A DNA stretch of 64,000 nucleotides from Ensifer sesbaniae. Lineage in GTDB: Bacteria; Pseudomonadota; Alphaproteobacteria; Rhizobiales; Rhizobiaceae. Position 1 is the stretch's first letter. The number at the start of each line of letters is the position of its first letter. Shown here in pieces: positions 1-64,000 of the stretch. The stretch is from assembly GCF_013283665.1 (NCBI RefSeq), contig NZ_JABEKU010000002.1, forward strand, positions 1,362,863 through 1,426,862. Reading direction: 5' to 3'. A program made the position numbers and the translations under genes. The notes under the pieces were generated by a model. That model did not search any database. It was not told where the DNA came from and was given only the letters and a program-made list of their open reading frames with translations.

Positions 1-145
1 CCTCGCGGAGATCAACAAGGCGGAGATCCGCAATCGTCTTAATCTCTGCGTAGCGCCGCTTTCTTGCGTTCTCGTCTTCCACGCGAGATGGCCGCTTTGG
101 GCCAACGTCCCAGCGTCTCGCCTTGAAGGGATGTGAACCGACCAC
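1..145 (-). CDS. Partial hypothetical protein, N-terminal part
   Basis: An open minus-strand frame starts at a GTG at 145 and runs off the left edge after 48 codons. It reads basic and protein-like (it contains PFKARRWDVGPKRPSR and then a helical stretch around YAEIKTIADL). I do not recognise the family. It lies downstream of the permease gene on the same strand, with 45 bp between. An in-frame stop lies just before the GTG. It could also be chance open frame; only the coding look of the peptide supports it. Confidence 0.3.
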   Translation of the reverse strand, partial: MVGSHPFKARRWDVGPKRPSRVEDENARKRRYAEIKTIADLRLVDLRE

Positions 146-190
146 ATGTCATTGCGTCGCGCGAACACCAGAGGTCGCTATAAGCCTGCG

Positions 191-985
191 TCAGCCGTTT
201 TTGAGCGCCCGTTTCCAGCGGACGGAATGTGCTTCCCAGCGCTGGATGACAAAGTGCTCGACGACTAACATGACCGCGACGAAAGCAAGGGAGTAAACGA
301 GAACATGGGTGGTCTCGAATTGTTGGAAATAGAGGTGGACGCGAAAACCTATGCCATTCGAGCGACCGAGGAATTCGACGACGAGCACGATCTTCCAGAT
401 CACCGCGATTCCGTTGCGCGCCGCGACAGCGAGCCAGGGGGCGAGTTGCGGCAAAACGAGATGGCGCAGCCGGTCGCGGCGGGAAAGGCGGGAAACGGTT
501 GCGAGATCCTCCAGCGCCGGAGCGAAGGCACGCACGCCCTGACGGACGGTGATCATCACCATCGCCGTCTTGTTCAGCGTCACGGCGACGATCGCTGCAG
601 GTTCGTTAAGGCCGATCCAGAGGTAGCAGAGCACGATCAGCACTAGCGCCGGCAGGTTCATGAAGATCGTCACCCACGGGTCCGCCCAGCGGTCAAACGC
701 CCGGTAGCGGCCAAGCAGATAACCGAGCAGGCTGCCAACCGTCATGGCGAGCACGAAGGCAGTGGTGACGCGCAGCAGTGTCGCCAGGAGTTCGCGCGGT
801 AGGCGTCCCGAAGCGGCCTCCAAGCAGAACACGCGCGCAACATCGTCCGGCCCGGGCAGGACGGTCGGATCCGCCTTCAGGCCGGCAAGCGCCGCCCAGA
901 ACAGGCCGAATAGCCCAAGCGATAAAATGTACACGGTGCCCGACGGGCGGTCTTCGGTGCGCATCTCAGCCAATTCTCCCGTCAT
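191..985 (-). CDS. ABC transporter permease, SsuC/TauC type
   Basis: Inner-membrane permease of a TauABC/SsuABC-type importer, about 264 residues with five to six hydrophobic segments. The EAA-type loop that contacts the ATPase is visible (EDLATVSRLSRRDRLRHLVL). An upstream ATG at 1054 would add a basic tail that looks non-native, so I chose 985 (MTGELAEM); 964 is also possible. Its likely partners, an ATPase and a binding protein of the same class, are about 9.4 kb away on the same strand (10376-12002), and no other permease of this type is near them. The substrate is unknown; the setting suggests something needed for quinoprotein alcohol oxidation. Confidence 0.8.
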   Translation of the reverse strand: MTGELAEMRTEDRPSGTVYILSLGLFGLFWAALAGLKADPTVLPGPDDVARVFCLEAASGRLPRELLATLLRVTTAFVLAMTVGSLLGYLLGRYRAFDRWADPWVTIFMNLPALVLIVLCYLWIGLNEPAAIVAVTLNKTAMVMITVRQGVRAFAPALEDLATVSRLSRRDRLRHLVLPQLAPWLAVAARNGIAVIWKIVLVVEFLGRSNGIGFRVHLYFQQFETTHVLVYSLAFVAVMLVVEHFVIQRWEAHSVRWKRALKNG

Positions 986-1019
986 GACTATAGCCCGTCG
1001 GGCCTTCAGCCGATCCGCG

Positions 1020-1037
1020 ACCTTGGTCGTATGGCGG
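1020..1037. promoter_or_regulatory. Predicted PQQ-regulon box, site A
   Basis: The sequence reads ACCTTGGTCGTATGGCGG and ends 44 bp before the NosR-like start at 1081. The core GACC-WW-GGTC is a dyad, so the site may serve the divergent permease gene as well. It matches similar sites at 5696, 5730, 12050, 12104, 18233 and 18797. Function is inferred only from recurrence and position. Confidence 0.6.
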
Positions 1038-1080
1038 TGTTTTCGCAGGCGCATAGGAATCGGACCGGGAGGATCTGGTC

Positions 1081-3177
1081 ATGAAGAAAGGGCTGGTGCG
1101 GCGTGTCGCGCTGCGTGGCATTCTCATTCTCAGCCTCATGCACTTCGGCCGCAGCTCTTTCGCGGCCCCGCTCGATCGCGAAGCGCTAGCCGGCATGATC
1201 GTGCCGCCCTATGCGCTTGGCGAGCCGGTGAATAACAACGGCGTCTGGACACTGCTCAATTCCGGCGGGGCGGATGCAGGCTATGTCTTCGAAACCGGAC
1301 CACTCGCGCCGTTGCCCGGCTTTTCCGGCGCGCCGATCGACATGCTCGTGACGATCGATCGCGATGGCCGCTTTCTCGATGTCCGGCTTATCTCGCACAA
1401 CGAGCCGATCTTCGTTTCCGGCCTTGGAGAAGCGCCGCTGCGTGCTTTCCTTGAACAATATCGCGGTCATTCGATCCGCGAGTCGCTGGTCATCGGCACA
1501 CCCTATGGCGACGCCGGCAACGGCTCGGACCTCGTCTATCTCGACGGCGTGACGAAAGCGACGGCCTCCGTGCGGATCGCCCACGAGTCGATCCTCGCCG
1601 CGACGCTCGCCGTGGCGCGCGAAAAGATGCAGGGCATCGCAGGCGGCCCGCCGGTCCGCCCCGATGCAGCCATCGACGAGAAGCTCGACTGGGCGACGCT
1701 CATCGCACGCGGCTACGCCCGGAACCTCAAGATCACAAACGCGAAACTCGACGCAGCCTTCAAGGCGACGATCTGGGCGCATGACGATCCCGAAGCCGCC
1801 GGCAATCCCGAAGGCCTTTATCTCGATCTCTGGGCCATGGATATCGGCCCACCGGCCGTTGCCCGGGCTGTCCTTAGCGAAGAGAGTTTCGCCGATCTTC
1901 AGCGCCTGCTGCGCATGTCGCCGGATGACGAGCCCATCCTCGTCATCGATGCGGGCCGTCACGGCCTGGTCTCGGCGGATTTCGTGCGCAATACAGCGCC
2001 GGACCGGCTTTCGGCGGAGCAAGACGGCCTGCCCGTGGCGCTGCGCGATGCCGACATGATGGTGGAAGCACGGGACGGCGTGCCCCAGGGGACGACCATG
2101 CTGCTGCGCGTCGACCGCCGCCTCGGCTTCGATCCGACGCGGGAGTGGACGCTGTCCGCCCAAGCCGTGCGGACACATGGCATGCTGAAGCCGGAGCTGG
2201 GTTCCGTGCATTTTCCACTGGTGCTAAAAGCTGACCAGAAGTTCTTCATTCGTCCCGACATCGGTGCCGCGATGCCCCCGTGGCGAGAGGCTATGGTCGC
2301 CCGCAAATGGGACTTAGCGGTATTCGGATTGTTATTGACCGGGCTGCTCGCCGCCGTCGGCCCCGGTATGCGCAGGCTGTCAACGCCGACGGTTCTGCGC
2401 CCCGCGCGGCTTGGCTTCCTTGCCGGTGTCATCGGTTTCGTTGGCTGGTGGGGCCAGGGTCAGTTGTCGATCGTGACACCGCTGGCCGTGCTCCGCACGA
2501 TCAGCGGCGGCGGCAATCTTGCCGTCCTCCTCTACGATCCCTTCTCTCTCATGATCTGGGGGGCAGCCATCGCCGGCTTCGTGCTCTTCGGGCGCGGGTT
2601 GTTCTGCGGCTGGCTTTGCCCCTTCGGTGCCATGCAGGAATTCGCCCATCACGCCGGCCGCCTGCTACGGCTGCCACAATGGAAACCGCCGCCAATCTGG
2701 GACGAGCGACTGAAAGCCGGCACCTGGCTATCACTCGCGGGCCTGATCGCCGTCGCCGTTCTCGCGCCAGAAAAGGCCGAAACGGCGGCCGAGATCGAGC
2801 CCTTCAAAACGGCCATCACCACGCTCTTTAAGCGCGAATGGTACTATATCGCTTATGCCGCCTTCTGGCTGCTGCTTGCCATGGTCACCTTCAAGGGTTT
2901 CTGCCGCTATCTGTGTCCGCTGGGCGCATTGATGGCGCTGGGCGGCCTGTTGCGCATGCGCAAATGGATACCGCGGCGCGTGGAATGCGGTTTGCCCTGC
3001 CAGCTGTGCCGCGTGCGCTGCCACTATGGCGCCATCGAAAAGACCGGCGAGATCGCCTATTCGCAGTGCTTCCAGTGCCTCGACTGCGTATCGATCCATG
3101 ACGACAAGGCGCAATGCGTGCCGCTAGTGCTCGCGGCACGCAAGCGGGCACCGATATCAATGGGAATACGGGCATGA
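1081..3177 (+). CDS. NosR/NirI-like FMN-binding, polyferredoxin membrane protein
   Basis: A 698-residue membrane flavoprotein/iron-sulfur protein of the NosR/NirI family. In order: an N-terminal signal or anchor (residues 1-28), a periplasmic FMN-binding domain (about 85-185) with a covalent-flavin-like threonine motif (DGVTKATAS), several membrane segments (about 405-640), two CxxxCP cluster motifs (CGWLCPFGAM and CRYLCPLGAL), and a C-terminal cysteine-rich ferredoxin-like part (CQLCRVRC, CFQCLDC). RBS GGGAGGA precedes the ATG. The stop overlaps the apbE start (ATGA), so the flavin attachment enzyme is co-translated. NosR proteins normally serve nitrous oxide reduction. Here the neighbours are quinoprotein genes and no nosZ is seen, so a role in electron flow around the dehydrogenase is inference. 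Confidence 0.85.
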   Translation: MKKGLVRRVALRGILILSLMHFGRSSFAAPLDREALAGMIVPPYALGEPVNNNGVWTLLNSGGADAGYVFETGPLAPLPGFSGAPIDMLVTIDRDGRFLDVRLISHNEPIFVSGLGEAPLRAFLEQYRGHSIRESLVIGTPYGDAGNGSDLVYLDGVTKATASVRIAHESILAATLAVAREKMQGIAGGPPVRPDAAIDEKLDWATLIARGYARNLKITNAKLDAAFKATIWAHDDPEAAGNPEGLYLDLWAMDIGPPAVARAVLSEESFADLQRLLRMSPDDEPILVIDAGRHGLVSADFVRNTAPDRLSAEQDGLPVALRDADMMVEARDGVPQGTTMLLRVDRRLGFDPTREWTLSAQAVRTHGMLKPELGSVHFPLVLKADQKFFIRPDIGAAMPPWREAMVARKWDLAVFGLLLTGLLAAVGPGMRRLSTPTVLRPARLGFLAGVIGFVGWWGQGQLSIVTPLAVLRTISGGGNLAVLLYDPFSLMIWGAAIAGFVLFGRGLFCGWLCPFGAMQEFAHHAGRLLRLPQWKPPPIWDERLKAGTWLSLAGLIAVAVLAPEKAETAAEIEPFKTAITTLFKREWYYIAYAAFWLLLAMVTFKGFCRYLCPLGALMALGGLLRMRKWIPRRVECGLPCQLCRVRCHYGAIEKTGEIAYSQCFQCLDCVSIHDDKAQCVPLVLAARKRAPISMGIRA

Positions 3178-4055
3178 AACGACGGCGTTTTATCTTCATC
3201 GCCGCGGCCGTAGCCTTTGCTGGTTCCGCCCGGTGCGAGATGACGACCTGGCAGGCGGACATGTTCGGCGGCACGGTTCGCGTCGATCTGCGTGGCCCGC
3301 ATGGTATTTCAGAGGAAGTGACCCGCAGGATCGGAGAAACGATCGCCGAGATCGAAGGCTCGGCGAGCCTGTTCAAACCCGACTCTGCCCTTAGCCGGCT
3401 CAATGCCACCGGCCATCTCGACGATCCGCCCCCTGCCCTCATCGATCTGTTCGGCCTCGCCGATCACCTCTACAAGGAGACCGGCGGGTGTTTCGACCCG
3501 ACGGTGCAGCCGCTCTGGCGGGCGCTTGCCGAGGGGCGCGACAGCACGGAGGCAAAGGTGACAATTGGCTGGGACAGGGTACAGATTGGATCGCCCGTCC
3601 GGCTCGGCAGAGGCCAGGCCTTGACCTTCAACGGCATCGCGCAGGGCTATGCGGCGGACCGCGTGCGCGAGTTGCTGCGAGAGGCGGGCTACGGCCAGGC
3701 CATCGTCGAAATGGGGGAATTTGCCGCAATCGGCGGACCATTCAGCGTCGCGGTGGAAGACCCTCACCTCGGCGAGATCGCCGTCCGCCGCCTTGCCGGC
3801 AACGCCATCGCCACCTCCAGTCCCTCCGCCATGCGGATCGGCAACGCATTCCATATTCTCGGCCCAAGGGGCGAGCGTCCATGCTGGTCAACGATCTCGG
3901 TGGAGGGGGACAGTGCCGCCATGGCAGACGGCTTTTCGACCGCCTTCTGCCTAATGTCGGCCGAACAAATCCGTGCCGTGCTACACCAGTCCCGCTCCAT
4001 CACCCGCGTAACGGCGGTCGATCTCGCCGGAGACGTCTCGACCGTTTGGAACTAG
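3174..4055 (+). CDS. apbE: ApbE-family FAD:protein FMN transferase
   Basis: A 293-residue exported protein that would attach FMN covalently to a threonine of a flavoprotein, most likely the NosR-like partner encoded just upstream. A signal peptide is visible (residues 1-20), then the ApbE fold: FKPDSALSRLN near residue 62, the TGGCFDPTVQPLW region, and the FNGIAQGYAADRV motif. The ATG overlaps the upstream stop by four bases, which fixes the start. The gene ends four bases into the convergent XoxJ-like gene. Confidence 0.88.
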   Translation: MKRRRFIFIAAAVAFAGSARCEMTTWQADMFGGTVRVDLRGPHGISEEVTRRIGETIAEIEGSASLFKPDSALSRLNATGHLDDPPPALIDLFGLADHLYKETGGCFDPTVQPLWRALAEGRDSTEAKVTIGWDRVQIGSPVRLGRGQALTFNGIAQGYAADRVRELLREAGYGQAIVEMGEFAAIGGPFSVAVEDPHLGEIAVRRLAGNAIATSSPSAMRIGNAFHILGPRGERPCWSTISVEGDSAAMADGFSTAFCLMSAEQIRAVLHQSRSITRVTAVDLAGDVSTVWN

Positions 4056-4945
4056 CGCTGCGGGGGGGTGAAGGTCAGGCCATGCCCTTCGAAGATGCGG
4101 GCAATTTCACCATCGGCCAGGGCCCTTTCGATCGCCTCGTCGAGGGCGTAACCGAGATCCTTGTGCTGAAAATTGACGCCGACGCCGAGAGTCCAACTTC
4201 CTCGACCGAAACCGACGAGCGTCGGGGAATGAACTTTCAACCCGTCATCCGGATGACGGGACGCACCCGCCTCCAGCTCGGCGCGCGGTCCCATCGCGGC
4301 CTTGGTCTCGCGCTTCGCCAGCCCATCCATGGCAGCGGTGGTCGAACGATAACGATGGATCTTGTCGACCGGGCCGATCAGCGACGTCAGGTAGAAATCG
4401 GCAATCGAGTCGTTCTCGACGGCAACGGGATCGAACCGGAAGAAAGGTGGTGTCGGCGCCTGGTCTTCGTAATCGGCCGCGCGATAGGCGATCGCAACGT
4501 TTTCGGTGGCGTATTGGCCGGTGAAGGTGACTTGTTCGATGCGGCAGACGAGCGCACTGTCATAGGGCACATGCAGCATGACGTCGCTCACCCGCCCGCC
4601 GACGGCGGCACCCTTCCAGACATAGTTGTGCAGGTCGGCTTCCAGGTTTTCACCAGATGCAACCAGCCGGAACTTCGGCTCGACGCCGAGGGCCTTGGCG
4701 ATCAGGCGACCGATCTCGATATCCACGCCGGCCAGCTTACCCTTTTCCTCATAGGACCAGGGCGCATAGTCCTCGTAGACGGCGAACTCGATCCAGCCCT
4801 CGTCGATGATTCGGTCGAAATCCCGGCCGACATCCTGCGCGAAGGTGTTCTGCGGCTTGGGCTGGGGCTTGTAGCCTTCGCAACGCGCAAAAGCGCCGCC
4901 CGGGAGGGCGACGCTTACGAGACAGGCTAGAAAGGCGCGGCGCAT
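4052..4945 (-). CDS. XoxJ/MoxJ-like periplasmic quinoprotein-associated protein
   Basis: A 297-residue protein with a signal peptide (cleavage after AFA) and the fold of an amino-acid-type periplasmic binding protein (DYAPWSYEEKGKLAGVDIEIG near residue 60). Proteins of this family (MoxJ, XoxJ) accompany PQQ methanol/ethanol dehydrogenases and are thought to help activate them rather than feed a transporter. It follows the cytochrome c gene by 8 bp, so the two form an operon. No transporter is coupled to it, in line with the XoxJ reading. Confidence 0.8.
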   Translation of the reverse strand: MRRAFLACLVSVALPGGAFARCEGYKPQPKPQNTFAQDVGRDFDRIIDEGWIEFAVYEDYAPWSYEEKGKLAGVDIEIGRLIAKALGVEPKFRLVASGENLEADLHNYVWKGAAVGGRVSDVMLHVPYDSALVCRIEQVTFTGQYATENVAIAYRAADYEDQAPTPPFFRFDPVAVENDSIADFYLTSLIGPVDKIHRYRSTTAAMDGLAKRETKAAMGPRAELEAGASRHPDDGLKVHSPTLVGFGRGSWTLGVGVNFQHKDLGYALDEAIERALADGEIARIFEGHGLTFTPPQR

Positions 4946-4953
4946 GGCGGCTC

Positions 4954-5640
4954 TTACTGCGTGGCTGAAAGGCCGACGGTCAGAACTTCCGCCGCCTTCT
5001 TCCAGCTTTCCGGCTTGTCCGAGAGTATGCGCGCCGCCTCATAGGTGACGCTGTCGGCGACCGGCGCGCCGGAGGCCGTCTTCACGGCGGTAGCAATCGT
5101 CTCGAGTTCCTGTTTCAAAGCGGCGGTGTCGGCGACCTTACCGGAGCCGAGTTCGTCGCGGATTTCGTGCAGGCGTTTAGCATGGTCATCAAGTGCACCA
5201 TCCTCCGGGCGTGTTTCCACGTAGGTGCGGATCGCCCACGCGGCCTTCTGACCGAGAATGTCGCCGAAGGCCGGCATCTTGGTCGTGCCGTCCTGCGTGT
5301 ATCCGTGGCGGAAGCGCTCGATGAACCACTCGTCACCCGCCTCTTCCGCCTCGAGGAAGCGCAGGTCGGGTGCAAGACCACCGGAGACGGCGCCCAGACC
5401 ATGACAGCGGGCGCAATTCTGGTTGAAGCCCGAGGCACCGATTTCGACCGCCTTTAGCCAGACTTCGTGACCAGCCTTCGCCTCGCGATAGGGATTTTCG
5501 GTCTGCCACTCCTCGCCCACGTCCGGCAGCGCGTCCGTGTTAACCGGTTGCGGCGACACGTCGCCATGGGCGATCACCAGGCCCGTCGTTGCCAGAAGGA
5601 TGGCTGCGGCAATCCCGCCGCGAATGATGTTGGCCGACAT
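4954..5640 (-). CDS. Cytochrome c of the XoxG / c-550 PedF type
   Basis: A 228-residue exported c-type cytochrome, the probable electron acceptor of the lanthanide-type dehydrogenase. It has a signal segment (about residues 1-24) and a single haem motif, CARCH, with a downstream Met ligand region (GTTKMPAF). I chose ATG 5640 (MSANII) because GGGAGGG lies just before it; ATG 5658 has no RBS. The upstream region carries a regulon box on this strand (5696-5713). The XoxJ-like gene follows. Family name is from overall likeness; which cytochrome name is right cannot be settled by eye. Confidence 0.85.
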   Translation of the reverse strand: MSANIIRGGIAAAILLATTGLVIAHGDVSPQPVNTDALPDVGEEWQTENPYREAKAGHEVWLKAVEIGASGFNQNCARCHGLGAVSGGLAPDLRFLEAEEAGDEWFIERFRHGYTQDGTTKMPAFGDILGQKAAWAIRTYVETRPEDGALDDHAKRLHEIRDELGSGKVADTAALKQELETIATAVKTASGAPVADSVTYEAARILSDKPESWKKAAEVLTVGLSATQ

Positions 5641-5695
5641 GCGGTCCCTCCCTTGCATTTCACACGGATTATTTTCTACGGCACACCAGTCGCCG

Positions 5696-5713
5696 CCGAT
5701 ATGCGACCTAGGT
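5696..5713 (-). promoter_or_regulatory. Predicted PQQ-regulon box, site B2 (toward cytochrome)
   Basis: On the minus strand it reads ACCTAGGTCGCATATCGG, ending 56 bp before the cytochrome c start at 5640. Together with the oppositely oriented copy at 5730-5747 it fills the short divergent promoter region. Confidence 0.6.
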
Positions 5714-5729
5714 CGCCCCGCCCCATGGC

Positions 5730-5747
5730 ACCAAGGTCGTATTTCGG
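5730..5747 (+). promoter_or_regulatory. Predicted PQQ-regulon box, site B1 (toward Lut-like operon)
   Basis: Reads ACCAAGGTCGTATTTCGG and ends 44 bp before the ATG at 5791, the same spacing as site A to the NosR-like gene. Confidence 0.62.
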
Positions 5748-5790
5748 CGTGTGCGCCATTCCGCCATGCTCTTTGCCGGGAGGACGTGAG

Positions 5791-6978
5791 ATGTCGGCAA
5801 GTCTTGCAGCGTGCCGTAGGAGGCTTTGCCTCGCGGTCGCGATCGTCTGCTTCGCGTCGTCGGCCGCGGCAGAGATCGCCATACCGATGACCTATCTCCG
5901 GCAGGTCGTGGAGACGCCGCCGGTGCTCTCCAATCTCGATTCGATCCCGCCGGATCGCGGCATCGCCGGTGCTGAAGTGGCGCTGACGGACACGAAAACA
6001 ACTGGCAGCTTTCTAGGCCAGAACTACAGCCTTGCCGTCGTCTCGGTCGAAGCCGGCGGCGACTTCCCCAGCGCAGCGCGAAAGGCACTTGCCACCTCGA
6101 AAATCCTGTTCCTCGAAGCCACGCCCGAAGACATGCTCGCCGTCGCAGATCTGCCTGAAGCGAAGAACGCCCTGCTCTTCGACATCGCCTCCGGTGCACG
6201 GCGGCTGCGCGATATGGATTGCCGCTCGAACCTGCTGCACACGATGGCGGAAGATGCGATGCGCACCGATGCCTTGATGCAGGTGCTGAAGGCCCGGCGC
6301 TGGACCCGCACGGTGCTGATCGTCGGGCCGAAGCCGGAAGACACGGCCTACGCCGAAACGCTGCGCGCCTCCGCGCAAAAGTTCGGGGTGGATATCCTCG
6401 CTTCCAAGAACTGGACCTTCGACACGGATCTACGCCGCGCCGCCGGCCAGGAAATCCCGCTCTTCACGCAGGACTTTCCAGATTACGACGTGCTGCTGAT
6501 CGCCGATGAATCCGACGATTTCGCCCGCTATGTGCAGGACAATACCTGGCTGCCGCGCCCGGTAGCCGGTGCGGATGGGCTCCGTGGCGAAGGTTGGGCT
6601 CCAGTCTTGGAGCAATGGGCTGCCGTACAGCTGCAGAACCGTTTCGAGAACACCACGGGCCGCGAGATGAACTCACGCGACTATGCCGCCTGGGCGGCGC
6701 TCAGGACCATTGGCGAGGCGGTCACGCGCACCAACTCCGCCGATCCGGCAGTGCTGCGCGCCTTCATCCTCTCGGACAAGTTCGCCCTCGACGGCTTCAA
6801 GGGCCGCAGCCTCAGCTACCGCAGTTGGAACGGCCAGTTGCGACAGCCGATGGCGGTCGTCAATTCTCGCGCGCTCGTCGAGCTGACACCACTCGACGGT
6901 TATCTGCATCAGACCAATGACATGGACACGCTGGGCCTCGACAAGCCCGAAAGCGCCTGCACCGCCTTTGGAGAATGA
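5791..6978 (+). CDS. ABC substrate-binding protein of the PQQ alcohol-dehydrogenase system (LutA-like)
   Basis: A 395-residue exported protein of the branched-chain amino-acid binding-protein superfamily, in the subfamily that accompanies PQQ alcohol dehydrogenases. The signal peptide ends near SSAAA. RBS GGGAGGA before ATG 5791 sets the start; the open frame extends further upstream but across the promoter boxes. It is first in a tight five-gene operon (binding protein, beta-propeller, small exported protein, ATPase, ABC-2 permease). The gene content resembles the lut lanthanide-transport cluster of Methylorubrum and the ped genes of Pseudomonas; the ligand is not visible from sequence. Confidence 0.8.
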   Translation: MSASLAACRRRLCLAVAIVCFASSAAAEIAIPMTYLRQVVETPPVLSNLDSIPPDRGIAGAEVALTDTKTTGSFLGQNYSLAVVSVEAGGDFPSAARKALATSKILFLEATPEDMLAVADLPEAKNALLFDIASGARRLRDMDCRSNLLHTMAEDAMRTDALMQVLKARRWTRTVLIVGPKPEDTAYAETLRASAQKFGVDILASKNWTFDTDLRRAAGQEIPLFTQDFPDYDVLLIADESDDFARYVQDNTWLPRPVAGADGLRGEGWAPVLEQWAAVQLQNRFENTTGREMNSRDYAAWAALRTIGEAVTRTNSADPAVLRAFILSDKFALDGFKGRSLSYRSWNGQLRQPMAVVNSRALVELTPLDGYLHQTNDMDTLGLDKPESACTAFGE

Positions 6979-6979
6979 G

Positions 6980-7942
6980 ATGAGTTTTCCGCTCCTGCTG
7001 CTCGCCCCCCTTCTCGCCGCGACCGCATCGGATCCGTCCGGTGAAATCTGGGTGACGAACGAGAAGGACGACACGATCTCCGTCATCGACACGGCCAAGC
7101 TCGAGGTCGTGCGCACGATCAAGACCGGCGAGCGGCCGCGCGGCATTACCTTCAATTCCGACCACAGCCGCGTCTATATCTGCGCCTCCGACAGTGACAC
7201 CGTGCAGGTGATGGACCCGGCGACCGGCGAAATCCTGCACGACCTGCCCTCCGGCGAGGACCCGGAACAGTTCATTCTCGCGCCCGACGACAAGCACCTC
7301 TGGATCGCCAACGAGGACGATGCGGTGACGACCGTGGTCGATGTCGACACACGGCAGGTGGTCGGCCAGATCAATGTTGGCATCGAGCCCGAGGGCATGG
7401 CGATCTCGCCGGACGGCAAGATCGTCATCACCACTTCGGAAACGACGAACATGGCGCACTGGATCGATACGGAGAAGAAAACGATCTTCGCCAACACGCT
7501 GGTCGATTCCCGCCCGCGCCATGCCGAATTCGCCAAGGGCGGCACGGAGCTCTGGGTTTCCTCGGAAATCGGCGGCACGATCACCATCTTCGATGTCGCG
7601 ACGCAAACCGAGAAGGTAAAGATCCGCTTCGAGATCGCGGGCGTGAACGCCGACCTTATCCAGCCCGTCGGCTTCGAATTCACCGCCGACGGCAAGACGG
7701 CCTTTGTCGCACTCGGCCCGGCCAACCATGTGGCCGTCATCAATGGCGAAACCTTTGCGGTCGAGAAATACGTGCTCGTCGGCCGCCGTGTTTGGCACCT
7801 CGCCTTCTCGCCGGATCACACGCAGCTTTTCACCACCAACGGCGTCTCCGGCGACGTGACCGTCATTGATGTCGCGACGCTGGAGCCCTTGAAATCCATC
7901 AGAGTCGGCCGCTTCCCTTGGGGCGCGGCGACCCGGCCATGA
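6980..7942 (+). CDS. YVTN-family beta-propeller protein, PQQ-catabolism associated
   Basis: A 320-residue protein built from repeated blades of about 42 residues with motifs such as IWVTNEKDDTISVID, VYICASDSDTVQVMD and LWIANEDDAVTTVVD. It has a short N-terminal hydrophobic leader (MSFPLLLLAPLLAATA), so it is probably periplasmic. Start 6980 lies one base after the upstream stop and has the RBS GGAGAATGAG just before it. Proteins of this kind occur in lut/ped-type clusters, where their exact job is not known. Confidence 0.82.
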   Translation: MSFPLLLLAPLLAATASDPSGEIWVTNEKDDTISVIDTAKLEVVRTIKTGERPRGITFNSDHSRVYICASDSDTVQVMDPATGEILHDLPSGEDPEQFILAPDDKHLWIANEDDAVTTVVDVDTRQVVGQINVGIEPEGMAISPDGKIVITTSETTNMAHWIDTEKKTIFANTLVDSRPRHAEFAKGGTELWVSSEIGGTITIFDVATQTEKVKIRFEIAGVNADLIQPVGFEFTADGKTAFVALGPANHVAVINGETFAVEKYVLVGRRVWHLAFSPDHTQLFTTNGVSGDVTVIDVATLEPLKSIRVGRFPWGAATRP

Positions 7943-7960
7943 CTTGAGAGGCAGGGCGGG

Positions 7961-8416
7961 ATGAAAAAAGCAATTTTCGCCACCATGCTGCTCGCTGCCG
8001 TCCCGTTCGCCGCGGTCGCCAACGATGACGACGCCAAGCCGGAGGCCATGATCGGTCTTGCCGGCCTTCTGTCAAAATCCAACCGCGAGACGCTGCCCGG
8101 CCTCACGCTCTCGGCTGGCCAGCCGATCGCCCAAAGGCCGATGACCCTGAAATCCGGCAGATACTACACGCTGAAGATCGAGGCCGATGGCAGCCAGGAA
8201 CTGGCGCTGGAAGGCGCCGGCTTCTTCCGCGCCATCTGGCTCAACGAGATCGTCGTCGAAGGCATCGAGATCCGCCCGCTCGGCGTCGATTCCATCGAGT
8301 TCGACGAGGCCGGCGAAGCGGAAATCAGCTTCATCGCGATCAAGCCGGGCAGCTACCAGCTGAAAATTCCGGGCAGCACAGGCCAGACACAACAGGTCGA
8401 GATCACCATAGAGTGA
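7961..8416 (+). CDS. Small exported protein, possible cupredoxin-like fold
   Basis: A 151-residue protein with a clear signal peptide (MKKAIFATMLLAAVPFAAVA). The rest looks all-beta, ending with the pattern EAEISFIAIKPGSYQLKIPG that is typical of cupredoxin-like edges. No copper-ligand set (Cys-His-Met) is visible, so metal binding by a type 1 site is unlikely. It lies 18 bp after the beta-propeller gene and 6 bp before the ATPase, so it is part of the operon. Function unknown; an accessory periplasmic part of the transporter is my inference. Confidence 0.7.
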   Translation: MKKAIFATMLLAAVPFAAVANDDDAKPEAMIGLAGLLSKSNRETLPGLTLSAGQPIAQRPMTLKSGRYYTLKIEADGSQELALEGAGFFRAIWLNEIVVEGIEIRPLGVDSIEFDEAGEAEISFIAIKPGSYQLKIPGSTGQTQQVEITIE

Positions 8417-8422
8417 GGCACC

Positions 8423-9136
8423 ATGGGCGGTTTGAGGGTCGAAGGTATCAACCATGATTGGGGAACGCGCCGCGCGCTCGACAATGTTTCCTTTGCCGTT
8501 GAACCCGGCCGCTTCTGCGCCCTGCTTGGACCGAATGGTGCGGGAAAATCGACGCTGTTCGGCATGCTGACACGACTCTTCACGCCGCACAGCGGCCGTA
8601 TTGCCGTCGCGGGGCATGACTTGGCGCGAGAACCGCGCGCAGCGCTCGCCCGGATGGGCGTCGTCTTTCAGACCTCGACGCTCGATCCCGATCTCACCGT
8701 CAAGCGCAACCTCCTGTACTTCGCCGCCCTGCACGGTCTTTCGGGGCGTGAAGCAGAGACACGCGCCATGGCCGCACTCGACCGGCTCGGTATGGCAGAA
8801 CGTGCCGGGGAAAAAGCCTCGAAACTCAACGGCGGCCACCGCCGGCGCATGGAGATCGCCCGCGCCCTCCTTCACCGGCCGAAGGTGCTGCTGCTCGACG
8901 AGCCAACGGTTGGACTGGACGCCGCTTCGCGCGCGGCGATCACCGCGCATGTGCATGATCTCGCCTCACAGGGACTGACCGTGCTCTGGGCGACCCATCT
9001 GGTGGACGAGGTTCGGGCGAAGGATCGCCTCATTATTCTCCATCGCGGCCAGGTACTCGCCGATGGCGAGGCCGGCGACATCGCCGGCGGCGATCTCACC
9101 AGCCGCTTCCTTGCTCTGACAGGAGAACGGGCATGA
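8423..9136 (+). CDS. ABC transporter ATP-binding protein (CcmA/LutE type)
   Basis: A 237-residue ATPase with Walker A (GPNGAGKST), a Q-loop (VVFQTSTLD), a signature-like segment (KLNGGHRRRMEIARAL, where the usual LSGGQ is altered to LNGGH), Walker B (VLLLDEPTVGLD) and the switch histidine (ATHLVDE). It pairs with the ABC-2 permease whose start overlaps its stop. ABC-2 systems are usually exporters, so the pair need not be an importer although a binding protein is encoded in the operon. Confidence 0.88.
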   Translation: MGGLRVEGINHDWGTRRALDNVSFAVEPGRFCALLGPNGAGKSTLFGMLTRLFTPHSGRIAVAGHDLAREPRAALARMGVVFQTSTLDPDLTVKRNLLYFAALHGLSGREAETRAMAALDRLGMAERAGEKASKLNGGHRRRMEIARALLHRPKVLLLDEPTVGLDAASRAAITAHVHDLASQGLTVLWATHLVDEVRAKDRLIILHRGQVLADGEAGDIAGGDLTSRFLALTGERA

Positions 9137-9975
9137 CGGTCGAGGCTTTCCCGTCAATCGAAGAAGAAACGGGCGGTTTCCTTCACTCGCATTCCCTTGT
9201 CGCGCTGCGGGCGATCCTTCACCGCGAGGCGCTGCGCTTCATCGGCCAGCGCGGGCGGCTCGTCGCGGCGCTGGTGCGGCCGCTGGTCTGGCTTTTCGTC
9301 TTCGCCGCAGGCTTTCGCGCAGCCCTCGGTCTTGCGATCACGCCGCCCTACCAGACCTATATTACCTATGAGATCTATATCGTGCCGGGGCTGGTCGGCA
9401 TGATCCTGCTGTTCAATGGTATGCAATCCTCGCTCAGTCTCGTCTACGACAGGGAAATGGGCTCGATGCGCTTGCTGCTAACAGCACCGCTACCGCGCTG
9501 GTGGCTGCTGTTCTGCCGGCTGCTGGCAGGTAGCCTGATGGCCGTTGTGCAGGCCTACGCCTTCCTCGCCATCGCAGCACTCTATGGCATTCGCTTCCCC
9601 TGGTTCGGCTATCTCGCCGCTGCCCCGGCGATCCTAACCGCCGCAATGATGCTCGGCGCGCTCGGCCTGCTGCTGTCCTCCTTCATCCGACGACTCGAAA
9701 ACTTCGCTGGCGTCATGAACTTCGTCATCTTCCCGATGTTTTTTCTGTCCTCCGCCCTCTACCCGCTGTGGAAGATGGCCGAGGCCTCGCCGCACCTCAG
9801 GGATCTCTGCGCGCTCAATCCCTTCACCCATGCCGTCGAGCTGATCCGCTTTGCCCTCTATGCCAAGGGCAACCTCACGGCGCTCGCCGTCACGCTCGCC
9901 GCCTTCGTCATCTTCGGCCTCGTTGCCATCTGGGGTTACGACCCTGCCCGTGGCCTCACCGCGCGAAAAGCCTGA
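9133..9975 (+). CDS. ABC-2 type permease (LutF-like)
   Basis: A 280-residue inner-membrane protein with about six hydrophobic segments, ABC-2 family. The ATG overlaps the ATPase stop by four bases. The N-terminal 35 residues are polar, then membrane segments begin (LVAALVRPLVWLFVFAAGF). It is the last clear gene of the operon; the DNA after it is degraded. Confidence 0.85.
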   Translation: MTVEAFPSIEEETGGFLHSHSLVALRAILHREALRFIGQRGRLVAALVRPLVWLFVFAAGFRAALGLAITPPYQTYITYEIYIVPGLVGMILLFNGMQSSLSLVYDREMGSMRLLLTAPLPRWWLLFCRLLAGSLMAVVQAYAFLAIAALYGIRFPWFGYLAAAPAILTAAMMLGALGLLLSSFIRRLENFAGVMNFVIFPMFFLSSALYPLWKMAEASPHLRDLCALNPFTHAVELIRFALYAKGNLTALAVTLAAFVIFGLVAIWGYDPARGLTARKA

Positions 9976-9989
9976 ACAGAAAAAACGCC

Positions 9990-10145
9990 GTGCGCCTCGT
10001 CACTCTCGCCGCCAGCCTGCTGTTTCCCGCCAATGCCGCGCTAGCTGCCCAAACGGATACGGAGGGCGGCGGCACGCTCAAACCCGAGGAGCTGACGCTG
10101 TGTGATGAAGTAGCTGCGCCGCCGCCGGTTGGACGGGGGCGATGA
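9990..10145 (+). pseudogene. Truncated exported protein remnant after the permease
   Basis: A GTG-started frame 15 bp after the permease stop encodes 51 residues beginning with a convincing signal peptide (MRLVTLAASLLFPANAALAA) and then stops. The next 300 bp contain protein-like pieces in other frames (for example ELNCGLNLMRGAW at about 10250 and VNETGYDLDIVTPDTGNWKY at about 10360). I read this as a decayed last gene of the operon. I do not recognise its family. Confidence 0.35.
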
Positions 10146-10375
10146 CCTAGATGTCCAGCTCGACGACAACGGCCTTGGCAACCACGAAGACCCGGACGCC
10201 GCCGCCGACTGGGACCGTCGCGCTGCGGAGGCCGGCGCCCATTGGCGAGCTCAACTGCGGGCTCAACCTGATGCGCGGGGCGTGGTTTCGTCGAACACCA
10301 GGCGCTCGGCCGCCGGTTCGTCGATGAGGCAGCGAAGAGCAGTCTTCCAACCGCACGGCGTGTCAACGAGACCGG

Positions 10376-11056
10376 CTACGATCTCGACATCGTGACGCCC
10401 GATACTGGCAACTGGAAATATGCGCCGGCCTTCTGGCGGTCCTCGACGAGCCGCGCGGGCCGCCCCTCAAGCCGCAGGACGCGTCCGGCCAACCGCTCGG
10501 CCTCGGCCCGCACATGCGTAACGAGCAAGGTCGCACAGGGGCGTGCTTCGATCAGGCGTTCGAACAGGGCCATCATTTCCGATGCCAGAGCCGGATCGAG
10601 GCTGACGAAAGGCTCGTCCATGAGAAGCAGGTCAGGCGCGCAGGCGAAAGCGCGGGCAAGCGACAGCCGCCGCTGCTGGCCGAGGGAGAGCATACCGGGA
10701 AAACGATCGCCAAGCCCCGCCAACCCCACATCCTCCAGCCAGTGCCACGCCTCCTTTTCGCCAATACGCCCGACGATGGTGAGATTCTGGATGGCCGTGC
10801 GCCAGGGCAAGAGCACGGGCTCCTGAAAGACCATGGCGATCCGTTCGCTCGTTTCACACCGGCCGTCAAAGGCGCGGTCGAGACCGGCGATGATGCGCAG
10901 CAGCGAGGTCTTGCCGACGCCGGACGGGCCGGTCAGCGCTACCGTTTCACCCGGAAGCAGCGAAAGCACCATCCGGCCGAGCAAATGGCCCGGCCCGCCG
11001 CGTTCGAGATCAAGTCGGAGAACCGGCTCAGCTGCCGGGATGAAGGAAAACGCCAT
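10376..11056 (-). CDS. ABC transporter ATP-binding protein, SsuB/TauB type
   Basis: A 226-residue ATPase with Walker A (GPSGVGKTS), Q-loop (MVFQEPVLLPWRTA, typical of nitrate/sulfonate/taurine importers), signature (LSLGQQRRLSLARA) and Walker B (LLLMDEPFVSLDP). Its start lies inside the 3' end of the binding-protein gene, so the two are translationally linked. The permease gene is missing from the expected place downstream; the best candidate is at 191-985. Confidence 0.87.
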   Translation of the reverse strand: MAFSFIPAAEPVLRLDLERGGPGHLLGRMVLSLLPGETVALTGPSGVGKTSLLRIIAGLDRAFDGRCETSERIAMVFQEPVLLPWRTAIQNLTIVGRIGEKEAWHWLEDVGLAGLGDRFPGMLSLGQQRRLSLARAFACAPDLLLMDEPFVSLDPALASEMMALFERLIEARPCATLLVTHVRAEAERLAGRVLRLEGRPARLVEDRQKAGAYFQLPVSGVTMSRS

Positions 11057-12002
11057 CGGGAAGTTCCTTCAGGTCCCCGACGAGATCGGCGCCGCCAAGC
11101 TCCGTCATGAGAGCGAGCATCCGGGCAGCCGCCTGTTCATCGACCGCGCCTGTTTTCGGTGTTCCGGCCAGAAAGCCGGCCTTCAGCGCCTCGAATTCCA
11201 CATCGTTCGCCGCCTTCATCATCGAGCGAATGCGCTCAAAGCCGGCAGGATCGGAGGCGAGCTTTTCCTTGGCGGCACGGGACGCCGCCGCAATCGCTTC
11301 GCCAAGACCAGGATGTGTCTTCAGCAACTCGCCGCGCACGACATAGCCGACGAGCGGCGTTTCCGGATCAAGCCCCAAGGCTTTTGTGGCCTGGTCGATG
11401 GTCAGCAGCGGACGCATGCCCGCCGCCTGCATTCGGGCCCCGAAGTTCCAGAAGTTCAGGGCGGCCTGCACCTCGCCATCAAGCGCCGCCTTGTAGACCA
11501 GCGGCGGTGCGGCAAAAACCTGCTCCGTCGAGCCGGCGAGATCAAACCCCTCCACCTTCTGCGCATAGGCGCGCAGGATCAGCCAGCTCTTATCGATCGG
11601 GCTGCCGGCAACACCGATCTTCTGCCCCTTGAGGTCTCCCAACGCCTTGGCCGCGCCGTTGGCCGGCACCATCAGGCCACCGACAGCACGGGAATAGGGA
11701 ATGAAGACGAGATCACGGCCAGCGGCGCGCTCGCGCGCCACCCAGAGCCAGTCGGAGACGATCATGTCGACCTGGCCGGCAACGAGCGCGATCTGTGCCG
11801 CCGGCGCACCGGCGACGTCGCTCACCTCAAGGGAAAAGCCGTTCGCTTCGTCGAAACGGTAGTGGCGGATCGTGTCAGCTTCCCAGTTGACCGTGCCGGA
11901 AAGCTGCAGCGCGGCGCGCACCACCGGCGTTTCGGCCAGCGCCGGCGCAAAGGATAGAAGCGCTGCGGCTGCGGCGCTGGCGAGCGATTTCAGGATTCTC
12001 AT
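11028..12002 (-). CDS. Periplasmic binding protein, TauA/NMT1 type
   Basis: A 324-residue exported binding protein with a signal peptide (ending ALA near residue 23) and the NMT1/TauA-like core (GQKIGVAGSPIDKSWLILRAYAQK). The upstream region carries a regulon box on this strand at 12050-12067, which places it with the alcohol-dehydrogenase regulon. It is divergent from the dehydrogenase. The ligand cannot be read from sequence. Confidence 0.82.
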   Translation of the reverse strand: MRILKSLASAAAAALLSFAPALAETPVVRAALQLSGTVNWEADTIRHYRFDEANGFSLEVSDVAGAPAAQIALVAGQVDMIVSDWLWVARERAAGRDLVFIPYSRAVGGLMVPANGAAKALGDLKGQKIGVAGSPIDKSWLILRAYAQKVEGFDLAGSTEQVFAAPPLVYKAALDGEVQAALNFWNFGARMQAAGMRPLLTIDQATKALGLDPETPLVGYVVRGELLKTHPGLGEAIAAASRAAKEKLASDPAGFERIRSMMKAANDVEFEALKAGFLAGTPKTGAVDEQAAARMLALMTELGGADLVGDLKELPDGVFLHPGS

Positions 12003-12049
12003 GGGCTCCTCCTCCCTGATCGGATGAGGCTAACCGCTCCTCCTTGGCG

Positions 12050-12067
12050 CCGATATACGACCTATTG
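12050..12067 (-). promoter_or_regulatory. Predicted PQQ-regulon box, site C (toward binding protein)
   Basis: On the minus strand it reads CAATAGGTCGTATATCGG, ending 48 bp before the start at 12002. The first three bases depart from the consensus; the remaining fifteen match it. Confidence 0.5.
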
Positions 12068-12103
12068 ACAGGGGTCGAACCCGTGCGACCCTCGGCGAAA
12101 CCG

Positions 12104-12121
12104 GCATTTTACGACCAAGGT
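12104..12121 (-). promoter_or_regulatory. Predicted PQQ-regulon box, site D (near dehydrogenase)
   Basis: On the minus strand it reads ACCTTGGTCGTAAAATGC. The core ACCTTGGTCGTA is exact, but the 3' half differs. It lies 84-101 bp before the dehydrogenase start at 12205. The core is a dyad, so orientation may not matter. Confidence 0.45.
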
Positions 12122-12204
12122 ACAATTCAGTCGTTCCGCAACTGCGCCGATGATCCCAATCGTGGAGCCCGCGTGCTGCTGCGGGCGTGGAGTGGGAGGA
12201 TGCC

Positions 12205-13971
12205 ATGAGGAAACTCGTTCTGGCCGCGATCGCGGCCCTCACCTGTTCAAGCGCCGCTTATGCCGGCGTGACCGAACAAGATCTTGCCAAGGACGCCGAA
12301 ACCGTCGGCGACGTCCTGACCAACGGCATGGGGCGCAACCTGCAGCGCTTTTCGCCGATGGAGACGCTGAACACCAAGAACGTCAAGAACCTGATGCCCG
12401 CCTGGGCCTTCTCGCTTGGCGGCGAAAAGCAGCGCGGCCAGGAAAGCCAGCCGATCATCTATGACGGCATCATGTACATTACCGGCTCCTATAGCCGTCT
12501 CTATGCCATCGACGTCAAGACCGGCAAGGAAGTCTGGCAATACGACGCCCGGCTGCCGGAGGGCATCCTACCCTGCTGCGACGTGGTCAATCGCGGCGCT
12601 GCCATTTACGGCGACAACATCTATTTCGGCACACTCGATGCGCGCCTTGTCGCGCTGAACCGCAAGACCGGTGATGTCGTCTGGAGCAAGAAGCTCGCCA
12701 ACTACAAGGAGGGCTATAGCTACACCGCAGCACCGCTGATTGTGAACGGTCTCGTTGTGACCGGCAATTCCGGAGGCGAGTTCGGCATCGTCGGCGAGGT
12801 GCAGGCACGCAATGCCGAGACCGGCGAGCTCATCTGGACCCGCCCCGTGATTGAAGGTCACATGGGCACCTTCAAAGGCAAGGAAAGCACGATGACCGGG
12901 ACGCTGAACGCGACCTGGCCAGGCGACATGTGGAAGACCGGCGGCGGAGCAACCTGGCTCGGCGGCTCCTATGACGAGGACACCAAGACGCTCGTCTTCG
13001 GCACAGGCAATCCCTCGCCCTGGAACAGCCACCTGCGCAATGCCGGCAAGCCTGTCGAAGGAAACAAGGGCGACAATCTCTATGCCGCCTCGCGCCTCGG
13101 CATTGATCCGGAAAACGGCGAGATCAAATGGCACTTCCAGACGACGCCCCGTGAAGGCTGGGACTTCGACGGTGTGAACGAGGTCGTTCCCTTCGTCGAC
13201 AAGGACGGAAACAAGCGCTTCGCCACCGCCGACCGCAACGGCTTCTTCTACGTGCTGAACCGCGAGGACGGCAAATTCGTCTCAGCCCATCCCTTCGTGA
13301 AGAACATTTCCTGGGCGAAGGGCATCGACGAGACCGGCCGCCCGATCTACAACGAGGACAACCGTCCGGGCGATGCCGCTGCGGCGGCGGACGGCGCCAA
13401 AGGCCAGCAGGTCTTTGCCGTGCCCTCGTTCCTCGGCGGCAAGAACTGGATGCCGATGGCCTATAGCCCGAAGACGGGCCTGTTCTACGTGCCCTCAAAC
13501 GAATGGGGCATGGACATCTGGAACGAGCCGATCAGCTACAAGAAGGGGGCTGCCTATCTCGGCGCCGGCTTCACAATCAAGCCGCTCTTCGAGGACCATA
13601 TCGGCAGCCTGAAGGCGATCGATCCAAACACCGGCGAGATCAAGTGGGTGTACAAGAACGGCGCTCCACTCTGGGGCGGCGCGATGACCACGGCCGGTGG
13701 CCTCGTCTTCTTCGGCACGCCGGAAGGTGATTTCATCGCGCTGAACAACGAGACGGGCGAGGAACTTTGGAAGTTTCAGACGGGCTCGGGCATCGTCGGC
13801 CAGCCGGTGACCTGGGAACAGGACGGCGAGCAATATGTCTCGATCATCTCCGGCTGGGGCGGCGCCGTTCCGCTCTGGGGTGGGGAAGTCGCCAAGAAAG
13901 TCAATTATCTTAATCAAGGCGGCATGGTCTGGACCTTCCGCCTGCCAAAACAGCTGGCTTCGCTGAACTGA
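12205..13971 (+). CDS. Lanthanide-type PQQ-dependent alcohol dehydrogenase (XoxF/ExaF/PedH-like)
   Basis: A 588-residue periplasmic quinoprotein that oxidises methanol or ethanol with PQQ. It has a signal peptide (cleavage near SAAYA), eight W-motif blades of the dehydrogenase propeller, the vicinal disulfide Cys124-Cys125 (LPCCDVV), and the pair Asp320-x-Asp322 (GWDFDGVN). The second Asp of this pair is the known marker of lanthanide-dependent members; calcium enzymes lack it. The start at 12205 is set by GGGAGGA at 12194-12200 and the signal peptide. Whether the preferred substrate is methanol or ethanol cannot be told; the accompanying gene set favours the ExaF/PedH ethanol type. A strong terminator follows. 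Confidence 0.92.
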
Positions 13972-13979
13972 AATTTGGA

Positions 13980-14002
13980 GCCGGGCGAAAACGCCCGGCT
14001 TT
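13980..14002 (+). terminator. Rho-independent terminator after the dehydrogenase
   Basis: Perfect 8-bp stem GCCGGGCG / CGCCCGGC with an AAAA loop, followed by T-rich sequence, 8 bp after the dehydrogenase stop. Confidence 0.85.
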
Positions 14003-14048
14003 GCTGCTTTTGCTCTGGCCAATAGGCCGATGAAGACGGACGAATTCA

Positions 14049-14774
14049 ATGCTAAGCTATCGCCAGCCCTATCGGGAATTTCGCATGTTGCCAGTTCTTA
14101 TACCGCAAAAGCCTGTGCGTAAGCTGACATCGGCGCTGATCGTTGACGATCACCCCCTTTTCTGCGACGCGCTGGCGATGACACTGACAGGGCCGGTCGG
14201 TATTCCGGACGTTCAGGCCGTCGGCACGCTGGAGGCCGCGCTCACGCGACTTGCCACGTGTCCGCTGCCCGATGTCGTGGTGCTCGATCTCAACCTTCCC
14301 GACGTCAACGGGCTCGACGGCGTGGTGCGCCTGCGCCAAGCTGCTCCGGAAACGCCGATCGTCGTCGTCTCGTCCTTGGACGAGGTGCGCATCGTGCGCG
14401 CCGCGCTGAAAGCCGGCGTCAATGCTTTTGTGCCGAAGCACGCATCGCGCGAAGAGTTCCGCGAGGCATTCTCGGTCATCGCGCGTGGCGAAATCCACGC
14501 CAGCCATCTCACGCTTGAGGGATCCGTCCCGCCGAGTCTGTCAGAGGAAGCGGTCAAGCGGCTGGCGCTCTTGACGCGGCAACAGGCGCGTATCTTGCAA
14601 CTCGTCTGCGCCGGGCGCATGAACAAGCAGATCGCCTACGAGCTTTCGATCGCCGAGACGACGGTGAAGGCGCATGTTACCGCGATCATGCGCAAGCTCG
14701 GTGTCCAGACGCGCATGCAGGCTGTGCTCTTCGCGCAAGAGGCAAGTTTCAACACGATGATCACGGACGCTTGA
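14049..14774 (+). CDS. LuxR/NarL-family response regulator (AgmR/ExaE-like)
   Basis: A 241-residue regulator: receiver domain (residues about 28-145) with the acidic pair in IVDDHPLF, the phosphorylation Asp in VVLDLNLPDVNG and the Lys in FVPKHAS, then a C-terminal LuxR-type helix-turn-helix (LTRQQARILQLVCAGRMNKQIAYEL). Homologues such as AgmR/ExaE/PedR control PQQ ethanol oxidation. It is the natural candidate to bind the ACCWWGGTCGYAT boxes. ATG 14085 is an alternative start; neither has a strong RBS. The partner kinase is probably the hybrid kinase at 16026. Confidence 0.85.
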   Translation: MLSYRQPYREFRMLPVLIPQKPVRKLTSALIVDDHPLFCDALAMTLTGPVGIPDVQAVGTLEAALTRLATCPLPDVVVLDLNLPDVNGLDGVVRLRQAAPETPIVVVSSLDEVRIVRAALKAGVNAFVPKHASREEFREAFSVIARGEIHASHLTLEGSVPPSLSEEAVKRLALLTRQQARILQLVCAGRMNKQIAYELSIAETTVKAHVTAIMRKLGVQTRMQAVLFAQEASFNTMITDA

Positions 14775-14877
14775 GGCTCTAAGACCATCGGCTAAGAATC
14801 GCATTCCACGCTGGCGCCGAGGCGCGCCGAATGGTTTAAAATAGAGGACGGGGGAACGGCGGAGGAGGCCATCGCCC

Positions 14878-16029
14878 GTGGACGAACATTACGTATCGCG
14901 TGCGCTCGTTTCCGCGCACGAGACCTGCCCTGTCGAGCACCTGGCGAAAAGCCTCGGCCCCGGCCCCTTTTCACTCGTGCTGCTCTTCGTGTCGCCCGAG
15001 GCGGATGTATCGTCCGCCGTTACCGAGGCCCGAAGGGTCTGGAAGGGCGCGAAGATTGCCGGCTGCACCACCGCGGGCGAGATTTCCGGCGATGGTTATG
15101 ACGAAGAAAGCATTGTCGCCGTCGGTTTCCATGCCCGCCACTTCGCCGCCGAGACCTTGCTAGTCCCCGACCTCTCGAAACTCGTGGCAAGCGACCTTTC
15201 CGACACGCTGCTGCACATCCGTCAGGCTCTGGCCCGCGACCATGGCCACCTGCCGGAAGAGTTCGCCCTCCTGTTTGTCGACGGGCTTTCGGCGCGGGAG
15301 GATGAGCTTGCCTCCGCGCTGGCAGCGGCGACCGGCGCGATGCCGCTGATTGGCGGCTCGGCGGGCGACGGCACGCGTTTCCGCGAAACGCTGGTCTTTG
15401 ATGGCAAGCAACTGCTCGCCAATGCCGCCGTCATCTCCATCATGCGGGGCGCCTGTCCGCTGCGTCCGTTCAAGATGGACCACATCAAGCCGACCGAACG
15501 GCGCATGGTCGTGACGGATGCGGATCCGCAGGCCCGGATCGTGCGGCGCATCAATGCCGAACCGGCGGTAAAGGAATATGCCCGCCTCATCGGCATGCAG
15601 CCGGAAAGCGTCAATACGCTGACCTTCGCCATTCATCCGCTCACCGTGCGCATGGGCGAACGTCACCACGTTCGCGCCATCCAGCGCGTCCTGCCATCGG
15701 GCGAACTTCTGTTCTTCTCTGCAATCGACGAAGGCATGGTACTGACCATCGCCGAGCCGCACGACCTCGTCGGGCACCTCTCGGCGGAACTGAAGGCGCT
15801 CAAGCAACCGGCCAATCCCGTTGCCGTGTTAGCCTTCGACTGCATCCTGCGCCGCATAGAAGCGCAAGAACGGCAGATGATCGGCCCCGTCTCGGAACTC
15901 TTAAGCCAGCATGGCGTCATCGGCTTTTCCACCTATGGTGAGCAGATCGGTCCCATGCATATCAACCATACGATGACAGGCTTTGCCTTCTACCCGCCCG
16001 GCACCGTCTTTTCGGAAAATGCCCCATGA
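14878..16029 (+). CDS. FIST-domain signal-transduction protein
   Basis: A 383-residue cytoplasmic protein with FIST_N (about 25-215) and FIST_C (about 220-365) domains; features such as IAGCTTAGEISGDGYDEESI and the C-terminal GFSTYGEQIG are typical. FIST proteins are sensory partners of kinases. GTG start at 14878 is supported by the RBS GGAGGAGG at 14861-14868. Its stop overlaps the start of the hybrid kinase (ATGA), implying they act together, as in ErcS'/NahK-type pairs that control ethanol oxidation in pseudomonads. Confidence 0.87.
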   Translation: MDEHYVSRALVSAHETCPVEHLAKSLGPGPFSLVLLFVSPEADVSSAVTEARRVWKGAKIAGCTTAGEISGDGYDEESIVAVGFHARHFAAETLLVPDLSKLVASDLSDTLLHIRQALARDHGHLPEEFALLFVDGLSAREDELASALAAATGAMPLIGGSAGDGTRFRETLVFDGKQLLANAAVISIMRGACPLRPFKMDHIKPTERRMVVTDADPQARIVRRINAEPAVKEYARLIGMQPESVNTLTFAIHPLTVRMGERHHVRAIQRVLPSGELLFFSAIDEGMVLTIAEPHDLVGHLSAELKALKQPANPVAVLAFDCILRRIEAQERQMIGPVSELLSQHGVIGFSTYGEQIGPMHINHTMTGFAFYPPGTVFSENAP

Positions 16030-18218
16030 ACGATCGCCTTTCCGATGGCCTGTTCGATCCTGCCGATGGCGAGGCCCGCAACCTCGAAAAGATGCTCGTC
16101 ATCGCCGACGCTCTAATGCGTCATGTCGAGCAGAACACCGGCGATCGGAGCGCCGCCTTCGAACAGTTCCGCCGCGCGGCCATGCTGGAGGAGCGGGTCC
16201 GCCAGCGAACGCGCGACCTCGAAGCGACGCTGAAGCTGCTCAACGAGGCTAACAGCGCGGCCGAGCGCGCGCGCCGCGACCTGTCGCAGGCCATCGAGGC
16301 GATCGAGGAAGGCTTCGCACTCTTCGATCCGGCAGAAGTCCTCGTGCTGTGCAATTCGCGTTTCTGCCGCGATCTTGCGGATGTGCGCCCGAAACTGTCG
16401 CCAGGTATCACGTTTGCAGATTATGTTGAAACGGTCAGCCGCTCTGTGAAACTCGCGCTGCCGCGGGGCGTGACGCCGAAGAGCTGGGCGGCCGAGCGCA
16501 TGCGGCTGCACCGGGCACGGCAGGTCTTCAATGTCGGACTTTCCGGCGACCGCTGGCTCCAGGTCAGCGAGCAGCGCACCGCTGATGGAGGCACCGTCAT
16601 CCTCCAGACAGATATTACCGACCTCATCCGCATGGAGCGTTCGGAACGCGGCAAGCTACTCGACAACCAGGCCCGCATGATCCGCGCCACCCTTGAGCAC
16701 ATCAATCAGGGCGTCGGCATCTTCGACGCCAACCGCCGCCTCGTCGGCTGGAACAGCCGGATCGCGCAATTGCTGGATATTCCACCGCGCCTCCTGCGGC
16801 TGGGCGTCCCGTTCGAGCTGCTGGCAAACCATATCAACCAGGCCATTACCCTCGGCGACGGCTTTTCCGGTGCCGCGCTGCGCCAATGGATTGACGGGGA
16901 TTTGCAGCGCGGACCGCTCTCCTTCGAGATCACGCACGCATCTGGCATCATCCTTGACGTCTTCGCCCAGGAAATGCCGGGCCGTGGTTTCGTCATGTCC
17001 TTTGCCGACGTAACGCGCGAGCGGCACGCAATCCACGCAATGATCCGCGCCAACACTTCGTTGGAGGCGCGGGTCGCCGCTCGGACCGGTGATCTTGCTG
17101 CCGCCCTTGCCGAAGCCGAACGCGCCAACTCCGCTCGCGTCCGCTTCGTTGCGGCCGCGAGTCACGATCTGCTGCAACCACTTTCCGCCGCCAAGCTCTT
17201 CGTAGCTGCTGCAAGGGATGACGCGGACGCGACGCCGATGCGGGGAACGCTGGAAAAGGCGCACAATGCGCTTGTGAGCGTCGAGGGTATCCTCGGGGCA
17301 CTGCTCGACATTTCGCGATTGGAAGCGGGTGGTGCTGCGATGGATGTCGGTCCAGTGCCGCTCTCCCTGCTCCTGAAGCAACTCACCGACGAATTCGCCC
17401 CCGTTGCCGCCCGCAAGGGCCTGCGACTTAATATCCTCCCCTGCGAACTCACCGTTTTGAGCGACTCGACCTATCTGCGCCGCATCCTGCAGAACCTCAT
17501 CAGCAACGCCATTCGCTACACCGCGAGCGGCCGTGTCCTCGTCGGCCCACGCCGCTCGAACGGGCAGGTGCGAATAGAGGTCCATGACACAGGACCTGGC
17601 ATCGCGGCGGACCAGCAACAGTCGATCTTTCGCGAGTTCCATCGCGTCCAGGGTTCCGCCTCGGCCTCCGAGGGGATGGGGCTCGGCCTTGCCATTGTAG
17701 AAAGAGCCTGCGCCCTGCTCGGTCATAGGCTTGTGCTGCGCTCGGACCTCGGGCGCGGCACGTGTTTTTCCGTTGAACTGAAGCCGGTGGCGCAGCATGC
17801 CTGTCCGAACTACGGCGAAGTAGCGCCGGTCATCCCGGAGGAACCGGGCGGAAACAGCGACCGGATCGCCCTTCTCGTCGAAAACGACGTGGACCTGCGC
17901 CGGGCGATCGCACTGTTGCTGGAGCGACGCGGCGTCAGTGTCTTGGAAGCGGGCAGCGGCGAGGAAGCGCTCTCGCTCCTGGAGGAGATCGGCATCGTGC
18001 CCGACCTCTATCTCGTCGACCAGCAGCTCGACGGCGCGTTTACCGGCATCGAAACGGTGGAAGCGCTGCATGCCGAATATGGCGAGCGCCCAACCCGCAT
18101 CCTGACCGCCGACCGCAAACCGCAGACGCGCATGGCCGCCGAAGCCGCTGGAATCGAGATCCTGTACAAGCCGATCGCCGCTGATGCGCTGGAAGCCTTC
18201 GTGCTCCACGCCAGCTAA
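16026..18218 (+). CDS. PAS-domain hybrid histidine kinase (NahK/ErcS'-like)
   Basis: A 730-residue soluble hybrid kinase: coiled-coil (about 50-95), two PAS-like domains (about 95-200 and 215-335), a second coiled-coil, HisKA with phospho-accepting His380 (ASHDLLQPL), HATPase with N- and G-boxes ([25 protein letters not shown]), then a receiver domain with Asp near 665 (LYLVDQQL). No membrane segment is present, so the signal is probably delivered by the FIST protein. The likely output is the response regulator at 14049. Confidence 0.9.
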
Positions 18219-18232
18219 CGCTCTCGTCCGCC

Positions 18233-18250
18233 ACCAAGGTCGCATTGCGA
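18233..18250 (+). promoter_or_regulatory. Predicted PQQ-regulon box, site E (pseudoazurin)
   Basis: Reads ACCAAGGTCGCATTGCGA, ending 51 bp before the pseudoazurin start at 18302. Confidence 0.6.
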
Positions 18251-18301
18251 CACCAGCCGCCCCATGGGACATCCCTTCCACCTGAACTGGAGGAGATGGA
18301 C

Positions 18302-18742
18302 ATGAAGAAATTTCTGGCTTCGGCAGCCCTGGTGATCCTTGCAAGCGGCACCGCTGATGCCGCCGAGCACATGATCAAGATGATGAACAAGGGCGAGAGC
18401 GGCAACATGGTCTTCGAACCCGCCGCTGTGGCCGCGCAACCCGGCGATACCGTTCACTTCATCCCCACCGACAAGAGCCACAATGTCGAGGGCATCAAGG
18501 GCATGCTTCCGGACGGCGTAAAACCCTTCAAGAGCAAGGTGAACGAGGAATATGTCCTGAGTGTCACCGAGCCGGGCTATTATGGCGTTAAATGCTCACC
18601 GCATTTCAGCATGGGCATGGTGGCCCTTATCCGCGTCGGCGATGGTTCGCCGAATGCCGACGCTGCCAAGGCGGTCAAGCTCCCCGCCAAGGCGGGCGAG
18701 CGCATCAAGGCCGCTTTTGAGACCCTGGCAACCGCGAAATAG
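18302..18742 (+). CDS. Pseudoazurin (blue copper protein)
   Basis: A 146-residue periplasmic type 1 copper protein that shuttles single electrons. After a 20-residue signal peptide (cleavage ADA/AEH) the copper ligands fall at His60, Cys98, His101 and Met106 of the precursor, i.e. 40, 78, 81 and 86 of the mature chain, the canonical pseudoazurin numbering. RBS AGGAGA precedes ATG 18302. It sits between the kinase and pqqA under its own regulon box, which suggests it takes electrons from the alcohol-oxidation chain; the exact donor is inference. Confidence 0.93.
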
Positions 18743-18796
18743 GCGCAAGACCTCGGTTGCCGGGCAGCTCAACCCAACTGCTCCGTGAACACCGAG

Positions 18797-18814
18797 ACCT
18801 TGGTCGCATTGTCG
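18797..18814 (+). promoter_or_regulatory. Predicted PQQ-regulon box, site F (pqqA)
   Basis: Reads ACCTTGGTCGCATTGTCG, ending 60 bp before the pqqA start at 18875. Confidence 0.6.
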
Positions 18815-18874
18815 AGACACCTGCAAGAAGCGCAAGCTGACACCGTGGCCGTTCACAGTTGGAGGAGAAAAGCT

Positions 18875-18976
18875 ATGGCTTGGAAGAAACCCGTTATCAA
18901 AAACATCGCCTGCGGCATGGAAATCAACATGTATGGCCCGTCGGAAGATGAACCGCGTCCGGACCATCCGTTCTGA
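18875..18976 (+). CDS. pqqA: PqqA, coenzyme PQQ precursor peptide
   Basis: A 33-residue peptide that supplies the carbon skeleton of PQQ. The invariant Glu16 and Tyr20 (in EINMY) that become cross-linked are both present. RBS GGAGGAG precedes the ATG. It is the first gene of pqqABCDE, 9 bp before pqqB. Confidence 0.97.
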   Translation: MAWKKPVIKNIACGMEINMYGPSEDEPRPDHPF

Positions 18977-18985
18977 ACCGGAACA

Positions 18986-19873
18986 ATGCGTATCGTCATA
19001 CTCGGGGCAGGCGCCGGTGGCGGCCTGCCCCAATGGAACTGCGGCTGCACCCAATGCTCCGCCGCACGGCGGGGGCTGATCGCTCCGATGACGCAGAGCA
19101 CATTGGCCGTCAGCGTCGATGGCTCGACCTGGGCCTTGCTCAATGCGTCGCCGGATCTGCGTCAGCAGCTCGCCACCTGGCCGGCGCTACACCCGACCAG
19201 CCTTCGCGGCAGTCCGGTGAAGGCCGTAGTGCTGACCAATGGCGATGTCGATCACATCGCGGGCCTGCTGACCTTGAGGGAAAAGACCGGCTTCACCCTC
19301 TACGCCACCGACGCAACGCATCAGGTTTTGTCCGAAAACACGGTGTTCGGCGTGCTCGATCCGGTCCTGGTGCGGCGGGAGACCGTATTTCTGGACCATC
19401 CCTTCAGCCCGCTACCGGGCCTGATGGTCACCGCCTATGCCGTTCCGGGAAAGACCCCTCTCTACCTGGAAGGCGAAACGCCGGAATTGGAGGCGATGGG
19501 CGAACAGACCGTGGGGCTGCGCCTGCAAGCCGGCGGACGCGAAGCCCACTATGTTCCAGGCTGCGCCGCCCTCCCCGACTGGCTCGTGGATCACCTCTCG
19601 CAGGCGGCCGTGGTGCTGTTCGACGGCACGGTCTGGAGCGACGATGACATGCCGCTCTCTGGCACCGGCGCCAAGACCGGCGTGCGCATGGGGCATGTGG
19701 CGATGCGCGGGCCCGCCGGTTCGCTCGCGCGCCTCGGCCCGCTGCAAGGTCGGCGCATCTATACGCACGTGAACAATACAAATCCGGCATTGATGCCCGA
19801 CAGCGAGGCCCGCGCAACGATCATGGCCGCCGGATGGGAAATCGCCAACGATGGCATGGAGATCGTCCTTTGA
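18986..19873 (+). CDS. pqqB: PqqB, PQQ biosynthesis metallo-hydrolase-fold protein
   Basis: A 295-residue protein of the metallo-beta-lactamase superfamily that acts in PQQ biosynthesis, thought to hydroxylate the tyrosine part. It shows the N-terminal glycine-rich GAGAGGGLPQWNC motif and the metal-site pattern NGDVDHIAGLL. Its stop overlaps the pqqC start. Confidence 0.96.
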   Translation: MRIVILGAGAGGGLPQWNCGCTQCSAARRGLIAPMTQSTLAVSVDGSTWALLNASPDLRQQLATWPALHPTSLRGSPVKAVVLTNGDVDHIAGLLTLREKTGFTLYATDATHQVLSENTVFGVLDPVLVRRETVFLDHPFSPLPGLMVTAYAVPGKTPLYLEGETPELEAMGEQTVGLRLQAGGREAHYVPGCAALPDWLVDHLSQAAVVLFDGTVWSDDDMPLSGTGAKTGVRMGHVAMRGPAGSLARLGPLQGRRIYTHVNNTNPALMPDSEARATIMAAGWEIANDGMEIVL

Positions 19874-20640
19874 ACCTGACCCCGAAACAGGAAGACTGGC
19901 CCCTGAGCCGCGCGGAATTCGAGGCGCGGCTGCGCCGTGTCGGCGAGGAGCGCTATCACGACAAGCACCGCTTCCATGACAGACTACACGGCGGAGCTTG
20001 CACGATAGATGAGGTCCAGGCCTGGGTGATCAATCGCTGGCAGTATCAGTGCTCCATTCCCATGAAGGATGCCGCGCTCCTGTCGCGCTGCCCTGATCCG
20101 GATCTGCGGCGCATCTGGCGCTCCCGCATCGAGGATCATGACGGCGGCACCGAAGACGGCGGCGGGATCCGACGCTGGCTCAGACTGGCCGAGGGCGTCG
20201 GGCTGGATCCCGCCTATGTCGCCTCCGGCCGCGGCGTGATGCCGGCCACGCGTTTCATCGTCGACGCTTATATCCGCTTCGTGCGCGACGAGCCGCTCAT
20301 CGCCGCGATGGCAAGCTCGCTCACCGAGATGTTTGCGCCGGCGATCCACACGCAGCGAATTTCCGGCCTGCTGGAACATTATGATTTTGCCGATCGCGAC
20401 ACGATCGCCTATTTCCGCCACCGCCTGAACGAGGCGCCGAAGGACGTACGTTTCACACTCGATTGGGTCTTGACCCACGCCGTAACCCGCACCGAGCAGG
20501 AGGCGGCTATCGCGGCGCTGACATTCAAGACGGATGTCCTGTGGGCGCAACTCGACGCGCTGTGGAGCAGCTATGTCGATGGTCACATCCCGCCCGGCGC
20601 CTGGCGGCCCGGCGAGGCGCAACGGACAATCCGCCCATGA
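19870..20640 (+). CDS. pqqC: PqqC, pyrroloquinoline-quinone synthase
   Basis: A 256-residue oxidase catalysing the last ring-closure and oxidation step of PQQ synthesis without cofactor. Hallmarks include YHDKHRFHDRLH near the N-terminus and the helical core RFIVDAYIRFVRDEPL. I assign a TTG start at 19870 inside the pqqB stop (TTGA); the longer reading from 19834 would overlap pqqB and adds residues unlike the family. The gene ends in the pqqD start (ATGA). Confidence 0.95.
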   Translation: MNLTPKQEDWPLSRAEFEARLRRVGEERYHDKHRFHDRLHGGACTIDEVQAWVINRWQYQCSIPMKDAALLSRCPDPDLRRIWRSRIEDHDGGTEDGGGIRRWLRLAEGVGLDPAYVASGRGVMPATRFIVDAYIRFVRDEPLIAAMASSLTEMFAPAIHTQRISGLLEHYDFADRDTIAYFRHRLNEAPKDVRFTLDWVLTHAVTRTEQEAAIAALTFKTDVLWAQLDALWSSYVDGHIPPGAWRPGEAQRTIRP

Positions 20641-20909
20641 CGACCGATCCCGTTCCCCTTCTGCCGCGCGGAACGCGCCTGCATCATGACCGCGTCCGCG
20701 ACACAATGGTGCTGCTCGTCCCGGAGCGGGCGCTGCTGCTCGACGATATCGGTGCTGCCATCCTTCGGGAGGTCGATGGCCGCTCCACGCTCGGCGCGAT
20801 CTCCAGCCGTCTCGCGGAGCGCTACGGCGCACCGAAGGCAGACGTCGCATCCGACGTTCGCGATTTCCTCGACGGCCTCGCCGGCCAGCGATTGGTGGAT
20901 TATCAATGA
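20637..20909 (+). CDS. pqqD: PqqD, PqqA-binding chaperone
   Basis: A 90-residue peptide chaperone (RRE fold) that presents PqqA to the radical-SAM enzyme PqqE. The family pattern PRGTRLHHDRVRD, LLVPERALLLDDIGAAIL and C-terminal VRDFLDGL is clear. Start 20637 overlaps the pqqC stop by four bases and its own stop overlaps pqqE in the same way. Confidence 0.95.
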   Translation: MTTDPVPLLPRGTRLHHDRVRDTMVLLVPERALLLDDIGAAILREVDGRSTLGAISSRLAERYGAPKADVASDVRDFLDGLAGQRLVDYQ

Positions 20910-21994
20910 CGGACCGCCCTGCCCCACCGATCGCCATGCTTGCGGAGCTGACGCATCGCTGCCCCCTGTCCTGCTCCTATTGCTCCAACCCGCTGGAGCT
21001 GACGGAACGGACGCGGGAACTGACGACTGAAGGCTGGATCGATGTGTTTCGCCAAGCTGCCAAGCTCGGCGTGCTGCAATTGCACTTGTCCGGCGGCGAG
21101 CCGGCATCGCGGCGCGATCTCGAAATTTTGGTGAAGGCGGCGCGGGACGCCGGCCTCTATGTCAACCTCATCACATCGGGCATCGGGCTGACGCCGACGC
21201 GTCTCAATGCCCTGGAAACCGCCGGGCTCGACCATCTCCAGCTGTCACTGCAGGCGACGACCGCCGACAAGGCCGACTGGATCGGCGGCTACAGGGGAAG
21301 CTTCGCGCGCAAGCTTGCTTTGGCAGAAGAGGTCCTTTGGCGTGGCATTCCGCTGACGGTCAATGCCGTCATGCACCGGCACACGATCGATGATGTCAGG
21401 ACAGCGATCGATTTCGCTGCCAATCTCGGCGCGCGGCGTATCGAGGTCGCCTGCGTCCAGTTCTATGGCTGGGCGCTTGTCAACCGCGATGCGCTTCTGC
21501 CGACCCGCGCCCAAGTAGTGCAGGCAAAGGACGCGGTGGCCGAAGCCCGACTCGCCTATGCCGGCCGGATGATGATCGACTTCGTCCCACCGGATTATTA
21601 CGCGGATTATCCCAAGGCCTGCATGGGCGGCTGGGGCTCGACCGGCATCAATGTCGCGCCCGATGGCACGGTCCTGCCCTGCCATGCCGCCGCGACGATT
21701 CCCGGCGTCGTCTTCGACCGGGTCACCGAAAAACCCCTTTCGGCGATCTGGTATGACGGAGCGGCCTTTAACGCGTTTCGCGGCCATGCCTGGATGCAGG
21801 AGCCTTGCCGGAGCTGCGCCCGTCGCGATCATGATCACGGAGGCTGCCGCTGCCAGGCCATGACCCTCGCCGCCGACCCCACCGCCACCGACCCGGTCTG
21901 CCGCCACGCGCCTGCCCGACCTGCCGTCGATCACATTCTCGAGCAGCAGGCTCCGTCGGTATCACCATTCATTTATCGTGGCAGCAAGCGTTAA
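20906..21994 (+). CDS. pqqE: PqqE, radical-SAM PqqA cross-linking enzyme
   Basis: A 362-residue radical-SAM protein that joins Glu16 and Tyr20 of PqqA. It has the CxxxCxxC cluster motif (CPLSCSYC), the GGEP SAM motif and the C-terminal SPASM cysteines (CRSCARRDHDHGGCRC and others). It is the last gene of the operon; no separate pqqF protease gene is present in the window. Confidence 0.96.
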   Translation: MTDRPAPPIAMLAELTHRCPLSCSYCSNPLELTERTRELTTEGWIDVFRQAAKLGVLQLHLSGGEPASRRDLEILVKAARDAGLYVNLITSGIGLTPTRLNALETAGLDHLQLSLQATTADKADWIGGYRGSFARKLALAEEVLWRGIPLTVNAVMHRHTIDDVRTAIDFAANLGARRIEVACVQFYGWALVNRDALLPTRAQVVQAKDAVAEARLAYAGRMMIDFVPPDYYADYPKACMGGWGSTGINVAPDGTVLPCHAAATIPGVVFDRVTEKPLSAIWYDGAAFNAFRGHAWMQEPCRSCARRDHDHGGCRCQAMTLAADPTATDPVCRHAPARPAVDHILEQQAPSVSPFIYRGSKR

Positions 21995-22099
21995 CTGACG
22001 AGCGTGGCCAACGCCGCCAGAGAAAAGACCGATTTTCGGCGTGCGTTGCGTTGGCGATATGAGGCACTTCATCCACGTCGCCGATCCGCCAAGTGAAGC

Positions 22100-22225
22100 T
22101 ACGAACCAACTCCGATGAACCAGCCAAGCCGCGCGCACCTGCATGCAGGCTAATAACGACGGCCCAACATCTCTGGATGGGCGATTGAAACTGCCTGTGA
22201 GACTTACAAGCCGAAGTGTGGACAT
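22100..22225 (-). pseudogene. msuE/ssuE-like FMN reductase, N-terminal fragment
   Basis: From an ATG at 22225 the frame reads MSTLRLVSLTGSFNRPSR, the characteristic start of MsuE/SsuE-type NADPH:FMN reductases of organosulfur use, and then loses the family sequence. The rest of 21995-22330 shows nothing I can name. The broken sfnB lies upstream on the same strand, as expected for a sulfonate/sulfone operon. Confidence 0.5.
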
Positions 22226-22380
22226 GTGGATCCTCCAATTTGGCTCAATAATCTATAAACTTTGTGGATTAAAGAAATCCGCCACTCTTTCCTGAGCAAT
22301 TTGTAGAAAAGAACGCTCATGCCAGCGCGGCAGGCGTGAAGCTGGAGTGCGTCCGATGGGGCGCGCTCCAGCCTTTGCGT

Positions 22381-23265
22381 TCAACTCCAGGCGTGAAGGG
22401 GCGGGTTCTCCCCGTTCAGGAAGTACTTGCCAAGAATGGCGTATTTCCAGCGCACCGGGTCATGGAGCGTGTGCGTCCGGGCATTGCGCCAATGTCGGTC
22501 AAGATTGTGCTCGGCCAGCGTCGAGCGCGTACCGGCCAGTTCGAAAAGCTTGTTGGTGGCAGCGATAGCGATTTCCGTCGAGAGGATCTTGGCTTCCGCA
22601 GTCGTGATCTGGGATTGCGCCACCGTCTCGATCGTCGGGTTTGCCACCGCACGGTCGATCGCATATCCGGCTTTTTCAAGCAGTGCCTGCGCCGCGTGGA
22701 AGCCTCAGCGTCAGATCCCCGATCGCCTGGATGGTGTAGGGATCATCCCAGGCGTTTTCGAGACCGCTGTCCACCCAGGCGCGGCTCTTGGTTCGGACGA
22801 ACGAGACTGTCTCATCGATCGCGGCCTGGGCAATGCCGGTATCCACCGCCACCTGGATGATCTGAAAGATTGCACCGTCGGCCGTCGGAACTTCATAGCC
22901 CTTGTACCCTGGAACGAGGTGCGACTTCGGCACCTTGACGTTGTCGAGAATGACCGTGCCGGAAAGTGTCGTGCGCTGGCCGAAGGAAGACCAGTCATCA
23001 ACGACAGTCAGACCCGGGGCATCACGTTCGGCAATCGCGTACCAGGCGCGTCCCTCATCGTCGAGTGCGACGATCGGCACCAGATGAGCAAGGAGGGCTC
23101 CGGACGAATAGAACTTCCGACCGTTGACGATGACATGATCGCCTGCATCGACGAATTTGGTCTCGAAATCGACGGCGCGCTTGGAGCCGAATTCCGAGAA
23201 GGCGTTGCCGAACCGCGTGCCGCGAAGGACTTCGGCAAAGAGGAGTTTCTGCTTCACGGGTGAGG
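22381..23265 (-). pseudogene. SfnB-family flavin oxidoreductase, truncated and frameshifted
   Basis: Two minus-strand frames together read as one acyl-CoA-dehydrogenase-like SfnB protein used in sulfur acquisition from dimethyl sulfone or sulfonates. The upstream part (about 22700-23265) contains GRKFYSSGALLAHLVP and FGQRTTLSGTVILDNVKVP; the downstream part (22381-22680) ends HTLHDPVRWKYAILGKYFLNG. The frame breaks near 22680-22700. The N-terminal third is missing: at about 23265 the sequence changes to an unrelated pilus-gene fragment. Confidence 0.75.
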
Positions 23266-23267
23266 GG

Positions 23268-23621
23268 GTCACGTTCTTCCTGATGAACGGCGCCCAACTC
23301 GACATTCACGGCGGCTCGACCTTCATCATCACGCCATCCCTGACGGGGGACTGGGCAGGTTTCGCGATCGTCGCCGCCCGGAACAATACGGCGACCGCGA
23401 CGATCAACGGCAACAGCGCCTCGTCGCTTGCGGGCATCATCTACATGCCGGCATCACGCGAGATCCAGTATGCCGGCAGTGGCTCCACCGGCGGCGAATG
23501 CGTGCGCATCGTCGCGCAGGAGATCACCATGATCGGCAACAGCAGCTTCAAGCTGGATTGCAAGGCGACGCTCGCGAACAACACCATCAACAACCCCGGT
23601 GCCATTCGTCTGGTCAGATAA
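23268..23621 (+). pseudogene. TadG-like pilus protein, C-terminal fragment
   Basis: An open frame reading GIIYMPASREIQYAGSGSTG, CVRIVAQEITMIGNSSFKLDC and ending NNPGAIRLVR resembles the C-terminus of TadG-like proteins of Flp pilus loci. Its upstream part is shared with the opposite-strand sfnB remnant, so only the part after about 23268 is native. No other tad gene is present. Confidence 0.55.
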
Positions 23622-23643
23622 CAAAAATCAATCAGGGCGCCGG

Positions 23644-23730
23644 ATGAAGATCATTCGATTTGGAACGGCCGTCGCACTGGCGGCCTTGTTGGTGTCGATT
23701 GTAGCCCAAGTCGTGAGCGAGGCGATCTGA
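23644..23730 (+). CDS. Possible 28-residue hydrophobic peptide
   Basis: Twenty-two bases after the TadG-like fragment, an ATG opens a short frame with one hydrophobic segment (FGTAVALAALLVSIVAQVV). It could be a native small membrane peptide of the pilus locus or chance. No RBS of note is seen. Confidence 0.25.
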   Translation: MKIIRFGTAVALAALLVSIVAQVVSEAI

Positions 23731-23849
23731 GGTCGAAAAAGGCCCCAGTATCCCACGAGGATGATCTGGAGCCTTCTGTCTGAGCGTTCGAATTCGCAGA
23801 CGCCGCAAATTAGCCGGCAACCTGTTACGAACGCAATCCGGGTAGATGA

Positions 23850-24056
23850 CTAGTCCCGCGGATTCGCGCGCCAATATCGTGCAAGCTGCGGGTCGTGCTC
23901 TAGGTGCTCCCGCCAGGCCGCCTCAGGCACCTGACCAGAACGATAAGCCTCAATAAGCAAACGCTGATCGTCATTCAACTCGGGCTCGTCCTCGGCATGG
24001 TGCCACTGGAACAATCCGAGCACCGCCTCGTCGATATCTCTCATATGGATGGACAT
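23850..24056 (-). CDS. Small hypothetical acidic protein
   Basis: A 68-residue acidic protein (contains AEDEPELNDDQRLLIEAYRSG) with no recognisable domain. The start may be 24044 or 24056. An 8-bp inverted repeat (ACCTCTAT / ATAGAGGT) at 24062-24100 lies just before the start and could be an operator. No neighbour suggests a role. Confidence 0.4.
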   Translation of the reverse strand: MSIHMRDIDEAVLGLFQWHHAEDEPELNDDQRLLIEAYRSGQVPEAAWREHLEHDPQLARYWRANPRD

Positions 24057-24100
24057 TTGAAACCTCTATTGGCCGGTCTCGTCATAAAACGCATAGAGGT

Positions 24101-24540
24101 CAATGATGTTTCAGAGTCGACTGCGCCAACATGGCGTCGATGCGTGTTGGAGAGGTCGAGCCCGAAACCGTCCTTACCGTGCAGGAACGGACGTAGCCGC
24201 CCTTGCCGGCCCGGTTCACACCGAAGAAGTTCCGCTGCAATGAGTGGATGCGTCGTAACAAGGCTCGTCACCATAGCGGCCAATCTGACCACAGCAACTC
24301 TTTCTGTCCCGTTGCGCGCGAGGCGACAAGCATTCCTTCATCTGACGGCGATATACTCTCTCCTCTCCGTAGGGGTTCGCGCCTCCGGTACCAGCAGATG
24401 ACCGACGGCGCGGCTGTTGGGCCCCTTGCCCACCCGCGCGAGGGGTCTTTCCCTAGGCCGCGCCTCCTGCATGGCCGAAACTGTGAGTCGGCCGCCTTCA
24501 AACGGGTGGGCCATAAAGTTAACTGGGCAGGACCCATGGT
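24101..24540. other. Stretch without recognisable genes
   Basis: About 440 bp with only short, overlapping open frames on both strands. I see no family signature, RNA or repeat. Confidence 0.5.
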
Positions 24541-24880
24541 TAACCGACCTGTTCGAGAGCGCTGAGCAGATCGCGCGCGTCTGTGGGCTTACCAACATTG
24601 GGAGCCCCCCGCCAGGACGTATCCGCCGACCTCCGCGGGTGTCTTATACGCACTGGCTATGACAAAGGGTACATATTGCTTGCCCGAAGTGCCTCTGCCA
24701 ACCGGGGTCACTATACCGTCCTTCAGTGTCACGTCGAGAATAGTGACAGATGGCAGTTGTTCTTCCAACAGCGCCAGCGCTTCGTCCACCGTTACCGCTG
24801 GGCCGATGACATTCCAGCCCCGTCGCTCCGACGGCTTCGGCGTACGCTTAGCCGTCACCTTCCTGTTTCCGAAGAAATAG
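24541..24880 (-). pseudogene. CheY-like response regulator remnant
   Basis: The minus strand reads WNVIGPAVTVDEALALLEEQ, then VTILDVTLKDG around the phosphorylation Asp, then FVIASAYKTPAEV: a single-domain receiver. Near 24605 a run of G residues shifts the frame; reading on in the next frame gives the expected end KPTDARDLLSALEQ and a stop at 24541. The first 40 residues, with the acidic pair, are also degraded. No output domain or kinase is near. Confidence 0.6.
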
Positions 24881-25028
24881 GAGCCGGCATAAATCCGGTC
24901 GCTTTAAGCTCGTACCGGCGAAGACCAGCCGTTCAAGCGCCATTCTGCACGGCGGCGGAGACGCACGTTATTGGCCTGCAAGGCGGCGCCGGCAAATCCG
25001 CCTCGCCTTGGACCAAACCGGCCTGCTG

Positions 25029-25071
25029 AAAAAAGACAGGGCGCTCAACCCGTTGCGGGGAGCGCCCTGTC
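25029..25071 (-). terminator. Rho-independent terminator, minus strand
   Basis: A perfect 12-bp stem (GACAGGGCGCTC / GAGCGCCCTGTC) is followed on the minus strand by six T. It lies about 90 bp after the stop of the GXWXG gene at 25164. The flanking 24881-25163 holds no gene I recognise. Confidence 0.85.
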
Positions 25072-25163
25072 CGACCCGGACGACCGTCGCGGCAGCCAAG
25101 CTGCTCGGCAAAGCGGCATCGAAACGGGTGATGGCCGACAGATGATATTTCACCATCCAGATT

Positions 25164-25673
25164 TCAAGATTCGTTGACGCGCTCGAGTTCGAAGAAATAG
25201 ACCCGCTCGTCGCCGGCGACTGTCATCGCACCCGTGACTCGGTGCTCGTCGATCCGGCGGAAATGATCGACGATCGGCTGGTGGTCGTAGACCATGGCCG
25301 CACTCTCGACACCGACGAATATCATGGTCTTCAGGGAAGCGACCGGCCCCCGCGCCTGCAGCCGGCGCTGAAGATAGCAGAACAAGTTTCGCGCGGCGTG
25401 CGTCCGGCCGAGCGTATGGAAGCGAAGCGCCAGGCTGAGCGGTATCCACTTTGGATCGACGGCGACCACGCGCCGCTCACTTGCGCGAAACAGAAGCGCG
25501 TCCGCGCGCATATCGGGCGTAAATCGCTTGCCGAACCAGCCGAGATTTTCGAGCACGCCGTCGAACGGATGCCCCGCCGCTATGCCGCGCCCTTTCCACA
25601 AGCCGACGAGGTCGCGCGGCTCGACCGGGGCTAAGCTTCGAAATGCCTCAAGGGTGGTTTGCTGTTCTCTGAC
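25164..25673 (-). CDS. GXWXG / DUF4334 domain protein
   Basis: About 170 residues matching the GXWXG-DUF4334 family: LVGLWKGRGIAAGHPFDGVL near the N-terminus, then WFGKRFTPDMRADALLF, and the C-terminal IVDHFRRIDEHRVTGAM. Function of the family is not established. The frame is open upstream to 25898 but that extension is not family-like, and no ATG, GTG or RBS is seen near 25673, so the start is unresolved and the gene may be 5'-altered. A terminator follows it. Confidence 0.65.
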   Translation of the reverse strand, partial: VREQQTTLEAFRSLAPVEPRDLVGLWKGRGIAAGHPFDGVLENLGWFGKRFTPDMRADALLFRASERRVVAVDPKWIPLSLALRFHTLGRTHAARNLFCYLQRRLQARGPVASLKTMIFVGVESAAMVYDHQPIVDHFRRIDEHRVTGAMTVAGDERVYFFELERVNES

Positions 25674-25974
25674 GGAACAATGTGTCCTTGCGCTCTTCGG
25701 CTCGCCGCCTGGATCTGGCGTTGCGTCGCGCCACTGGCAATTTCTCAAGCGTTTGGCAACCTTAGGTCGCGCTCGCCTTGTTTCAAGGGCGAAGAAGCCT
25801 ATTTGATTACGCTGGCCATTTTTTTGCGTCTGGCCCACAGCCAGTCTCCAGTTGCAGTTGATACATTGTGCGATCATTTTGGCCCAGAGCGTAAACATAC
25901 GCGCAACAAGCCTTTGTACAGGGTTGATCCGCCCTTCGGCTTGACCGTTGCTTCACGGGAGTTCGATGCATTTT

Positions 25975-26523
25975 CTACGGCATCAATATCCCGGCGCAAG
26001 ATGCTGGCGAACCGCATGATGCAGGGATGGGTTCCCGTCTTTTCCGGAACGCCATGCGATGCGCCATTTTGCAGAGATCGCCGGAACAAATCGCGTTTAG
26101 GAGCGGGGTCGCCTGATGTCTCTGGCTGCGCGCCAGCCCGACAAAGCGACGCTTCACCTCTTCAAACAGGGCCGGAGGCAACGGGCCGTGGTAGCCGCTA
26201 TCCGTGTCGAGCGGCCGGACGTCCGGCCCTGGCCAGGCAAAGCGGTTGCTTTCCGTCAAGACAATCCAGGAGCGTTCGTCATCCAGTCCCAAACGACGTT
26301 TTGTCGCCGGCGGGATCTCGACTGCCTCGGCTGGATCGGAGGGCGGCGTATGCGTGATCGGAAGGACGCGGACCACCGGCGTTCCATCTTCCAAGGTGGC
26401 AACGATGGCAAGAACGAGCGCCGGGCGATCCTTGTCACCCTCTTCTCGTCCCTCCAAATGCTGCCAGTGCCAAAGATAGGAATACCGGAAGACCCAGCCG
26501 ACCTTTGGCTCAGTCGGCAGCAT
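25975..26523 (-). CDS. PemK/MazF-like growth-inhibitor toxin
   Basis: The first 135 or so residues match plasmid growth inhibitors of the PemK/MazF class in rhizobia: WVFRYSYLWHWQHLEGREEG, DRPALVLAIV, VRVLPITHTPP and ERSWIVLTESNRFAWPGPD. The last 45 residues look non-native (basic, Ser/Pro-rich), so the stop may have been lost by a frameshift. The ATG at 26523 overlaps the end of a small upstream frame, the layout of a toxin-antitoxin pair. Confidence 0.7.
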   Translation of the reverse strand: MLPTEPKVGWVFRYSYLWHWQHLEGREEGDKDRPALVLAIVATLEDGTPVVRVLPITHTPPSDPAEAVEIPPATKRRLGLDDERSWIVLTESNRFAWPGPDVRPLDTDSGYHGPLPPALFEEVKRRFVGLARSQRHQATPLLNAICSGDLCKMAHRMAFRKRREPIPASCGSPASCAGILMP

Positions 26524-26655
26524 TCTTGTCCTTCGTCAATTCGGCATTGAGATGGTCAAGTCCAGGATCCATCGTGGATGTTTCGACTGCAGCGAGGTCG
26601 TCCGCATCCAACGCGCTCGAAACAGCAGATGCGATGGTCGCACCACGGCGCGCAC
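26510..26655 (-). pseudogene. Antitoxin-like fragment upstream of the PemK-like toxin
   Basis: A minus-strand frame reads ALDADDLAAVETSTMDPG then LDHLNAELTKDKNAAD and stops 14 bases inside the toxin gene. An in-frame stop at about 26655 cuts it off on the 5' side, so only the C-terminal part of a presumed antitoxin remains. Family assignment rests on position. Confidence 0.4.
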
Positions 26656-27017
26656 ATGCTCATGGAGGTCCGGACGGCCGCACTGAACGGCGAACTGCGC
26701 GATCGTTTGAGGACACCGTTCCGACAGCCAGAAGCGAACATGCCTTCGATATTCAAACCCAAGCCACCGCTCCTGCGTGCCGCCTGACCCCAGAGACGTT
26801 ACCGGTCTCCTATGAAAAGGCGGCGACCACGATCACCGAGACGATCCTGAGGGGCATCCTCCGGCAGCCCTGAGCCGGACAGGCGAACAAAGCCGCTTGC
26901 GCGATTCCTGTCCGCACAGCGCGCGTAGGTCCGGGCGATCCGGCTCATTCAAGGTTTGCGTCACCGCAGAATTTTGCGACGTGACCGCAGCAAGCAAGAT
27001 CGAAAAAGCATTGGACG
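26656..27017. other. Stretch without recognisable genes
   Basis: About 360 bp between the toxin-antitoxin remnant and the ferredoxin promoter. Open frames are short and not family-like. Confidence 0.5.
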
Positions 27018-27032
27018 TTGCCTTTTTGGCAA
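27018..27032. promoter_or_regulatory. LysR-type operator before ferredoxin gene
   Basis: The palindrome TTGCCTTTTTGGCAA has the T-N11-A spacing of LysR-type boxes. The same TTGCC-N5-GGCAA pattern occurs twice at 36094-36145. It lies 85 bp before the ferredoxin ATG. A weaker half-match is at 27051-27065. Confidence 0.55.
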
Positions 27033-27116
27033 TCGACCTTGCGAATATCTGTGCTTCTTCGGCAAGGGAAACTCTGAATAATTGGCCGTGCAAGCAACCC
27101 TCCAGAGATCCGCAAG

Positions 27117-27455
27117 ATGGCCTATGTCATTACCGAACCCTGCATCGACGTGAAGGATGGCGAATGTACCGCCGCCTGCCCTGTGGACTGCATCTACGAG
27201 GGTGGGCGCACCTTCTACATCCACCCGGACGAGTGCATCAATTGCGGCCTCTGTCTCTCGATCTGTCCCGTCGATGCCATCGTCTGGGATCAGGAGATAT
27301 CGCACGGACAACGCCATTTCATCGCTGTGAACAAGGAGTTCTTCGGATCCGACGTCACCGGGCTGGGCTCGCCAGGCGGCTGGAGCAAGGAGTGCTCCAC
27401 GGAGCTGGACCATCCGTTCGTTGCGGCCTTCGAGAAGGCGGCAGTGATCGCGTAG
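27117..27455 (+). CDS. Seven-iron ferredoxin (FdxA type)
   Basis: A 112-residue soluble electron carrier with [3Fe-4S] and [4Fe-4S] clusters. Cluster cysteines are visible as CIDVKDGECTAACPVDC and CINCGLCLSICPVDA. The C-terminal extension (GLGSPGGWSKE) is normal for bacterial FdxA-type ferredoxins. It is convergent with the amidohydrolase operon but carries the same operator type as that operon, so it may donate electrons to the oxygenase or oxidoreductase chemistry of the catabolic cluster. Confidence 0.9.
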   Translation: MAYVITEPCIDVKDGECTAACPVDCIYEGGRTFYIHPDECINCGLCLSICPVDAIVWDQEISHGQRHFIAVNKEFFGSDVTGLGSPGGWSKECSTELDHPFVAAFEKAAVIA

Positions 27456-27581
27456 CAGGTGCTGATCTGCGAAGGGCAGCTCGCGTTCGGCCAACTCCGA
27501 ACCGATCGCCAAACTGAGAGACCGAACCTTCAAGTGGCGGCTCGCATGCGACGGATACGTCGACTTGCTTGCTGCCCTCAC

Positions 27582-28979
27582 TCACCAGTCGGAATAATAG
27601 GCCCGTGTCGCGGCGGCCAGTTTGGTCACGCGCCCGCGCTCGGCGGTCAGCCGCGAAAGGTCCGCACGCGCCTGCTGCAGCAGTTCGGCCCGGGCAGCCT
27701 CGAAATCAACCCGGGTCAGCCGCCCATCGCACATGACCTCCTGTCCCGCTACATAAAGCGCCTTCGCATGCGCGGCGGTCATCCGGGTGAGCAGAACCTC
27801 CGCTTCATCCAGATCGTCAATCAAGCTGTCGGCAATCAGCGCAGCGTAATCCACGAGCACCAAGTCTTCGTTCGCCGGCGCGTTCACAACCTTGGCACCG
27901 ACATGGATCGCGGCATCGAAAACGCGTCCTGCCGTAAAGGTCCGCGACAAGCCGCGGCCGCCATGGAGCAGATGGGCGAGCCGCAATTCGCGCCAGAGAT
28001 CCTGGTCGTCGTCAAATCCTGTCCCGTCGAGACCGAAAGCGAAGAGAGGACCGTTTGCCGGCATGGCGGCGACCGGTGCCACGCCTGAACGCAGCCGCAA
28101 GTTCGCCGACGGGTTCGACACGAGCTGCACGCCCCTTGCTGCCAGCAGCTCCAGCTCATCCGGCCGCAGTTGGACGCCATGGGCAACGGCGAGGCGGGGC
28201 GAGAGGAAGCCGATCTCGTCGAGAAACCGGACGACCCCTTGCGGAAAGCGCCGATCCAGCCACTGCCTCTGCCTGGGGCTTTCGAGGAGATGCATGTGAA
28301 TGCGCCGGTCCGTTGCCTGAGAGGCCTCGGCGATCGCTTCGAGCAGTACATTGGAGCACCATTGCGGCCCGATCGGCCCATACTGGACATCGATCAATGG
28401 GCTGGTATTGGCTGCAGCGACGGCGTCGGCCGCCGTAATCTGCACCGAGGGTGGCGCATATCTGGGTATCGAGACACTCAGTTCGTCCCAGTCTGCCGGA
28501 GCGAGGTACGGTCGCAATCGCTCAGGCCCGCCGTCATAGGCCCACGGATCATGGTCGAGAAGCGGACAGGAAATCGCAAGCCTTATGCCCACGTCGCGCG
28601 CCGCACGCATCACGGCGCCGGCCTCGTCGACGAGGCGGTCGACATTGAGAGAATTGTGGCAATGCATGGTGGCGCCGACGCCCCTTTGCGCCAGTCTTGA
28701 GAAGGCCACCAGCGCTTCCAGATAGGGCTCGGTTCGCGGTCGAAGCCGAAGTCCCGGGATCCACACTTCCAGGGCATCGTCCGCGTTGCCAAAATCGAGC
28801 GTGCGGATGCCATAACCATGGTCATGGGCGTTGACGGGCGGCGGCATAAGCAGAGCACCGGCCGGGATCGTCGTCCATGAGGCGCCCCCAGGCAAATGAT
28901 CCAACAGATTTTGCGCGCGCCCTGCGGCCTCGTGGCCCGGTCGCAAGAGAAGTCGCCCGGGAACGGATGCTGTATTCAC
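27582..28979 (-). CDS. Amidohydrolase-superfamily deaminase/hydrolase
   Basis: A 465-residue metal-dependent hydrolase of the cytosine-deaminase/TrzN branch. Metal-binding residues are visible: HDHG (HxH-like) near residue 53, HMHLLES, VAHGVQL, and the C-terminal Asp in LDGTGFDDDQD. The substrate is not evident. Its ATG overlaps the stop of the LysR gene by four bases; it is the last gene of the long minus-strand operon. Confidence 0.8.
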   Translation of the reverse strand: MNTASVPGRLLLRPGHEAAGRAQNLLDHLPGGASWTTIPAGALLMPPPVNAHDHGYGIRTLDFGNADDALEVWIPGLRLRPRTEPYLEALVAFSRLAQRGVGATMHCHNSLNVDRLVDEAGAVMRAARDVGIRLAISCPLLDHDPWAYDGGPERLRPYLAPADWDELSVSIPRYAPPSVQITAADAVAAANTSPLIDVQYGPIGPQWCSNVLLEAIAEASQATDRRIHMHLLESPRQRQWLDRRFPQGVVRFLDEIGFLSPRLAVAHGVQLRPDELELLAARGVQLVSNPSANLRLRSGVAPVAAMPANGPLFAFGLDGTGFDDDQDLWRELRLAHLLHGGRGLSRTFTAGRVFDAAIHVGAKVVNAPANEDLVLVDYAALIADSLIDDLDEAEVLLTRMTAAHAKALYVAGQEVMCDGRLTRVDFEAARAELLQQARADLSRLTAERGRVTKLAAATRAYYSDW

Positions 28980-29899
28980 GGATGGATCGACTCCATGATC
29001 TGGTCGCTGAACCTCTGCAGTTCCGCGCCAACGAATTCGATGACGGCCTCAGCCGCGTGCGTGCGCTGCCGGCGTCGCTGCACCAGAATCCCGACATGCA
29101 GGTTCTGAAGGCGCGAGCCGGAAAGCGGTATGGCGACGAGATCGCCCGATCTGATCTCGGCGAGGAAACCGATCGGCGTGAAGAAAGCCACGCCCTGACC
29201 GGACAGGATGAAAGGTTTAAGCATCATCTGGCTGTTCGAGAGCACAAAGGGCCGGCCAGTCCGTTCGAAGACCGAAAGCTCGATCTCGATCAGCGAGCGG
29301 ATCGGTTGTGTATCCAGTTGCAGAAGAAGGTCGTATTGGGCGCATTCGGCGAGCGACACCTCCCGCAGCTTGGCCAGCGGGTGGTCCCGTCCGACGAAGG
29401 CCATCAGCGGCATCGGCACGCGAAAGAGCATCTCGGTATCATCAGGCCGGGCCAGATCGAAGGTCAGACCCATGTCGACATCGCCTTCGGCGACCAGGCT
29501 GCTGATGTTGCCGTGACCGGCGGTGTGGATGTGAAAACTCACGCCGGGATGGATGCGGTGGAACGCGTTGACCATGTCCGGCAGGAACTGGATGGCCAGG
29601 CTGTCGAGACAGGACATCTGCACGCGACCGGTCTTCTTCCCCTGCAGGGCGCCGAGGTCGCTGCGCAGCAGTTCGAAATTCTCGAGCGTCACCCGGGCGT
29701 GGCGCAGCACGTTTTCCCCGGCGACGGTCAACCTCAGGCCGTTCGAGAGCCGCTCGAAAAGCGCGATCCCGAGCTCATCCTCCAGTTTCTTGATCTGCCG
29801 GCTGACCGCCGAGGATGCGACGTGAAGCTCCTCGGAGGCCTTGCGGATGGACCCGGACCGCGCGACCGAGACGAAGTATTTCAGGATACTGGCGTGCAT
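28976..29899 (-). CDS. LysR-family transcriptional regulator (within catabolic operon)
   Basis: A 307-residue regulator: N-terminal winged HTH (LKYFVSVARSGSIRKASEEL, AVSRQIKKLEDELG) and a C-terminal effector-binding domain. Start 29899 (MHASIL) is preceded by GGAGGAGG; the longer open frame adds a non-native tail. Being inside the operon it probably controls, it is a candidate to bind the TTGCC-N5-GGCAA palindromes. Confidence 0.88.
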   Translation of the reverse strand: MHASILKYFVSVARSGSIRKASEELHVASSAVSRQIKKLEDELGIALFERLSNGLRLTVAGENVLRHARVTLENFELLRSDLGALQGKKTGRVQMSCLDSLAIQFLPDMVNAFHRIHPGVSFHIHTAGHGNISSLVAEGDVDMGLTFDLARPDDTEMLFRVPMPLMAFVGRDHPLAKLREVSLAECAQYDLLLQLDTQPIRSLIEIELSVFERTGRPFVLSNSQMMLKPFILSGQGVAFFTPIGFLAEIRSGDLVAIPLSGSRLQNLHVGILVQRRRQRTHAAEAVIEFVGAELQRFSDQIMESIHP

Positions 29900-29942
29900 T
29901 CGATTGGACCCCTCCTCCCCTAGGCCCCGACCTATAACACGC

Positions 29943-30716
29943 TCACCGTCCCCTCCAAACGGGCGCACGCTTCTCCTGAAAGGCGCGGACGCCTTCCAGG
30001 GCATCCTCGCTGTTCAGCGCTCTCACGAGCGCAGGCGTACGCAATCCCTGGGCCTCCGCCGGAGACAGATGCCCAGTGCGATTGACCGTCTGCTTGATGG
30101 CGCGCAGCGAGAGCGGCGCACAGGCGACGATTTCCTTCACCCAGCGGGAGACGGCAGAATCGAGCTCGCCCGGTTCGGCAAGTTCGTTGACAATACCGAA
30201 GGCGTGCATCTCGGCTGCGGAGAACCGCCGACCGGTCAACAGCACACCCATGGCAAGGTTGTGCGGGATCCTGCGCTGGAGAAGCACCATACCGCCATCG
30301 AGCGGCAGGCGCCCGACGCGAGCCTCGGGGAGGCCGAAGGCCGCCTCCGTCGAAGCTATGACGATATCGCAGCCGAGAACCATCTCGAACCCACCACCGA
30401 GCGCATAGCCATTGACCCTCGCGATGACGGGAACATCCAGAGAGCGGCGAAAGGCCAGTCCTCCAAAGCCGTTCGGCCGGCTTTCGGTCCAGTAATCAAG
30501 GCCGGTCTTTTCAGCCCCCTTCAGATCCGCCCCGGCGCAGAACGCCCGTTGGCCGGCGCCCGTCAAGACGACGCAACTGATGTCGTCGCGCGCTTCGATC
30601 TCTTCCCAGACCGCCTCCAGTTCGCGTTCGGTAGCCACGTCCACGGCGTTCATCCGCTCCGGACGGTTGAGGGTGACGCTCGCGACGCGATCCTCTACGA
30701 CGAAGGTGACGCTCAT
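29943..30716 (-). CDS. Enoyl-CoA hydratase/isomerase family protein
   Basis: A 257-residue crotonase-fold enzyme acting on a CoA thioester. The oxyanion-hole segments are present (AFCAGADLKG and NGYALGGGFEMVLGCD) and the acidic residue region GLPEARVGRLPLDGG. Its ATG overlaps the CoA-transferase stop, so the CoA ester made by that enzyme is its likely substrate. Confidence 0.9.
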   Translation of the reverse strand: MSVTFVVEDRVASVTLNRPERMNAVDVATERELEAVWEEIEARDDISCVVLTGAGQRAFCAGADLKGAEKTGLDYWTESRPNGFGGLAFRRSLDVPVIARVNGYALGGGFEMVLGCDIVIASTEAAFGLPEARVGRLPLDGGMVLLQRRIPHNLAMGVLLTGRRFSAAEMHAFGIVNELAEPGELDSAVSRWVKEIVACAPLSLRAIKQTVNRTGHLSPAEAQGLRTPALVRALNSEDALEGVRAFQEKRAPVWRGR

Positions 30717-31870
30717 GCCGCATCTCCCTGACGAACCGAAAGCCCCGCGAGGATCTCGTCATTGTGCTCGCCGAGCTTCGGCGGCGCGATGCGAACCGTC
30801 ACGGTCGCCGCCGACATGTCGATAGGCGAACCAACCAGCCGGATCGGACCGGCCTTCGTCTCTCCCGCGTCCAGGATCATGCCGTTGATCGTCGTCTGTT
30901 CGTCGTCGAGTGCTTCGGAAAGCGAGCGTACCGGTGCGCAGAGAATATCCACCTGTTCCAAGCGGCCGAGCCAATGGGCGCTGCTGTTCTTTGCGAACGC
31001 CTCGCGGAAGATTTGCTGCAATTCCGGGCGGCGCTGCATCTGCGCGTCGAAGTCGGCAAATTGCGGTTGGGGGGACAGGTCCTCGATCTCGAGCGCAGTG
31101 CAGATGTCGCGCAGCGGGTTCTGCTTGAAAGCCCCGACCATGACGATGGCGCCGTCGGTGGTTTCGAACACGCCCGTCAGCGGGAAAGCGCCCCAGTTCA
31201 GGTCTTTCTCCCGCATCATATGTGTCGTGCCCTCCTGCATCTGCATCGCGAGCATCGAGCTGTAGAGACTGACCGCCACCTGCTGGCCGTGCCCGGTCTT
31301 CTCGCGATGCAGCAATGCCAGCAGAATGCCCTGCACCAGGTGCATGCCGGCCGAGTAGTCGGCAAGCGGCGTCGCATAGATCGACAGCGGATGGCTGGCA
31401 TCGGACTTGCGCCGCATGACGCCGGAAAGCGCCTGCGCCAGGATGTCCTGCCCGCCCTTGTGCCGGTAGGGACCCTCAAGGCCGAAGCCTGTGCCGACAG
31501 CGTAGATCAGCCGTGGGTTTGTCCGCTTCAGCTCATCATAGCCGAAGCCCATGCGCTCCATGACGTCAGGACGGAAATTGTTGACGACCACGTCGGCCGT
31601 GTCGATCAACGCGCGGACGGCGGCTCGCGCCTCCTCCTGCTTGAGGTCGAGCGCCAGACTCTTCTTGTTGCGGTTGAGCGACGAGAACACCGGATTGTTG
31701 AGGCCATCCGGATCCGAGCCCAGCGACCAGCGCGAGAGGTCGCCTATCTTGGCCTTTTCGACCTTGATGACCTCGGCGCCGTAGTCGGCCAGCATCTGCG
31801 TGCAGCACGGGCCAAGCATGACCTGGGTGAAGTCGACGACGCGGATACCGTCGAGAGGAAGAGACGTCAT
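30713..31870 (-). CDS. CaiB/BaiF-family (class III) CoA transferase
   Basis: A 385-residue enzyme that moves CoA between carboxylic acids. Typical features: MTSLPLDGIRVVDFTQVMLG at the N-terminus, GAEVIKVEKAKIGDLSR, NRNKKSLALDLK, and the region around the catalytic Asp (ADYSAGMHLVQGIL). ATG 31870 overlaps the FAD oxidoreductase stop (ATGA). It would activate an acid for the hydratase encoded next. Confidence 0.9.
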   Translation of the reverse strand: MTSLPLDGIRVVDFTQVMLGPCCTQMLADYGAEVIKVEKAKIGDLSRWSLGSDPDGLNNPVFSSLNRNKKSLALDLKQEEARAAVRALIDTADVVVNNFRPDVMERMGFGYDELKRTNPRLIYAVGTGFGLEGPYRHKGGQDILAQALSGVMRRKSDASHPLSIYATPLADYSAGMHLVQGILLALLHREKTGHGQQVAVSLYSSMLAMQMQEGTTHMMREKDLNWGAFPLTGVFETTDGAIVMVGAFKQNPLRDICTALEIEDLSPQPQFADFDAQMQRRPELQQIFREAFAKNSSAHWLGRLEQVDILCAPVRSLSEALDDEQTTINGMILDAGETKAGPIRLVGSPIDMSAATVTVRIAPPKLGEHNDEILAGLSVRQGDAA

Positions 31871-33222
31871 TCTGCGGCCTCCAAATAGGTTGCATTTTCG
31901 GATGGTACGTCGCCGGGATCGGCGCCCTGCGCCCGCAGCTGCTTCTGGATCGCCTTGACATCGGCGTCTCGCACCTTGACGCCGGCATTGAGCGCGACGG
32001 TGGCGGCAACACCGGCCGCCTCGCCCATCGCCATGCATGGCGGGATCTCGCGGCTCGACTTCTGCGCCTGGATGGTCGCGGAATAATGCCGGCCTGCGAC
32101 GATCAACTGATCGACCTCCTTGGGCAGCATGGCCCTATAGGGCGTGTAGTAGTCGCGGCCACGGCACACCGTGTCGGTGAAGTGCTGGCGGTTCATCACG
32201 TCGTCCTTCGTGACGACATATTCGCCCTGGAGCAGTCGCGACTGGCGCACGCCCGTCTGCGGCGCAAAGTCGATCACATGGGCATTTTCGAAGCCCGGCA
32301 GGTTGGCGCGGGCGAAGTCGAGCAGGCGGGCAATGCGGCCACGGCCCTCGAGTTCCGCATAGGTTAAGTCTTCGACACGGAGGCCGGAGAGCTTCGGCAT
32401 GTGCGGGCAGTTGAGCCAGATGACGCCCGGCAGCGGGGTCTTCAACCACCAGAACGACCAGCAGCCACCGATCAGGCGCTTGGCCTCGTGATCGATTGCC
32501 TTGAACTTTTCGGGTTCCTCGAATTCAAAGCGCTCGGCGGCTTCAGTGTCGATGCCGCCCCAGCGAGAAACCGTCGTCAGAATGAAATTGCCGTCCGTAT
32601 GCTGGGCGCCGGCATCGGCCGCAACGTCGAGGTCGCCCGAGGCGTCGATGACGACGTCGCCCATGATGGCCTCGCGGCCGGATTTCGTCTGGCAAACCAC
32701 ACCCTTGATCGTGCCGTTCTCGACGATCGCCGAGGAGAACCAGCTGTGCGTCCTGAGCTTCACGCCGGATTCGCGAAGGATGTCGTAGGAGACGTGCTTG
32801 AAAGCGTCCGGATCAAAGGCCGCAGCATAGCAGATCGGATGCGGTGCAGACGGCGTGTGGAAGTCGAACAGGCCCCAGCGCGCCCAACGACGCCAGGCTT
32901 CCGGCGTGTCGCGAATGTCGAGCTGGCGGTCGCCGTCCGTCGGCGTGACGCAGAGACCGAGCGTCTTCATCCGCTCGATCATTTCCATGCAGATGCCGCG
33001 CACGGTGATCTCGACGCCGTTGACCATGTCGTCGAGCACCAGAACCATGCCGCCTGCGGCAAGCCCGCCGACATAGGGATAGCGTTCGAGCAACGTGACG
33101 CTGGCCCCGGTGCGGGCTGCCGAAACCGCGGCGGAGATCCCGGCCGGTCCGCCGCCGACGACGACCACGTCCGAGCGGTCGACGATCCGGGCATTGCGCA
33201 GGCGTTCTCTGATGGTTTCCAT
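31867..33222 (-). CDS. FAD-dependent oxidoreductase (FAD_oxidored family)
   Basis: A 451-residue flavoprotein with an N-terminal dinucleotide-binding motif (DVVVVGGGPAGISAAVSAAR) and a second FAD-contacting stretch (GDVVIDASGDLDVAADAGA). The family acts on varied small acids and often has unknown substrates. Start 33222 is chosen because GGAGG lies 8-10 bases upstream within an earlier ATG codon run (33237). It follows the permease by about 115 bp. Confidence 0.82.
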   Translation of the reverse strand: METIRERLRNARIVDRSDVVVVGGGPAGISAAVSAARTGASVTLLERYPYVGGLAAGGMVLVLDDMVNGVEITVRGICMEMIERMKTLGLCVTPTDGDRQLDIRDTPEAWRRWARWGLFDFHTPSAPHPICYAAAFDPDAFKHVSYDILRESGVKLRTHSWFSSAIVENGTIKGVVCQTKSGREAIMGDVVIDASGDLDVAADAGAQHTDGNFILTTVSRWGGIDTEAAERFEFEEPEKFKAIDHEAKRLIGGCWSFWWLKTPLPGVIWLNCPHMPKLSGLRVEDLTYAELEGRGRIARLLDFARANLPGFENAHVIDFAPQTGVRQSRLLQGEYVVTKDDVMNRQHFTDTVCRGRDYYTPYRAMLPKEVDQLIVAGRHYSATIQAQKSSREIPPCMAMGEAAGVAATVALNAGVKVRDADVKAIQKQLRAQGADPGDVPSENATYLEAAE

Positions 33223-33336
33223 AATCGTTTCCTCCATAGGGAAAGTGTCCGGCGAAATGTGAGGGAGCTCACAGCCAGTGACTTCGTCGGTTGACCGGAC
33301 CCGGATATCCAGGTCCGGCAGCAAAGGCGTTTGGGA

Positions 33337-34173
33337 TCAGTGGTCCGTCGTCGGTTTCCAGCGGACGATCTTCGATTCCGCGTAGGAGACGGCGAAGAAG
33401 AGAACCACGGCAAGCGAGGCCGCAATCACCACCGTCGCATAGAGCAGCGGCGAGCGGAAATTGTAGGTCGCCTCGATGATGAGCGCACCGAGACCGTAGC
33501 TGGAGCCGATCCATTCGGCGACGATTGCGCCCATCACGCTGCTGGTTGCCGCAATCTTGAGCGCGGCGAACAGGAAAGGCAGCGAGCCCGGCAGGCGAAC
33601 CTTCCAGAAGATCTCGGAATTGCTGGCAGACAGAATCCGCATCAGATCGAGCATTGCGGGGCTCGCCGACTTCAGTCCCTGCACCATGTTGACCAGCGTC
33701 GGGAAGAAGCAGATCAGGCCGGCGATGATGATCTTCGGCGCGATGCCGTTACCGACGAGGAGCACCAGGATCGGCGCAAGCGCGATGATCGGGATCGACT
33801 TGATGATGACGGCGATCGGATAGAAGGCTCGCTCCGCGAGCGGGCTATACACGAACCAGACCGCCAGAAGGACGGCAATGACATTGCCGAAGATGAAGCC
33901 GAGAACGGCTTCCATGAGCGTCGGCCAGAAGTTCGTCCACAAGACGCCGGCATTTTCGCCAAAAGCCTTGATAACGTCGACCGGCCCCGGCGCCATAAAT
34001 GTCGGTACGGAAAAGCCCCAGACAACCAGTTGCCACAAGAGGATGCAGCCAAGGATCGCGAGTGTTGCCGGTAGATGCCGCAGGACCGCGCCGGCAGCCG
34101 TATCGAGCATTCGGAAGCGGTTGCCGTCGGTCAAGGCGCGGCCTTCCGCCTGTGAAGGAAGGGCATTCGCCAT
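33337..34173 (-). CDS. ABC transporter permease (SsuC/TauC type)
   Basis: A 278-residue inner-membrane permease with about six segments and an EAA loop (DLMRILSASNSEIFWKVRLPG). Start 34173 (MANALPS) shares TGATG with the ATPase stop; 34179 is possible. Longer open frames upstream overlap the ATPase and are not native. Confidence 0.87.
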   Translation of the reverse strand: MANALPSQAEGRALTDGNRFRMLDTAAGAVLRHLPATLAILGCILLWQLVVWGFSVPTFMAPGPVDVIKAFGENAGVLWTNFWPTLMEAVLGFIFGNVIAVLLAVWFVYSPLAERAFYPIAVIIKSIPIIALAPILVLLVGNGIAPKIIIAGLICFFPTLVNMVQGLKSASPAMLDLMRILSASNSEIFWKVRLPGSLPFLFAALKIAATSSVMGAIVAEWIGSSYGLGALIIEATYNFRSPLLYATVVIAASLAVVLFFAVSYAESKIVRWKPTTDH

Positions 34174-34976
34174 CAGCATTCTCCCAAAAGTTTGCGCAGG
34201 TGGGCGGTCACCTGGATGAACTCGACCGTGTCGCGCATCGCCAGGGATCGCGGATAGGGCAAGTCGACCTTCATGAACTCTTTGACGCGGCCGGGATGGG
34301 CGGCGAGCATCAGCACGTGTTGACCGAGAAAGACCGCCTCGGGGATCGAATGGGTGACGAAGAGGATCGTCGTCCCGGTTTCCTGCCACAGGCGCAGCAG
34401 TTCTTCGTTCAGCTTGTCGCGGGTGATCTCGTCGAGCGCGCCGAAGGGCTCGTCCATCAGCAGGATGCGGGGGCGGGTCACCAGCGCCCGGGCGATCGCC
34501 ACGCGCTGACGCTGGCCGCCCGACAATTCGTGCGGCATCGACTTCTCGCGTCCCTTGAGCCCCACGAGCGCCAGAAGCTCTTCCGGATCGGCATATGTCG
34601 CGCCCGCCTCGCGTTTCCCCACCAGCAGGGGGAGACGCACGTTGTCGATCACATTGCGCCACGGCAGCAGCGTCGCTTCCTGGAAGACGAAGGCGAAGTC
34701 GCGTCCCTCGCGCGCCTTGCGTGGCGTCTGGCCATGCACCGACACCGAACCGTCGGTGATGTGGACGAGATCCGCGACAGTTCGCAACAAGGTGGACTTA
34801 CCGCAGCCGGACGGACCAAGCATGGTCACAAGCGAGCCGGCCGGGATCTCGACCGAAACGTCGGAGAGCGCGGTGAAGCCGGAATCATCTGCGCCGAAGC
34901 GAATATGAAGGTTCTTCACCGACACTGCGGAGTTACCGACCGAATCCTGGCCGGATCTATTCAGCGTTTCCAGCAT
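34173..34976 (-). CDS. ABC transporter ATP-binding protein (SsuB/TauB type)
   Basis: A 267-residue ATPase with Walker A (GPSGCGKST), Q-loop (FVFQEATLLPWRNV), signature LSGGQRQRVAIARAL, Walker B (RILLMDEPFGALDE) and the switch His (VTHSIPEA). The gene starts 4 bp after the binding-protein stop. Confidence 0.92.
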   Translation of the reverse strand: MLETLNRSGQDSVGNSAVSVKNLHIRFGADDSGFTALSDVSVEIPAGSLVTMLGPSGCGKSTLLRTVADLVHITDGSVSVHGQTPRKAREGRDFAFVFQEATLLPWRNVIDNVRLPLLVGKREAGATYADPEELLALVGLKGREKSMPHELSGGQRQRVAIARALVTRPRILLMDEPFGALDEITRDKLNEELLRLWQETGTTILFVTHSIPEAVFLGQHVLMLAAHPGRVKEFMKVDLPYPRSLAMRDTVEFIQVTAHLRKLLGEC

Positions 34977-34980
34977 TGAC

Positions 34981-36015
34981 TTATCCTACGCTCTTGCGGA
35001 CGTCGGCTGTCGCATCCAGGATCGCCATCGTGTAGACGTCGTTCGCATTCGGGACGAAGCCGGTGAACTGGCCGAGGTCCGCATAGGTCTTGATCTGCTC
35101 TTCCCAGTTTGCCCGGTCCATGCCACCCCAGCCCTCGGTCGCTGTGGTTTCGTTGAATACGAACTTCATCAGCGGCCCGATCGCTTCGAGTTCGCTCGCC
35201 TTGTCTAGGTTCGGATAGGATTCGAGCAGGATATCGACGGCCTCTTCGTGATGATCGCGCGCATAGCCCCATCCGCGAGCCGAGCCGGATACGAACGCCG
35301 CAAGCTGGTCCGCGTGATTTTGCAACTGGTCGTCGGTGGTATAGTAGACGTTGGCATAAAGGCGGATGCCGCCATCCCAGAGGGTCAGATCAACCCGGTC
35401 GTCGCCCAGCACCTTCAGGGCGTTGACGTTCGTCAGCCAGCCACAGACCGCATCGGCCTGGCCGGTTACGAGCTGGTTCATGTCCGAGCCCATGTTGACG
35501 ATCTTGACCTGGTCTTCCGATATCCCGTTCTTGGCAAGAAGCGCCCGCAGCAGAATGACCGAAGTCGGGATCGCGGCGATCGTCTTACCGATCATGTCCT
35601 GCGGCTTGGCGATCGGGTTTGCCTTGCGGGAGAAATAGGCGAAGGGATGTTTCTGGTAGCCGGCCGCGAATGCCTTGATCGGCGCGCCGGCCGAACGGGC
35701 GAGCATCACCGACGGGCTGGATGAGATCTGACCGATGGTCGACTGGCCGACGGCAACGCCCGCCACGCCATCGACATTCGGTCCGCCAGGCACGATTTCG
35801 AGCTCGATGCCCTTCTCGGCGTAATAGCCCTTCTTGCGGGCAACGAGTTCTCCGAGAAGCCCGTTGGAAGGCAGCCAACCGAGCTGCATCCGAATCGTCG
35901 TGGAATCGCCAGCCAGGCCGGGCGAAACATTGATAAGGCTATGGGTCGCAGCGATCGCGCCCACGGCGGCTGCATTCGAAAGGAAACCTCGGCGGTTCAT
36001 CATAAAACGAGACAT
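34981..36015 (-). CDS. ABC transporter substrate-binding protein (NMT1/SsuA type)
   Basis: A 344-residue exported binding protein with a Tat-like leader (MNRRGFLSNAAAVGA). The core shows the NMT1/THI5-like pattern (MQLGWLPSNGLLGELVARKKGYY). Start 36015 is preceded by AAGGGGA. It is the first gene of the eight-gene operon and lies under two LysR-type operators. The ligand is likely the compound degraded by this cluster. Confidence 0.87.
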   Translation of the reverse strand: MSRFMMNRRGFLSNAAAVGAIAATHSLINVSPGLAGDSTTIRMQLGWLPSNGLLGELVARKKGYYAEKGIELEIVPGGPNVDGVAGVAVGQSTIGQISSSPSVMLARSAGAPIKAFAAGYQKHPFAYFSRKANPIAKPQDMIGKTIAAIPTSVILLRALLAKNGISEDQVKIVNMGSDMNQLVTGQADAVCGWLTNVNALKVLGDDRVDLTLWDGGIRLYANVYYTTDDQLQNHADQLAAFVSGSARGWGYARDHHEEAVDILLESYPNLDKASELEAIGPLMKFVFNETTATEGWGGMDRANWEEQIKTYADLGQFTGFVPNANDVYTMAILDATADVRKSVG

Positions 36016-36093
36016 ATCGTTCCCCTTGCTTGTTATGGGATCGATGATGATGGAATTTGGCATCTCATAAAGCACAATTTTTAGCGGTTCGCG

Positions 36094-36108
36094 TTGCCGA
36101 TATGGCAA
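36094..36108. promoter_or_regulatory. LysR-type operator, proximal to importer operon
   Basis: Palindrome TTGCCGATATGGCAA, extended by G/C on both sides (GTTGCC...GGCAAC). It lies 79 bp before the binding-protein start. Confidence 0.6.
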
Positions 36109-36130
36109 CACCCACGAGGCGTGCCGGGGT

Positions 36131-36145
36131 TTGCCGTTTTGGCAA
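36131..36145. promoter_or_regulatory. LysR-type operator, proximal to aldehyde dehydrogenase
   Basis: Palindrome TTGCCGTTTTGGCAA, 37 bp from the centre of the previous copy, in the same divergent promoter region and 92 bp before the dehydrogenase start. Two boxes at this spacing fit a LysR tetramer. Confidence 0.6.
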
Positions 36146-36236
36146 TGGTGAGGTCTAAAGATTGTTCTTTGTGCGAGCTCGACTGCGTCCGATAAGCGAA
36201 GACATAGTCAAAGTCTGAGCGCCGCGGAGGATAGAT

Positions 36237-37670
36237 ATGGTGCAGAAAAACCTGATCGATGGGGAGTGGATCGCCGGTAGCGAAGCGTTCCGCAGCATCA
36301 ACCCGTCGAACACCAATGACGTGGTGGGCGAATATGCCCGCGCCTCGGCCGACGATGCGCGGGCAGCGATCGCGGCGGCCAAGGCGGCGTTTCCCGCCTG
36401 GTCGCGCTCCGGCATCCTCGAGCGCCATGCGATCCTGAGGAAGACCGCCGACGAGATCCTCGCCCGCAAGGACGAGCTCGGAAAGCTTCTGTCGCGCGAG
36501 GAAGGCAAGACGCTGGTCGAAGGCATCGGCGAGACCGTGCGCGCCGGCCAGATCTTCGACTTCTTCGCCGGCGAGTGCCTGCGCCTGGCAGGCGAAGTCC
36601 TGCCGTCCGCCCGGCCCAATATCGGCGTCGAGATCACCCGCGAGCCGGTCGGCGTCGTCGGCATCATCACGCCCTGGAACTTCCCGATCGCCATTCCCGC
36701 CTGGAAGATCGCCCCGGCGCTCTGCTACGGCAACACCGTCGTCTTCAAGCCGGCCGAGTTGGTGCCCGGCAGTTCCTGGGCGATCGTCGACATCCTCCAT
36801 CGCGCCGGCCTGCCGAAGGGGGTCTTGAACCTCGTCATGGGCAAGGGCTCGGTCGTCGGCCAGGCGATGCTCGACAGCCCCGATATCAGCGCCATCACCT
36901 TCACCGGCTCGGTCGGCACCGGCAAGCGGGTCGCTGCCGCCTCCGTCGAGCACAATCGCAAGTACCAGCTGGAGATGGGCGGCAAGAACCCCTTCGTCGT
37001 GCTCGACGACGCCGATCTGTCGGTGGCGGTCGAGGCGGCGGTCAATTCCGCCTTCTTCTCCACCGGCCAGCGCTGCACCGCGTCCTCGCGCATCATCGTC
37101 ACCGAAGGCATTCACGATCGTTTCGTGGCGGCGATGGGCGAACGGATGAAGGGGCTGACGATCGACGATGCGTTGAAGGCCGGCACCCATATCGGCCCGG
37201 TGGTCGACGAGAGCCAGCTCAACCAGGACACCGACTACATCGCCATCGGCAAGCAGGAAGGCGCGAAGCTGGCCTTCGGCGGCGAGCTTCTGAAGCGCGA
37301 CACGCCCGGCTTCTATTTGCAGCCGGCGCTGTTCACCGAGGCGACGAACGCGATGCGGATCAGCCGGGAAGAGATCTTTGGGCCGGTCGCCGCCGTCATC
37401 CGCGTCAGGGATTACGACGAAGCGCTCGCCGTTGCCAACGACACGCCCTTCGGCCTGTCCTCCGGCATCGCCACCACCAGCCTCAAGCATGCGACCCATT
37501 TCAAGCGCAACGCCGAAGCCGGCATGGTGATGGTCAACCTGCCGACCGCCGGCGTCGACTTCCACGTGCCCTTCGGCGGCCGCAAGGGATCGTCCTACGG
37601 CTCGCGCGAGCAGGGACGCTACGCCGCCGAGTTCTACACCACCGTCAAGACGGCCTATACGCTCGCTTAA
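36237..37670 (+). CDS. NAD(P)-dependent aldehyde dehydrogenase (ketoglutarate-semialdehyde type)
   Basis: A 477-residue aldehyde dehydrogenase. The catalytic Cys is in FSTGQRCTASSR and the general base Glu in LEMGGKNPF; cofactor-binding GVVGIITPWNFP is present. The overall sequence resembles 2,5-dioxovalerate (ketoglutaric semialdehyde) dehydrogenases, which end sugar-acid and hydroxyproline pathways. It is divergent from the importer operon and shares its operators. The last 200 bp recur almost unchanged at 63793-64000. Confidence 0.9.
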   Translation: MVQKNLIDGEWIAGSEAFRSINPSNTNDVVGEYARASADDARAAIAAAKAAFPAWSRSGILERHAILRKTADEILARKDELGKLLSREEGKTLVEGIGETVRAGQIFDFFAGECLRLAGEVLPSARPNIGVEITREPVGVVGIITPWNFPIAIPAWKIAPALCYGNTVVFKPAELVPGSSWAIVDILHRAGLPKGVLNLVMGKGSVVGQAMLDSPDISAITFTGSVGTGKRVAAASVEHNRKYQLEMGGKNPFVVLDDADLSVAVEAAVNSAFFSTGQRCTASSRIIVTEGIHDRFVAAMGERMKGLTIDDALKAGTHIGPVVDESQLNQDTDYIAIGKQEGAKLAFGGELLKRDTPGFYLQPALFTEATNAMRISREEIFGPVAAVIRVRDYDEALAVANDTPFGLSSGIATTSLKHATHFKRNAEAGMVMVNLPTAGVDFHVPFGGRKGSSYGSREQGRYAAEFYTTVKTAYTLA

Positions 37671-37680
37671 ATGTGAGGCA

Positions 37681-37724
37681 AGCCCCGGCGTCCAACATCC
37701 ATCTCGGTGTTGGGCGGCGGGGCT
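37681..37724 (+). terminator. Terminator-like hairpin after aldehyde dehydrogenase
   Basis: AGCCCCGGCGTCCAACA pairs with TGTTGGGCGGCGGGGCT with one or two mismatches, loop of 10 bases, followed by a short T run, 10 bp after the stop. Confidence 0.65.
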
Positions 37725-37795
37725 GTTTCGATATACAGATCAGGTCCGCAAGGATAGTTGCCCAGGCCGCCAACTCAGGAGGTCGAGATTTTCTC

Positions 37796-37918
37796 TCAGA
37801 GAACGGGATAGAGGCCTCGCGAAGACACTACGTACTGGATCACCGCAAGCAGGATCGCGATCACAACGATCACACCGACACGCAACGTTCTTTCAAGGAA
37901 AGTTTCCTGGCCCTGCAT
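37796..37918 (-). CDS. Possible 40-residue single-pass membrane protein
   Basis: A short minus-strand frame starting MQGQETFLERTLRVG has one clear transmembrane segment (VIVVIAILLAVIQYVVS). GAGG lies a few bases upstream. It stands alone in the gap between the dehydrogenase and the DapA-like gene. Size and look fit a small inner-membrane protein, but nothing proves expression. The rest of 37725-38081 shows no gene. Confidence 0.4.
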   Translation of the reverse strand: MQGQETFLERTLRVGVIVVIAILLAVIQYVVSSRGLYPVL

Positions 37919-38081
37919 CGTCAAACCTCGTTCTGCAACAGGTGTATCGACAATCGGCAAGGTCAGAGTATCAGGCGCGCAGCGCGAGCACAGACCGCAA
38001 TGACAAGTCGCAGAACGGGGACGACCTTGCAAACCCGTCCGCCGCTCCAGACCAGAGACGGGGGCCCCAGGGAGAAGAAGC

Positions 38082-39008
38082 CTAGAAAGCAGCTCGCTTG
38101 TCGTGCTTCGCGAGACGGGCAAGCAGATAGTCCACTTCCGACCGCGCTGTCGGCGTCAGCATCTGGGCTGGCTTGCGTTGCGCGTCGGTGGCGATAACGC
38201 CGCGACGCTTCAGAACGTGCTTGCGAATGGCAAGGCCAATCCCGAACTGCTGCTCGTAACGGATCAACGGCAGGTGCGCGTCGAAGAGATCGTGCGCTTC
38301 ATCCCTCTTCCCGGCCGCAGAAAGCTCCATCAGTTCGGTGAGCATGTCCGGAAAGCCATAGCCGGTCATGGCACCATCGGCACCACGCTCCGGCTCGAAG
38401 TCGAGGAACAGGCCGCCGTTGCCGCACAGGATGGAAAATTCGCGAAGTTCGCCCGCCTTCTGCATGGCGCGCAACTTCGATATTTTCTCAAGACCGGGCC
38501 AGTCCTCGTGCTTCAGCATCAGGCAGGACGGATGATTGGTGATGATCTTCGCGATCACGCCAGGCGTCATGACGACCGTGAGGGTCAGCGGATAATCCTG
38601 CAGAACCCACGGCACGTCTTCGCCGACGGCTTCCACCGCACCGGCGAAATAGTTGACGATCTGGTCATCGGTACGCAATGCGGGGGGCGGAGCGATCATT
38701 ACTCCGGCAGCACCCATCTGCATCGAGACACGTGCCAACGAGCGCATGCTGGCGAACCCTGGAGCGGAGACCCCGACAATCACCGGGATCTTTGATCGGG
38801 AGACCACGCGCTTAACGATGGCACGGCTTTCCTCCGGCTCGAGCTTCGGGGCCTCGCCCATGATCCCGAGGATCGTGACGCCGGTGCAGCCGCTCTCCTC
38901 ATAAAAGTCCGTGAGTTTGTCGATCGAATTGAAATCGATCGAACCATCGTCGTGAAATGGCGTGGTTGCGATGGCGTAGACGCCCTTGGACTGCGTACTG
39001 AACGTCAT
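38082..39008 (-). CDS. DapA-family lyase (dihydrodipicolinate synthase-like)
   Basis: A 308-residue Schiff-base aldolase/lyase. The N-terminal pattern GVYAIATTPFHDDGSID, the GVTILGIMGEAP motif and the lysine in CLMLKHEDWPG are typical. Such enzymes cleave or dehydrate 2-oxo acids; with an adjacent RraA-type protein and a semialdehyde dehydrogenase nearby it probably handles a 2-oxo acid intermediate. The start overlaps the RraA-like stop. Confidence 0.85.
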   Translation of the reverse strand: MTFSTQSKGVYAIATTPFHDDGSIDFNSIDKLTDFYEESGCTGVTILGIMGEAPKLEPEESRAIVKRVVSRSKIPVIVGVSAPGFASMRSLARVSMQMGAAGVMIAPPPALRTDDQIVNYFAGAVEAVGEDVPWVLQDYPLTLTVVMTPGVIAKIITNHPSCLMLKHEDWPGLEKISKLRAMQKAGELREFSILCGNGGLFLDFEPERGADGAMTGYGFPDMLTELMELSAAGKRDEAHDLFDAHLPLIRYEQQFGIGLAIRKHVLKRRGVIATDAQRKPAQMLTPTARSEVDYLLARLAKHDKRAAF

Positions 39009-39724
39009 TTCTGGCTGTCCTTCCAGGCCTCATATCGGGCCTTCGTTTCTGCATTCATCGGGTAAAGACCGGGAAGCGGCACGCCCCGGTCCACTTCGTT
39101 CATGATCCAGGCCTCCATGCGCTCCTGTTCGGGCGCCTCGGCGAGCACCTGTTCGAGGAATGCCGACGGGATGAGGACCGCTCCGTCGTCGTCGACCACG
39201 ACGATGTCATCAGGAAGAACGGCAACGCCGCCGCAGTTGATCGGCTCCTGCCACCCGACGAAGGTCAGACTCGCGACGGAAGGCGGTGCTGCGATGCCAT
39301 TGCACCACACCTTCATCCCGCTCGCCAGCACGCCCTCGCCGTCACGCATGGCGCCGTCGGTGACGAGGCCGGCGACTTTGCGTTTCGCCATTCGGGCACA
39401 CAGGATGTCGCCGAAGATACCGGCATCACTGACGCCCATCGCATCGGCGACGGCGACGCACCCTTCCGGCATCGCTTCGATCGCCGCCCGGGTGGAGATC
39501 GGCGAGGCCCAGCTCGCCGGCGTGGCAAGGTCCTCGCGAGCAGGGATGAAGCGCAGCGTGAATGCCATGCCGACAACCCGTCCCTGGCCGGGTCTAAGAG
39601 GCTTCGTGCCGCGCATCCAGACGTTGCGAAGCCCTTTTTTCAGGAGAACCGTCGTGACCGTCGCGGTGGACACGCCCTTCAGGATTTCAACGACATGGGG
39701 TTCAAGTGACATGAGAAACCTCAC
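39005..39724 (-). CDS. RraA-family protein (HMG/CHA aldolase-like)
   Basis: A 239-residue protein of the RraA/dimethylmenaquinone-methyltransferase-like family, many of which are divalent-metal aldolases or decarboxylases of hydroxy-oxo acids. The metal-site region GDILCARMAKRKVAGLVTDG and the PDDIVVVDDDGAVLIP motif are present. Its stop overlaps the DapA-like start. Confidence 0.87.
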   Translation of the reverse strand: MRFLMSLEPHVVEILKGVSTATVTTVLLKKGLRNVWMRGTKPLRPGQGRVVGMAFTLRFIPAREDLATPASWASPISTRAAIEAMPEGCVAVADAMGVSDAGIFGDILCARMAKRKVAGLVTDGAMRDGEGVLASGMKVWCNGIAAPPSVASLTFVGWQEPINCGGVAVLPDDIVVVDDDGAVLIPSAFLEQVLAEAPEQERMEAWIMNEVDRGVPLPGLYPMNAETKARYEAWKDSQK

Positions 39725-39729
39725 CTAAA

Positions 39730-40515
39730 TCAGATGCTGTTGATCAGACCGCCATCGACGCGGATGACGGAGCCGGTGATATAGGAAGCGCGGGGGCTCG
39801 CAAGGAACGTGACGGTGTCGCCGTATTCCTTCGGATCACCGTAGCGGCCGACCGGGATCGACCCGGTGCTTTCAGCCGTGACATCGGCGACCGGTCGGTT
39901 CTCGCGCTTCGCCTTCTGCTCGTCCAGAAACACGATGCGCCCCGTGGCAATACGCCCGGGCAGCACGATGTTTGCAGTGATACCGTCGCGCCCGACCTCG
40001 CGCGCCAAGGTTTTTGACCAGCCCACCAACGCCAGGCGCAGGCTGTTCGATATCCCGAGATTTGCAATCGGCGCGACGACGCCGGAAGACGTGGAGGTAA
40101 TAATGCGCCCCCATTCGCGCTCGCGCATACCGGGAAGCACCGCATCGGTGACCGCGATCACCGAGCGAACCATGAGATCAAAGTATTTCGACCAATCGTC
40201 AGGCGACTGTCCTGCGGCCGGCGTCGGCGGCGGCCCGCCGGTGTTGTTGATCAGGATATCGACCGGGCCGAACGCGCTCTTGATGGCATCGAGCTTCTGG
40301 CCAATCAGGGACAGGTCGCTGATATCCCAAGCCAGCGGAATGGCCTTGCCGCCTGCTCCTGTGATTGCATCCGCGGTCGCTTTGGCGCTTTCTCCGTGGA
40401 TGTCGGCGACGATGACGGAAACGCCCTCCGCCGCAAGCGACCTTGCGATTGCGCCACCAAGCCCGCCGCCGGCGCCGAAGACAAGCGCCGTCTTGCTGTT
40501 CAACTGAAGATCCAA
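39730..40515 (-). CDS. Short-chain dehydrogenase/reductase family protein, atypical active site
   Basis: A 261-residue Rossmann-fold oxidoreductase (cofactor motif GAGGGLGGAIARSLA; INNTGGPPP). Where the catalytic YxxxK is expected, the sequence reads NLGISNSLRLALVGWSK, so the Tyr is absent and a Ser-Asn pair stands near its place. Some FabG-like subfamilies share this LSN pattern. It is the first gene of the three-gene unit with RraA- and DapA-like proteins, divergent from a LysR gene. Confidence 0.85.
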   Translation of the reverse strand: MDLQLNSKTALVFGAGGGLGGAIARSLAAEGVSVIVADIHGESAKATADAITGAGGKAIPLAWDISDLSLIGQKLDAIKSAFGPVDILINNTGGPPPTPAAGQSPDDWSKYFDLMVRSVIAVTDAVLPGMREREWGRIITSTSSGVVAPIANLGISNSLRLALVGWSKTLAREVGRDGITANIVLPGRIATGRIVFLDEQKAKRENRPVADVTAESTGSIPVGRYGDPKEYGDTVTFLASPRASYITGSVIRVDGGLINSI

Positions 40516-40606
40516 CTTTTCCTCCTTCGCTTTCGGCCACTATGACAAGGCGAAAACGCAAGAAAAACCTTCCTTTTTCTTCCTTCAGACGATAGTAAAA
40601 CTAACG

Positions 40607-41464
40607 ATGGAAACCCGCTTTCTCGAAACCTTCCTGACCGTCGTCCAACACGGTTCTCTGGCCGAGGCGTCGCGCCGCCTGGGCGTGACGCCGGCCGCAA
40701 TCGCACAACGTATCCAGGCGCTGGAAGACGAGATCGGGCTGCCCCTTCTCGCGCGATCAGGTCGGCGAGTGAAGCCAACGGAAGCCGGGGTTGCGATCCT
40801 GGAGAAGAGCCTACGTGTTCTATCGGAAGTCAGGCAGTTGAAAGGGCTGGCGCACGACGGCCAGGCATTCGGAGAGTTGCGGCTTGGCGCCATCTCGACG
40901 GCACTGACGGGCCTGCTTCCGAACGCTTTGCGAAGCGTGTTCGACAAGACACCGGGCGTCGACATCTTCCTGCTGCCGGGAACGTCGGCAGAACTCTATA
41001 ACAGCCTGCTCGAGGAAAAGATTGACGCGGCAATCCTCGTCAAACCGCCTTTCCCCATACCGAAGACCTTACACTGGGAACTGATCCGATCGGAGCCGTT
41101 CGTCCTTCTGGCGCCGCGCGACCTCGCGAACGTCCCCGCCGACCACTTGCTTCGCGAGCAACCGTTCATTCGATACGACAGAAGCAATTGGGGTGGCCGG
41201 CTCGCGGATACCTATCTTCAATCCCAGCGGGTTCTTCCGCGGGAATGGCTGGAACTCGACTCGCTCGAAGCCATATCGGTGATGGTTGAAGCGGGGCTGG
41301 GCGTATCTCTGATGCCCGACTGGCGTTCATCCCTGTTCGACAACCTGCGCGTTGCCCGGCTGCCGCTGCGCAATGCACCATGCCGCGAAATCGGCCTGCT
41401 CAGACCTCGCAGCGTGCCGTCCGGCCGACTGATCCAAACCGTCCTCGATGCCATTCGATCGTAG
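40607..41464 (+). CDS. LysR-family transcriptional regulator (divergent from SDR operon)
   Basis: A 285-residue regulator: N-terminal HTH (FLETFLTVVQHGSLAEASRR, AIAQRIQALEDEIG) and an effector domain. It is divergently transcribed from the SDR/RraA/DapA genes, the usual LysR layout, and probably controls them. The 90-bp intergenic region has no TTGCC-N5-GGCAA box, so it likely sees a different site from the other LysR. Confidence 0.9.
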   Translation: METRFLETFLTVVQHGSLAEASRRLGVTPAAIAQRIQALEDEIGLPLLARSGRRVKPTEAGVAILEKSLRVLSEVRQLKGLAHDGQAFGELRLGAISTALTGLLPNALRSVFDKTPGVDIFLLPGTSAELYNSLLEEKIDAAILVKPPFPIPKTLHWELIRSEPFVLLAPRDLANVPADHLLREQPFIRYDRSNWGGRLADTYLQSQRVLPREWLELDSLEAISVMVEAGLGVSLMPDWRSSLFDNLRVARLPLRNAPCREIGLLRPRSVPSGRLIQTVLDAIRS

Positions 41465-41645
41465 AGAACGCGGTAGCGTCGGTCGTCGACTAGTTCCCAC
41501 TCACACGATACTCGACCGCACCCCTGAAATGCTAGCGAGGAACACCGAACTTGCCACTGGAGTTCGCGAGATGATGGTGCATCCCGTCGATCATTATTGC
41601 GCGCGGGTACGCAGATCGCACGCAATCGTAGTTCCTGACGATACA

Positions 41646-41759
41646 CTATGCGATCTTCTGTAACGGGCGCTGGTCAGCTTCCGCCAATATCTTCAGCTTA
41701 GTTTCTTTCGACCATCGCCGCCTACGCTCGACGCCGGAAATGATCTCCATGCGGGCCAT
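41646..41759 (-). pseudogene. IS66-family tnpA, N-terminal fragment
   Basis: From an ATG at 41759 the minus strand reads MARMEIISGVERRRRWSKET and then KLKILAEAD, the start of IS66 OrfA/TnpA, before diverging and stopping at 41646. The fragment faces away from the IS66 tnpC pieces to its right, so the region has been rearranged. A dif-like string overlaps its end. Confidence 0.7.
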
Positions 41760-41882
41760 GCCAACCTCTCAGATCTGGAATTAGTGTCAGCACTAATGCT
41801 GGTTCTAATGCCAGAACATCGCCTAACTGGCTCGTTCAGCAAAATCCGCTCACCGGACGCTCACATTAGAATTTTTGCCACC

Positions 41883-41947
41883 GGCCGAAAATCGTGGTTG
41901 TTCAGCGACACCGTCGATGGAGCCAAGGCCAGCGCCGTCACCTATAG
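41883..41947 (+). pseudogene. IS66-family tnpC fragment, left of IS110 insertion
   Basis: Reads GRKSWLFSDTVDGAKASAVT then Y, the conserved end region of IS66 TnpC. It is cut after the bases TATAG by the IS110-family element. The frame resumes at 43487. Confidence 0.75.
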
Positions 41948-42023
41948 ATCCCATGGGTTGGATGACGGCCAGCGTTTTTGCAGAATGAGTGGTCGTACCA
42001 GCAACCGTTCATTCTGAGGTCCC

Positions 42024-43187
42024 ATGTTCAGAACCCAAAAATCCGCCGCCGCTATCCAGACCAATCTGGCCGCCATTTTTGTCTCGATGGAACTCTCTCG
42101 TTCAACCTGGCTGATCACAACGTTGTTGCCGGGGAGCGGCGAGAGGATGTCGAAATATGCCATTGCAGCCGGCAACACTGGCAAGCTGTTCGATCTGTTC
42201 TCGAAGCTGCAGGAAAGGAGCCGCGCCAGGACAGGGCAGGACTGGCCGATCATCACGATCCAGGAGGCGGGTCTTGATGGCTTCTGGATCCACCGGGTGC
42301 TCGTGAAAGAAGGCATCGAGAGCCATATCGTGGATGCGGCGTCGATCGCGACACCACGCAAACGGCGGCGGGTGAAGACCGATCGCGTCGATGGCGAGGC
42401 GCTGCTGCGGGTTTTGTTGGCGTTCAAGAGAGGTGAGCCCCGTGTGTGTTCAATGGTGCGGGGTGTCGCTCACGAGGATGAAGACCGACGACGGATCGGC
42501 CGAGAGCGCAAAGCGTTGATGGTTGAGCGTGTCGCGCACGTCAACCGCATCAAGGGCCTGTTGTTCTCGCAGGGTATTGCCGATTACGAACCCCTTCATA
42601 AAAACCGGCGCCAGCAACTCGAAGAGTTGCGAACGGGAGATGGACAGATACTGCCGCGGCACATGAAGGCACAGATCAGCCGGGAACTGGACCGGTTAGA
42701 ACTGGTCGTCAGTCAGATCCGAACCATCGAAGATGAGCGCGATGCGCTTATCGCCGCGCAGACCACGGATAGCACGAAACCATCGCCTGTCACGATGCTG
42801 CTCGGGATCAAAGGGATTGGCGCAGAGTTTGCAAACCTCCTCTGGTCGGAGGGACTGTTCCGGCATTTTGATAACCGTCGTCAGGTGGCCGCCTATGCCG
42901 GTCTTGCGCCAACGCCTTGGCAAAGTGGCTCGGTCAATCGGGAACAAGGAGTGTCGAAGGCGGGCAATCCGGGACTGCGGTCGACGTTGATCCAGCTATC
43001 CTGGCTATGGTTGCGGCACCAGCCGGGTTCGGCACTGGCAAAATGGTTCAGGGCGCGCGTTGAACGTAATGGCGGGCGCATGAAGAAAACGACCATCGTT
43101 GCGCTGGCACGCAAACTGTTGGTAGCACTTTGGAAATACGTGAACTCTGGGGTCGCGATCGAGGGCGCTGTTATGAAAACCCTATAA
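42024..43187 (+). CDS. IS110-family transposase (DEDD recombinase)
   Basis: A 387-residue, apparently intact transposase: N-terminal RuvC-like DEDD domain (FVSMELSRSTWLITTLLPG, later RRVKTDRVDGEALLRVL) and C-terminal serine-bearing domain with the helix-hairpin-helix (MLLGIKGIGAEFANLLWSEG) and YAGLAPTPWQSGSVNREQGV. It catalyses RNA-guided recombination in studied relatives. Downstream non-coding DNA (299 bp) is much longer than upstream (76 bp). Confidence 0.92.
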   Translation: MFRTQKSAAAIQTNLAAIFVSMELSRSTWLITTLLPGSGERMSKYAIAAGNTGKLFDLFSKLQERSRARTGQDWPIITIQEAGLDGFWIHRVLVKEGIESHIVDAASIATPRKRRRVKTDRVDGEALLRVLLAFKRGEPRVCSMVRGVAHEDEDRRRIGRERKALMVERVAHVNRIKGLLFSQGIADYEPLHKNRRQQLEELRTGDGQILPRHMKAQISRELDRLELVVSQIRTIEDERDALIAAQTTDSTKPSPVTMLLGIKGIGAEFANLLWSEGLFRHFDNRRQVAAYAGLAPTPWQSGSVNREQGVSKAGNPGLRSTLIQLSWLWLRHQPGSALAKWFRARVERNGGRMKKTTIVALARKLLVALWKYVNSGVAIEGAVMKTL

Positions 43188-43486
43188 ATCCCTGCACTTC
43201 AATCTTTCTGAATCTACCTGGGCCTCATGAACCCTGGCGGATCCGGGTGACGAACCGACATCAGGCTTGGCTAAAATGCCGCTCTATAGAATGGTCTCGT
43301 CCTCCCGGGCTCAGCCCGCCGAAAGCGGGATATTGGTGCAGCCGCAATTGTCGGCGACCGTATGTGAGTTTGATCAGGCTTTGCGAAATAAGCCGTGTCG
43401 CGCAGTATTGAGCCCGAGCCTGGAACCGAAATCTTTGAGGTATGTCGAGATGCAATAATCAGCTTGACACCGATTATCCCCATGTG
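43188..43486 (+). ncRNA. Candidate bridge/seek RNA region of the IS110-family element
   Basis: The non-coding right end of the element. In IS110-family elements one non-coding end encodes the structured guide RNA; the long downstream end here fits the IS1111-like layout. A stable stem CCCGC-CGAAA-GCGGG lies at about 43317-43331. The RNA borders and guide loops cannot be fixed by eye. Confidence 0.4.
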
Positions 43487-43627
43487 AGCCTGATGTTGAC
43501 CTGTCGCGCCTGTGGCGTCGAACCATTCGCGTGGTTGCGCCACGTCCTCACCGAACTGCCGCAGCGTCCCGACAACGCCGACATCGACGACCTGCTACCA
43601 TTCAACTTCACAAAGCAGCCTGCCTGA
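43487..43627 (+). pseudogene. IS66-family tnpC, C-terminal fragment
   Basis: Continues the frame of the left fragment: SLMLTCRACGVEPFAWLRHV, then LTELPQRPDNADIDDLLPFN and a stop. This is the normal C-terminus of IS66 TnpC. The next 174 bp up to the exporter gene show no gene. Confidence 0.85.
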
Positions 43628-43801
43628 CCGCCGGCTCAAGCCCCCTTATAACGCGCAGCGAAATGCGCGCTTACGCTTGATCGCGCGACGTATCCCCGCA
43701 TCGGACGCCTCGACCGCTTGTGGCTTAGCCTTCCATGCTTTCGTCGAGCCGCAGGCGGTGCGCCTATGACTTCCTGCAAGAACCGTCCCGGTATGTAAAC
43801 G

Positions 43802-45976
43802 CTAACCGTGAAGCTCTCGCGCATCGTGTGTGAGAGCGCCAGCACGAACCCTTGCTGACTGCTTGTCGAGATAAAGGACCCGGTTGGCGATTGCCAGGCT
43901 TGAAGGGCGGTGAGCAATGATCACCCGGGTCATCGGGAGTTTGCCGATCGCGTCGTTGATGCGGTCTTCATTTTCAGAATCAAGCTGGCTTGTTGCTTCA
44001 TCCAGAAGCAGGATTCCAGGCCGGCGGTAAATTGCTCGTGCCATCACAATGCGCTGCCTCTGCCCTCCGGAAAGGGAGCTACCCATGTCACCAACGAGTG
44101 TTTCAAACGCCATTGGCATCTCAAGGATTTCGTCGCGGATTGCCGCCATTTCGGCGCAGGCCAATATCCATTCTGGGTCCGCATTGGGATCGAAGGTTGA
44201 AATGTTTTCGGCAATCGACCCGGCAAACAGGCGATCATCCTGAAGCACGCATCCGACCCTGTTCCGGTAGGCATGCAGTCCCATCACCGAAATTGGCACA
44301 CCATCGACCGCGACATGTCCCTCCATAGGGCTGGCCAATCCAGCCATGATCTTCAGCAGCGTCGATTTGCCCGCGCCAGACGGACCCGTGACGCCGATGC
44401 ATTCACCGGGGAGAATTTCGAAGCTGAGATCCTTGAAAATATCTGGTTCGTTTTCTGCATAACGGAACCGGAGGTTTTGCACAATAAGGGAACTAGGTCC
44501 CCTTCGGGCAGTGTTCGTCACGACGGACGGTTTCTGGTCGGCTCCCCTCTCAGGTTCCGCATGCGCGATGTCGGCGACACGTTCGCCATGCAGGGACAGC
44601 ATCCGTAGCTCCAAGGCCGTATCGATGGAACTGTTGATCCGACTTGCGAACTGATCCTTGTAAGCAAGAAACGCGATGAGCATGCCGACGGACAGATTTC
44701 CGCTCAGGATTGCATGAGCACCAAGATAGATCATCAGGATACGATCAACACCAAATAGTATCTGGCTAGCAGAGCCAAAGAAAATATCAAATCTTTCGAC
44801 GCGCAGCCGAGCGCCGACGTGATCAACCAGGTAGTTGACCCACACTCCGCGGCGGCGCTGCTCAAAGTTGAGCGCCTTGATGCTGGCCATGCCGCGCACA
44901 CTTTCGATGAAGTGCGAACTTTCCTGGGCTTCACACTTTATCGCTTCTTCCGACATCGATCGGTAGGGCAAATAGGCGCCAAGACGCAAGGCCGCGTAGA
45001 GAAGCATCGTGACGATCGCGAGCACCGCCAGCCAGCCGCCATAAATCACCATCATCGCCAGTAACACGATCGACAGAGCACCATCGACCAGAATGGTGAT
45101 GGCCTTCGTTGTCACTGTTCGCTGGATGGCATCAAGCGATCCAAATCGCGAGACGATGTCGCCGACATGACGCTTTTCGAAGAATTCCATTGGTAGCCGC
45201 ATGAGTTGGTCGAATAGGCTGACTTTCCATTGCAATACCAATTGACCGCCGAATAGCATGGTGGCCCAGGATCGGACGAATTTCGTCAATACCTGAATGA
45301 GCAAAAGTCCACCCAACCCGAGAGCAATCACGGTCAATAGATCATAATCAGCGGCGACAACGATTTCATCGATGACGAGTTGGAACCCGATCGGCATGGC
45401 GACCGTGACCAGTTCCAGAAGAATGGAGATCGCCAGCACCTGCACTGCCACCGATTTAATGCCAGCGGTCCGACCCACAAGATCGATCAGACTGATGCCC
45501 TCGCGCTCATCGCGTGTTTCGAAATGCTCGTTTGGCCACGCTTCCAGCGCGACGCCGGTGAAGCTTTTTGACACATCCGCCAATGAGAGCTTCCGCCGCC
45601 CGATAGCAGGATCATGTACGGTGATACTCTTGCGTCCGACCCGTGTCAGAACCACAAAATGATTATGATTCCAATGTAAAATGCAAGGCAAGCGCAGACG
45701 CGAGAGGTTATTGAGATCAAGTCGCAGAGCACGTGCCGTAAGCTTCATCTCGCTTGCGATTCCGATCAAGTCGCGCAGACTCATCCCCTTGAGTGAGGTT
45801 GAAAAGCGTCGGCGCATGGTAACAAGATCGACCCGATGACCATAATGACCACTTATCATAGTCAAACAGGCAAGCCCGCATTCGGCACTCTCGGACTGGA
45901 TCGCGACGGGTGTCTTTGACCGTAGACGATCAGACAGGATGTCAAGGAGACCGGCATGGTCGCGCAGTTGCATCAT
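43802..45976 (-). CDS. C39-peptidase ABC exporter for double-glycine-leader peptides
   Basis: A 724-residue peptidase-containing ABC transporter of the CvaB/HlyB class. The N-terminal C39 domain has catalytic Cys33 (SAECGLACL), His106 (HWNHNHFVVL) and Asp122 (VHDPAIG), so it should be able to cut leaders after GG. Then six membrane segments (about 165-440) and an ATPase with Walker A (GPSGAGKST), LSGGQRQRIVMARAI and LLLDEATSQLD. Its ATG overlaps the HlyD-like stop. It is last in the operon that begins with two GG-leader peptide genes. It would cleave and export them through an outer-membrane TolC, not encoded here. Confidence 0.93.
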   Translation of the reverse strand: MMQLRDHAGLLDILSDRLRSKTPVAIQSESAECGLACLTMISGHYGHRVDLVTMRRRFSTSLKGMSLRDLIGIASEMKLTARALRLDLNNLSRLRLPCILHWNHNHFVVLTRVGRKSITVHDPAIGRRKLSLADVSKSFTGVALEAWPNEHFETRDEREGISLIDLVGRTAGIKSVAVQVLAISILLELVTVAMPIGFQLVIDEIVVAADYDLLTVIALGLGGLLLIQVLTKFVRSWATMLFGGQLVLQWKVSLFDQLMRLPMEFFEKRHVGDIVSRFGSLDAIQRTVTTKAITILVDGALSIVLLAMMVIYGGWLAVLAIVTMLLYAALRLGAYLPYRSMSEEAIKCEAQESSHFIESVRGMASIKALNFEQRRRGVWVNYLVDHVGARLRVERFDIFFGSASQILFGVDRILMIYLGAHAILSGNLSVGMLIAFLAYKDQFASRINSSIDTALELRMLSLHGERVADIAHAEPERGADQKPSVVTNTARRGPSSLIVQNLRFRYAENEPDIFKDLSFEILPGECIGVTGPSGAGKSTLLKIMAGLASPMEGHVAVDGVPISVMGLHAYRNRVGCVLQDDRLFAGSIAENISTFDPNADPEWILACAEMAAIRDEILEMPMAFETLVGDMGSSLSGGQRQRIVMARAIYRRPGILLLDEATSQLDSENEDRINDAIGKLPMTRVIIAHRPSSLAIANRVLYLDKQSARVRAGALTHDARELHG

Positions 45977-47313
45977 AGACCCTTCGCAGCATCTTCAAAC
46001 ATACGGCCACGCAAACTGTACAGTGGATCGAGCACCCATTGGTAGAGCGGGCGACTATCCGCCAAAATATGCGCCTCAAGCTGCATCCCGACTTGCAGAG
46101 GCTCCTTCCTGTTGTACGCGAGTACGTAATCCTGATCCGGACGCACAGTAATACGATACACTGATTTCGTCTGACGCTCGTCTGCTCCGCCGGTCAACAA
46201 TTGCACTTCCTCCGGCCGCAAAGTGGCCCGCGAAATCAGAGATACAGTTCCGGGGAACTGCCCGAAGCGTTGATATGGGAAAGCTTCGTAGCGCAGCAAA
46301 ACACGATCACCTGCGCGGACGAATCCGATAGCATCGCTGGGGGCAAGAAGCTGTACTTCAAGTGGAGCTTCATTCGGAAGGATCGTCAACATCGGCACGC
46401 CGGCCGTTAGCATCTGGCCAGCCTGGCTGATGACACCTGTGACCCTGCCTGACCTAGGTGCCGTGATCGTGATCTCGCGTTTGGCCTCGCCCTCAGAAAT
46501 CTGCCGATTGATATCAATGATCTGTTGTCGCAACTGGCCGCTATCAGAAGCCGACTGGACATCGAAGGTTAGGAGTTGATTACGCACGTCCGACAGTTTG
46601 GAATTGATCTGGATGCGCTCGCGCTTGAGCGCCTCCAACTGGCTTTCCTGATTCATGTAGCTTTGTTGACGGCTCTCTATCTGCTGCCTTGTCGCGATGC
46701 CGCGCTCCAGGTTTTCCCGCTGTTGTTCCATCCATTTACGCAGCGTATTAGCGCTCTCCCGCGCCAAGCGAATCTGAGCATCCGCTTGGGCAAGCTCAAT
46801 GGCAAGGTTTTGCTCCTGCTCGCGAAGATTCTGCTTCTTTCCGGCGTCAATGCTGCTGCGGCGCTCTAGATCAGCCTGCATTTCGGCCCGGCGCTGCCTT
46901 AGGAGGTCTATAACCGCCAGTTGCGTGCCGCCGCGCGAGGTCATGCTCATGCTGTCAAGACTCATTACATAAAGAACATCGCCCTGACGGACGACCGCTC
47001 CTTCCTTGACCGGCATGCTGCGTATCCACCCCGCTGCCGGCGACAGAACGCGAGTCACCCCCTCCGTAGGAAGAACGATGCCTTGTACGCGTACCCGGCG
47101 CGTATACTCGCCAAAAGCGAGAAAGGCGAGAAGCAAGATTGCAATGACGACTGCGCCCGTAGCAAACATGGACAGCGAAATGCTGCGAGGAAGCTGCGGG
47201 GAGCCGAGCCACGCCATGGAACGGGCCGCCTGAACTTCTGGTCGGAAGAGCGGAACGGTAGGCGGTCTTGAGGGCGCAGCCTTGATGTTCTCCACCGTGT
47301 CAGGAGCAGTCAT
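45973..47313 (-). CDS. HlyD/CvaA-family periplasmic adaptor
   Basis: A 446-residue membrane-fusion protein: cytoplasmic start, one membrane segment (about 45-68), lipoyl-like halves flanking a long coiled-coil (about 130-280, e.g. LRQRRAEMQADLERRSSIDA) and a beta domain (TITAPRSGRVTGVISQAGQM). It bridges the C39 exporter and TolC. Its ATG follows directly on the stop of a small upstream frame (TAAATG), implying translational coupling. Confidence 0.92.
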   Translation of the reverse strand: MTAPDTVENIKAAPSRPPTVPLFRPEVQAARSMAWLGSPQLPRSISLSMFATGAVVIAILLLAFLAFGEYTRRVRVQGIVLPTEGVTRVLSPAAGWIRSMPVKEGAVVRQGDVLYVMSLDSMSMTSRGGTQLAVIDLLRQRRAEMQADLERRSSIDAGKKQNLREQEQNLAIELAQADAQIRLARESANTLRKWMEQQRENLERGIATRQQIESRQQSYMNQESQLEALKRERIQINSKLSDVRNQLLTFDVQSASDSGQLRQQIIDINRQISEGEAKREITITAPRSGRVTGVISQAGQMLTAGVPMLTILPNEAPLEVQLLAPSDAIGFVRAGDRVLLRYEAFPYQRFGQFPGTVSLISRATLRPEEVQLLTGGADERQTKSVYRITVRPDQDYVLAYNRKEPLQVGMQLEAHILADSRPLYQWVLDPLYSLRGRMFEDAAKGL

Positions 47314-47496
47314 TTAATGATCAAACCGTAAAAATCCTATCGCGGATTTGTTGGAAACTGCCCGGCCGACAAACTGGATCCTGGGAATGAAATTGCCAAT
47401 ATCCCCGGATTTTCGCAAAACGCCCCCGGAATCGCGTTCAAATTCTTGCGGATGTCGCATCCGGGCGTCGCACGTTACGTCCTGGCCGCCGCTCAT
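47314..47496 (-). CDS. Small ORF coupled to HlyD adaptor; possible third precursor or immunity peptide
   Basis: Sixty residues from ATG 47496 (GTG 47502 is an alternative; GGGA lies upstream). The stop touches the HlyD start. From an internal ATG at 47460 it reads MRHPQEFERDSGG, with a double glycine and Glu at -8, but without Leu at -12, so it is a weak match to an export leader. It could be a peptide precursor, an immunity protein or a coupling leader. No membrane segment is visible. Confidence 0.4.
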   Translation of the reverse strand: MSGGQDVTCDARMRHPQEFERDSGGVLRKSGDIGNFIPRIQFVGRAVSNKSAIGFLRFDH

Positions 47497-47667
47497 CCGC
47501 ACTCCCGGTCAGATGACGTTACAAGGACCGCCGACAATTCGCTCTGCCGCATTTGAACAGTAAACCTTCGGCGTCCTGTATCAGCCATCTGTCGATTGAA
47601 AGTATCATCCGCGATGACCACGCCCAAAGAACCACTCAACGGCCATTAACAGTGGGCAATCTGAGGA

Positions 47668-47704
47668 CGTCTCGCTGTGAACTAAAAATCACATTTGCGA
47701 GACG
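47668..47704 (-). promoter_or_regulatory. Strong stem-loop between peptide and exporter genes
   Basis: CGTCTCGC-TGTGA pairs with TCACA-(TTT bulge)-GCGAGACG: 13 bp in all with an 8-base loop, 26 bp after the peptide A stop. No T run follows, so it is more likely a processing or stabilising element or attenuator that lets the peptide mRNA outnumber the exporter mRNA. Confidence 0.5.
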
Positions 47705-47729
47705 CCATGATTGCGACGTTCACATTGAT

Positions 47730-47879
47730 TTAGAGTGACAGCCACTCGAAGAAATCGCTAGTCTTTGTGACCGCCCAGTTGTAGCCATGTGCGAAATTTG
47801 CACCGAGACGATAAAAGGCGTTCGACTCATCAGCACCACCTGAAATCATGTCGATCTCTAATTCATTAAGTTCACGCAT
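47730..47879 (-). CDS. Double-glycine-leader peptide A (class II microcin-like precursor)
   Basis: A 49-residue precursor with the leader MRELNELEIDMISGG. It has Leu at -12, Glu at -8, Ile at -7, Ile at -4 and Gly-Gly at -2/-1, the full consensus recognised by C39 peptidases (compare microcin V leaders). The 34-residue core begins ADESNAFYRLG and ends FFEWLSL; it has no cysteine. RBS AAGGAG lies 9 bases before the ATG. It follows peptide B by 45 bp and precedes the adaptor and exporter genes. Killing activity is inferred from the arrangement, not seen. Confidence 0.85.
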   Translation of the reverse strand: MRELNELEIDMISGGADESNAFYRLGANFAHGYNWAVTKTSDFFEWLSL

Positions 47880-47924
47880 AACATTTATCTCCTTAAACCG
47901 GCTCGAAGCCAGACCTAAACTTGT

Positions 47925-48101
47925 TTACAGAGCCTCGAAGAACCCATCAAAAAAGGCGGTGATTTCCGGGACGTGCGTGATAACCAGGCCAAGAGCGATG
48001 GCCGCAACGACACCCCCAGCCACGCCCTCCGTTTCGAAGGTATCCAGTTCAAAAATCACGTCTTGGTCAGATGTACTGCTACCCTGAATTTCGTTTGTCA
48101 T
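47925..48101 (-). CDS. Double-glycine-leader peptide B (class II microcin-like precursor)
   Basis: A 58-residue precursor. Residues 1-30 form a leader ending FELDTFETEGVAGG, with Leu at -12, Glu at -8, Val at -4 and Gly-Gly. The 28-residue core (VVAAIALGLVITHVPE then ITAFFDGFFEAL) is strongly hydrophobic and cysteine-free, fitting a membrane-active bacteriocin peptide. RBS GGGAGA precedes the ATG. First gene of the operon, 92 bp from a LuxR-type box. It and peptide A may act as a two-peptide pair. Confidence 0.8.
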   Translation of the reverse strand: MTNEIQGSSTSDQDVIFELDTFETEGVAGGVVAAIALGLVITHVPEITAFFDGFFEAL

Positions 48102-48192
48102 TGATTGTCTCCCAAGATTCGGTCAAATTTCACGCGTTTCACAGACGAAATGCGCGAAATGGACTATATTATTGCTTTGGAGCGGGGGGCTA

Positions 48193-48208
48193 CTGTCAAT
48201 TATGACAG
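48193..48208. promoter_or_regulatory. LuxR-type box 1, upstream of peptide/exporter operon
   Basis: CTGTCAATTATGACAG, a 16-bp near-palindrome (one mismatch from CTGTCAA-N2-TTGACAG). It ends 92 bp before the peptide B start. The same element precedes the units starting at 50833 and 58779. Confidence 0.65.
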
Positions 48209-48306
48209 GGCGGCAGCCGCCCGGCCTCGTTCTGACGCCCGGACAATCGCACGATAATCGGGGCTCTTGGCCATTGTTCCGGATGATTTCCGACCGGGCC
48301 GACATG

Positions 48307-48412
48307 TGATATGAACCCTCCAAAACTGGACCAGTTTTGGCTAGAGTTTTCCGGTGTCTATTCCTGGCTGGGAAAGGAACGGAAGACGATGAAGGCATCG
48401 CAGTTTTCGGAC
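48307..48412 (+). mobile_element. IS3-family left-end remnant
   Basis: Contains an IS3-like terminal region with the perfect palindrome CCAAAACTGG-A-CCAGTTTTGG (48320-48340), then an RBS and ATG at 48389 starting OrfA as MKASQFSD. After these eight codons the sequence switches to an unrelated cupin gene piece. Confidence 0.6.
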
Positions 48413-48444
48413 GTCCCGCGTCCGCTTCACCCACATCCCGGGGC

Positions 48445-48675
48445 ATGCGCGAGGTTGCTTGGCATAAGGTCCCGGAGCCCGTGTTGACGGTCCGGCTGGA
48501 TGGTTCGGTGGATTACGAGACGAGCGACGGAGAGGTGCGCCACGTTCCGGCAGGTAGTTTCGTGTTGGTGGAGGACACGCATGGCAAGGGCCACCTTTCG
48601 CGCCATTCCCCTGAGGCGCAAACCGTCATCTGGATCTCACTGCCAAACGGCCTCGAATTGCCGCCCGCACAGTAG
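48445..48675 (+). pseudogene. Cupin-domain protein, 5'-truncated
   Basis: The frame reads LTVRLDGSVDYETSDGEVRH, VPAGSFVLVEDTHGKGH and a C-terminus rich in Pro. It is the C-terminal part of a small cupin of the type with GxH metal/ligand motifs. The N-terminal strand is lost at the junction with the IS3 remnant. An ATG at 48445 exists, so a short product is possible. Confidence 0.55.
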
Positions 48676-49014
48676 GGATCGTTTGCTGGAGGGGGCGAAA
48701 CAATACCTTAAGACCCAGGTGTCAGTGGCTGGATCATGAGCCGCAGTTTCGCGCTTCTAACGCAGGAGCACGGGAACGAAGGGTCGATTGTGCAAGGATT
48801 GAAATGTGAAGCGGAGCTCAAATCGCTGCTTGCTGCCCTGGCTAATCGCTTTCCAAGGCCTCGTGCAACCGGCGAAAACAGAAGACGTCAAGCAAGTGAG
48901 AGCATTTACCGATGGGGATTTCATGGCGGACATTCTATGACGGGACGATCGATAATGAGCGTAACGAATGGCCCACGGCTTTCGTGATTGACTAAATAGG
49001 TTTCTGGCTCTCGG
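48676..49014. other. Stretch without recognisable genes
   Basis: About 340 bp. A short plus-strand frame from 48736 is open but has no family features. Confidence 0.45.
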
Positions 49015-49581
49015 TCAGAACTTCTGCTTTGCCCGCTTCGGCATAAAGTAGGTTCGGATATTGACGAGTGCTTCGGCGACCTCAGCAGCATCGTAGTGGG
49101 TTGCTTTCCGTTTTGCCTCGCCGAGCTTGCGGATGGGCGCGATGTTATCGCCAGTCCCGGCATGACCTTGAAGGGCCGGCTGCCAAAGCCTCGGCGCGTA
49201 CCTTGTTCCTAGCAGAAAGCAGAGGTCCCAATCGAATGGATCAAAGGTCTGATCATCGATGCTGGTGAACTTGGGCCGGTGGTCTTTCGGTGTTTCGGAA
49301 AGGCTGGCCGAGATGCGGTTATATTCCGCAACGATCGTCTGCACGGCCCGATGTGAGGTTGTTTCCATCGGCATATTCAGGGCCTCTGGGCCGGTTAGCT
49401 CCGGGATCCACTGACGTGGGTCGATGAACTTTGGGCCGATGATGAGAGCCGTGAGATAGCCATCGAGACCGCTCATTGACCAGATTGGCGATGCCGGACG
49501 ACGTGCCCTGATGAACGCCTCGAACGCCACATCATCAAGCTTCGGTCGTGCGGTCGTCATCCCCTGGTTGTTCGGTGTCAT
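49015..49581 (-). CDS. UPF0149 (YgfB/YecA-like) family protein
   Basis: A 188-residue protein with the family's features: LDGYLTALIIGPKFIDPRQW, the internal WIPELTGPE, and a C-terminus ending in a short basic tail. Function unknown. ATG 49581 overlaps the stop of an upstream frame (ATGA), whose remnant reads RNRPQFVFGDRDHFSYALRE; this coupling sets the start. Start 49560 is possible. The upstream partner gene is truncated at about 49740. Confidence 0.75.
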   Translation of the reverse strand: MTPNNQGMTTARPKLDDVAFEAFIRARRPASPIWSMSGLDGYLTALIIGPKFIDPRQWIPELTGPEALNMPMETTSHRAVQTIVAEYNRISASLSETPKDHRPKFTSIDDQTFDPFDWDLCFLLGTRYAPRLWQPALQGHAGTGDNIAPIRKLGEAKRKATHYDAAEVAEALVNIRTYFMPKRAKQKF

Positions 49582-49837
49582 GCCGCCCGTCGCTCCTGCT
49601 CCGTCAGCGCCTCGCGGAGCGCGTAGGAAAAGTGGTCGCGGTCGCCGAACACGAACTGGGGCCGGTTCCGGCTCAGGGCGAAACGACACCCTAAGAGTTT
49701 GCCTCGATGGGCCAGAGATAATCGCCCGTCAATAGGATGTGCGCCAGCCGAACAGTCTCATGCGTCTACAAAGGCCGAGAGAAATACGTCGATGGGAGAA
49801 GGTTAAGCCGTTCGTTCCAGGGGGACGAAAGGGACTG

Positions 49838-50458
49838 TTACCAAATATCCCGCTCAATCAGCGCCTGCGGATTATCCTCGCCGTCATAGGTTGCGTCGAC
49901 CGCAAAATACGTGATCTGAAACTTTCCGTCCCGGAAGACCCACCGAGTGAGTGAATTGGCGCCACCCCGGCCTGGCCATTTGTTGGCTTCTTCCATAGTT
50001 CGGGTATCGGGATCGTATCGCGCATTCATCACATCGCGCTTATCGATCGTCTTCTTTATGGTAATCGATTCGACCGGACCTTTCTCATTTTCGCCTATGT
50101 AGCGGATATCGATCATCGGCGCCGGAAAGGTCACCGGCAATGCTACCCCGTGCTGGTCGGCGATGATAAAGACATAGCTCCGATTGTCGCCGTGGCGGCA
50201 GGGGAACTGCACCAGCAGCGCCAATCGCGATGCAGTCTCCTCGCCGATCCTCAAAGGATAGACTACCGCATCATGCAGGGGGGCGCCATCTTCCGACGAG
50301 CAATTTGGCGGCCTAGTTTCCAAATGCAGCGCGCGTGCCCTTGCCATCGCGGCCTCTTGCCAACGCTCAGTCTGAGCGTACCCGGCCCCCACTTGAACCG
50401 CAACGCATCCGGCCAAGACAGCGCCCAGGTATTGGCGTCGTTTGATCAAGAGCGTCAT
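49838..50458 (-). CDS. Exported DUF1176-like protein
   Basis: A 206-residue protein with a signal peptide (MTLLIKRRQYLGAVLAGCVA, cleavage near AQT). The C-terminal half resembles DUF1176: NARYDPDTRTMEEANKWPGR, then RWVFRDGKFQITYFAVDATY. RBS GGAG supports ATG 50458. It probably shares the box 2 promoter with the small membrane gene upstream. Function unknown; as part of the LuxR unit it may be an immunity or accessory factor. Confidence 0.65.
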   Translation of the reverse strand: MTLLIKRRQYLGAVLAGCVAVQVGAGYAQTERWQEAAMARARALHLETRPPNCSSEDGAPLHDAVVYPLRIGEETASRLALLVQFPCRHGDNRSYVFIIADQHGVALPVTFPAPMIDIRYIGENEKGPVESITIKKTIDKRDVMNARYDPDTRTMEEANKWPGRGGANSLTRWVFRDGKFQITYFAVDATYDGEDNPQALIERDIW

Positions 50459-50515
50459 GAGGCACTCCAATTGATGGTCACCAGTTTCCTAATGCGAAGA
50501 GCGTTTCGAGCATCG

Positions 50516-50833
50516 CTAAGCGTGCTTCGCACTTTCGCCACGGCAGCGGGACGACTCGGAGAAAATCACGAGCGACATGCTCCAGGAAACAACCATCATT
50601 CCGAAGAACGTCACGCACCGGACCAATGCGACCTTGCCAGCAACTTCGGCCCCACCCGAAGCCGTATGGCGCGCCAAGGGCTTTTCAATCGCTACCGGAA
50701 CGAGCATCGAGTGGGCATCCGCTGCCCGCGAAACACCGGCGATTGTCAGTGCAATCGAAGCGGGCGATGCGGTCAGCAAGATGGCGCCGGCCAACGCAAG
50801 GGGTTTGGCCAAAGGCCTGGACAATGAACTCAC
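50516..50833 (-). CDS. Possible small membrane protein under LuxR box 2
   Basis: A 105-residue frame from a GTG at 50833 with two hydrophobic stretches (LALAGAILLTASPASIALTI and VTFFGMMVVSWSMSLVIF). It lies 80 bp from box 2, the same arrangement as the peptide genes, and just before the DUF1176-like gene. The RBS is weak, and another minus-strand frame overlaps its 5' half, so coding status is uncertain. An immunity protein is a possible role. Confidence 0.4.
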   Translation of the reverse strand: MSSLSRPLAKPLALAGAILLTASPASIALTIAGVSRAADAHSMLVPVAIEKPLARHTASGGAEVAGKVALVRCVTFFGMMVVSWSMSLVIFSESSRCRGESAKHA

Positions 50834-50912
50834 TTGCCATCCCCGTGGTTGCGATTGAAGCACGACAAGGCGCCTGCAACCAACGGCTAACAGCTGGTCA
50901 AAGACTAAGCTA

Positions 50913-50928
50913 CTGTCAAAATTGACAG
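50913..50928. promoter_or_regulatory. LuxR-type box 2
   Basis: Perfect palindrome CTGTCAAAATTGACAG (7-bp arms, 2-bp centre), 29 bp after the stop of LuxR-solo 1 and 80 bp before the GTG at 50833. Confidence 0.7.
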
Positions 50929-50957
50929 CGGGAAACGAACTGCGGCAGAGTTTCATC

Positions 50958-51698
50958 TTACGGATGAATAAGGCCTAGCGCCGTTGCGCGCGCACAAGCG
51001 GCTCTGCGGCCCCTAACGTTGAGCTTGTGCGCAGCCTGATAAAGATGGAAATTCACTGTCCTCTCGCTGATCCCGAGGATCATCGAAATTTCCCAGGACG
51101 ATTTCCCGACCGCCGCCCAATGCAGAACCTCGAGCTCGCGCTCCGACAGGTCGGGCCTTTTGTCGTCCCAGCGCTGCAACCGTGCCATGGCGACGTGCAG
51201 GCAGCTTGCGAAATAGGTCAGCGATGGCAGTGTCGGCAGCAGATCGCGGAGGTCTTTCGTTCCGTCGGTCGTGAAGGTCATGAACGACCAGTTCACGCCA
51301 GGCGCGCCGATCGGGACGGTGATGCCCGAGGTAATTCCATGCTCGCCGGCACTGCGCAGGATCGAGCTTGCCAGTTGCCCTATGGTCGTTTCGGTGAAAC
51401 CGACACGTCCTTCGACATTCCAGGCCGTTGAGGGCATGCCGGCCCGCACATGCAGGACACGGGCGTCACGTTCGGCAATCCGGTCGTTGCCGAGGATGTC
51501 GTATGTCTTTCCCCATTCCGGCGCGAAATCGCTGAAGTTGTAATAGTTTCGCCGATCGGAGCCCGGCTGGCCGCGAAGTCGCACCGCATAGGCCGCGTGA
51601 TTGAAGCCATGCCGGGCCGAGACAATGGAGGCAATTGCCGTCAGATCGCCCAAGGTCGTGGCACGCAGTGCCCTGTCGATATCGTCAAAATATTGCAT
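50958..51698 (-). CDS. LuxR-solo regulator 1 (autoinducer-binding plus HTH)
   Basis: A 246-residue LuxR/TraR-like regulator: N-terminal autoinducer-binding domain (contains YYNFSDFAPEWGKTYDIL and MPSTAWNVEGR) and C-terminal HTH (LSERELEVLHWAAVGKSSWE then ISMILGISERTVNFHL). ATG 51698 (MQYFDD) is chosen by alignment with the paralogue at 58870; ATG 51776 extends it by 26 residues. No luxI synthase is present in the window, so it is a solo here. Box 2 lies just downstream. Confidence 0.85.
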   Translation of the reverse strand: MQYFDDIDRALRATTLGDLTAIASIVSARHGFNHAAYAVRLRGQPGSDRRNYYNFSDFAPEWGKTYDILGNDRIAERDARVLHVRAGMPSTAWNVEGRVGFTETTIGQLASSILRSAGEHGITSGITVPIGAPGVNWSFMTFTTDGTKDLRDLLPTLPSLTYFASCLHVAMARLQRWDDKRPDLSERELEVLHWAAVGKSSWEISMILGISERTVNFHLYQAAHKLNVRGRRAACARATALGLIHP

Positions 51699-51829
51699 GG
51701 CGCTAAGGGCGTGAGACAAAGCTGATACGGAGCGCAGATCGGAACGCGGGTCTACCGCAACCATGACGTGCAGCAACGGTCAAGCGAACACGACAGCAAT
51801 ACCCTTCTATTCGACGAACGGCTACTTTG

Positions 51830-51855
51830 GCCACTAGCACGGTTGTACTAGTGGC
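51830..51855. promoter_or_regulatory. Dyad operator before response regulator
   Basis: GCCACTAG-N10-CTAGTGGC, perfect 8-bp arms, 57 bp before the start at 51913. A near-identical dyad lies before the hybrid kinase gene at 57063-57088. Confidence 0.6.
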
Positions 51856-51912
51856 GCCCGCACACTCCGTTTGTTACTACAGCTGAGAAAATTCCCGAGA
51901 GAGGATGCAGCG

Positions 51913-52536
51913 TTGGATGAAGCTGAAACGATACTTGTCGCCGACGACCACCCAGTATTTCGCGACGGGCTCGGCTCTCTTATTCAGTCTCAAAATCCTA
52001 CTGCCGCTGTCCACACCTTCGACGCGTTCTCGGATGCCCTTGCGTTGGCCAGGTCGCTCCCCTCCCCGCCGAGCCTTTTCGTCCTCGATCTCTTCTTCTC
52101 GCGCAAGAGCATCAAGTCCGAGCTGCCAGCGCTGCGACGAGAATTCCGGCGGGCGGCGATCGTCGTTGTGACCATGTCCGACGACACGGCAACGATCGAC
52201 GCCGTCATGGCGGCAGGCGTAAACGGCTTCATCTGCAAATCGGCGCCACCGCACCAGATCGCCGCGGCCATCGCCGCGGTCCGTGCGGGCGAAATAGTCA
52301 CTCCGTCTCCGGCGGCTGGCCGGGCGCCGGCGGGCGGCATGTCGACCACGCTCAGCGAAAGACAGCTCGAAGTCCTGCAGCTCATCGCCCAGGGGAAGAC
52401 AAACAAGGAAATCGCCCAGGACCTCGGCCTTTCGCCCTTCACGGTTCGCCTCCACGTCTCGGCGATGTTTCGAAGCCTTGGCGTGACCACCCGCGCTGCA
52501 GCCGTGACCAAGGGCGTTTCCGAGGGAATCCTCTGA
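51913..52536 (+). CDS. NarL/LuxR-type response regulator
   Basis: A 207-residue regulator: receiver with DD in VADDHPVFRDGL, Asp in LFVLDLFFSRKS and Lys in FICKSAPP, then HTH (LSERQLEVLQLIAQGKTNKE then IAQDLGLSPFTVRLHV). A TTG start at 51913 has a good RBS (GAGAGG); an upstream TTG at 51871 has none. Probably paired with the hybrid kinase at 55259-56935, which carries the same dyad upstream. Confidence 0.83.
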   Translation: MDEAETILVADDHPVFRDGLGSLIQSQNPTAAVHTFDAFSDALALARSLPSPPSLFVLDLFFSRKSIKSELPALRREFRRAAIVVVTMSDDTATIDAVMAAGVNGFICKSAPPHQIAAAIAAVRAGEIVTPSPAAGRAPAGGMSTTLSERQLEVLQLIAQGKTNKEIAQDLGLSPFTVRLHVSAMFRSLGVTTRAAAVTKGVSEGIL

Positions 52537-52596
52537 CGGCATTCCCCATCAGAAACCGGGCGCGCGGTGTGCCCGTCACTACAGAAGGATCTACCA

Positions 52597-53022
52597 ATGA
52601 AACCACTACTTATCGCGGCCGCAGCCGCGGTCGCGCTGACGGGCGTAGCTGCCTCGCCTGCGCTTGCCGGCACCTGTGCGAGCAATTTCAAGGTGGAGGG
52701 CGTGCCTATGCTCTCCGCCATGACGTTCCGCAGCTCGCAAACGTTCCCGAAGGTCGCGCCGAAAACCGCGCTCGCACAGCTCGCCGCGGCCGTGGCCGCC
52801 GAAGGATTCCACGGCATCGACGTCGACCACCAGCTCGGCGCGATCTCTGCATTGCAGGAAACGACCGGCACTGGTCGGCCGCAGACGCTTCGCGTCGTGG
52901 TCCGCCGCAGCGGCAAGGGATCGCGTGTGGACGCGGTTTTCACCGTCCAGCAGGGCCAGGTTGCCGGCAAGGACTACATCCGCCAAGGCATGTGCCGCGT
53001 CGTTGCGGCCGCCGGCGAATAA
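52597..53022 (+). CDS. Small exported protein of the two-component cluster
   Basis: A 141-residue protein with a clear signal peptide (MKPLLIAAAAAVALTGVAAS, cleavage near ALAG) and two cysteines in the mature part (GTCASNF and GMCRVV) that could form a disulfide. I do not recognise the family. It follows the response regulator by 60 bp on the same strand and may be its target or signal-related partner. Confidence 0.7.
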   Translation: MKPLLIAAAAAVALTGVAASPALAGTCASNFKVEGVPMLSAMTFRSSQTFPKVAPKTALAQLAAAVAAEGFHGIDVDHQLGAISALQETTGTGRPQTLRVVVRRSGKGSRVDAVFTVQQGQVAGKDYIRQGMCRVVAAAGE

Positions 53023-53031
53023 TCGCCGCCT

Positions 53032-54063
53032 TTACGACGAAAGCCGCTCGATTTCGGAGCGGCCCCACTTTCGGGTCCGCTCCGACAGCTCAAGCGTTTC
53101 CGCGAGCTGCGATGCTTTCACTAACGTCGCGTCCGCGTCGTCCTGCAGACCTAGTTGAACCTCCGCATTCCCGAGCAAGACGGTAGCGGCTAGTTGCATA
53201 TCGGCCGGCCTCCCTTCCCAGTCCTCGGCCGCGACGACCTCGCCCAAGCACTGCCGCGCCGCCCGCGCCACGGCCAAATTTCCGGGCATGGTGTGCAGGG
53301 CGGTCACGGCCAGTTTCGTCTGCACCGCCGCATCCCCGCGAAATAGCTGCGCGGCCGCAACGTAGTGCGCGGCCGCCTCGAGCTCCCGGTCGCCGGCCCG
53401 GGCAAGCACGTCGAGCTTGATGCAGGCGAATTGCTCATCGGTCGCAATCGCCGGCGATGCGCGCTCGGCCTCGGCGATAGCCTCAGCCGCGTCCGCCATT
53501 CGGCCGGCCGTGAGCGCGTCCATGACCTCGCGCAAAGTGTGCTTACGCACCCAGGCGTCATCGCTGATCGCTTCCCGCCAGGCCGCCCGCGCAGCCGCGA
53601 AATCCCAGGTGCCGTCCAGGACGGCGCCGATGACGGGTTTTGCGTCCTCGGGATCACCTATCCAGGCAAGCACGCCGGCGCCGTCGATCACATAAGTCGA
53701 AGGAACGCCATCGCGGCCGCTGGCTTCAAGCCACTCGCGCGTCACTGCACCTCGCGACAGCCCTGACCCGGTATCCGGCCGCTCCTCCAGCGCCAGCACC
53801 GCTTTGTCGGTGCCCCGCGCGGCTGCGGCCGCAGTGGCCGCTACATCGCGCACCAGGACGGCAACGCCATAGACCGGCACCCCGAGGGGTTCGGCGAACT
53901 CAGCAAGGTCGCCGACCGCCGGTAAGCAGCCGACACAGCCGGCATTCCACAGCACTAAAACGCTGGGCCGGTCAAAAACGACCGGGCCTAAATCCGCCCT
54001 GTTGAAAACCTGCCCAAACTTCAAGCCGGGGGCGTTGTCGCCCGGCAATAAACGGATGGACAA
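53032..54063 (-). CDS. Thioredoxin-like protein with C-terminal TPR-like helices
   Basis: A 343-residue protein. The N-terminal 140 residues have a TlpA/thioredoxin fold with the CxxC motif in WNAGCVGCLPAVGD and the cis-Pro region DGVPSTYVIDGAG. The C-terminal 200 residues are Ala-rich helices, TPR-like. No signal peptide is seen. A TTG start at 54063 has AGGGAGG six bases upstream; GTG 54108 and ATG 54099 lack one. Convergent with the exported-protein gene. Confidence 0.72.
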   Translation of the reverse strand: MSIRLLPGDNAPGLKFGQVFNRADLGPVVFDRPSVLVLWNAGCVGCLPAVGDLAEFAEPLGVPVYGVAVLVRDVAATAAAAARGTDKAVLALEERPDTGSGLSRGAVTREWLEASGRDGVPSTYVIDGAGVLAWIGDPEDAKPVIGAVLDGTWDFAAARAAWREAISDDAWVRKHTLREVMDALTAGRMADAAEAIAEAERASPAIATDEQFACIKLDVLARAGDRELEAAAHYVAAAQLFRGDAAVQTKLAVTALHTMPGNLAVARAARQCLGEVVAAEDWEGRPADMQLAATVLLGNAEVQLGLQDDADATLVKASQLAETLELSERTRKWGRSEIERLSS

Positions 54064-54124
54064 ACAAAACCTCCCTGTTCCGCCCCCGGCCCGAAGCATC
54101 GTGCTCACTCACTGCCGCTTGCGA

Positions 54125-55094
54125 TTACACCTGGCAGACGCCGATCAGCGGGCCGGGGCCATCGAGATCGTGGCAGATGCAGCCCGGTCCCTGCGTCGTG
54201 CACTGGAAGTCGAACGAGCACGAGATCGAGATGCAAGCAGCTTCGCCGCCTCGTCCTGCACCTGCAGGTCCCCCACGGACTTAGAAGCGCCACCCGAAAC
54301 TTTCAATACCGCCGGATCGGCGGCGGCGCCGATGCCCGGCCCGCGCAGCGGATCGGCGATCACCGCGCGTTCGCGCGCCACGCCTTTAGTGCCGGCAACG
54401 TGTGGCAGCACCGCGACGTTGTTGACGCTGTAGAGCGGCGTGCTGGCAGCACTCGGCCGCGTGGTCGAGACCGTCCAGGCCTGCCGGTCGAGCTCGACTG
54501 CCGCCGCCATGTCGTCGAAGCCGTCCGCGAGCTTGTAGCTCACGCGCGTCGCCTTCGTGGCGCCCGATGCGCCGATGGGACCGGCGGTCTGCTCGTAGAC
54601 GAGCACGCCGTCCTTGAGGCTGACGCTCACGCCGGGTTCCAGCGTCGCATGCGCCCCATCGCCCGCCGTGAAGCGATAGACGCGCTCATGCTTGTTGAAA
54701 TCGAGCGTGCGGCGGATGGTGAAGGCGGTGTTGCCGTCCGCGTCCGGCTTGCCGTACTGCACATCGAGCCACGTCGTGCGCCGCTCGCCGTCCTTGAGCT
54801 TGGCTGCGTTCGCGCAGGCGCCGATCTTCGCCCCGGCACCATCGAGCACAGCGAGTGCATGCAGTGGCCATCGCCCTCGGTGCGGCTCTTGATGCTGAAC
54901 TTGTCGTTCACGTCCACCAGTACATGCCGCTTGGCGGGATCGTAGAGCGCGTGGACTTCGTTTGCCGCCCACATGCTGGCCGGACCGGCATTCGCCGTCT
55001 GCGTCCGTTCCATGCCGACGCCTGCGATGGCGGCAGAGACGCCGTCCAACGACGCGATCGCCATCGATCCTGATTTCAATATGACAGTCTCCAT
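54125..55094 (-). pseudogene. Unrecognised gene with two frameshifts, Cys-rich C-terminus
   Basis: Three successive frames join into one protein of about 320 residues: it starts METVILKSGSMAIASLDGVS, shifts near 54855, continues through LKDGERRTTWLDVQYGKPDA and VYRFTAGDGAHATLEPG, shifts near 54230, and ends with a cysteine-rich tail (CSFDFQCTTQGPGCICHD). I do not know the family. The breaks may be true mutations or sequencing errors in GC-rich DNA. Confidence 0.55.
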
Positions 55095-55258
55095 TGCGTA
55101 ATGAAACAACCGTCGCGGATCTCAGGGACGCCCACGTGTTGCGAACGTGCCTGTCCGCAAGTTGCCGATACGCTGGCCGACGTAAAACCGGCGTGATGCC
55201 AATATGCCTGAATGCACAAATCCCGCTGCGGCCGGGCGCAGCGAACCGGAATTGCCCG

Positions 55259-56935
55259 TCACTCCCTCAAATCGAGTGCACTGGCAAGAACCACTGACCG
55301 TAGCTCAGCCGGACGCACGGGCTTTGTAAGCAGTGGAATATCGGGATCTCCCAGCTCGTCACGGACGCGATCTGCGTCGTGCCCGCTCATAACCACCACG
55401 GGAATATTCCACTGCTGCACACCTCGCACGACCTCGATGCATTCTTTTCCGGTCACTCCTCCTCCCAAGTCGTAGTCAGTGATGAGCAGATCGCAGTCCT
55501 CGAATGTTTCTGGAATTACGGTCGACTTGTCGACCTCGCAGCCCCAGCTCTCCAGCAGGCTCGCAGTCGCGAGCAGAACGGCGTCGTCATCCTCGACCAG
55601 CAGCACTCGCAGACCGTCCATTGCGGAGACCGGCCGCTGCTGCGCCACCCGCTCACGTTCCGCAAACTGCGGTTCGACCGTCGGAAGCCCGGCCAAGGTT
55701 ACGCGGGTTCCGTGGCCAGGCCTCGATTCAAGGACGACGGTGTGACCAAGCAGCGCGGCCAGCCTCTTCACGATCGGAAGCCCCAGCCCCACCCCTTCAA
55801 TGTCGCGATCACCCCGCTCCCGAACCTGGTAAAACTCTTCAAACAAGTGCGGCTGATGCTCGGCAGCAACCCCAGGACCACGGTCGAAGACCTCGACCGC
55901 AAGCGTCTGGCCATTTCGCCTACAACCGATGACGACCGGCCGACCAGGCGCATATTTGATCGCGTTGTTGATCACGTTCTGCAGCATCGTCGTCAACAGG
56001 CTGGGGTCGCTTTGGACCCAGGCCGACGACCGGACCACGCGGAGTTCCCCGCCGGCGCGCTCCGCGGCCTGAGAATTCTGACGCACGACGTCGTCGACGA
56101 TCTGCTGGACGGCAAACGGTTCGATCTTCGGTGTCACCCTGCCACTGTCCAGCGTCGAGACGTCCAGCAGTGATTTGAAGAGCCGCGACACGCTCTCCAA
56201 AGAGCGGTCGATGTTGTCGACCATCTGCACTTCGCGGGGCCCAAGGCCAGCGTCACGCAGGCAGGACGTGAATAGACTGATTGCGTGAATTGGCTGCCGT
56301 AGATCATGGCTAGCCTGCGCCAAGAACCTTGATTTGGCGAGGTTGGCCTCCATAGCCGCGTGGTAGGCCTTCTGAATTTGCGTGATGAGCGTAAGGACAT
56401 ATGCCGGAACAATCATCGTCGTGAGGACGAGCGTCAGCACCATGTCCGGGTTTTCGCGCCAGTAATTATTGAAATAGCTTGTCAACCCGAGGACTCCGAA
56501 TGCCGCCGCCGTTGCGCCGATGAGGTAACGCGGGCCGAAGCGCAGTCCGTTTGCCAAAGTCACCCATAGCAGAGCCGCGTAGACCGGCAGGGTCGCGGCG
56601 CCGCCCATCGCCAAGGCCAGCAACATGCCGAGGTAATCGTTCGCCATGCCGAATAGCCGGCGGCCGTGGAACTGCCCCGGCCGTTGGAGAATGTCCCGGT
56701 ACAACAGCACAGACACCGGTATATACGCGATCAAATATGCCACGGTGAGCTTGAGCCAAGTCTCGGCGCGATCTTCGCCGCCCAGCAGTTTCGGTACCAC
56801 GTAGAGGCACAACAGAGGCACGAGAACCAAGCGGACCAACGCCTGCCCGCGCTCAGCGTCGTCGCCACGACTGCGGAGCACGTACGCGAAGCTACCAAAT
56901 ACTCTGTCCTGCCACGCCATCGCCGCTTCATTCAT
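55259..56935 (-). CDS. Membrane hybrid histidine kinase (RpfC-like layout)
   Basis: A 558-residue kinase: about five to six N-terminal membrane segments (about 30-190), HisKA with ASHDLRQPIHAIS, HATPase (NVINNAIKYAPG, FDRGPGVAAEH, GVGLGLPIVKRL) and a C-terminal receiver (LLVEDDDAVLL, Asp in LLITDYDLGGG, Lys in LLTKPVRP). Start 56935 (MNEAAM) is the first plausible ATG after the promoter dyad; 56920 is possible. Probably feeds the response regulator at 51913. Confidence 0.87.
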   Translation of the reverse strand: MNEAAMAWQDRVFGSFAYVLRSRGDDAERGQALVRLVLVPLLCLYVVPKLLGGEDRAETWLKLTVAYLIAYIPVSVLLYRDILQRPGQFHGRRLFGMANDYLGMLLALAMGGAATLPVYAALLWVTLANGLRFGPRYLIGATAAAFGVLGLTSYFNNYWRENPDMVLTLVLTTMIVPAYVLTLITQIQKAYHAAMEANLAKSRFLAQASHDLRQPIHAISLFTSCLRDAGLGPREVQMVDNIDRSLESVSRLFKSLLDVSTLDSGRVTPKIEPFAVQQIVDDVVRQNSQAAERAGGELRVVRSSAWVQSDPSLLTTMLQNVINNAIKYAPGRPVVIGCRRNGQTLAVEVFDRGPGVAAEHQPHLFEEFYQVRERGDRDIEGVGLGLPIVKRLAALLGHTVVLESRPGHGTRVTLAGLPTVEPQFAERERVAQQRPVSAMDGLRVLLVEDDDAVLLATASLLESWGCEVDKSTVIPETFEDCDLLITDYDLGGGVTGKECIEVVRGVQQWNIPVVVMSGHDADRVRDELGDPDIPLLTKPVRPAELRSVVLASALDLRE

Positions 56936-57062
56936 GCGAACCACCGTTTTTTGCAAGCGAGACGAGTCCGCCACGGGCTGCCCGCCCGTCTTCGTCCGCC
57001 CGGAATATAGCTGGCCCCAGCCGAAACGGCCGGCGCCAATGAATCGAAATGATGCCGGCAAC

Positions 57063-57088
57063 GCCACTAGCACAAACGGTCTAGTGTC
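57063..57088. promoter_or_regulatory. Dyad operator before hybrid kinase
   Basis: GCCACTAG-N10-CTAGTGTC, one mismatch from the dyad at 51830, 128 bp before the kinase start. Shared site suggests co-regulation of kinase and regulator. Confidence 0.55.
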
Positions 57089-57171
57089 GTCGCTGGTCGT
57101 GTTCGGAAAACGGTCGTTTCCCGAACATTCGCGACGAGGCCTAAAGAGAGCATCGAAAATGCTTGCTTGAT

Positions 57172-57563
57172 GCATCTGGATGAGGTGGTGATTTCCATCG
57201 GTGGCCGAAAACATTGGCTTTGGCGCGCCGTTGACCAGGACGGTTACATTCTCGACGAGATCGTCCAGGCCCGCCGCGATACCAAGGCTGCCAAGCCAGT
57301 GCTGGTCAGGCTGCTGAGGAAGCAGGGCCTTTCGCCGAAGCGCGTCGTCACCGATAAGTTGCGCTCATACGGGGCGGCAAGAAGGGATGCGACGCCCTGC
57401 ATCGAACATCGATCGCACAAGGGCCCGAACAATCTCGCGGAAATTCTCACGGGCCATTTCGAAAACGAGAGCGGATGATGCAGGGCTTCCGATCCGTCGG
57501 CGGTTTGCAGCGTTTCACCTCGGTCTTTTCAGCCGTCAGGAATCTCTTCGTTCCGCCTCACTT
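57172..57563 (+). pseudogene. IS6-family transposase remnant
   Basis: Reads HLDEVVISIGGRKHWLWRAV, then RRDTKAAKPVLVRLLRKQGL and the DDE-domain stretch VVTDKLRSYGAARRD. A one-base deletion near 57440 shifts the frame; the rest (MMQGFRSVGGLQRFTSVFSA) is in the next frame. The N-terminal HTH is missing and the end is cut at about 57563. From there to 57774 nothing is recognisable. Confidence 0.8.
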
Positions 57564-57774
57564 GAGACCGAATGTCCAAGGACGCCTTTGTCGCGTCCGG
57601 CTTCAATTACGAAGAGGCGATCAACCGCATCTTGGCCCGCGCTCGACAGCCTTGAGAGCGGCATTATTTATAATGGGCTCATATGAGCGAACAAGACGGT
57701 TTCGCCCCCCGCCGCCATTAGGGCAGTCACGGCTGCCGTTCATTGTCGACGAAAACTGTGAGCGCGCGGAGCTT

Positions 57775-58077
57775 TCAATTGCACCATTGCACTCCTCCTG
57801 GCTCGAAGGACCACTGTGATGCCGGATAATCCATCTTCACCACGGACATCACGCCTTTGAACTTGGGTGGCAAAGTGAAGCTCGCTGTGTTTCGCCGCAC
57901 ATCGCCAGCGTAGTTGACGGCGTACTCGGCCGCGCAGTTCCAGCTTCGGTCGTCCGGGTTGATCGCATAGATCCAGAATCCCTTATCATTCCAGTCCCAC
58001 CGCACGAGAGGCTCTGAACGAGCTGGCGACGATTGCACAACGAGCATCAGACTGGTGGCCAATACAAGACGTTTCAT
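57775..58077 (-). CDS. Small exported protein downstream of the exporter remnant
   Basis: A 100-residue protein with a signal peptide (MKRLVLATSLMLVVQSSPAR, cleavage near ARS), rich in aromatic residues (WDWNDKGFWIYAINPDD) and with two cysteines. RBS GGAGAAG precedes the ATG. Family unknown. It follows the collapsed adaptor/exporter genes on the same strand, so it may be an accessory or immunity gene of peptide locus 2. Confidence 0.6.
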   Translation of the reverse strand: MKRLVLATSLMLVVQSSPARSEPLVRWDWNDKGFWIYAINPDDRSWNCAAEYAVNYAGDVRRNTASFTLPPKFKGVMSVVKMDYPASQWSFEPGGVQWCN

Positions 58078-58129
58078 TGGATCTTCTCCGTGGCATGGCG
58101 ATCGGCGCCCTCATCCGCTGTCAACGCGC

Positions 58130-58459
58130 CTGAGCTTTCAATCGCCGGCAGGGTGCACTCGGCCGCAGGAGACGAATGATGCGATCGGCCATCTTGAGGG
58201 TGCTCGGTCGATGTGCAACGATGATCCGCGTCATCGGCAAGGTGCGCACGGCCCCGTTACGCCCCCCACGGGCAGAACGACGCCCGCAACCTTCACGCGG
58301 CGCGTATACTGCGCGTAAATCATCAGAAGGACCGCAAAGCCACGAACATCAATGCGACCATAGATACCGCAGCGAGAGAGAGCCGCCCCTGGTCGTTAGT
58401 CGGGCGACCCGGTCAAGCGCGTTGAAAGACTCTGGTCGAAAGAGAGCAGTTAGTTCCAT
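58130..58459 (-). pseudogene. Collapsed HlyD-adaptor/C39-exporter remnant
   Basis: From ATG 58459 the minus strand starts like the intact adaptor (MELTALFRPESF against LFRPEVQAARS), then, through frame changes, shows the membrane region and YTRRVKVAGVVLPVGGVT, which matches the intact adaptor's YTRRVRVQGIVLPTEGVT. At about 58250 it jumps to the exporter C-terminus: LPMTRIIVAHRPSTLKMADR against LPMTRVIIAHRPSSLAIANR. About 3.3 kb has been deleted between the two genes. Confidence 0.8.
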
Positions 58460-58560
58460 CAGCCCCTCGGGATAGCTAGGCGGCCCCGCTCCGGGGCGCA
58501 GCCCGACGCGCATTGCGACGGGCCGACCAGGATTAATCTGAAGACTGAACGCAGCGGCAG

Positions 58561-58779
58561 TCACTGATTGAAATAAAACTGGTGCGTGCTGCTGCTGTAT
58601 CCAACTGTCAAGCCGCCGTTGACATGCCCACCGCCCCACGTGGCAATAGCACCATAAGAGCCAGTAGCGAAGCGGAACTCGCCCATCTCGAAGTAAAGGC
58701 CGCCGCTAACCGCATCGAGTTCCTTCTCGTTGAGTTCTCTCAGGCCGGAAGCTTCTGCAGTAATTGAATCGTAGTTCAT
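58561..58779 (-). CDS. Double-glycine-leader peptide C (class II microcin-like precursor)
   Basis: A 72-residue precursor. The leader ends LRELNEKELDAVSGG, with Leu at -12, Glu at -8, Leu at -7, Val at -4 and Gly-Gly, almost the microcin V consensus. The 45-residue core (LYFEMGEFRFATGSYGAIAT then a Gly-rich middle and HQFYFNQ) is Gly/aromatic-rich and cysteine-free. GGAGG lies 8 bases before ATG 58779; an ATG at 58791 overlaps it. LuxR box 3 is 64 bp upstream. The adjacent exporter is destroyed, so export would need the intact exporter at 43802. Confidence 0.82.
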   Translation of the reverse strand: MNYDSITAEASGLRELNEKELDAVSGGLYFEMGEFRFATGSYGAIATWGGGHVNGGLTVGYSSSTHQFYFNQ

Positions 58780-58842
58780 CTTTTCCTCCATCGATAAACG
58801 CGTGGCGGATGCATTCTGACGGCGAAGCCTAGGGAAAAGAAG

Positions 58843-58858
58843 CTGTCAACTTTGACAG
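58843..58858. promoter_or_regulatory. LuxR-type box 3, upstream of peptide C
   Basis: Perfect palindrome CTGTCAACTTTGACAG (7-bp arms), 11 bp after the LuxR-solo 2 stop and 63 bp before the peptide C start. Confidence 0.7.
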
Positions 58859-58869
58859 GGGTGCAGGGC

Positions 58870-59496
58870 CTAAAGCGTGATGAGACCGAGAGCAATCGCT
58901 CGTGTGCAGGCAGCCTGCCGCCCATTCACTTCCAGCTTGCGAGCAGCCCCTTGCAGATGAAAATTGACGGTCCTTTCACTGACGGAGAGTATCGCGGAAA
59001 TGTCCCACGATGTCTTTCCGAGCGCGGCCCACCGTAAGACCTCCCTTTCTCGTTCGGTCAAACGAGGTGTGGCTTCATCACAACCCTGTAGGCGCCGGGC
59101 GGAGACATGGAGGCAACTGGCAACGTATGTCATCGGCGCGATCGTGCAAAACAGATCGCGCAGATCAAACGTGGCATCGGTCGTGAACGTCATAAAAGCC
59201 CAACTAACGCCCGGAGACGAGATCGGCACGGTGATTCCGGCCCGCAACCCATACTCTCCAGCCCGGCGCAGGATTTGGCCCGCCTGCTTACCAATCATCT
59301 TGTCGGGGCCCATTCGGAAAGTGAAATCGCTGAAGGTAAGAAAATCAGAGCGATCACGCCCATGCAGATCCTTAAATTTAACGGCGTAGGCTTGATGACC
59401 AAAACCAGTGGAAGTCGCCCAAGCCTTCGATTCGCGAACGAGCTCTACAAATGAACTGGCGCGAAGAATTCGTTCAACCTGATCCCAATACTCCAT
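58870..59496 (-). CDS. LuxR-solo regulator 2, shortened ligand-binding domain
   Basis: A 208-residue paralogue of LuxR-solo 1. Both share SDF, then GITVPI, MTFTTD, DLRDL and nearly the same HTH (LTEREREVLRWAALGKTSWD). Between the SDF motif and the GITVPI strand it lacks about 40 residues that in solo 1 hold the EWGKTYD, DARV and MPSTAWN segments, the expected ligand pocket. RBS AAGGA precedes ATG 59496. It likely binds DNA but may not sense the same ligand. Confidence 0.83.
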   Translation of the reverse strand: MEYWDQVERILRASSFVELVRESKAWATSTGFGHQAYAVKFKDLHGRDRSDFLTFSDFTFRMGPDKMIGKQAGQILRRAGEYGLRAGITVPISSPGVSWAFMTFTTDATFDLRDLFCTIAPMTYVASCLHVSARRLQGCDEATPRLTEREREVLRWAALGKTSWDISAILSVSERTVNFHLQGAARKLEVNGRQAACTRAIALGLITL

Positions 59497-59719
59497 TGGT
59501 CGTTCCTTATTTGTTCGCCCTCAGTATCCAGCCCCGCGCGAAACGGCCAGTGGCGGCCGGGATGTATTTTCTCGCAGACGCCATTAAGTGTTCACACAAA
59601 CGCAACTCATGGCTGTCTTGGCTACACCGCCTTTGAAGATCGACCGTTCGGGGGCGACACGTCCAGGACATTTGGAAACACCGCCAGATGAACTCTACTA
59701 TCTGCCTGGGAAAGAAATC

Positions 59720-59866
59720 CATCGCCACGCCGTGCGCGCCGAACCAGGCGATCAGCGCATCGGGTTCGCTGAGGATCTTTGCTTCCCGCACAATGCGGCC
59801 ATCCGCATCCACCACGCACACACTTGAGTACTCCAGTGATACGTCGATGCCGGCATACTGCTTCAT
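59720..59866 (-). pseudogene. IS110-family transposase, N-terminal fragment
   Basis: Reads MKQYAGIDVSLEYSSVCVVD, then ADGRIVREAKILSEPDALI, the DEDD-domain start of an IS110-family transposase different from the complete one at 42024. After about 49 residues it ends. The upstream non-coding end of that element may extend to about 59960. The rest of 59960-60241 has no recognisable gene. Confidence 0.7.
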
Positions 59867-60241
59867 GGTCGTCTCTCCGTGCTGCTATGGAGCAGGCCAC
59901 TCCTGACTCCGCGACACCATCATTGTGAGGGACGACCACCGGCCCTTCAAACCTGCCGGGCCGGATCCGCCCGTTACACCATCTTTTGTAAAGGGGGTAC
60001 ATTCTATTTCCAAGTGTTGGTGTGGACGGCCTCCGATCCGGGGTCGCAATCTGCAAATGTCAGATCAGGGAGTTTTTTGGCAAAGGAACCGTCCCATCGC
60101 TCGAAATTGGTATGGATACGTCGAAGCATCTTCTTCAGATGCAAGACATCGCCACTCCCCCTGCTCCGTCAGGGGAACGCTATAATTGGAACTCCGAGCG
60201 CCGCGCCACCGCATCAGTTCGGCGCGTGGCCGCACGACGTG

Positions 60242-61336
60242 TCAGTGCTCGGCTCGTTTGATTCTCAGGGGCATCTTCAGAGATACGCGATAGCGCGTCG
60301 GCTCAATATAACCGGCGGTCAACGATGCGCCCTCTGGAAAATGCGTTTTGATCCGATGGGCGACATTGGCAAGGCCAATGCCGAGGCTGTTGCCGGTCTT
60401 GCCGGAGGCGGCCGATGCGGCAACGTCGTTTTCGACCGACAGATAGAGCGTCTCACCGACCCAGCCCGCACGGATGTGAATTTCGACCTCGTCGGCAGAA
60501 CCGCCGACGCCGTGCTTTACCGCATTTTCGACCAACGGCTGCAGGATCAGACTTGGAACCATCGCGCTCTCAAGCTCGGGAGGGATGTCGATCCGGACAA
60601 TCATTCGATCCGAAAACCGCTCTTTCTCGATATCGAGATACTCTTTCTGCAAGACCAGCTCGTCTGCAAGCGGCAATTCGCGCATCGGATCGAGTTGCAG
60701 CGTCGACCGCAGAAAGGCCGAGAGCGACATGATCATCCGCTCAGCCCGTTGCGATGCCCCCTCCTCGACCACGCCAGTGATTGAGTTGAGCGTGTTGAAG
60801 AGGAAATGCGGATTTATCTGATACTGCAAAGCGCGCATCTGGGCGGCGAGCGCCTCTTCACGCGAGGCAATCAGTTTCAGATCCCGATCGCGCACGTCCA
60901 TGTGTTTGAGCAGCGCCACGAAGAGGAACGACCAGCCGAAGAAGATCGACATGCGATAACAGACCGCATAGCCGTAATCCATGATGTTAAACGGCACGAC
61001 AACGGGCGACATGATCAGCGCATAGAGGTGAGAGTCCAGCAGGGACATACCCAGCGAACTGACCAGGGAAAACAGCAGACATGCGAGAACCTGCGTGGCG
61101 TAGCGTTGATCTCTCATTCGGCTCAGCAGCTGCGCAAACAGAATGGCCAGAACGATAAAAGCCGCTCCAAGGACAAGCTTCCCAAGAAACGGCTTCAGCG
61201 GATTGTCACCGATTGTCAGCCAGATCGGACTAGTGATCAGCAACTCGGCGGCCGCATAGATCAAGGCCATGCGCAGGGTCGTCGCACGAAATCTACCGTC
61301 CAGGAATCTATCGGTGGGAACGGCGATGTGCTTCAT
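60242..61336 (-). CDS. LytS/YehU-type sensor histidine kinase
   Basis: A 364-residue membrane kinase with four to six membrane segments (about 20-165), then a His_kinase domain (LQYQINPHFLFNTLNSITGV, with the phosphorylated His) and an HATPase domain (LILQPLVENAVKHGV, GIGLANVAHRI). Kinases of this class usually pair with LytTR regulators; none is encoded in the window. Its place among IS remnants suggests it is part of the transferred island or a gene separated from its partner. Confidence 0.85.
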   Translation of the reverse strand: MKHIAVPTDRFLDGRFRATTLRMALIYAAAELLITSPIWLTIGDNPLKPFLGKLVLGAAFIVLAILFAQLLSRMRDQRYATQVLACLLFSLVSSLGMSLLDSHLYALIMSPVVVPFNIMDYGYAVCYRMSIFFGWSFLFVALLKHMDVRDRDLKLIASREEALAAQMRALQYQINPHFLFNTLNSITGVVEEGASQRAERMIMSLSAFLRSTLQLDPMRELPLADELVLQKEYLDIEKERFSDRMIVRIDIPPELESAMVPSLILQPLVENAVKHGVGGSADEVEIHIRAGWVGETLYLSVENDVAASAASGKTGNSLGIGLANVAHRIKTHFPEGASLTAGYIEPTRYRVSLKMPLRIKRAEH

Positions 61337-61879
61337 GCAAACTCTGTCGTGTCGAATTCAGGTGGTTTTGTCCGAGCGGCGGAGTCGCCGAGGTGACAAA
61401 CGTCTGGGCTAAGGAGAAAGCAACTGAAGGAAGATACAATGCATTTAAATCGCGTATCGAATTGCAAACAAAGTCGGCCGAGGCCGATCACAGCGCGCGG
61501 TAAAGGCCGTCCGCTGAAAACGTTGGGTCCCCGGAAGCCATCATCGCCATCAGGAGCGAGGCAAGTATCTTCAGATACCACATCCAGAACGGCTATCCCG
61601 AACGCACTGTGGAGCGGGTCCGCCAGCCCCGGCGGGCGGTAACATACAACTCTCCTTCACTTGAACTTTGTCCGAGAGATGGACAGCGACGCATCAGATA
61701 GCTCGACTTTGCGCACGAGGACCACTAGGTCAGATGTTCTAATGTGCTACGAGCTGAAGACATGGTAGGAGGTTGACGGCACTCGCGATTCCATTCGCGC
61801 AGTGCGGCATTGTCGGCAACTTAAGCAGTTTGCGACCAGCAATAGTCGACGAGCGCTAATTCTAGAACACCCGGGCGTG
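61337..61879. other. Stretch without recognisable genes
   Basis: About 540 bp upstream of the kinase gene. No coding signature, RNA or repeat that I can name. Confidence 0.45.
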
Positions 61880-62649
61880 CCAGTGCGGTGTTTGGCTATC
61901 TGGACGGCCGCCACGCGGATCCGGCGCTGGTGGCCAAAATCCGCGGCCACGAATCACGACGCTTTTGCAATCAGGTGCCATTTCTCGAATATCTGGCGAG
62001 CAAAGGCATCGACATTTTCGACAGGCAGGCGGTCCGTGTGATCGCAGAAGCAGGCGTCTGGGGCTCCATCCGCCATCATGGTCTTCTCGGCGACACGGTG
62101 ATCGTCTCTCTGACGATGCCGGCCAGTGCCGGTTCGGCAACCATACCCTGTGTTGGGTGCACGCCGAGCGGCTGCTGCAGAAGCTGATGCCGGCCACGCC
62201 GCGGCAAGTGCGTCTGGTCGAGACGGTGCGCTCGTGTGGCGGTTCTAACGGGCACTGAAGAGCGTCAAACGAAAGCACCCACTCGGCCTTGCCGCCGCAT
62301 TTCACAAAAGCTTCGGTCGCATCTTCTCGCTGCGCACCGGTTATGAGGACCTCGACAAGCTTCTGGTACGTCTTTCTCGCCGGAAGGACGAACTGCTCAA
62401 GGTACTGGAACGGCCTGACATCCCGCTTCACACTAATGTGTCGGAAGACGACCTGCGCAGCTTCGTCACCAAACGCAAGATTTCCCGGGGGCACGATGAG
62501 CCGGCACCCGTGGCGCGTGACACCATGCTCGGGCTGATGAAGACATGCCGGAAACTCGGCCTATCGTTCTGGCGTTATCTCGGCGACCGCCTCGGCCTCG
62601 AGGGCAGACCATTCCGCCGCTGGCCACCCTGGTCGCAGCAAGAGCTTAG
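61880..62649 (+). pseudogene. IS66-like transposase remnant with several frameshifts
   Basis: Pieces in three frames rejoin: VFGYLDGRHADPALVAKIRG, GSIRHHGLLGDTVIVS, DDAGQCRFGNHTLCWVHAER, then DKLLVRLSRRKDELLKVLER, DDLRSFVTKRKISRG, MLGLMKTCRKLGLSFWRYLG and a stop at 62649. This is a DDE transposase with the CWVHAER and KTC-KLG-SFW features of IS66-like enzymes. It is clearly dead. Confidence 0.7.
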
Positions 62650-62865
62650 GCGCGCCTCCCCCTTGCAGGCACAAGCCTGCCCCATCGTCTCATTGCGCTC
62701 AGCGCTATTCCCGTCCCGACCGCCGCGGCTCCCCCAGGCGAAACCGACCGGGTGGGTGTTGCCATCCACCGTCGCTGATGCCAGCGTCATCGCGCTTATT
62801 CCAGCCTGTGATACGGTCGCATCGGCCCTGCTTTCGAGCAGCCTGGAGAATACCCAGGCTCGCTA

Positions 62866-62895
62866 CATTCCCGATAATACCATTCCCGATAATAC
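62866..62895. repeat. Tandem 15-bp repeat beside a dif-like site
   Basis: CATTCCCGATAATAC occurs twice in a row and is followed by ATTATGCGATC. On the other strand the junction reads CGCATAATGTATTATCGGG, sharing CGCATAATGTAT with the XerC side of bacterial dif sites. The rest of 62650-62968 shows nothing else. Confidence 0.45.
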
Positions 62896-62968
62896 ATTAT
62901 GCGATCCCAGAAGCACAAAACTGGAACATTCGCAGAACCAAGCTTCGCTCTGCTCTGGCGGCAACCGC

Positions 62969-63460
62969 TCAGAACTTAATTCTGGCACCGCCGAGAACAG
63001 CGAAACTGTCCTGGAGATCAGCGGTTTCCTGCTCAAGCGAGTAGGTGCGGGCGCCGAGATAAAGTTCCGTCTGCAGATAGTCGAGGTTCTGGACAATCTG
63101 CGCCCCGAAGGAATCGCTTTTGCTGCCCCTTCCCGCAATGTCCTTGCCGAAATAGGCATCAACGGAGAACGCTGTCTTGCCGACGTCGAAAATATCGGCC
63201 TGATAACCGACTTTCACATAACCGTAGCGCCCATCGACCGTTTCCTTATCCGAATAGCCCGCCGCAAGGGTGAGGCTGAGGCCGGTATCCAGATGCAACA
63301 CGGAAAGGGACGCGTCGTAGATCGAATTGCCGTCGCCTGGCCTCGAAAAGGCAATTGCGCCACCGACCTTGAAGGCATCATAGGTCTCGTCATATCGGAC
63401 CGCCATGCCCCAGACGGTGACATCGGTTTCCTCCGGGACGACCTGCCCGGCGCTGGTCGG
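62969..63460 (-). pseudogene. Outer-membrane porin, C-terminal fragment
   Basis: The frame shows alternating beta-barrel strands (LSLTLAAGYSDKETVDGRYG, TELYLGARTYSLE) and ends GGARIKF with a terminal Phe, the outer-membrane sorting signal. The N-terminal part, with the signal peptide, is replaced by an IS66 TnpB piece, in frame. Without its own leader it cannot reach the outer membrane. Confidence 0.65.
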
Positions 63461-63600
63461 ACGCCAGCTCTGCTGCGGGTTTCGCCAATCGATCCCCTCC
63501 AGCAGATAGGACATCTGGCCGGGCGTCAGCGCGATCGCGCCACCCTCCGTCGCCGGCCAGATGAAGCGGCCGCGCTCGATTGCCGGGATTCGCGTCAAGC
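63461..63600 (-). pseudogene. IS66-family tnpB, C-terminal fragment
   Basis: Reads RFIWPATEGGAIALTPGQMS, then YLLEGIDWRNPQQSWRPTSA, the typical end of IS66 TnpB. It continues without a stop into the porin fragment. Upstream, an unusual run of T and G (63641-63662) precedes it. The remaining 63601-63792 has no gene. Confidence 0.75.
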
Positions 63601-63792
63601 TTCTTGGAGACCATCGATCCGGAAGTAGAGCCCCGGAGTATTTTTTTGGGGGGGGGTCGTGGGGGCTGCAACCAGATGCCAAGGCGTTTTTTCATTGGGT
63701 GCGAATACTGGCCACTGCTTCTCGTTTGAAGGGAATCGAACATTCCTTGACTGACTGGGATGAGGGCCGAATTCCGAATGTTTCAACGCAGT

Positions 63793-64000
63793 TCAGGCCA
63801 GCGTGTAGGCCGTCTTGACGGTGGTGTAGAACTCGGCGGCATAGCGTCCCTGCTCGCGCGAGCCGTAGGACGAGCCCTTGCGGCCGCCGAAGGGCACGTG
63901 GAAGTCGACGCCGGCGGTCGGCAGGTTGACCATCACCATGCCGGCTTCGGCGTTGCGCTTGAAATGGGTCGCATGCTTGAGGCTGGTGGTGGCGATGCCG
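63793..64000 (-). CDS. Aldehyde dehydrogenase, C-terminal end, second copy (partial)
   Basis: The last 69 codons of an aldehyde dehydrogenase run off the right edge of the window. The protein end is identical to that of the gene at 36237-37670 over this stretch (ends EFYTTVKTAYTLA). The DNA differs only at a few third positions and in the stop codon. It is on the opposite strand to the first copy. Confidence 0.9.
   Translation of the reverse strand, partial: GIATTSLKHATHFKRNAEAGMVMVNLPTAGVDFHVPFGGRKGSSYGSREQGRYAAEFYTTVKTAYTLA

Follow-up and report, generated by a model that had tools for sequence, protein, structure and literature searches.

We identified, within the 64,000-nucleotide stretch of Ensifer sesbaniae DNA analysed here (the window), a locus that looks built for making and secreting two very short peptides and that, in its presumed function, resembles bacterial peptide weapons. 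With moderate confidence, we interpret it as a quorum-type, bacteriocin-like secretion system in which a C39 exporter would release short peptides, probably under AHL control. This interpretation draws on direct observations of the gene order, the double-glycine (GG) leaders, the C39 catalytic triad, three LuxR-type boxes, the presence of the box in one other Ensifer genome, and a single C39 exporter.

Precursors were searched with a strict GG scan, which required an ATG start, a ribosome-binding site (RBS), a hydrophobic residue at -12, E at -8, I, L or V at -4, the GG pair, and a length of 35-110 aa. Three precursors were found in the whole window, all on the minus strand: pepA (47925..48101; 58 aa, with a 30-aa leader and a hydrophobic 28-aa core), pepB (47730..47879; 49 aa, with a 15-aa leader and a 34-aa core) and pepC (58561..58779; a 27-aa leader and a 45-aa core with 20% Gly). 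The cores of pepA and pepB are both anionic; the calculated masses of the three cores, if unmodified, are near 2961, 3929 and 4914 Da. Their leaders carry L at -12, E at -8, and I or V at -4 before the GG, and Shine-Dalgarno-like sites precede both frames; the two small genes proposed in a sequence-only reading of this DNA were thus confirmed. When the 17-kb cluster region (43-60 kb) was dinucleotide-shuffled 200 times, such precursors numbered 0.005 on average and 1 at most. The strict scan found none in the first 43 kb of the window, in 19.9 kb of another Ensifer genome (L046) or in 10.0 kb of the own genome, 0.9 kb of which lies inside the window (L047).

Among 394 family genomes, pepB did not occur beyond its own genome and pepA had no credible relative. 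Convincing relatives of either were absent from 72,556 plasmid records, and no similarity of their cores was found in Pfam and NCBIfam. From these sequence comparisons, pepA and pepB seem to be strain-specific, a property that is common among bacteriocins. pepC shows a 27-residue match to a peptide of a homologous exporter locus (L033). Two weak matches were taken as chance: one to pepA (E 0.0019), within a 590-aa frame, and one to pepC (E 0.005), which contains a stop.

The ABC exporter (43802..45976, minus strand, 724 aa) combines, as expected of a PCAT, the domains Peptidase_C39 (PF03412), ABC_membrane (PF00664) and ABC_tran (PF00005) in one protein, all over their cut-offs, with an intact triad. 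Aligned with 4ry2/8vp3, a bacteriocin exporter of solved structure, its C33, H106 and D122 coincide with the Cys, His and Asp there. Its score against the NHLP/NHLM model TIGR03796 was 456.6 bits, below the cut-off of 853.3, and it is the sole C39 match in its own genome. The start of the exporter gene is overlapped by the gene for a HlyD-type membrane fusion protein (45973..47313, minus strand, 446 aa), in which HlyD_3 (PF13437) was found over cut-off and which matches the adaptor adjoining the closest exporter relative at 72.6%. The adaptor and C39 exporter of the sequence-only reading are therefore borne out by family matches and aligned residues. Three OEP-family (TolC-type) genes for an outer-membrane channel are located elsewhere in the genome.

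Between pepB and the exporter genes, a stable minus-strand hairpin was predicted at 47666..47706 (folding of the RNA from 47600-47740 gave a z-score of -2.52, and 4 of 200 shuffles were equally stable), possibly an attenuator or mRNA stabiliser. A scan for consensus promoters and terminators gave matches no more numerous than in shuffles. By inspection of frame and RBS, a possible 60-aa ORF (47314..47496, minus strand) ends directly before the HlyD start; its GTG-started version has no family match, and it lacks a hydrophobic segment (19-residue maximum 0.57). Speculatively, it may encode a small protein or serve translational coupling. No immunity gene was identified, this ORF being the only one next to pepB. 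Given this result and the distant channel genes, describing the operon as complete was too strong.

Behind pepC, tblastn revealed what is left of a second exporter after its deletion (58145..58338, minus strand): an N-terminal HlyD piece (58338-58237) abuts a C-terminal ABC piece (58258-58145), and the middle is missing. With this earlier exporter gone, pepA, pepB and pepC probably all depend on the intact one. The region has IS-type genes on its flanks, among them an IS110-type transposase at 42024-43187.

LuxR1 (50958..51776, minus strand; likely ATG at 51698, 246 aa) contains an autoinducer-binding domain (PF03472, 31.6 bits) and a GerE HTH (PF00196, 66.4 bits), both over cut-off, and keeps the W, Y, D and W positions of LasR in alignment. 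Sequence comparison identified LuxR2 (58870..59496, minus strand, 208 aa) as its paralogue, with a ligand-binding domain that is short of about 38 residues; as part of its ligand pocket is gone, it is uncertain which LuxR acts. A pattern search located three boxes of the form CTGTCA-N4-TGACAG: box 1 (48193..48208) upstream of pepA, with 91 bases between it and the start codon; box 2 (50913..50928) between LuxR1 and orf50a; and box 3 (58843..58858) between LuxR2 and pepC, 63 bases before the latter. Two of the three stand in front of GG genes, and two directly follow LuxR-type genes. The 6.9 Mb genome holds exactly these three copies, all within 10.7 kb, and no copy of the reversed control pattern.

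The gene after box 2, orf50a (50516..50833, minus strand), encodes 105 aa from a GTG, with hydrophobic stretches. In another Ensifer genome (G011), its homologue (43.6% over 94 aa) occupies the same place behind a LuxR1 orthologue (84%) and an identical box, in the same order as in the window; G011 gave no exporter match. The LuxR box named in the sequence-only reading was thus strengthened. LuxR1 is rare, occurring only in its own genome and G011 among 61, so the conservation of the box rests on one other genome. Additionally, the box was absent from all 20 exporter-bearing relatives and from four loci whose LuxR1 homologues are distant (30-34% identity), which indicates that this control is local to the lineage. 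LuxR1 resembles LasR, RhlR, SdiA and TraR in its Autoind_bind and GerE domains and, for LasR, in the aligned residues; it differs from them in that no luxI gene adjoins it (two LuxI-family genes are located elsewhere in the genome) and in that the box follows the luxR gene and precedes the presumed target. The locus had first been bounded too narrowly, with pepC, the relic exporter, the two LuxR genes with their boxes, and a histidine kinase/response regulator (HK/RR) pair overlooked.

We propose that LuxR1, with its AHL-pocket positions kept, would bind the boxes, presumably in an AHL-dependent manner, and would activate pepA-pepB-HlyD-ABC and, as a separate target, pepC. The exporter's C39 domain is predicted to cut pepA, pepB and probably pepC after the GG. 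The ABC and HlyD proteins, together with an outer-membrane channel encoded elsewhere, would then export cores of 28, 34 and 45 residues, which most likely inhibit neighbouring bacteria. Counted against this interpretation are the anionic cores, the lack of a nameable immunity gene and of pepA/pepB relatives, the pocket loss of LuxR2, the rarity of LuxR1, the absence of the box from relatives, and the HK/RR pair as another possible regulator. The cores are also shorter than those of any verified class II microcin covered in a 2022 review (PMC10233263).

Class II microcins of Enterobacterales (microcin V and its kin) share with this locus a GG leader, here in all three precursors, a C39 ABC exporter with Cys-His-Asp, a HlyD-type membrane fusion protein, and TolC-type channel genes elsewhere in the genome. 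The triad spacing equals that of CvaB, given as Cys32/His105/Asp121 (PMC9746304). According to the 2022 review, leaders measure 15-18 aa, a range that fits the 15 aa of pepB exactly but not the 30 and 27 aa of pepA and pepC; verified cores measure 60-90 aa, unlike all three found here; and immunity proteins have no sequence features in common (PMC10233263). The present locus further differs in its LuxR-type box control. The earlier label of class II microcin therefore agrees with the machinery and leaders, but not with cores of 28 and 34 aa and no identified immunity gene, and we rejected filing the locus in that class on core size.

In Gram-positive bacteria, class IIb two-peptide bacteriocins consist of two peptides, each about 30 aa long and made with a GG leader, whose genes accompany that of a C39 exporter. 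The two short GG peptides beside the exporter are similar in arrangement (sequence similarity was compared in Pfam and NCBIfam only), whereas their cores are anionic and their host is Gram-negative. That an AHL circuit drives a Gram-negative two-peptide bacteriocin of 28 and 34 aa, with pepC re-using the surviving exporter after losing its own, is a tentative and rather unlikely elaboration.

Homologous C39 loci, with exporters 46-73% identical, were found in other Alphaproteobacteria and in Halomonas (L048, L030-L036, L003-L006, L056-L063). For these loci, a looser GG scan replaced the strict scan used for the window. Within the stretches examined, 16 of 19 loci carried a GG precursor. The same scan scored in 47 of 380 loci after shuffling and, among real loci that lack the exporter and served as controls, in 2 of 14. 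The looser scan gave false matches inside HlyD (window 45973-46299; L035 7670) and, as judged by eye, at L030 3710, L058 950 and L032 107, but none of the 16 loci owes its place in the count to a false match alone. The count of 19 omits L036, which is near-identical to L031 (and has a GG match and, by annotation, an HK/RR pair), L002 and L027, which both represent the locus of L048, L028, which represents that of L063, and matches below 46% identity (L007-L025, L029). The adaptor stands beside the exporter in these loci, as in the window, but the peptides are others. Thus, of the gene order sought in relatives, the pepA and pepB frames are not conserved, while the architecture of exporter plus GG precursor is. 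Taken literally, the missing pepA/pepB frames are the outcome that the sequence-only reading had named as speaking against it. The exporter occurs in 1 of 16 genus genomes (its own) and in 10 of 394 family genomes, its own included; sporadic occurrence and peptides that differ between loci are as expected of a competition trait.

Peptide pheromones are sensed by kinase/response-regulator systems in Gram-positive bacteria. By analogy, the GG peptides might be signals rather than toxins, sensed by the hybrid histidine kinase (55259..57214, minus strand; HisKA-HATPase-REC with several hydrophobic segments, true start probably near 56938) and the NarL/FixJ-type response regulator (51871..52536, plus strand; 59.6% to one beside a related exporter, L032) of the window. 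This we consider unlikely, although related HK/RR pairs also adjoin the exporter in 7 of 19 homologous loci (L048, L057, L058, L030, L031, L032, L034; L033, with a response regulator fragment only, was not counted). A conserved GG core, V(T/V)xGPxGxxCTxP, is common to five relatives, and a plasmid search with one such CT-type peptide matched three records, all with this exporter and kinase; the CT-type peptide is, however, absent from the window. Close kinases were found in 18 plasmid records, 13 of which were examined: five carry the exporter, but eight lack it within 6 kb by annotation and tblastn, which gave only general ATPase-domain matches. The kinase tree mixes exporter-linked and non-linked kinases, the window's nearest being non-linked, though many forks are weak. 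Upstream of the GG genes (19 stretches, 9 loci), no inverted-repeat arm common to two loci was found that could mark a shared response-regulator site; one 8-mer recurred in four loci, where plain shuffles would give 0.09. Based on the kinases without exporter and the mixed tree, a pheromone circuit through the HK/RR pair is treated as a rival and not as the main reading.

Decay of the locus, leaving no functional product, appears improbable. In its favour are the relic exporter, the shortened LuxR2, the IS-type genes on the flanks and the lack of pepA and pepB relatives; against it, the frames of the exporter, the adaptor, both precursors and LuxR1 are all intact, and neither box, leader nor triad has been lost. 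An action on biofilm or a plant host, instead of on competing bacteria, is likewise improbable. GG peptides have a biofilm role in Synechococcus (PMC4997328), RaxABC of Xanthomonas has been connected with rice immunity (PMC4216712), and the best plasmid matches of the genome belong to Ensifer adhaerens, mostly from soil and rhizosphere. Nevertheless, no specific link to biofilm or host was found here, and the sporadic exporter and unique cores better fit competition.

The 2022 review assigns all confirmed microcins to Enterobacteriaceae (PMC10233263); Serratia was added to the hosts later (PMC13101503), and Pantoea, Erwinia and Xanthomonas have yielded candidates of weak activity (PMC13174018). 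Having an intact exporter, three precursors and three boxes, this rhizobial locus would be a clean test bed for AHL control of C39-exported peptides in Alphaproteobacteria, and for the question of whether Gram-negative competitors are affected by cores as short as about 30 residues.

Contig C2 (2.35 Mb) of the 6.9-Mb genome carries the pepA operon, in a window whose 20-42 kb part matches Ensifer adhaerens megaplasmids over 65% of its length with ~91% identity. On the minus strand, the transcription order is pepA (47925-48101), pepB (47730-47879), a hairpin (47666-47706), a HlyD-type adaptor gene (45973-47313) and a C39 peptidase-containing ABC exporter gene (43802-45976). An IS110-type transposase gene (42024-43187) flanks part of the cluster. 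The double-glycine (GG) leaders and the intact C39 triad proposed by the sequence-only reading were both recovered: pepA and pepB carry L-12, E-8, I/V-4 and GG, and C33/H106/D122 of the exporter align with the Cys, His and Asp residues of the solved bacteriocin exporter 4ry2/8vp3, offset by one residue from the CvaB triad Cys32/His105/Asp121 given in PMC9746304. OEP-family genes, at three places elsewhere in the genome, are candidates for the outer-membrane channel.

Our strict GG-precursor scan identified three genes in the 64-kb window and none in its first 43 kb, while 200 shuffles of the 17-kb cluster region gave a mean of 0.005 and a maximum of 1. The same scan found no precursor in L046, a 19.9-kb locus of another Ensifer genome (G011), or in L047, 10.0 kb of the same genome as the window and overlapping it by 0.9 kb. 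Both precursor genes proposed from sequence were thus among those found, together with a third that had been overlooked, pepC (58561-58779). The remains of a second exporter (58145-58338) follow pepC, in which a HlyD N-terminal piece (58338-58237) abuts an ABC C-terminal piece (58258-58145). Since the intact exporter is the sole C39 match in the genome, pepC, if C39-exported, must use it.

The exporter was found in its own genome only among 16 genomes of the genus, and in 10 of 394 family genomes, its own included (E 1e-200 or better). The closest homologue is from Brucella daejeonensis (73%), followed by two family genomes (62-63%) and by a MAG, Phyllobacterium, Paracoccus, Rhizobium, Agrobacterium vitis and Halomonas (57-61%); the L060 homologue contains one in-frame TAA. 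With a looser scan, at least one GG precursor was detected in 16 of 19 homologous exporter loci (stretches of 11.5-22 kb), against a background of 47/380 shuffled loci and 2/14 real control loci without the exporter. The peptides vary from one locus to another, which, together with their presence in most loci, indicates a conserved architecture with cores that are not conserved. Lack of conservation of the pepA and pepB frames had been set as a refuting outcome and, taken literally, this is what the homologous loci show. In the 394 family genomes, pepA had no credible relative (one match, E 0.0019, inside a 590-aa frame) and pepB no match; at E 1, neither had a match in the 72,556 plasmid records. 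Likewise, pepC had no credible relative, although 27 of its residues match a peptide of A. vitis. Against reading this as a refutation, the cores of accepted microcins are also described as highly variable (PMC9746304).

A short, conserved GG core with one cysteine, V(T/V)xGPxGxxCTxP, recurs in five exporter loci (minus strand of L048, ~4918, L030, ~4687, and L031, ~3249; L057, 13377-13529; L003, 4236-4382) and is absent from the window. A plasmid search with one such peptide returned three records only, all carrying the exporter and the kinase; a conserved signal or factor is possible.

The LuxR-type box claimed ahead of the operon is present. Its sequence, CTGTCA-N4-TGACAG, occurs at exactly three places genome-wide, all in the window, and the reversed control pattern at none. 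Box 1 (48193-48208) is separated by 91 bases from pepA downstream, box 2 (50913-50928) is directly behind LuxR1 (50958-51776), and box 3 (58843-58858), which deviates at one position from the A/T-only centre of the window scan, is directly behind the paralogous LuxR2 (58870-59496), 63 bases upstream of pepC. By inspection, a -10-like TATAGT lies ~32 bases downstream of the box 1 centre; matches in a simple promoter scan were no more frequent than in shuffles. Among 61 genomes searched, LuxR1 occurs only in its own and in G011, where the orthologue (84%) has an identical box at the corresponding position and, after it, a homologue (43.6% over 94 aa) of orf50a, the gene after box 2. Since boxes 2 and 3 sit behind LuxR genes and the rare LuxR1 keeps an identical box in G011, LuxR1 is the natural candidate for the putative binder. 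The autoinducer-binding domain of LuxR1 scores over the cut-off, and the LasR residues W, Y, D and W, which take part in AHL contact, align in it. LuxR2 is 38 residues shorter and lacks the stretch holding both W and the D, and its autoinducer-binding match barely passes the cut-off (23.4 vs 23 bits). Two LuxI-family genes are located elsewhere in the genome. The box was found in 0 of 20 exporter-bearing relatives and in 0 of 4 distant LuxR1 homologue loci examined (of 11 records matched).

The G011 module spans 8959-10153 of L046, in a genome with no exporter match in the genus search. Judged from this locus, the LuxR1/box/orf50a module predates the peptide operon or is independent of it.

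The window also encodes a response regulator at 51871-52536 and, at 55259-57214, a hybrid kinase, with 59.6% and 54.8% identity respectively to their exporter-linked counterparts at L032, a homologous exporter locus. Such a pair adjoins the exporter in 7 of 19 homologous loci, and sensing of these GG peptides by the pair is possible but unsupported. Among 18 plasmid records that hold a close kinase, only 5 have the exporter; in eight of the other 13, which were examined, no C39 exporter lies within 6 kb and the kinase adjoins a MacB-type pump, autotransporters or genes of other kinds. The kinase tree did not separate exporter-linked from non-linked kinases, and no upstream dyad common to the GG genes was found. 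The pair may help regulate secretion generally. Beside the kinase relatives on plasmids at L076-L083, a related response regulator lies nearby in 7/8 and the neighbours differ (MacB-type pump, autotransporters, HrpK-domain protein); pairs of this type could be general regulators that secretion loci have recruited. A more distant response regulator (14049-14774) and hybrid kinase (16026-18218), ~32% identical to the cluster pair, are also in the window. By eye, ~57100-57700 resembles a transposase remnant flanking part of the cluster, and the kinase frame seemingly starts inside it.

The proposed class II microcin type stood as to the export machinery, which is alike, but not as to the cores. 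Verified class II microcins are given as 60 to 90 aa (PMC10233263), whereas the pepA and pepB cores have 28 and 34 aa with net charges of ~-3 and ~-2. Because of these short, anionic cores, and since no candidate immunity gene could be pointed out at the locus, we rejected the class II microcin label. The locus looks like a class II microcin in export machinery and may or may not act as one.

Among the papers listed on class II microcins in Alphaproteobacteria, double-glycine/C39 systems in Rhizobium and R. etli, Ensifer adhaerens bacteriocins, rhizobial bacteriocins/LuxR, and lux boxes with bacteriocins or microcins, no title or opening of an abstract describes the system. The 2004 GG-peptide screen of Gram-negative genomes by Dirix et al. 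(cited in PMC10233263, described in PMC9746304) may have taken in such rhizobia, so absence from print is not proven. Quorum control by another signal, AI-2, has been published for microcin PDI (PMC5743794). Other possible roles of GG peptides are those of signals or biofilm factors (PMC10233263). Most likely, LuxR1, probably with AHL, would activate the pepA operon as well as pepC, the exporter's C39 domain would trim the GG leaders, and cores of 28, 34 and 45 aa would exit via a type I channel to inhibit competitors.
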